The translations under genes were made by a program, and so were the position numbers. A stretch of DNA of 22,342 bases. It comes from a virus. Location: IMG/VR virus record IMGVR_UViG_3300026455_000068, positions 1 through 22,342 of that record, one strand, 5' to 3'. A model generated the notes under the pieces. It was given only the letters and a program-made list of their open reading frames with translations, did not search any database and was not told where the DNA came from. This document shows positions 1-22,342 of the stretch, piece by piece; the stretch's first letter is position 1; each line of letters starts with the position of its first letter.

Positions 1-95
1 CGATAAAACTCAGGCATATCGCATCCAACGACTATGACTCCAAGTAAAGTAATGTAAAGAAAAAAGATGATGATCTGACCAAAGCGAATCATCAT
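1..95 (-). CDS. partial small lipoprotein (candidate outer-membrane spanin), 5' end only
   Basis: An ATG at 95-93 (or the adjacent ATG at 92-90) opens a frame that runs off the left end of the window after 31 codons. The visible peptide has a short basic start (MMIRFG), a hydrophobic run (IIIFFLYITLLGVIVV) and then Gly-Cys, so VVGC fits a lipobox, the cleavage and lipidation site of bacterial lipoproteins. The start overlaps the stop of the preceding gene (ATGATGA arrangement), as expected for a coupled last gene of an operon. It lies next to a holin-like and a membrane coiled-coil gene, so an outer-membrane lysis lipoprotein (o-spanin type) is plausible; that role is inference. The rest of the gene is outside the window, so length and the mature domain are unknown. 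It could instead be an unrelated phage lipoprotein. Confidence 0.6.
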   Translation of the reverse strand, partial: MMIRFGQIIIFFLYITLLGVIVVGCDMPEFY

Positions 96-580
96 TTGTC
101 CTTTGCAAACATGATGCCTTGAATTACCAACCAAACAAGAGGAGGAACAAGCAAAACAACAAGAACAATACCAATGACAAGATTAATTAATTCTGCCATT
201 TTTCTTGCTTTAACTCTTGCGGCATCGTTCGCCCTTCTACGAGCTTCACGTTCAGCTTCCTCGCCAGCTTGCACTCGCTTCATGATGTTTTCCCAAATGT
301 CAGCATGACCTGTTTGGAAAAATATCATCTTCAATTCATCTTCAAACTTCTTTTGACTCAGCAATTCCATCTCAATCTGGATTGCCTGAGATAGTGAAGA
401 ACCGCCCTTTTTCTTTGCTTCTTCTAACGCTTTGACTGTCTGCTGTTTAGCCCCAAAGTAATTTCCAAGTAAGGGGCCAAGAGAAGAAACATCATTAACA
501 GTCTTTTGCGCCTGTTTGATCAGTTGAACTGTCTTTTGAACAGCGGCAAACGCAGCCAAGGCGGTGCTGATCGGCTCCAT
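92..580 (-). CDS. conserved phage membrane protein with coiled coil and C-terminal transmembrane segment, function unknown
   Basis: A 162-residue protein. Residues 1-20 (MEPISTALAAFAAV...) are amphipathic. Residues 20-125 are helical and charged, with an Arg/Glu/Ala-rich stretch near 105-125 typical of a coiled coil. Residues about 133-156 (LINLVIGIVLVVLLVPPLVW) form a strong transmembrane segment followed by a short Lys-containing tail. The pattern of PISTALAA start, central coiled coil and terminal membrane helix resembles a protein I recall as widespread in aquatic tailed phages, with no assigned role. The start overlaps the stop of the holin-like gene by one base (TAATG), indicating translational coupling. 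Position suggests lysis or membrane remodelling, perhaps an inner-membrane partner of the lipoprotein encoded next, but an i-spanin would normally have its membrane helix at the N terminus, which argues against a simple Rz assignment. Confidence 0.8.
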   Translation of the reverse strand: MEPISTALAAFAAVQKTVQLIKQAQKTVNDVSSLGPLLGNYFGAKQQTVKALEEAKKKGGSSLSQAIQIEMELLSQKKFEDELKMIFFQTGHADIWENIMKRVQAGEEAEREARRRANDAARVKARKMAELINLVIGIVLVVLLVPPLVWLVIQGIMFAKDK

Positions 581-792
581 TACCCGCCTTTAAAGTGTCC
601 TATTATCCATGTGAATGCGCCGCCAACCATAGAAGCTATGGTCATGCCCATCCAAAAGCCACCCTTTGATTTATTGGCTAGTTCAAGAAGCTCACCAATC
701 TGGCCTTCCATCTTGTCAATCTTCTTGTCCATGTTCTGCACTCTTTCCCACAGAACACCATATTTCACGGGGTCAATCTCTCCTGAGTCCAT
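580..792 (-). CDS. holin-like protein: N-terminal coiled coil, C-terminal transmembrane helix
   Basis: A 70-residue protein. Residues 12-42 (LWERVQNMDKKIDKMEGQIG...) show heptad spacing typical of a short coiled coil. Residues about 47-65 (WMGMTIASMVGGAFTWIIG) form one transmembrane helix, and the tail HFKGG is basic. This architecture matches small phage membrane proteins of the XhlA/class III holin style, which accumulate in the inner membrane and trigger lysis; the assignment rests on topology and position only. A TTG at 798 is an alternative start giving two extra residues, but the AGAAGG Shine-Dalgarno at 805-800 sits seven bases before the ATG at 792 and only one base before the TTG, so I chose the ATG. 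No endolysin is seen beside it. Confidence 0.7.
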   Translation of the reverse strand: MDSGEIDPVKYGVLWERVQNMDKKIDKMEGQIGELLELANKSKGGFWMGMTIASMVGGAFTWIIGHFKGG

Positions 793-794
793 CT

Positions 795-1337
795 TCAAGC
801 CTTCTGAATGAATGCGAGTGAATAATAGAGAGGTAGATTAGTGCCAATGCTAGAGGTTACAGAACTAGTGAAACCACCAGTATTGCCAACAGCATAGGAA
901 TTGCCCGAGCCAACCACAAACCGATCACGCAGATCAGGAGTGCCGTTATTGCCATCGCACAAATAGTATCCAGCGGGAATTGAGCCAATAGACCCACTCC
1001 ACATCACAATTGCACCGCTAGGCACAGGGTTAGCCACAGGCGCAGCATTAACAATGCCATACAGGTTGTCGTATGTGCCAATCGTGACGTTTGCGCTTGT
1101 TGACAGTACAAATTTATAACTTGAACCAGCAGTCAGCCAAATCTCTTGCGGTGGGCGACCATCAGAACCAAGCACAATAGGATTGGTGTTCGCAACCGCA
1201 CCTGAATTGGTGGTGAAAGTTGATGCTGGCGTAGTTGAACCAGCTTGATAGGTGTACAGAAACCCGCCATTTAGGGGTTGTCCATTGGCATCAAAGAATT
1301 GAAAGCCATTACCGATGGGTGCTAATAGGACGCTCAT
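795..1337 (-). CDS. tail appendage: head-binding-like N-terminal domain plus tail-collar-like domain
   Basis: A 180-residue protein. Residues 1-95 (from APIGNGFQFFDANGQPLNGG to TYDNLYGI) have the layout of the P22 tailspike head-binding domain: a first strand, a G-xLYTYQAG turn, N-xPIVLGSDGRP, then EIWLTAGSSYKFVL and a final TYDNL. In P22 that domain trimerises and docks the spike on the tail hub. Residues 106-143 (PSGAIVMWSG...IPAGYYLCDG...PDLRDRFVVGSG) match the phage tail-collar fold (PF07484 type), common in receptor-binding fibres. The start (ATG 1337) overlaps the previous stop (ATGA) and is preceded by AAGGAAG. It sits just downstream of the ejection genes, as gene 9 does in P22. I infer a short trimeric appendage. 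No enzymatic tailspike domain is present. The head-binding match is from pattern, not a search. Confidence 0.7.
   Translation of the reverse strand: MSVLLAPIGNGFQFFDANGQPLNGGFLYTYQAGSTTPASTFTTNSGAVANTNPIVLGSDGRPPQEIWLTAGSSYKFVLSTSANVTIGTYDNLYGIVNAAPVANPVPSGAIVMWSGSIGSIPAGYYLCDGNNGTPDLRDRFVVGSGNSYAVGNTGGFTSSVTSSIGTNLPLYYSLAFIQKA
800..805 (-). promoter_or_regulatory. ribosome binding site AGAAGG deciding the holin-like start
   Basis: The minus strand reads AGAAGG, then seven bases, then ATG at 792-790. The site lies inside the last codons of the upstream appendage gene, so the two genes are translationally coupled. It excludes the upstream TTG as the main start. Confidence 0.6.
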
Positions 1338-3763
1338 TTTTCTTCCTTACCAATGTTTCTGAGTTCAACCCCTGCGCCTGGACGCAAAGACTTTTCGGCT
1401 TCTTTTTTGGATTTAAATTCTTGCACTTTGCCACGCACAATTGAACCCGCAGGGATACCAAATTTGCCACCCAACATCACATTGCCAGCGGTTTCAGCAA
1501 GGCCAGCAGCCTTTTCAGCCAACGCACCAACTAGCGTATTAGAGTTGTTAACAAACGACCCTTTGGGTTGATTTTGAATGTAGCTAGCCACATTCCCCAA
1601 TGATTTCAATTGTCCCGCAGTTTCGCCATCCATGACAATGTTTAGATTGTTCATGTTGTCAAGGTTGCGTAAAGCCTTGTTGTATCCAGCTTGCGTAAAA
1701 TTACCCTTGTCATCAATAATGCCAGCCTTTTCTTTTAGGTGGCTAAGAATCGCAGCCTTCATGCTTTGATGTGCGGGTGATTCAGACCCAAGATTGTCAA
1801 TCATCTGCTTAACATTCTTGTTAACGCCGTTGATCACAAACTTTTGGGCAAACTTGTCTGCTGGCACTGTATCGTCAACCGCCGCCTTAAATGCGGGGTC
1901 TTTACTCAGCATCTGGAATCGTTCACGTGCCGCTTTACGAGCCTCATCAGCCAAAGGCTTAAGGTTTTGGGCTTGTTTGCTCAAAGGCAATTTTTCAAGC
2001 TCATCAATCATGCGACTAGCAGCCATGCGAACATTGCCATCTTGCGCTGTTCTAGCCACATTCCCAAGGTTCTTTCTTAGGCTCAAGAAATCCTCAAAAG
2101 TCATTGAGTTATCTTTTGCCAACCTTTGCAATTCTTTGAATTGAGAAATCTGCTTGGCATCGTTGGTTAACAATTCTTTACGCAGAGTTGTTTCAACATT
2201 CTTCAGCAGTTGTGGTGCATCAACAGGAAATTGACCACCAGCCGCATCACGCAAGGCTGTATATTTGGCGTTTATGTCATCTTCTAGCAGTTTGTTTTTC
2301 TGCTTGTAAGAGTCAATAATTGATTCGCCAAACTCAATTGGGCGTGTGCCAAACGCATCAGGTGCAGCCTTTTCCCGAATAGCGTTAAGGTTGTCAATCA
2401 ATTGCTGGTTTTGCTCATTCAATCGAGCAACCAAAGCCTCATTGCCAGGCTTACCACGACGGTTCATTTCATTAGAAATAATGATCGGGTCGCCAGTTGC
2501 TTGCCCTTCTGTCAGTCGTAGAGGAACAGGCAAAGTATCCGCTTCAATGTGTCGTTGAAGCACAGGCATATTGACTTTGTTTACAGGTATATTGCCAATA
2601 GCCTGTTGCAAATCTGGACTAGCTTGGGTTAAAGCAGCCTTGATTGTGGTTTCTGTGGGGGCTGCCGCTGAACCCATGCTAACCATGCCTTTTTGTGGCG
2701 CAACTTGAGGGGCTTGAGGCGTAGCGGGGGTGGCTCTTGTTTGTGCCAACTCACGTGCTTCTTGAATTGTGCCGACCACAGACTTTGCGCCTTTAGCCGT
2801 TGCTTCTAGCCCTTTAGTCACTGCTGGAGTAGCCGCTATACCCAAACTTTGGATAATGCTTTCTACATCTGCTTTAGGCAAACCAGTTTTTGCACTTAGT
2901 GCGTCAATTCCTTGTGACACATTTGCAGCAATGTATTTTGCCGCATCAGTTTCCATAATTGCTCTTGGAACGGCTCTTGTTACTTCTGCTTGGTAACCAG
3001 GCGTTTGCTCAATTCCAAGCGCACGACCAATAATGTTCTTTGGACTTGTAGTTTCAGCCCTTGCTTTTGCTGCGGCTTCTTCTGGAGACATTTTGAATCC
3101 ATAATAAGCCCTTGCCAAAGGATAAGCAGCATAATCTAATGCGCCAGTTAGCATATTGATTGGTTGATCTGCCAAACTAGCAAATGATTGCCCCAACTCA
3201 CGCATAGGCTGAACATTTGCCTCACTAGGCTTTTGTGCAGTCGGCTTCTTGGCAGACGGAAAGCCAATAAAAGGCTTTGACATATCTGCTTCAGACACGC
3301 CTTGAGGCTTAACAGGCTCGGGCTTTGCAGGGGCTTGCTGTGTGGGTGTGCCACGAATCAATTGCTCAAGCTCGTCAACAGGCGCACTTGGCTTACCATC
3401 GCCTTTGACCTTTGAAACATATTGGCTCGGGTCTTTAGTGACAAACCCGCCATAGTTAGCCAACGCCTTGTCTAAATCGCCATTGTTTCGGTTGACCAGA
3501 TCAATGAGATATTCTTTGGCAGCTTGACGTGCTTCTTTTTCGTCAAATGGATTGAATTTCTTGCCCTTGCGGTGCATATCAGCCACTGTTTCAGGCATGA
3601 ATTGATATGCACCAAGTGCTTTGGTCTGCTTGTTAACAGCAAAATCATCTTTGCCGCTTTCAACTTTACGCAAACGATCTAGCAAATCCTCAGTAACAAG
3701 GTTGCTGTAATCTTTTTTGGTAGAGGGCTGACCGCCCCTGATAAGTTGCTCAAGTTCATCCAT
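1334..3763 (-). CDS. ejected virion protein with N-terminal soluble lytic transglycosylase domain (gp16 position)
   Basis: An 809-residue protein. Residues about 28-120 form an SLT-type lytic transglycosylase domain: catalytic Glu35 in KVESG, then GAYQFMP (51-57), NPFD (71-74) and ALANYGG (100-106). Such domains cut peptidoglycan so DNA can cross the wall. The rest is long, mainly helical and Ala/Gln/Lys-rich, with a Pro-rich linker near 139-180 and a low-complexity segment near 340-370, typical of internal virion proteins that unfold for passage through the tail. It occupies the place of P22 gp16 at the end of the ejection gene set. Start choice: GTG at 3766 is possible, but GGAG is five bases before the ATG at 3763, which shares one base with the upstream stop (TGATG). 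The peptide DELEQLIRG occurs at residues 2-10 and again at 130-138, bracketing the enzymatic domain. Confidence 0.85.
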   Translation of the reverse strand: MDELEQLIRGGQPSTKKDYSNLVTEDLLDRLRKVESGKDDFAVNKQTKALGAYQFMPETVADMHRKGKKFNPFDEKEARQAAKEYLIDLVNRNNGDLDKALANYGGFVTKDPSQYVSKVKGDGKPSAPVDELEQLIRGTPTQQAPAKPEPVKPQGVSEADMSKPFIGFPSAKKPTAQKPSEANVQPMRELGQSFASLADQPINMLTGALDYAAYPLARAYYGFKMSPEEAAAKARAETTSPKNIIGRALGIEQTPGYQAEVTRAVPRAIMETDAAKYIAANVSQGIDALSAKTGLPKADVESIIQSLGIAATPAVTKGLEATAKGAKSVVGTIQEARELAQTRATPATPQAPQVAPQKGMVSMGSAAAPTETTIKAALTQASPDLQQAIGNIPVNKVNMPVLQRHIEADTLPVPLRLTEGQATGDPIIISNEMNRRGKPGNEALVARLNEQNQQLIDNLNAIREKAAPDAFGTRPIEFGESIIDSYKQKNKLLEDDINAKYTALRDAAGGQFPVDAPQLLKNVETTLRKELLTNDAKQISQFKELQRLAKDNSMTFEDFLSLRKNLGNVARTAQDGNVRMAASRMIDELEKLPLSKQAQNLKPLADEARKAARERFQMLSKDPAFKAAVDDTVPADKFAQKFVINGVNKNVKQMIDNLGSESPAHQSMKAAILSHLKEKAGIIDDKGNFTQAGYNKALRNLDNMNNLNIVMDGETAGQLKSLGNVASYIQNQPKGSFVNNSNTLVGALAEKAAGLAETAGNVMLGGKFGIPAGSIVRGKVQEFKSKKEAEKSLRPGAGVELRNIGKEEK
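3350..3760 (-). repeat. duplicated nine-residue peptide DELEQLIRG flanking the transglycosylase domain
   Basis: Copy 1 is encoded at 3760-3734 and copy 2 at 3376-3350. The nine residues are identical, yet six of nine codons differ (GAT/GAC, GAA/GAG, CTT/TTG, ATC/ATT, AGG/CGT and others unchanged), all synonymously. The peptide is acidic-amphipathic at its start and ends Arg-Gly, followed by a Pro-containing linker in both cases. Confidence 0.85.
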
Positions 3764-5094
3764 CACAACTCCCCAGTTTCAGTCAATTTCTTGATGTTTT
3801 TATAACGTCTTGCAAAATCTTCACGCACTTTTTGATTGCTTCCTAATAGGCCATCAATCAATTTTTTGCGTTCTGCGGGGTCTTGCACATTCTCGTAAAC
3901 GCTGATTGCCTCAAACACTTTGGAATCAGCGTTTTTGTTCCATTCTTGTCTGAAGGCGTTAAGGTTATTGTCACCAAACTTATTGGCAAAAGCCTGTGCG
4001 CCTTGCGCTTGCATATTCAAATTGGTCAGATCAGCATAGGTGCGTCTTGCAATATTGAGCAAAACTTCTGGCGGGTAAGTTTCATCGCCATTAGCCATGC
4101 GTGCCAGTTGCTGACCCGCTACTGTGTCCATAGACCCGCCAACCGCTTGAATGTTGGAAATGGCAACGTTAGCCAAATCCTTGCTCAATTGTTTATAGGT
4201 CGGGTCGCCAGCATAGTTGGCAAAATTGCGTCTGATTGTGCCCAAAACACCAGATGACCAAATACTACCAGGGTCAAGTTTGGTCGCCTCTTTGATGACT
4301 TCATCCAAGTTGCGTTTTAGGGTCGGAAACTCAGATTGCTTGTTCACCAAACTTTGGCGATACAACTGGCCTTTTGATCGATCTGCTTCTTCGCTCGGCG
4401 CACCAGCAAACGGCATACCCGCCTGACGGACGGGGTAGGGCAACTGCATGGTTGTCTGAGGCATAGCTTGACCTTGAGGCGCAGCTTGACCTTGAGGCAT
4501 GGCTTGCGGTGCGGCTTGAGGAAACTGCACAGGCGCAATTTGACTTGTGCCAGATGTGAATGTGCCAGGCTGACCACCAAATGTGCCAAGTGTCGGCGTT
4601 TGAAGTTGCAATCTTGACTCAGGGCCAACTGCTTGCTTGTTGATTGTGCCCAACAAGGTCGGCAAATCTTTAAGGTTTGATTTAGCCGCTTGCATCATTT
4701 CTGCTGCGCCTGTGTAAACTTCTTCCGCATTAAATCCAGCATTGATCATTTGCTGAATACCTTGCGACAAAACCCTTTGTGCGCCTTGAACATCGTTTTT
4801 TTCAACTGCATCAAGCAATCGTTTATCAGTTGCCAACCCGCCAACAATGTTTTGGAATTGCTTAAAGTTTGTTCCAGCTATCTCCAATCGGTTTTTTTCT
4901 GTTAATTGCTTTGCTTGTTGGATTTCTTCTGGTGCTTTTTGTTCAACAACATTGGTTTTGGCGGTTTGCTCACGAACCAATAAAGGATTCATCTGTTCTG
5001 CTTGTTGATACGACTGCACGCCTCTTGCAAGGCCAACAAGATCACCAAGGGTCATTCCTTGCTGTTTAGGGCTGAGATCGGTAAAAACAGGCAT
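3763..5094 (-). CDS. probable internal virion / DNA ejection protein (gp20 position)
   Basis: A 443-residue protein without an enzymatic motif I recognise. Residues 1-150 are helical and Gln/Lys-rich. Residues about 160-235 form a Pro/Gln/Gly low-complexity linker with repeated units such as APQAMPQGQAAPQGQAMPQ. Residues 240-443 are a conserved-looking helical domain (PTYKQLSKDLANVAISN, YPPEVLLNIARR, DSKVFEAISVY, AERKKLIDGLL). It lies between the gp7-like gene and the transglycosylase gene, exactly where P22 carries gp20, so packaging in the capsid and ejection into the host envelope is the best inference. AAGGA precedes the ATG at 5094 after a 12-nt gap from the upstream gene, and the stop overlaps the next start. 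Similar helical domains occur, as I recall, in other short-tailed phages annotated only as hypothetical. Confidence 0.7.
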   Translation of the reverse strand: MPVFTDLSPKQQGMTLGDLVGLARGVQSYQQAEQMNPLLVREQTAKTNVVEQKAPEEIQQAKQLTEKNRLEIAGTNFKQFQNIVGGLATDKRLLDAVEKNDVQGAQRVLSQGIQQMINAGFNAEEVYTGAAEMMQAAKSNLKDLPTLLGTINKQAVGPESRLQLQTPTLGTFGGQPGTFTSGTSQIAPVQFPQAAPQAMPQGQAAPQGQAMPQTTMQLPYPVRQAGMPFAGAPSEEADRSKGQLYRQSLVNKQSEFPTLKRNLDEVIKEATKLDPGSIWSSGVLGTIRRNFANYAGDPTYKQLSKDLANVAISNIQAVGGSMDTVAGQQLARMANGDETYPPEVLLNIARRTYADLTNLNMQAQGAQAFANKFGDNNLNAFRQEWNKNADSKVFEAISVYENVQDPAERKKLIDGLLGSNQKVREDFARRYKNIKKLTETGEL

Positions 5095-5106
5095 GATTTT
5101 TCCTTT

Positions 5107-6219
5107 TTATGGGCCAACTTTGCCAGTTTGACCCAACAAGTTTGCAAGTGTGTAAGTGTTCATGACATTGTTCAAAGCACCTGTCAAAGCATTGGCTTGT
5201 CCAATTTGCCCTGCTGCTTGAGCTGCTGCGCCACCTGTCATCAGATTTGCCACATTGGTTCCATAGTTACCAGCCGCAGTGGTGGTTTGACCTTGAGCCG
5301 TTTGACCAAGACCAGCAATCCCTGCCAATGTGTTGTAAATGTTCTGTTTTTGAGCCAAGTTACGTTGAAAGGCATTGGCATATTCTTGCGAGGCAAGACC
5401 TTGCGTATAGTCTTGCAAGCCTGTCAACACATTACCTGTCATGCCTCTTATGTTGCCAGCACGCTCGGCAGCCATTTGTCCTTGCTTGAGTCGGAATGCA
5501 TAGCCAGGGTCAATACCCTTCGCAAAATCTTCAGGGCTGTATTGGCTAGTCAGATAAGGCAGTTGACCTTGAATGTCTTTGAGTGCGCTGTATCCAGCCT
5601 CACGATATGGGGCTTGTTGTTGGTTCAGCGTGTCAAAAATGTATTTCTGTGTCTCAGCCGCACGATTAGCTGCATCCACTTGAGCCTGTGCCGCAGACTT
5701 AGCCGCATCTGCACCAATAAGACCGCTGACAACGCTTCCACCAGCAATGTATGGCAACGCATCAGCTAATTTATTACCAGCCGCCGCCCCTGCTGCCCCT
5801 GCTGCCGCATTACTTAATGCACCACCCGCCGCCGCACCGCCAGCCCCTGCCATGCCAGCAGCAGCCGCTTGTTGTGCCGCCACATCATCAGCCAATGTGC
5901 CACCAGCAATACTTGCCAAAGATGAACCACCGCCAGCCATACTTGCTGCTGCCGCTTGTTGGGCTGCCACATCGTTTGCTGCTGCCAATACACTTTCTTG
6001 CGCTAATGTTTCGCCAGTGGCTGAATTTACATAGCCACCAATTTCAGGACTAAAGTAAATTCCTGTGGCAAGACCAACAGTGCCCCAACCGCCAGGGATT
6101 TTGTTGACAGTATCGTCAATTTGTTGCCCGATGTTGCTAACACCAGAGGCGACATTGCCTACAGCGGATTCAAAAGCCCCACCAATATTGCCACTTGTTA
6201 ATTGACTGAACCATCCCAT
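5107..6219 (-). CDS. gp7-like DNA ejection (transfer) protein
   Basis: A 370-residue protein. The C-terminal half carries the recognisable pattern of P22 gp7 / phage DNA transfer proteins: QVDAANRAAETQKYIFD (180-196), APYREAGYSALKDI (203-216), DPGYAFRLKQGQMAAERAG (237-255), YTQGLASQEYANAF (271-284) and LAGIAGLGQTA (298-308). These proteins are packaged in the head and injected with DNA to help form the envelope-crossing channel. Residues 80-150 are Ala/Gly-rich low complexity, with a near-exact repeat of DVAAQQAAAA at 83 and 112. The start has a strong AGGTGAT ribosome site, and the gene follows a 29-nt gap, one of the larger gaps in the tail operon. The protein is longer than P22 gp7 (about 229 aa), mostly through the N-terminal Ala/Gly region. 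Confidence 0.85.
   Translation of the reverse strand: MGWFSQLTSGNIGGAFESAVGNVASGVSNIGQQIDDTVNKIPGGWGTVGLATGIYFSPEIGGYVNSATGETLAQESVLAAANDVAAQQAAAASMAGGGSSLASIAGGTLADDVAAQQAAAAGMAGAGGAAAGGALSNAAAGAAGAAAGNKLADALPYIAGGSVVSGLIGADAAKSAAQAQVDAANRAAETQKYIFDTLNQQQAPYREAGYSALKDIQGQLPYLTSQYSPEDFAKGIDPGYAFRLKQGQMAAERAGNIRGMTGNVLTGLQDYTQGLASQEYANAFQRNLAQKQNIYNTLAGIAGLGQTAQGQTTTAAGNYGTNVANLMTGGAAAQAAGQIGQANALTGALNNVMNTYTLANLLGQTGKVGP
5848..5973 (-). repeat. internal Ala-rich repeat DVAAQQAAAA(S/G)MAG in the gp7-like protein
   Basis: Two copies of a 13-residue unit are encoded at 5973-5935 and 5886-5848, 87 nt apart, inside an Ala/Gly-rich stretch. The surrounding Gly/Ser/Ala sequence suggests local duplication by slippage or recombination. 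The repeat inflates a region expected to be flexible in an ejected protein. Confidence 0.7.
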
Positions 6220-6248
6220 AAGATCACCTCTTTGTTAAATTTTATTCC

Positions 6249-6485
6249 TTATTCGTTGTAATAAGGAACTTTGTACGGTTTGCCATCAACCGTAATTTTG
6301 ATGAATCCAACAGGATTGGATGGCAAAGTTGCCGAGCCAGCCGTTGCGCTTGAAAAAGATGTGAAGTTAAGCAAATTCAAAAAGAACTGCTGCCATGCCC
6401 GTGTTGGTCGCTTTGTATTCGGGTCAAGAAACTCGCTTTGCGGGTATGGATTGACCTGTGGCGTTGAGTAAAGTCCATTGCTCAT
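6249..6485 (-). CDS. small conserved phage protein, probable tail component
   Basis: A 78-residue protein. Residues 18-40 (FLDPNTKRPTRAWQQFFLNL) and the C terminus (LPSNPVGFIKITVDGKPYKVPYYNE) match a pattern I recall in many short-tailed phages and prophages next to gp10-like genes, always without a known function. The N-terminal third is polar and Pro-rich; the C-terminal 25 residues look like a small beta hairpin ending in VPYY. Its ATG (6485-6483) shares a base with the stop of the gp10-like gene (TGATG), so the two are probably made together. A small structural or chaperone-like role at the tail is inference. It does not resemble the long trimeric coiled-coil needle gp26 of P22, which I could not find in the window. 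Confidence 0.75.
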   Translation of the reverse strand: MSNGLYSTPQVNPYPQSEFLDPNTKRPTRAWQQFFLNLLNFTSFSSATAGSATLPSNPVGFIKITVDGKPYKVPYYNE

Positions 6486-8458
6486 CAGTTAGCCCCCACA
6501 CTTGCTTTAAGGTTTGCTGACACAATCACAGCCTTTACAGGGTCGGTAATGGCAACCTCATAAATGCGGTCACGTGCCATGCCCAAACGCCTCCAAATGG
6601 CTCGATTTTGATACTTTCCTTGTGCGCCAATGTTGACCCAATACTCTTTTGACCAAGTAGAGCCACCATCGTTTGACCACCTTAACATGGCTTTTGGCTG
6701 AGTCGTGGTCACGTTTTGTGGCACGCCACTGCTTTGATTGCCAATAATTAAAGATTCAGTCGGGCCAATTGTAAGGAATGCTTCAGGATAAATGATGTAT
6801 TCCTCTGGATTGTTGGTGTAATTTGTGAAATTTACCGACAAACCAGTTGTGCCAACACCAGGCTGAAACTGAATCTGCAATTCATTGAAGTATTGGCGTT
6901 GCAAATCAGTCACCAAGTGAGGCGCACGACGGACACGGCGAATGGTATTGCCATCGTCTGTGTAGTTGGCTTTGTCCAACATATACAGCTTGCCATTCTC
7001 ATAGTCGCCAACCATCACCATGCCCTGAAAGACACAACAACAATTACCACGATGCCGCCCAAAGGTCTGATCAGCTTCCCAATATAACCACTTGTGCCAC
7101 ATTTGAGTCACAGTGTCGTACGCCCATGTTAAGCCATTGTCGCCAATGCTCGGGAAGTTCACCACATAGATTTCGTGACCTTCAAGTTGGTATGTCCAAG
7201 CAATTGCGTCATCAATGACTTGCCCAACCAAAGTGTTTTCAACCGCATGGGTAGAAATACGCTGCGGGATATAGCCATTCATTTGCATGATCTGGCCTTG
7301 ACCACGATTGTTTCGGCTCACATACGCAAACGAGTTGCCCAAACGTGCCAAAGAAAACTCAGCCACGCAACCATGTTGGGTTGATGTGCCAGGAATACGC
7401 TGGAAAGGAAACTGAACCGCCCCAACATCTGTCCAGACCTCAGAAGATTGTTCACCAAGTAGGTAAACTTCTCTATGGTCAACAATCAACGCCACCAAGT
7501 TGTCAGGGCCACCATCCTTAACGCCATAACTTAACGCAGGGCTGATTGGCGAATTCAGATCAGATGCACCCCACCACTGCGAATCAGGTCGGTTATAGAC
7601 AAAGTAATTGTCCATAATGTCCACAGTGGTCGCACCCGAAAACGCCCCATCAGACGAGGGCAAAACCGAGAAATTCAACGCCCACATGGTCACGCCAACG
7701 GAAATCGTGTGGCTATTACTTAGCTTGAAAGTGGTTGAGGTCAGTTGCTCAACCACAATCGTCCCAAGAGTTACGCCAGTGCCTTGGATGGTCTGACCAA
7801 CATATATATTTCCTGTTACGCCACTGACAGTCAGAGTCGTACCAGAAATTGTCCCTGTGAATGTGGCACTTACAGCCGCAGTGTTTAGCGCACCATTGGC
7901 AACGGTTTGGCTTCGGTTAACAGTCCAAGACGAGCCAGAACCAGCAGTGATAATTGTTTCGGACAATACCCCTACGCCCAAAACTTGTTGGTCTGTGGCT
8001 ATCGTACCACTGGAAAGTGTATTGACAGTCAGGGTTGTCCCACTGATAGAACCTGTCAAAACCGCTGTGGCAGGTGCTGAAATGCGCCATGTGTAGCGAT
8101 ATGCCCCATCCACGATATACACATTTGTGCCATTGTCTGTAATGCCAACAATGCCTGACGAGGTGTTAAGAATCCCAACAACCGCAGGGACAAGGTTAGC
8201 CGACAAAACATACACATACGGGCCACAAACCGCCACCATTTGCTGACCACCAGACACAGTGCGTAGCCCACGAATCTCTTGCTTATTGGGCAAAACAGCC
8301 TTGGTGGTCAAGCCAGGCGTTGGGTAAAGGGCAACCACTCCTCGAGTGCCAGGCTCTTTCAGCGGGTCAATCTCGGGAAAGAAGTTAATACACTCCTGTG
8401 CATCCTGATAGATGCTAGGTGCTTCGTAACTTGGGCCGACAAATCCAAAATCAGGCAT
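6485..8458 (-). CDS. P22 gp10-like packaged-DNA stabilisation / tail hub protein with inserted beta modules
   Basis: A 657-residue protein. The N terminus (MPDFGFVGPSYEAPSIYQDA, then CINFFPEID near 23) and the later segments DNYFVYNRPDSQWWGASDL (283-301), VYLLGEQSSEVWTDVGAVQFPF (331-352) and TQHGCVAEFSLARLG correspond to the P22 gp10 family, which plugs the portal below gp4 and forms the hub for fibres. P22 gp10 is 472 aa; the extra length here is largely an insertion at residues 132-262 made of two tandem beta repeats (see separate feature). The last 150 residues (LRWSNDGGSTWSKEYWVNIGAQGKYQNRAIWRRLG) are typical of the family end. AAGGAG sits five bases before the ATG at 8458, nine nucleotides after the adaptor gene. 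Confidence in the family is high; the function of the insertion is unknown. Confidence 0.88.
   Translation of the reverse strand: MPDFGFVGPSYEAPSIYQDAQECINFFPEIDPLKEPGTRGVVALYPTPGLTTKAVLPNKQEIRGLRTVSGGQQMVAVCGPYVYVLSANLVPAVVGILNTSSGIVGITDNGTNVYIVDGAYRYTWRISAPATAVLTGSISGTTLTVNTLSSGTIATDQQVLGVGVLSETIITAGSGSSWTVNRSQTVANGALNTAAVSATFTGTISGTTLTVSGVTGNIYVGQTIQGTGVTLGTIVVEQLTSTTFKLSNSHTISVGVTMWALNFSVLPSSDGAFSGATTVDIMDNYFVYNRPDSQWWGASDLNSPISPALSYGVKDGGPDNLVALIVDHREVYLLGEQSSEVWTDVGAVQFPFQRIPGTSTQHGCVAEFSLARLGNSFAYVSRNNRGQGQIMQMNGYIPQRISTHAVENTLVGQVIDDAIAWTYQLEGHEIYVVNFPSIGDNGLTWAYDTVTQMWHKWLYWEADQTFGRHRGNCCCVFQGMVMVGDYENGKLYMLDKANYTDDGNTIRRVRRAPHLVTDLQRQYFNELQIQFQPGVGTTGLSVNFTNYTNNPEEYIIYPEAFLTIGPTESLIIGNQSSGVPQNVTTTQPKAMLRWSNDGGSTWSKEYWVNIGAQGKYQNRAIWRRLGMARDRIYEVAITDPVKAVIVSANLKASVGAN
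7673..8065 (-). other. tandem pair of inserted beta-rich modules in the gp10-like protein
   Basis: Residues 132-196 and 199-262 of the gp10-like protein are two related units. Both start with LTGSISGTTLTV or FTGTISGTTLTV, continue with a GxxIxxxQxxxGxGV turn, and end with an SQTV- or SHTI-like strand. They interrupt the gp10 fold between YRYTW (120-124) and FSGATTVDIMDNYFVYN. Alternating Thr/Val/Ser and Gly turns predict beta structure. The same unit occurs once in the gp4-like adaptor. Confidence 0.75.
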
Positions 8459-8467
8459 TGCAGCTCC

Positions 8468-9454
8468 TTAATTGAAGAAACCGCCCGTGAGAATCCAACC
8501 AGCGTCTTTAGATTTATTTGCCAACAATGCGTCAGGATACCTTGCCGTTTGCAATGGCGACATATTCGTGCGCTTGATTGTTGATTTAGCCTGTGCTGCA
8601 TAGGCTGTAATCATGGCAATCTGTTGCGGGTCATTCTTGCCATACATGGGCATCAGCCGTTCAGCCAAACACCACCGCATCGCCATTACATAGCCTTGAG
8701 GCATGGAAATTGGCGTGTAATAGCTCTCGTATCGGCTGAAAATCGTGTTGGCAAATATGTGCATTTCGCCTTGCGACGGGTTAGGCCACAAGAACAAGTT
8801 ACCCGATTCCTCGCCAGGATTGAAATACAAAGCCTTGGGCCACGGGCCACTGAGTGTTTTCAGACCAATCAGCTCGTAGTCTTGCAAGGCAAGAATAGCC
8901 ACCTGATAGTCCAGACCGCCATTGATGATGGGCACACCATTGGAATTGGTGTTGATACGCACAAAAGCAGAATCAATGCTCAAAGGCTTTTGGTAGTAAG
9001 CCGTAATGCTAGTGCTGGCAACAGTCTGAGATTTGTTCAGAATGTATGTGCCTTGCTCGTTGACATTGCCCCCTGCGCCAGTGCCAAAAGACACAATTTT
9101 TGTGCCTTCAGCAATGCCAGTGCCACTCAAAGTCTGCCCTTGAGCCACTGCACCTTGCTGGATGCTGGTCACTGTTAAAACATTCCCAGTGATAGAGCCA
9201 GTAAACTGCGAACCAATAAAGTTTTGGGTGCTAGGATTTGGGCCAATCGTGTATTGGGTCTGACCTGGCACAACCGTGAAGATGATTTCAGTGACATTGA
9301 AAACCATCATGTTCTCGTTTGACCATTGATCGATCAAATCGTTGAACATATCAAACGCATCCTGAGCCGCTTCAGGGGTCGGGGTTTCTCCCGCTTCTAG
9401 TGCGCCAATGTCTTTTAATGCTCGGCTGATAATATCAAGTGGGGTTGTCGCCAT
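8468..9454 (-). CDS. P22 gp4-like tail adaptor (head-completion) protein with inserted beta module
   Basis: A 328-residue protein. Residues 1-70 (PLDIISRALKDIGALEAGE, AFDMFNDLIDQWS, PGQTQYTIGP) and residues 155-328 (SIDSAFVRI, YELIGLKTLSGPWPKALYF, LFLWPNPSQGEMHIFA, MRWCLAERLMPMYG) follow the P22 gp4 tail-accessory family, the ring that binds the portal and carries the hub. P22 gp4 is only 166 aa; part of the extra length is a beta module at residues 84-154. The open frame extends to 9520, but the ATG at 9454 has AAGGG at suitable spacing and gives the family's usual MATTP-type start, so I trimmed 22 residues. It overlaps the previous small gene by 20 nt. The peptidoglycan-hydrolase motif reported for some gp4 proteins is not evident to me. 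Confidence 0.82.
   Translation of the reverse strand: MATTPLDIISRALKDIGALEAGETPTPEAAQDAFDMFNDLIDQWSNENMMVFNVTEIIFTVVPGQTQYTIGPNPSTQNFIGSQFTGSITGNVLTVTSIQQGAVAQGQTLSGTGIAEGTKIVSFGTGAGGNVNEQGTYILNKSQTVASTSITAYYQKPLSIDSAFVRINTNSNGVPIINGGLDYQVAILALQDYELIGLKTLSGPWPKALYFNPGEESGNLFLWPNPSQGEMHIFANTIFSRYESYYTPISMPQGYVMAMRWCLAERLMPMYGKNDPQQIAMITAYAAQAKSTIKRTNMSPLQTARYPDALLANKSKDAGWILTGGFFN
8993..9205 (-). other. inserted beta-rich module in the gp4-like adaptor
   Basis: Residues 84-154 read FTGSITGNVLTVTSI, then GQTLSGTGIAEGTKI, a Gly/Asn loop, and GTYILNKSQTVASTSI. The same ordered motifs are seen twice in the neighbouring gp10-like protein. The module interrupts the adaptor between YTIGP and IDSAFVRI, where compact family members run straight through, as I recall. 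Confidence 0.75.
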
Positions 9455-9599
9455 TTTCTGTGCCCTTTTGAAGTTGCGGGATGACCTGCCTATCAATCTT
9501 GTGTAGCAGATTAACAACAACTTTATAGGGCAGCTCGCGTAATGCGCCAGCCACTATTTGCAATTCTTCGACAGTAAGTTCTAGTTTCACTTCGTTCAT
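9435..9599 (-). CDS. small conserved phage protein, unknown function
   Basis: A 54-residue protein (MNEVKLELTVEELQIVAGAL...QVIPQLQ). It has a beta start (KLELTVEEL) and two helices (ELQIVAGALRELPYKVVVNLLHKIDRQVI). This LTVxxLxxVxxALxELPYK pattern recurs in small proteins of many tailed phages beside tail genes; no function is known to me. The frame is open to 9629, but the ATG at 9599 overlaps the previous stop (ATGA) and follows GGTGG by five bases, so I take that as the start. The 3' end overlaps the adaptor start by 20 nt. A DNA-binding or assembly role cannot be decided from sequence. Confidence 0.7.
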   Translation of the reverse strand: MNEVKLELTVEELQIVAGALRELPYKVVVNLLHKIDRQVIPQLQKGTENGDNPT

Positions 9600-9892
9600 A
9601 CTGCCACCGTGAAGGTTTTTGGTTTCCAAGGCGGGTGAATTTCTTTGGTCAAATTCAACGCCTCAATCTGCTCTTTTATGCGTGATTCTACGGCGTTTTT
9701 ACCATCTTTCATAGTAGCCTGACGCACCCAATTAACGACCATTTCCTCATTGGTTTGCGCCAACGGAATCGTTAATTCAGGCTTGTCAAAGTACCAATAA
9801 CCCTCTGAGGCAACTTGTCCCTCAGTCACCAAGTAGCGAACATGGGTGATCAGTTCGCCCTCAGTATGAACTTCAAGAATTTCCCACTTCAC
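9596..9892 (-). CDS. conserved phage protein near fibre genes, unknown function, GTG start
   Basis: A 98-residue protein. It begins with a beta-type stretch (KWEILEVHTEGELITHVRYLVTEGQVASEGYWYFDKPEL) and continues with a helical segment (NEEMVVNWVRQATMKDGKNAVESRIKEQIEALNL), ending in a Pro/Trp tail (HPPWKPKTFTV). The WEI...ITHVRYxVT pattern is one I recall in small phage proteins that sit between fibre genes and tail genes, with no experimental role. The start is GTG at 9892, forming a GTGA overlap with the stop of the fibre-assembly-like gene; no ATG lies near in frame. The coupling suggests it is made together with that protein and may act on the same fibre. Confidence 0.7.
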   Translation of the reverse strand: MKWEILEVHTEGELITHVRYLVTEGQVASEGYWYFDKPELTIPLAQTNEEMVVNWVRQATMKDGKNAVESRIKEQIEALNLTKEIHPPWKPKTFTVAV

Positions 9893-10389
9893 GGCTTAAC
9901 AGGCCATTCAACAGACCAAGGAAAACCAGCTTGGGTCGGCACATCACGCAATGCTTGTCGGTATGTAGCCCATAATTGTTTATCAGCAGTGCTGTCAGAC
10001 AGTTGCGTCCAATCGCTGTCTTTCAAGCGTTGGTCACGGTCATTACGCACAGATTTGGCTTGCTCTGCGTCTTTTTGAGCCTTGTATTCTGCTTCTTGCT
10101 CTGCCGCAGTCTTAGCGGGTTGGTCATCAGTAGCAGGGCGATCAGTGAAAATCGGGCCAAGCACATACTTGGTGTACCACTTGCCATCAATCTGCTCAAC
10201 GCCTTGACGCTGGCTGTATTGATAGACTGTGCCACCAGATGCCTGTGGGCCTTCAAAAACAACATCAGCACCCAAAGAATTTAAGATTTCTTCAGTTGTT
10301 TCTGCCCATGTCGGGCCACCATTGGCTTTGATGTAAGAACGAAACTCGCTCTCAAACATCACTTGCCCGTCTTGTGTTCTGATTTCCAT
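9889..10389 (-). CDS. tail-fibre-assembly-like protein (XkdW-like C-terminal domain)
   Basis: A 166-residue protein. Residues 24-80 (GGPTWAETTEEIL, GADVVFEGPQ, GVEQIDGKWYTKYVLGPIF) form a small domain common in phage proteins following fibre genes. Residues 90-115 are a charged Ala/Glu/Lys helix. Residues 114-163 (RNDRDQRLKDSDWTQL, LWATYRQALRDVPTQAGFP, SVEWP) are the characteristic XkdW-like / tail-fibre-assembly end (DWTQL plus YRQALRD). Proteins with this end usually lie directly after the fibre they chaperone, which here is the 678-aa repeat protein only 9 nt upstream. AAGGAAG precedes the ATG at 10389. Whether it is a chaperone or a minor structural part is not settled for the family. Confidence 0.78.
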   Translation of the reverse strand: MEIRTQDGQVMFESEFRSYIKANGGPTWAETTEEILNSLGADVVFEGPQASGGTVYQYSQRQGVEQIDGKWYTKYVLGPIFTDRPATDDQPAKTAAEQEAEYKAQKDAEQAKSVRNDRDQRLKDSDWTQLSDSTADKQLWATYRQALRDVPTQAGFPWSVEWPVKP

Positions 10390-10398
10390 GATGCTTCC

Positions 10399-12435
10399 TT
10401 ACGCTATCGCCAAGAAAATGAATGTCCCACCATTGGCATTTATTGCCGCTGGTGCTGTGCTACTGATCTCAAAACCAGCAGAGTAGGTGTCTACATAGTC
10501 GGTGTTGGTGACTTCTGCGGCTGTGCTATTTAAGAGCAGATATGGGTCGTTACCAGCAACAATGCCCCTAGCAGAGTCCCACACATACCAAGCACCTGTG
10601 CTGTCGGTGCGCTTAATCAGGACGAACCTTGCGCCGCCAGTGAATCCACAGTCAATTTGTAGAGTTGTGCCAGTTCCTGTGTATGAACCAACCTTGCTCA
10701 CGCCAGCGCAAGTGGCAAACAGGTACATCACATAGGTGCTACCGCTAGTGCTGTATGCCCCTCCCGCAACCGTTACTGTTGTCGATGTTGGTTGCGCCGC
10801 TAGGTTAACTCCGCCTGAGTAATTTGCTGTGCTACCAGCAATTGTGTCGTTCAGTGTTAAATATGTGTGTTGAGTGCTGGTGAAGTTTGTATCATAATCC
10901 CAATCACCAGAACTACTACGCTTCTTCAAAATGATTGCTTCTGGTGCAACTCCTAAGTTGTGAGTTAGAGCAATATCGTTATTCGTCCCGTCATAGCAAA
11001 CCACATCCATAAAGCCGGGGGCACGGCGCATAAACCAGTTGATAAAAGTAGAAGATGAATAATTTGTTTCTGTATCACCGCCCAAAGAAACGCCATTCAT
11101 AACAGTGCCAAAAGCACTTGTTCCTAAAGTGGCCTCACCAAAGTTTGCATTTGACCTTAGATATAAATCTCCCCCTGCAAGACGATTTATCCAAGTTGCG
11201 GGAGTACCCGCCAGATTTGATCTAGGTTGAACAACATACAAATCAACAGGGAATGAACTTGCCACAGTGGCATTTGCACCTGTACCCGTCCTTGTAACTG
11301 CGTCATAAACACTCGTCCCACTCGTAGGCGTTTTCATCGGCCCACGGCGAATGGCAACATAAATATAGCTCTCGGCATCAACACCTGTGTCTGTTGTAAA
11401 CCCTGTTGAAGTTAATTGGACAAAAGAGGTATTTTGCTCTGCGTTCGACAGATTGGGACGCAACTGAGGAGAAGTAGGCGAACCACCAGACGCAAGAAAA
11501 CCCCTCATGTTATCTACGATGCGCCAGTCTCCTGTGCTACTTGAAATCTTGTAAAGCAAAAACTGAGGTTCGTACCCAAGATTTACTGTCGCATTGTTTG
11601 GAGAAGTTCCGCTAGTCGTAAACGACCCACAAGAAATCACATTGTCTGTGCCAGTCAGTCCAAAGCCACCAGCATCGTGGGCGAATAGGTAGGCTATATA
11701 GGTTGCGCCAGATGCGTTTGTTTCTGCCGCAAAACCTACTGTAAATTGTGTTGCAGTTGGCGCCGTGTTACTCCAAGGCGAAGAACCATAAGCAACAGCA
11801 TTAGTTAAATTTAAATAAACAATGCCCTTGTTTTCTAAACCTGGAGTTGTTTGCAAAGAGCGATGATAAACGCCCCAACTGGCTGATGAGTCAGTCCTCT
11901 TAATAATCATGCAACCTGGCACAGAACCAAGATTGTGATTAATGGTCTGTGCAGACCCAGTACCCGTGTAAGTCACAACATCAAAGAACTTAGCCTGTTT
12001 CCTAAAAGTCCATGAGGCATAGGTAACATTGTTGTAATTTGTGCCTCTAGTCGCTGTGGTTGTCCCGCCTTGCGTAACAACAAACCCAGTAGTAGAAAAA
12101 GAAGATAAGTAGTCGTAAGAACTTCCACCTAAATCTTCAGCATCTGTTAAGTTGCTTGCTAAGGCATTGTTGTTTGTGGCACTAGCACCCGCACCACGGG
12201 TTGTGTCGGTCAAGATATGGTTTGATGCCGCACTCCGACCTTTAATCCAAACAAGACCACCTTTTGTAGAAAGGTCGATGTTGTTTGTGATGGTTTGAGT
12301 ACCGCCAGATGTGCTGTTACCCGTGTAGAGCCACGTTTGGAACACATCCTCAATGTAGTTGGCAGGGCCACCGCTTTTGGCAAACTCACCAAAGCCTTGT
12401 GAAGATGCAGAGCCTTTTGTTTCAACTACGGGCAT
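10399..12435 (-). CDS. six-repeat fibre-like / adhesion protein
   Basis: A 678-residue protein built of about six units of roughly 100 residues: near 35-146, 151-255, 262-364, 376-472, 475-575 and 580-678. Units tend to begin with a DVVTYTGTG-like strand, continue with a HNLGxxPxxIIxKR-like strand (HNLGSVPGCMIIKR, NLGYEPQFLLYK, HNLGVAPEAIILKK, TGGARFVLIKR), a W-containing strand (SWGVYHR, DWRIVDNMRG, AWYVWDSARG) and end in YIAYLFA-like strands (YIYVAIRRG, YVMYLFATC, FIFLAIA). This resembles repeats (DUF7483-like) I recall from aquatic phage structural proteins. The frame is open to 12558, but the ATG at 12435 follows the previous stop by seven bases with GTGAG upstream. Its place before a fibre-assembly-like gene supports a tail fibre role; enzymatic residues are not evident. 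Confidence 0.78.
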   Translation of the reverse strand: MPVVETKGSASSQGFGEFAKSGGPANYIEDVFQTWLYTGNSTSGGTQTITNNIDLSTKGGLVWIKGRSAASNHILTDTTRGAGASATNNNALASNLTDAEDLGGSSYDYLSSFSTTGFVVTQGGTTTATRGTNYNNVTYASWTFRKQAKFFDVVTYTGTGSAQTINHNLGSVPGCMIIKRTDSSASWGVYHRSLQTTPGLENKGIVYLNLTNAVAYGSSPWSNTAPTATQFTVGFAAETNASGATYIAYLFAHDAGGFGLTGTDNVISCGSFTTSGTSPNNATVNLGYEPQFLLYKISSSTGDWRIVDNMRGFLASGGSPTSPQLRPNLSNAEQNTSFVQLTSTGFTTDTGVDAESYIYVAIRRGPMKTPTSGTSVYDAVTRTGTGANATVASSFPVDLYVVQPRSNLAGTPATWINRLAGGDLYLRSNANFGEATLGTSAFGTVMNGVSLGGDTETNYSSSTFINWFMRRAPGFMDVVCYDGTNNDIALTHNLGVAPEAIILKKRSSSGDWDYDTNFTSTQHTYLTLNDTIAGSTANYSGGVNLAAQPTSTTVTVAGGAYSTSGSTYVMYLFATCAGVSKVGSYTGTGTTLQIDCGFTGGARFVLIKRTDSTGAWYVWDSARGIVAGNDPYLLLNSTAAEVTNTDYVDTYSAGFEISSTAPAAINANGGTFIFLAIA

Positions 12436-12442
12436 ACTAATC

Positions 12443-13072
12443 TCACTTGAATTGAGTTTGGCTGGCAAGAACGGTGAATGCGGCACTGCCTGTCTTGATG
12501 ATCGTATAAACATACGCATCAATTCCACTGGCGTTACCCGCAGCCCATGCCGTTCCACCCTGATATTTCGGGGTCACAGATGAACCATCAATTTGCACTG
12601 CGCTGTTGTAGTAAGCCGTTGCGCCTTGAGTCACCAAAAACGCCACAGTCAAAGACTGACCCGTTGACATTAGCGTGTTCAGGCTTGTGCCACTTGAGCC
12701 TCTGAAATTAACAGTCCAGTTAGCAGATGCGTTACTAGTGTAGTAGAGAACCGATTGAGTGGTCACATCGTAGTTAATCGTGCCAGTTGCCGCAGTAGCA
12801 GATACAGTGATTGTTTCTGCAACATCAGAAATCACCGCAGACAAAGCAGACGATGTGCCAGCAAAGGTCTTTGTGCCTGTGAAGGTCTGTGCGCCAGTTA
12901 GGGTTACATCACCAACAGTGGAAAACGCCAAAGTGCCCGAGCCGTTGGTGGTAATTGCCTGACCACTTGTGCCATCAGCACTTGGCAAGGTGAATGTGAC
13001 AGTTGAAGCAGTGTTAGGGCCAGCAAGGTTAACTGCCCCACCCAAATTTGCCTGAAAAACAAGTTGTCCCAT
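12443..13072 (-). CDS. fibre-like structural protein, probable tail or head appendage
   Basis: A 209-residue protein. The N terminus (MGQLVFQANLGGAVNLAGPN, then TVTFTLPSADGTSGQAI) and the segments GAQTFTGTKTFAG and YYTSNASANWTVNFRG are typical of Thr/Ser/Gly-rich phage fibre proteins. The C-terminal part (YYNSAVQIDGSSVTPKYQGG...DAYVYTIIKTGSAAFTVLAS) is a beta domain I recall in aquatic phage proteins without known function. AAGGA at 13083-13079 is six bases from the ATG at 13072; the TTG at 13078 is too close to it, so the protein starts MGQLV. The ribosome site overlaps the upstream stop. It lies between two larger fibre-like genes and probably joins the same appendage. Confidence 0.72.
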   Translation of the reverse strand: MGQLVFQANLGGAVNLAGPNTASTVTFTLPSADGTSGQAITTNGSGTLAFSTVGDVTLTGAQTFTGTKTFAGTSSALSAVISDVAETITVSATAATGTINYDVTTQSVLYYTSNASANWTVNFRGSSGTSLNTLMSTGQSLTVAFLVTQGATAYYNSAVQIDGSSVTPKYQGGTAWAAGNASGIDAYVYTIIKTGSAAFTVLASQTQFK

Positions 13073-13078
13073 GTTCAA

Positions 13079-13083
13079 TCCTT
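13079..13083 (-). promoter_or_regulatory. ribosome binding site AAGGA overlapping the stop codon of the 706-aa fibre gene
   Basis: On the minus strand GTAAGGATTGAACATG contains the TAA stop (13084-13082) of the upstream gene, AAGGA, and the ATG at 13072. The arrangement couples the two fibre genes and fixes the start. Confidence 0.6.
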
Positions 13084-15202
13084 ACGGTGCAATCACCAGT
13101 TGTGAGGCTCTCAAAGCCCCTGTGCTTGGGTTAAATTGAAGTTTTGTGGATGACACATACTCTGTGGTCAAATTGCCTGTGGTTTGATTGGCAAACAGAA
13201 TGTACCGAGTTCCATTGGTCGTGGTGTCATCAGTCACAGTCGCATACGCTGTTGGCGTTGACCATGTGGGCAAACCAGAGCCATCGATGGTCAAAACCTG
13301 ACCATTTGTACCCGCTGCCAACATTGCAGTCGTGCCAGATGCGGTTTGATAAGGCACAGAACCCGCAGCACCACCCGCCAGATTGGTGGCAGTGCCCACC
13401 GACACGCTACTAGAAGCAACGTTTTGCCAGTATCCAGCGGTTGAGTTATAGCGAATCAGGTCATTGTTTGCCAGTGTCCCAAACTGCACATTGGAATCTG
13501 TGCCGCCCAAAACAGAACCAGCATTGACACGAACCAGAATAACGCCACCACCGCTAGAGTTTCCGTTGATGACCGCACCAACTTGAACCTTGACGTTGGG
13601 TGCGCTTGGCTTGGTCGCCGTGTAACCACCTGTGACCGCAGGGTTGTACCAAAGCACCTCACCATCGCCAATGCCAGAAGTGTTGACATTACGCAAAGTG
13701 CCTTCATATTGCACCAAACCAAAGCTATTTAAGGCAATGTCCTCTGCCGCAATACCCATGATGTATGAACCATCAGAGATACCCGTTGCGGGTGCGCCTG
13801 TGGCAACGCCAGAAGCCCCCACAGAGCCTGTAAACATCACCACTTCACCCTTAGTGATGGCAGACGAGGCTTTGATGTAATAGTATTGATCTTCTAATGC
13901 ATGGCCTGTCACATTAGTGGTCATGCCAACATTGACAGTTGTACCGCCATCCCACCAAATTTTTCCAACCGCAGCGGTAACAGTTGCACCTGTGTTGAAC
14001 TGCAAATAGTCAGCACCAAGGTTTGTCAGCCCTGTTGCAGTTCCACCAGTGATTGCCACCGCATTTGCGTTTTGGGTGGACATAGTGCCCAAACCCGTCA
14101 CTTGCGTATTGGCTATGCTGATGTTGGTGTTAGTAACACTTGTGATCTGCCCTTGAGCGTTGACCGCAAACACAGGCACAGCAGACGCTGACCCATAGGT
14201 TGATGCGCTAACCCCTGTGGCTGCAATGCTAATGGTCTGTGCGGAAGAACCATCGTAACTACCCGCTGACAAACCTGTGCCAAATGTCAGGGTTTGCGGA
14301 TTGGCTGCGGTAATCGTTGCGCTTCCACCCAATGTGACAGATGTGCCATTCAGCGTAAAAGTGCTGTTTTGCAGTTGGGCGTTAGTGATTGTTCCAGAGG
14401 TGATCTGATTGGCATTAATCCCAATCGATGTGTTGGTCACAGAGGTCAATTGACCTTGTGCATTCACAGCAAAGACAGGGACGCTAGAACCAGAGCCATA
14501 GGTCGCAGCCGCAACACCTGTGTTGGTGATGCTGAACTGATAACCAGATAGCGTCAGTCCTGTGCCAGCGGTGTAAGTTGCCGCAACGCTGAAGTTAGAC
14601 CATGTGATTGCGGTTACACCAAGAGTGCCGCCAGGTTGTGCAGGGCAATACCATGCCGAACCAGCCAAAGACGCACCGCTTTCAATAAAACAAATGGCAG
14701 AAACCAGCTCATCCCACACATTTGCGTCAGCAGATCGTGACCATGCGCCAGATGCAACCGTGTAAATGCCATTTTCTGATGCTGTGTTCTGGTTCTTGAC
14801 CAAAACCCTCATGCCAGCAGTCAAAGACGATGCCCAATCGCCACCACCCTGAGTCGTTAGACCTGAGAGGGTAATGTCAGCAGTTGTGCCGTAATTGACG
14901 GGCGGTTTCCATGAAATTCCCGCCACATACCCATCAACATATTGCTTATTAGCAACATCCAAAGCAGTTGATGGAGCAGTATTAACCTGTGCAGTCGTAA
15001 AAATAGCACTAGAGGGCGATGTTGCGCCTATCGTAGTGCTATTGATCGTGCTGTTGGTTATGTTCAGACCAGATTGGCTAGGATTAACCGATGCGTAAAA
15101 GGGTTGACCCTGACCAATAAAGGTCTGGAAAGTGCCATCAGTCGAAAAATACGCCTGAACTGGCAGTAAGTTTTGTACTGACGAATCGGCGGGATTAGAC
15201 AT
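13082..15202 (-). CDS. large modular tail fibre protein
   Basis: A 706-residue Ser/Thr/Gly-rich protein made of segments seen in many phage fibres. Residues 72-95 contain APSTALDVANKQYVDGYV, the usual fibre ANKxYVD motif. Residues 97-205 (VLVKNQNTASENGIYTVASGAWSRS...VWDELVSAICFIESG) are a beta domain found in phage fibres. Two related units at about 233-260 and 334-361 share VPVFAVNAQGQ(L/I)TSVTNT. Residues 435-560 (YYIKASSAITKGEVVMF...IMGIAAEDIA...LWYNPAVTGG...VILVRVNAG) form another recurrent module. The C terminus (LQFNPSTGALRASQLVIAP) is short, with no S74 peptidase or collar domain. The frame is open to 15271; the ATG at 15202 overlaps the previous TAA by one base and yields MSNPADSS, chosen as start. 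Which end binds the virion is not known. Confidence 0.78.
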   Translation of the reverse strand: MSNPADSSVQNLLPVQAYFSTDGTFQTFIGQGQPFYASVNPSQSGLNITNSTINSTTIGATSPSSAIFTTAQVNTAPSTALDVANKQYVDGYVAGISWKPPVNYGTTADITLSGLTTQGGGDWASSLTAGMRVLVKNQNTASENGIYTVASGAWSRSADANVWDELVSAICFIESGASLAGSAWYCPAQPGGTLGVTAITWSNFSVAATYTAGTGLTLSGYQFSITNTGVAAATYGSGSSVPVFAVNAQGQLTSVTNTSIGINANQITSGTITNAQLQNSTFTLNGTSVTLGGSATITAANPQTLTFGTGLSAGSYDGSSAQTISIAATGVSASTYGSASAVPVFAVNAQGQITSVTNTNISIANTQVTGLGTMSTQNANAVAITGGTATGLTNLGADYLQFNTGATVTAAVGKIWWDGGTTVNVGMTTNVTGHALEDQYYYIKASSAITKGEVVMFTGSVGASGVATGAPATGISDGSYIMGIAAEDIALNSFGLVQYEGTLRNVNTSGIGDGEVLWYNPAVTGGYTATKPSAPNVKVQVGAVINGNSSGGGVILVRVNAGSVLGGTDSNVQFGTLANNDLIRYNSTAGYWQNVASSSVSVGTATNLAGGAAGSVPYQTASGTTAMLAAGTNGQVLTIDGSGLPTWSTPTAYATVTDDTTTNGTRYILFANQTTGNLTTEYVSSTKLQFNPSTGALRASQLVIAP

Positions 15203-15543
15203 TACAGCCCCACAGGTGTCACATAAACGATGGACGGGCCAGCAGCCGAGCCAATCATTCGCACATAACAAGGCGTAGTCGGAACTTCAAAAATAATGGC
15301 GTTGTTCATGTTCGGAGGCAGAACAAAATCGCCAGTGGTTGAGCCACTTACAGGCAACACAGGGGCACTCAAACCAGTAGGGCCAAATTTGACAGCCACA
15401 GAGGTTGCGCCAGTGTTAATCAAAGAAACAAAATTGTTTTGGTCATTGGTGCTTGAAACAATCAGTGCTTCAGAGGTGGCAGAAGCCCCCACCGATACAG
15501 CCGTTGTTACGCCAATTTTGCGAATGGTGGAGGTGGTAGCCAT
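15202..15543 (-). CDS. small Ser/Thr-rich beta protein, possible decoration or fibre-base protein
   Basis: A 113-residue protein of predicted beta structure: alternating hydrophobic and polar stretches (TTAVSVGASATSEALIVSST, NFVSLINTGATSVAVKFG, DFVLPPNMNNAIIFEVP, CYVRMIGSAAGPSIVYVTPVG). No family can be named with confidence. AAGGAAGG lies ahead of the ATG at 15543, in a 36-nt gap after the glycosyltransferase-like gene, and the stop overlaps the fibre start (TAATG). The high Ser/Thr content of the first 35 residues and its position right after that gene make it a possible glycosylation target; this is inference. A capsid decoration protein or a fibre base are equally possible. Confidence 0.7.
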   Translation of the reverse strand: MATTSTIRKIGVTTAVSVGASATSEALIVSSTNDQNNFVSLINTGATSVAVKFGPTGLSAPVLPVSGSTTGDFVLPPNMNNAIIFEVPTTPCYVRMIGSAAGPSIVYVTPVGL

Positions 15544-15579
15544 AGACCTTCCTTTTGAAAGATGTTTTATTTTAGCCCA

Positions 15580-16239
15580 TTAGCGGTTTTTTAACCACTT
15601 TCCTATGTGCCCTTGAAAAATTTTTAGTCCAGTATGCCCCATCGCCATTTCAGGGTCAATCCATACCTGACCACCAATTTTTCGCCATTTAATGCAGAAA
15701 CTGTAATCCTCTCCCCACTTGTAACCATCCTCAAATTCATGGTCAAAAAGGGGGTAAAACTGTTTGTCACGCTCTGCCGTGTAGTAATGCTTTTCTGGAT
15801 AAGCCTCAATCATCTTGGCTATGCAATTACGGCTTAACTTGAGAAACCCAGTGGCAACAGACTTGACCTCCAACAATCCAGTTGCAGGGTCTGCCCACAA
15901 TTGAGGCTTGTCAAGGTAATGAATCGGGTATTCAATTGGGTCACGCCTCCTAGGGTAAACCCCTGCTACCACATCAACAGGCGCATCAATCAATCTTAAC
16001 AGTGCGCCTTTTTCCCAAGAAACATCATTATCGATAAACACCAAGCAATCGCAATCAGACTCATAGAATTGGGTTGCGATTACCCCCCTGCTGTCAGCAA
16101 TCAGGGCGTTTCCAATATCGTCTACCAATGTAAATGTATCGCCTCTGTTAACCAGCGTGATAAGGTCTGTGAACAGTGACCGCATCGTGCCCATGTGGAC
16201 AACGCCTGTATATGCGGGGATGGCAATCATTACGTGCAT
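15580..16239 (-). CDS. GT-A fold glycosyltransferase-like protein
   Basis: A 219-residue protein. The start (MHVMIAIPAYTGVVH) is the first strand and nucleotide-binding turn of GT-A enzymes. FIDNDVSW (68-75, Asp70 and Asp72) is a DxD-type metal site. VVAGVYPRR (90-98) and SVATGFLKLSR (127-137) match the acceptor-side core, and WGEDYSFCIKWRKIGG (175-190, Glu177/Asp178) with MGHTG (200-204, His202) complete the expected catalytic order. Such phage proteins probably transfer a sugar from a nucleotide donor to virion proteins, DNA bases or host surface sugars; the target here is unknown. The frame is open to a GTG at 16266, but GGAG at 16248-16245 is five bases from the ATG at 16239. It lies directly after an intrinsic terminator, so its expression may be lower than that of the capsid genes. 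Confidence 0.8.
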   Translation of the reverse strand: MHVMIAIPAYTGVVHMGTMRSLFTDLITLVNRGDTFTLVDDIGNALIADSRGVIATQFYESDCDCLVFIDNDVSWEKGALLRLIDAPVDVVAGVYPRRRDPIEYPIHYLDKPQLWADPATGLLEVKSVATGFLKLSRNCIAKMIEAYPEKHYYTAERDKQFYPLFDHEFEDGYKWGEDYSFCIKWRKIGGQVWIDPEMAMGHTGLKIFQGHIGKWLKNR

Positions 16240-16248
16240 GGTTTCTCC

Positions 16249-16284
16249 AAAAAAAAACCTCCCCACTTTTTGAGCAGGGAGGTT
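16249..16284 (-). terminator. intrinsic terminator after the capsid genes
   Basis: On the minus strand AACCTCCC (16284-16277) pairs perfectly with GGGAGGTT (16263-16256) around a 13-base loop; one inner T-G wobble could extend the stem. A run of nine T (16257-16249) follows, including the last two stem bases. This is a textbook Rho-independent terminator. It starts about 14 bases after the stop of the 77-aa gene, and the T-run abuts the ribosome site of the glycosyltransferase-like gene (TGGAGAAACCATG). Confidence 0.88.
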
Positions 16285-16298
16285 CAGGTCAGAATGAA

Positions 16299-16532
16299 TT
16301 AGGCTGTGATGCCGACATTCTTGAGTGCCGTGATGATCGCATTGGTAGCTGCGACAAACTCAGCAGTGGTGGGGCCAGCGGTCAATGCGGTGATAGCACC
16401 CGCCTGTGCGACAGGGGTTTCACCATAAAAACCGACCAAACCACCCGCAACGCCAACAGCAACGCCATCAGCGGCATTACCATTGAGCAGATAAACGGGG
16501 GTGACTGTGGAAGCGGGTCCAGGATTAGACAT
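16299..16532 (-). CDS. small capsid-associated protein candidate
   Basis: A 77-residue protein. It holds VYLLNGNAADGVAVGVAGGLVGFYGETPVAQAGAI followed by a helix (TTAEFVAATNAIITALKNVGI). The GFYGxTPVxQ turn plus a final ALKxxGI helix is a pattern I recall at the C termini of phage head-fibre and virion surface proteins and in small genes just downstream of coat genes. That suggests a capsid accessory or decoration protein, made in the same transcript as the coat and before the terminator. AAAGGAAA precedes the ATG at 16532 in a 19-nt gap. No enzymatic motif, signal peptide or membrane segment is visible. Function not shown. Confidence 0.72.
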   Translation of the reverse strand: MSNPGPASTVTPVYLLNGNAADGVAVGVAGGLVGFYGETPVAQAGAITALTAGPTTAEFVAATNAIITALKNVGITA

Positions 16533-16551
16533 GATCTGTTTCCTTTCCTAA

Positions 16552-17778
16552 TTAAGAAGCCACTCGGCAAGCGAGTTCGGGATACAACGGTGCCCATCCA
16601 TACAACACATCCAGACGAGTCGGGATGGAGTCGTTGTTGATGGTGTACTGGCGAACCACACGCATTGACAGACCGATTTCCTTGTCGGAAGCACGACCCG
16701 CAAAATGCACGCCCTCGGGCAGCTCAAGATCAGCCACTGCCAGCGTGAACGCATTGCGGTGCATGATGATGTTCTGCGGAGAAACTGCGCCAGCTTTGTT
16801 GTAGAAGTTGATCGCAGCGGTTGCGCTGGTTGACGGGATGCTTACGTTCTGGAACTGACCACCGCTGATGATAGCGGGGCTGACCACAACGGTAGAACCG
16901 CTGATCGACTTGATGACAAAGTTACGCAGACGGTTAGAGCCGTAGGCTTGACGGTTCTGCGGGTTCACAGCATACACGCCGTCAATGGTGAAGGTGTCGC
17001 CCACGTTGGGGGTCACAGTACCAGACTTGGTGATGGTGATGGTGCTGGTAGAAGCCCAACCAGAGGTCAGGATACCAGTGTTGCTCGAGGTGGTGTCAGC
17101 AGTGGCAGTGCCAGCAAACGAACCAAACGTCTGAGGGCTAACGTTCTGGTCGAGTTTCCAGTTCATGCCAGCAGAGTCACGACCCATCAAGCCCTTGCGG
17201 TATTGCTCGCCAATCGCCTCTTGGGGAACGAACAGACCTTTCAGGCTGTTGACGATCACTGCAGAGGTGAAGGGTTCAACGATGCAAGAACGACGTCCAT
17301 CACGAGGTGCGCCTTCGGCATCCAGATAAGCACCAGCGGTCAGGTAAGTGCCCAAATCGGTGCTTGGAGTGCCAGGAGTACCAACGATGTTGGCGGTGTT
17401 CAGACGAGCCATTGCCAATCCATCGTTGTCAATCTTGTTGGCGATTGCAGCGATAGCGGGTTTCAGCACTCGGTCAGAGAACATATCCAGAGACAGAGCC
17501 AAATCCTGAGTGGTGAATTGGGTGTCAACGTGGAACTGGGTGGACAGCGTAACGGGCACGCTCGTTTCGTTGAAATCTTCAACGTTCAGGGCGGGGCCAG
17601 TTGTGCCGATGAAACGACCAGGGCGACGGACGTTGACGGTGTTACCGATCTTCGCACCGACCACAGCAAACTGGTCATCATAGTTGCGGTCAACTTCCGA
17701 CGTGAAAGTCAACTCGTTTTCCAAGACCATCAATGCTTCATTGGTGATCTTGCTAATTGTCAGAAGCGTATTAGACAT
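16552..17778 (-). CDS. major capsid (coat) protein, P22 gp5-like
   Basis: A 408-residue protein. P22 coat is 430 aa. Family features include MVLENELTFTSEVDRNYDDQFA (17-38), KIGNTVNVRRPGRF (43-56), LSTQFHVDTQFTTQDLALSLD (78-98), and near the end HRNAFTLAVADLELPEG (340-356) and RLDVLYGWAPLYPELACRV (388-406). Residues about 223-330 contain a beta-rich insertion (TSTITITKSGTVTPNVGDTFTIDGVYAVNPQNR) corresponding to the P22 I-domain on the HK97-type core. AAGGAG at 17790-17785 stands six bases before the ATG, the best ribosome site in the window. The gene looks clearly richer in G+C than its neighbours. It is followed by one small gene and a terminator, which fits a highly expressed, separately terminated unit. 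Confidence 0.93.
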   Translation of the reverse strand: MSNTLLTISKITNEALMVLENELTFTSEVDRNYDDQFAVVGAKIGNTVNVRRPGRFIGTTGPALNVEDFNETSVPVTLSTQFHVDTQFTTQDLALSLDMFSDRVLKPAIAAIANKIDNDGLAMARLNTANIVGTPGTPSTDLGTYLTAGAYLDAEGAPRDGRRSCIVEPFTSAVIVNSLKGLFVPQEAIGEQYRKGLMGRDSAGMNWKLDQNVSPQTFGSFAGTATADTTSSNTGILTSGWASTSTITITKSGTVTPNVGDTFTIDGVYAVNPQNRQAYGSNRLRNFVIKSISGSTVVVSPAIISGGQFQNVSIPSTSATAAINFYNKAGAVSPQNIIMHRNAFTLAVADLELPEGVHFAGRASDKEIGLSMRVVRQYTINNDSIPTRLDVLYGWAPLYPELACRVAS

Positions 17779-17784
17779 TACGCT

Positions 17785-17790
17785 CTCCTT
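17785..17790 (-). promoter_or_regulatory. strong ribosome binding site of the coat gene
   Basis: AAGGAG lies six bases before the coat ATG at 17778. It is a near-consensus Shine-Dalgarno, in keeping with the high copy number of coat protein. No convincing promoter is visible in the 36-nt gap behind it. Confidence 0.65.
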
Positions 17791-17814
17791 TCAAATTCAA
17801 TGGACAAAAAAGGG

Positions 17815-18714
17815 TTACCGAACCTTACCCGCTTTTCGTGCCGCTTTCCATTCAGCATAGCTTCCATACCAGTTGCCATCGCTAGATAGCTTGGTATCCG
17901 CTACACCAGAAGCAGCCTTAATTGGCGTGACAGGTGCTGGTGCTTTACTTCTGACCACAGGCTTTTCTTCGGCTTTCGCCTCAAATCGTGCCTCTAGCTT
18001 ACCGATTTCTTTCAAAGCAGCCCTTGTCGGCATTGAAGCAACTTTTTTGGCGAATTCGCTGTTCTCTGCAAGGTGGTATAGGATTTTTGGGCCTACATCA
18101 CTCTCTAAGATCGCATCACGAATATCGTCCGACACAACCACATCAGAAGATGCAACCATGTCATCAAAGTCAGGCAACTCGGCTTTGGCAGTTTCGACCT
18201 TCTTTGACCATTCCTGAATCATTGACTGTCGTGCTGCTTCGGCTTTTGCCTCTGCTTCTTGCCGCTTCATTTCCTCAATCCGCTTGTCAGCCGTGTACTC
18301 TGCTAGAGCCTTGGCATATTCAAACGCATCTTGGAACTGACTCGGTTGTGGTTCTTGATCTACAAACTCCTTTTTGGGGGCTTGTTGCTCAAGTGCCGCT
18401 AACCTCTGTTCCAGCTCAACCCTTCGCTGACGCTCGGCCTCCGCTTCTTTGCGTGCTTCCTCACGTTGCTTAGTAATCTCGCTAAACCGCTTTTCTAGCT
18501 TCGGATTTTGCTTTTTAGGCTCGTCCTGTGGCTTGGCTTCCTCTCTTGCTTCAGGTTCACTCCCTTCCGCTTCACCTTGTTCTGGCTCTGCCTGTTGCTT
18601 TTCTGCAACATCAGCCTCAGACGATTGGCTATCGGGGGCTAAACCCAATTTTTGTGCATAGAACTCAGCCGCATTCTCGCTAGTAAGAACATTACTAGCC
18701 ACTGTTTCGGACAT
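17815..18714 (-). CDS. scaffolding protein, P22 gp8-like role
   Basis: A 299-residue highly charged protein. Residues 30-70 are Glu/Gln/Pro-rich (AEPEQGEAEGSEPEAREEAK). Residues 72-112 (KLEKRFSEITKQREEARKEA...) and 140-178 are coiled-coil-like helices. Residues 180-215 (LPDFDDMVASSDVVVSDDIRDAI) are a folded acidic segment often seen in phage scaffolds. The end (GSYAEWKAARKAGKVR) is a basic helix like the coat-binding tail of P22 scaffold. P22 gp8 is 303 aa. It lies between portal and coat as in P22. The ATG at 18714 follows a 65-nt gap containing hairpins (separate feature). Sequence similarity between scaffolds is weak, so the call rests on composition, tail and position. Confidence 0.88.
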   Translation of the reverse strand: MSETVASNVLTSENAAEFYAQKLGLAPDSQSSEADVAEKQQAEPEQGEAEGSEPEAREEAKPQDEPKKQNPKLEKRFSEITKQREEARKEAEAERQRRVELEQRLAALEQQAPKKEFVDQEPQPSQFQDAFEYAKALAEYTADKRIEEMKRQEAEAKAEAARQSMIQEWSKKVETAKAELPDFDDMVASSDVVVSDDIRDAILESDVGPKILYHLAENSEFAKKVASMPTRAALKEIGKLEARFEAKAEEKPVVRSKAPAPVTPIKAASGVADTKLSSDGNWYGSYAEWKAARKAGKVR

Positions 18715-18735
18715 ACGTATCCCTACGATTTGTGC

Positions 18736-18775
18736 CCTGTGAACCTCACAGGTAAGGTTGTGGCAAATTTACCAC
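18736..18775 (-). other. two inverted repeats in the portal-scaffold gap
   Basis: The 65-nt gap between the portal stop and scaffold ATG holds CCTGTGA / TCACAGG, a 7-bp stem with a 3-base loop (18752-18736), and an imperfect palindrome GTGG-x-AAATTT-x-CCAC (18775-18760). Neither is followed by a T-run, so they are not intrinsic terminators. They might be an RNA structure regulating scaffold translation, a processing site or an operator; the sequence cannot decide. No clear sigma70-type promoter was seen. Confidence 0.45.
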
Positions 18776-18779
18776 GAAA

Positions 18780-20903
18780 TTATTGAGGCATCAAGGGGTT
18801 CTGTGTGCTGTCAATGTCAACCACTGCGGTTTCCATTGCCCTTTGTTGCTCCGCATTCCTTCGGTCAATCTCGGCATTTAGCCTTGAGGTGTCCATGTTC
18901 TTGAGCAAAAGCTGAACAATCGCATCGATCTCCATCTTGTTTTGCGAGGTGATTGATCGGGTGTTCTGGTCGTTAACACGCACTTCAGCCATCGTTTCGA
19001 CGTTATAGGCTTTGCCTGTCTGTCTCAGCAATTCCCGCTTTGTCTCAGCCTCTTGCTTAACAGACTCAATATCCATGCGTTGCTTGCGTTCCACTTGGAA
19101 CTGTTCAAGTGCCTTCTGGAGTTCCTCATTCTGCGCCTGAAGCTGTTTAAGAGCCATTTGCGCTTGGGGCGGGATATCCGACTTCTCATCAAGCTGTGCC
19201 AATGGGTTAAGGGTTGCCAAACGATCTGCAATGATATCTGCGCCAGGAAAGTCCTGATTCCTGAACCACAAATCCCCTATCTGGCTCATCAAATTCGGGT
19301 CTGCTGCCAAGATCGGGGTCATGGCATCCACCGCTGCCTGTCGGCGTGAGTTGTAGCCAGGGCCTGTATCCATCACAACATCATACAAACCAACCGCCAG
19401 ATTGTTGTTTACGACCTGATTAACCGCATCCAACTCATTCACGGTCACCAGTTCAGGCTTGCCATCATCGCCAATGATTCGCAAAACACGCTGTGTGTCG
19501 TAAATCTTGGGGATGAGGTCAAGAATCACCCGAGCAACTTGGCACTGAGATTTGGTCAAGTTGTCGTAGAAATCGTAGTTTGACAGGTCAACTTGTTGCT
19601 GCTGACCATTCAATGCCTTGCCAGAGATATTGCCCTGCTTGAGTTGTGCAGGGTCAAATATACCCATCAGCGTCTTGATATCGTCATCAATAACTGCTGT
19701 GGAGGCCAAAATACCCGCTGGCGGTGGTTCTGGTTGCAAGCGAACAGGCGCAGGGGCTGCACGCCCCTCAATGTCGGTTTGCTTGTAGCGCAGAATCGGG
19801 AAAGACTTGACGTTGGCTTGTGCCCAATCGTTTTCATGTCCCTCGTCTTGACCTTCTGCCATCATAAATTTGGCTTTGGGGGCAAGAGCAACAGACTCAG
19901 TTAGCGAGGTCTGCCAAAAGTTATACATCCTTTGGGCATCTTTAGCATGACGCACCATGCCAAACTTCTTGCGCTTGTCGCCCACCACGCAATGCCGCCC
20001 GTAAACAGGAATGATCGGAATGTAGCGACCAGGCCATTCGCCTTCTTCCAACACCTCTACGCCTGTCAGTTTGCACCACTTGATTGACTTCTTAACGCTC
20101 ATGCGTTCATCGATTGGGTAAATGCCACCACGGGTCAGCAATTCCTCAGACCGCTTGAAATCAGACTCAAAAATGCTTGAACCATCACTCAACAGCAATA
20201 GCTTTTCACGGTTTCTGACAGTGTAAAAATACTCGGCAAGGCGAATGTCCTCTTTGGTAATCCACTCGCTTTGGCTGTCGCCTGTTCCACGCTGGCTGAA
20301 GCTCATCAGATCAGCGTCTGGATACATCTTTTCAAAGTCTTTTTTGCTCACCATCGTGGTGATCAAGCACTTCTCAGCATCAGACCCATCAGGCAACACA
20401 GAATTTATGTCGTAATACACACTGAAAGGGTTATCCACAGGGTCAATGTAGATTTCCTGTTCAAAGCTATCGTCACGCACATAATCTGTTCTGATTCGGA
20501 TGTAGCCCCAACCCATGCGAACGGCATAATCTGCTGCCGAGTCGTAAGCATTGTCAGCGTTGGAATTAGCCTCAATGTGGCGAATCAAGCCTTGGATGAT
20601 TTCTGCAATCTTCTGGTCAGATTGGCTGTTCATCCCATGCACTTTGGGGCGAGGGCGTTGCTGGCGTATCTGGTTGACCACCTGGCGACAGTAACCATCG
20701 AGCTTGTTGATGGTCAGCACAGGGCGTGACTCCAAATTGCGTGAGTTTTGCAGCTCAACAGGCCATTGGTCGCCATTTACAAACTTTAAATCTTCTAACG
20801 CCTCTTGCCGATTCATGGTGTCGGCATCGTTAGCAACCTTCAAAAATTGCTTTGCCTCGTCAATTCTCGGGTCGTATTGTTCAGGATTCTGTTTTGTCGC
20901 CAT
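18780..20903 (-). CDS. portal protein, P22 gp1-like
   Basis: A 707-residue protein; P22 portal is 725 aa. Early conserved parts include LKFVNGDQWP, RPVLTINKLDGYCRQVVNQIRQ and MGWGYIRIRTDYV; a wing region with EYFYTVRNREKLLLL; and IPIIPVYGRHCVVGDKRKKFG, VRHAKDAQRMYNFWQTSLTESVALAPKAKFMMAEGQ and NISGKALNGQQQQVDLSNYDFYDNL, typical of the P22_portal family. Residues about 581-690 are a long Gln/Glu/Lys/Arg helix (LKQLQAQNEELQKALEQFQ...), matching the C-terminal barrel of P22-type portals, which senses DNA pressure. An ATG at 20918 inside the terminase end would add five residues, but it has no ribosome site; the ATG at 20903, two bases after the terminase stop, gives the usual MATKQNP-type start. 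The portal is the dodecameric DNA channel of the head. Confidence 0.92.
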   Translation of the reverse strand: MATKQNPEQYDPRIDEAKQFLKVANDADTMNRQEALEDLKFVNGDQWPVELQNSRNLESRPVLTINKLDGYCRQVVNQIRQQRPRPKVHGMNSQSDQKIAEIIQGLIRHIEANSNADNAYDSAADYAVRMGWGYIRIRTDYVRDDSFEQEIYIDPVDNPFSVYYDINSVLPDGSDAEKCLITTMVSKKDFEKMYPDADLMSFSQRGTGDSQSEWITKEDIRLAEYFYTVRNREKLLLLSDGSSIFESDFKRSEELLTRGGIYPIDERMSVKKSIKWCKLTGVEVLEEGEWPGRYIPIIPVYGRHCVVGDKRKKFGMVRHAKDAQRMYNFWQTSLTESVALAPKAKFMMAEGQDEGHENDWAQANVKSFPILRYKQTDIEGRAAPAPVRLQPEPPPAGILASTAVIDDDIKTLMGIFDPAQLKQGNISGKALNGQQQQVDLSNYDFYDNLTKSQCQVARVILDLIPKIYDTQRVLRIIGDDGKPELVTVNELDAVNQVVNNNLAVGLYDVVMDTGPGYNSRRQAAVDAMTPILAADPNLMSQIGDLWFRNQDFPGADIIADRLATLNPLAQLDEKSDIPPQAQMALKQLQAQNEELQKALEQFQVERKQRMDIESVKQEAETKRELLRQTGKAYNVETMAEVRVNDQNTRSITSQNKMEIDAIVQLLLKNMDTSRLNAEIDRRNAEQQRAMETAVVDIDSTQNPLMPQ

Positions 20904-20905
20904 AT

Positions 20906-22198
20906 TTAGCCCATCCATGAGTGCGCTTGACCGTAGCCTTGCGGGATTTGTCTCTGAACCCTACGCTGACGAGGCTCATTGACCATCAATCCAATGTATC
21001 TAAACGCATCAGCCCCATGACTGTAATGGTCGTGAAGCGGTGTGCGACTGAACTGATTGGTTTCAGGGTCAACCTCATAGCGATAGTGTCTCAGGCATTG
21101 TAGCCCTTCGTGACAGTTTTCTCTATCAAAATAACACGACCTAAACATTGACCGAGCTGCGTTGATTGAATCCACCACTGGCACACGCTCTAGGATGCGG
21201 GTTTTGTGCCCTGCTGACCTGACAATATCCTCAATGCTTCGACCATTGCTTGCCAGTGTCTTGTTTTGGGCATCGTGTGGCAACCAGATCGTGTCATACA
21301 AATACCCAAAGGTCTGCATCTTGGCCAGGATTTCAGTCATTGTGGTCTGGTTGACCTCAAAATACCGAATTAGGCGGGTTTCCATGCCTATAAACTGAAC
21401 AAACCAAACCGCAGTCATGTCAGCCCAACCCAAGTCAAATACCGCATGGACGGGCTTAACAGGGTCATACAGCACTTTGGTGATGCGACCTTCTGCCTCT
21501 GCCAGTTGCATTTCTCGAGCAAAAATAGCCCCATCAATGGTCTGGCGACACATTCCTTCCCAAACCGTGTTGTAAGCCTGAATGTCTCGGCTTTTCAGTG
21601 CGTCCTTTTCTTCCCGCAAGGTTTCAGGAAACCACGGATTGTCCGACCAGTTAATCTTCTGGATGACTGCATTGGTGGGCGGGTTAGCCACAAACCGCTG
21701 GTAAGTCTCGTCTGTCTCTAGCTCAGGGTTGAAGCTGACCCAAATCTCTGATTTTTCTTTACGGATGGTCGGAATCAACACATTCCATGAGTGTCGGCTG
21801 ACTGTCTGCGCTTCTTCAACCCAACAAATGTCCACGCCTTCGTATGACTTAACATTTGCCACATTGTTTTTAAGACCCACAAAGTTAAATTCTGACCCAT
21901 TCTTTCCTCTGATCTGAGCCTGAATTATCTCAAAAAATGTGTCCAGACCCATTGCCGTGATCTGGTCGCTTAACAGCTTATGAACCGAATCCTTGATGGA
22001 GGTCTGAAACTCTCGGGCACACAAGATGCGTAAAGGGTTCTGGATTGCCTTGATCAGCAATGCCCTAGCAATGCCCCAAGACTTTGCCCCACCCCTTCCA
22101 CCAAATAAGACCCGATAGCGGATTGACTCTGGTTGAAACAAGCATTCTAGCTTGGCAGGGAATTGTGCCTTCGCTACCGAGTTTTGAACTTCACTCAT
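20906..22198 (-). CDS. terL: terminase large subunit (PBSX-type Terminase_3 family)
   Basis: A 430-residue packaging motor. ATPase: Walker A GGRGGAKS (33-40), Walker B VDICWVEEA (122-130, acidic pair Glu128/Glu129), coupling motif SFNP (155-158). Nuclease: Asp255 in AVFDLGWAD, Asp309 in LPHDAQN, and HGADAFRY (394-401, Asp397), the three acidic sites of the RNase H-like nuclease. All key residues are present, so it should be active. It cuts and pumps DNA through the portal encoded immediately downstream (2-nt gap to the chosen portal ATG). The start ATG at 22198 lies within the last codons of the upstream gene (8-nt overlap ATGAGTGA), as is usual for small/large terminase pairs. Packaging type (headful or cos) cannot be told from this alone. 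Confidence 0.95.
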   Translation of the reverse strand: MSEVQNSVAKAQFPAKLECLFQPESIRYRVLFGGRGGAKSWGIARALLIKAIQNPLRILCAREFQTSIKDSVHKLLSDQITAMGLDTFFEIIQAQIRGKNGSEFNFVGLKNNVANVKSYEGVDICWVEEAQTVSRHSWNVLIPTIRKEKSEIWVSFNPELETDETYQRFVANPPTNAVIQKINWSDNPWFPETLREEKDALKSRDIQAYNTVWEGMCRQTIDGAIFAREMQLAEAEGRITKVLYDPVKPVHAVFDLGWADMTAVWFVQFIGMETRLIRYFEVNQTTMTEILAKMQTFGYLYDTIWLPHDAQNKTLASNGRSIEDIVRSAGHKTRILERVPVVDSINAARSMFRSCYFDRENCHEGLQCLRHYRYEVDPETNQFSRTPLHDHYSHGADAFRYIGLMVNEPRQRRVQRQIPQGYGQAHSWMG

Positions 22199-22342
22199 TG
22201 GGCTTTACAAAGCTGACTTGTATGCCCTGTAAAGGCTCACCATCAGCCCCAGTAAGTTCTTGCTTAACGGTTTCAGACCATCGCATTTGGCTTTTTGTCC
22301 ACCAAATCAAACTGGTTGTGTCACCCGCTAATGCCTTGGAAT
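22191..22342 (-). CDS. partial terminase small subunit, 3' end only
   Basis: From the right edge, the frame starting at 22340 is open for 49 codons and stops at TGA 22193-22191, overlapping the large terminase start by eight bases. The visible peptide runs SKALAGDTTSLIWWTKSQMR, then WSETVKQELT, and ends QGIQVSFVKPNE. The pattern of a small residue-rich helix, SLIWWTKxxxRWSETVKQEL and a final beta tail VSFVKP is common to C termini of phage small terminases, which recognise the packaging site. The other two minus frames contain stops in this stretch. The N-terminal DNA-binding part is outside the window, so the assignment rests on this tail and on position before the large subunit. Confidence 0.78.
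   Translation of the reverse strand, partial: SKALAGDTTSLIWWTKSQMRWSETVKQELTGADGEPLQGIQVSFVKPNE

Follow-up and report, generated by a model that had tools for sequence, protein, structure and literature searches.

The minus strand of the 22-kb virus record analysed here (22,342 nucleotides in all, called the window below) carries a P22-like head and neck operon, and two adjacent genes in it raise the question of how one small beta module came to lie in two neighbouring neck proteins, and what it does there. An earlier note on this DNA had proposed that part of the adaptor repeats a module found twice in the gp10-like protein, that the module had spread by recombination, and that its copies might form a matched layer around the tail neck. 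The features concerned are the following.

8468..9454, minus strand: head-to-tail adaptor gene, SU10/T7-type, 328 aa from the ATG at 9454
8993..9205, minus strand: inserted beta module, adaptor residues 84-154 (shuffles, controls, module-less relatives, profile scan)
6485..8458, minus strand: gp10-like hub/nozzle protein, 657 aa, beta-propeller predicted by homology (PHROG 578; PDB 7eeq, 9vyg, 8tvr)
7868..8059, minus strand: first gp10 module unit, about residues 134-197 (shuffles and controls, profile scan)
7664..7861, minus strand: second gp10 module unit, about residues 200-265 (shuffles and controls, profile scan)

The adaptor scores 34 bits against Pfam PF24175 (SU10_adaptor), above the curated cut-off of 27, and is thus of the SU10 type. 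Its match to PHROG 12985 (E 7e-38) spans residues 29-324 of a longer, 350-aa open reading frame with a TTG start at 9520, yet occupies just 212 profile positions. The AlphaFold2 model (mean pLDDT 78) has a beta region flanked by two helical parts, and Foldseek matched it to the podovirus adaptors of cyanophage A4, DEV, N4, SU10 and T7, so that the arrangement typical of SU10-type adaptors, a bundle of helices interrupted by a beta dock domain, is present in the prediction; in a profile comparison with P22 gp4 the match is confined to the helical ends. The gp10-like protein matches PHROG 578 (head closure Hc3) with E 6e-93, has gp10, Pam1 and Pan3 as solved homologues (PDB 8tvr, 9vyg, 7eeq) and is encoded next to the adaptor, and so has both the homology and the gene position of a P22 gp10-like hub.

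In the public records MW202520, MW202674 and MW202557 the adaptor is labelled 'portal protein'. The gene before the adaptor (9596-9892, minus strand, 98 aa) has a weak DUF7936 match; homologues accompany 92 of the 94 loci whose gp10 has modules, 35 of the 76 in which the adaptor alone has one and none of the 18 that lack it, a distribution confounded by phylogeny and by the shortness of the gene. An endonuclease gene sits between adaptor and gp10 in MW202674 (L231:7032-7610), and the adaptor-gp10 gap of about 1.8 kb in another locus suggests, together with that gene, that the junction accepts other genes.

Residues 84-154 of the adaptor are the same module, of about 70 residues, as the two gp10 units. 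Counted from the ATG at 9454, residue 84 begins at 9205 and residue 154 finishes at 8993, and the three motifs quoted in the earlier note are all present between them. BLOSUM62 local scores are 100 for the adaptor with the first gp10 unit, 91 for the adaptor with the second and 81 for the two gp10 units with each other. For the same pairs the highest scores among 2000 shuffles were 69, 66 and 75, so that each real score exceeds all 2000, and the highest among 589 control windows taken from other structural proteins of the same phage were 49, 49 and 60; chance and composition are thereby ruled out as causes of the likeness. A six-frame profile scan of the window found three copies (9205-8981, 8056-7868 and 7861-7664) and nothing else above 0 bits, with a profile trained on sets that include the window units, so the independent test is the comparison with shuffles and controls. 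At the DNA level the local matches among the three units are 22 bases or shorter, so they were not copied from one another recently. The first proposal, that two neighbouring neck proteins with different folds share one homologous module, is thus borne out.

In the adaptor the module occupies the loop between YTIGP and RP. It is absent there from the relatives P26218, PAE2 and MW202557; relatives lacking the module have YTIGPxGxxxxxRP at this place (17 residues in the compared segment), and the loop length is 17 aa in all 24 module-less adaptors except PBR31, against 88-93 aa in the carriers listed. The filler that PBR31 has at this loop, compared with the module as a putative divergent copy of it, gives an hhalign probability of 21%. 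SU10/T7-type adaptors (PF24175; T7 gp11) share the helix bundle and beta dock region with the adaptor of the window, but those in the PDB are without a 70-residue domain in the YTIGP..RP loop, as judged by length and alignment. The beta region of the T7 adaptor is a fibre dock, the fibre fitting between this dock and that of the nozzle (PMC6702177); the SU10 beta region is likewise called a fibre dock, and P22 and Sf6 have no dock (PMC9509320). Sequence profiles of the adaptor and gp10-like protein gave no usable match to the SU10 adaptor and nozzle by which to place the loops. In the adaptor model the module lies inside the beta region, between strands 67-70 and 157-171, and from this model and the order of domains it very probably interrupts the fibre-dock region.

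The strand pattern of the gp10 insert suggests a hairpin of propeller blade 2, though profile alignment to SU10 gp17 failed. This seems to be the same blade region that in the SU10 nozzle gp17 bears four Ig-like domains, which hold the short fibres before ejection (PMC9509320). In SU10 these small beta domains are inserted between blades 2 and 3 of the hexameric nozzle propeller, on the tail exterior. The gp10 insert likewise consists of small beta domains in a predicted propeller; the two cases differ in that no sequence similarity was detected between the domains, that the module here is also in the adaptor, and that its nearest folds are not Ig. It is plausible that both insertion sites face the outside of the neck. 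The gp10-like protein also has a second, unrelated insertion near its C-terminus (residues ~545-585), partly common to MW202520 and absent in MW202674 and P26218, and in seven other loci a different domain (GTGY-VND-..-TVVGG) is nested in the second module of the gp10 insert.

The module is far from confined to the neck. Carriers other than adaptor and gp10, from viral and bacterial contigs, form 43 clusters with no mutual similarity once the module is masked, and include tail sheath, baseplate wedge, neck terminator, the T7 tail-fibre N-terminus, pectate lyase and bacterial FG-GAP or Big_1 proteins. Among predicted viral structures, the module fold occurs for instance in a record entitled HK97 capsid protein and in lambda Stf-like and J-like proteins. 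Two collagen-repeat proteins of the giant virus Indivirus ILV1 (BFVD A0A1V0SCQ2 and A0A1V0SDM6) also contain the fold, one at 47% identity. Modules are nested in modules as well: adaptors of seven loci have further units inside the adaptor module, placed just before the last strand or in the first hairpin of the first unit, and one of them has a third unit.

Pfam searches with module sequences gave no match up to E 10, and hence no Ig or Big family, and no NCBIfam model matches; two long PHROGs include the module. E1_FCCH (PF16190) does not match the module sequences, though 2 of 39 carriers match it elsewhere or nearby, and a profile search of the PDB returned spurious antibody matches only. 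Folded alone the module has a predicted pLDDT of 84.7. Its closest PDB fold is chain 1 of Arthrobacter phage Bridgette 8eci (124 aa; probability 1.00, TM 0.66 by query length, 19% identity over 78 columns), but the E-value is just 0.042 and the chain has no profile sequence match to the module. E1 ubiquitin enzymes and F1-ATPase subunits come next with weak matches, all with E > 0.04, and there is no Ig domain among the leading matches. The module is thus promiscuous, and neither Pfam nor NCBIfam has a model for it. It resembles the phage Ig-like and decoration domains of the Fraser survey, as cited in PMC7602432, in being a small beta domain common to unrelated virion proteins, a pattern also described as phage protein domain mosaicism (PMC10684548); unlike Ig-like domains, it has no family model and its best PDB fold match is the Bridgette chain.

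If the copies formed a matched layer, with the adaptor and gp10 modules co-evolved and binding each other, they should be found together. Among 292 distinct adaptor/gp10 pairs, taken from 526 loci by scans some of which selected for the module, it is in both proteins in 175, in the adaptor only in 90, in neither in 27 and in gp10 only in none. The two scans that did not select for it, one for gp10 and one for the adaptor, gave the same categories: 65 and 18 pairs with the module in the adaptor alone, 1 and 8 with it in both proteins, and 1 and 22 with it in neither. Obligate pairing is thus rejected by the 90 adaptor-only pairs, and the one regularity that speaks for a matched layer, that in none of the 175 pairs with gp10 modules is the adaptor module missing, has another source in the tree.

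On a core tree built from representatives, with the adaptor and gp10 cores stripped of inserts, presence of the adaptor module needs one change (a 49-row clade, SH-aLRT 100). The gp10 modules need two among the representatives, a 21-row clade with support 99 and the locus L473 alone. Outside the representatives, L448 carries its gp10 module in another loop, and gp10 of its nearest relatives is without one, so that it counts as a third gp10 gain. On this tree, taken without an inferred root, gain is likelier than loss because the deep branches are without the module, and no loss of the adaptor module was seen in the 49 sampled lineages. The nested presence pattern fits a single gain in the adaptor followed by at least three later gains in gp10, from which the one-sided pattern follows. 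The insertions into the two proteins are separate, old events that need not co-occur.

Local exchange or gene conversion between the two genes is rejected by three results. In the module tree, which has few columns and does not settle the deep order of module groups, 47 of the 49 adaptor first units form one group (SH-aLRT 99), gp10 second units another (97) and gp10 first units a third (80), and the L473 gp10 unit and the second adaptor units are placed with modules from other proteins. Within one phage, adaptor and gp10 units resemble each other no more than they do between phages (50.0 vs 49.2%; 46.3 vs 46.3% identity), and orthologous units, those in the same slot, are 66-78% identical. 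At the DNA level adaptor first units and gp10 units reach at most about 72% identity. An N-x-N-E loop marks the slot: 201 of 271 adaptor first units have it, but none of 373 gp10 units and none of 114 other units. Spread by recombination therefore holds for the module family, across unrelated proteins, and fails for this gene pair, where units cluster by slot and not by genome. The matched layer likewise finds no within-phage excess of similarity; together with the adaptor-only pairs and the many unrelated carriers, a pattern that the earlier note had itself named as telling against it, this leaves mutual binding of the two sets of modules quite improbable.

The adaptor module is under purifying selection as strong as that on the core, with dN/dS 0.078 against 0.081 for the rest of the adaptor; the gp10 units are at ~0.13 and the gp10 core at 0.10 (NG86 throughout, dS being partly saturated). 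This bears on a passenger domain, a stable insert that folds readily, that exposed loops tolerate and that persists by drift. Such an insert might well be gained repeatedly, in several loops, and take up further modules and other domains, as is seen here, but selection at core level and the lack of losses in the sampled clade make drift alone a poor explanation, to which we give little credence. The low dN/dS, the lack of loss and the slot-specific loop together point to a fixed partner, for which the position at the fibre dock suggests a candidate, and favour a constant role at the surface of the neck, most likely around that dock.

A different role would be adhesion, the neck copies weakly binding glycans of the cell surface or matrix, in the way suggested for Ig-like decoration domains. 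Most carriers belong to the virion surface (tail fibres, baseplate, sheath, neck terminator, capsid), and in some relatives the adjacent fibre-like protein has the module too; the T7-like adaptor and nozzle of phage OWB (TTPA and TTPB) bind a host receptor (PMC7241545), and the decoration proteins Hoc, pb10 and gp12 bind carbohydrates (PMC7602432). The presence of the module in bacterial secreted proteins and tail fibres would fit general adhesion too. Against adhesion, there is no sign of diversification: dN/dS of the adaptor unit is low, its slot-specific loop is conserved and no loss is seen in the 49 lineages. We regard glycan binding as possible but doubtful.

The reading that we prefer is that a self-contained surface domain, a beta-barrel of about 70 residues, entered the YTIGP..RP loop once, in the adaptor of the ancestor of this podovirus clade, and has been inherited vertically since. 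A sub-lineage that includes the window later gained the module in gp10, where 2 to 4 units came to be arrayed at a single loop of the propeller predicted for that protein. The domain may stand out from the adaptor ring, with 12 copies if the T7/SU10 stoichiometry holds, and from the gp10 hexamer in 2 x 6. Its adaptor copy would then be a fixed contact surface that braces or seats a fibre or neck part, and not a fast-changing receptor binder. Taken whole, from single adaptor insertion through later gp10 gains to a fixed contact surface at the fibre dock, we consider this account somewhat better than an even bet. The analysis establishes the homology, the insertion, the sequence of gains, the lack of local exchange, the strength of purifying selection and the loop peculiar to the adaptor slot; exposure, copy number and contact with a fibre or neck part are inferences. 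Five loci have a fibre-like protein directly downstream of gp10 with one module near its C-terminal domain, and gp10 there has none. More speculatively, recruitment to the neck might have been stepwise, with first a copy at the adaptor fibre dock, then arrays in gp10, sometimes a copy in the adjacent fibre-like protein, and nested modules, giving a dense collar of barrels that seats fibres or touches the host.

The locus offers a tree-based, dated case, with the order of events, of how the part of a short tail that is most conserved takes up a mobile surface domain. It comes with hundreds of natural variants: adaptor only, adaptor and gp10, 2 to 4 units, and nested units. Naming the domain family would improve phage annotation, since it is found in fibres, sheaths, baseplates, capsid-associated proteins and two Indivirus proteins. 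An insertion like that of the SU10 nozzle, with no detectable sequence relation to it, suggests that domains have been accepted repeatedly at this part of the propeller.
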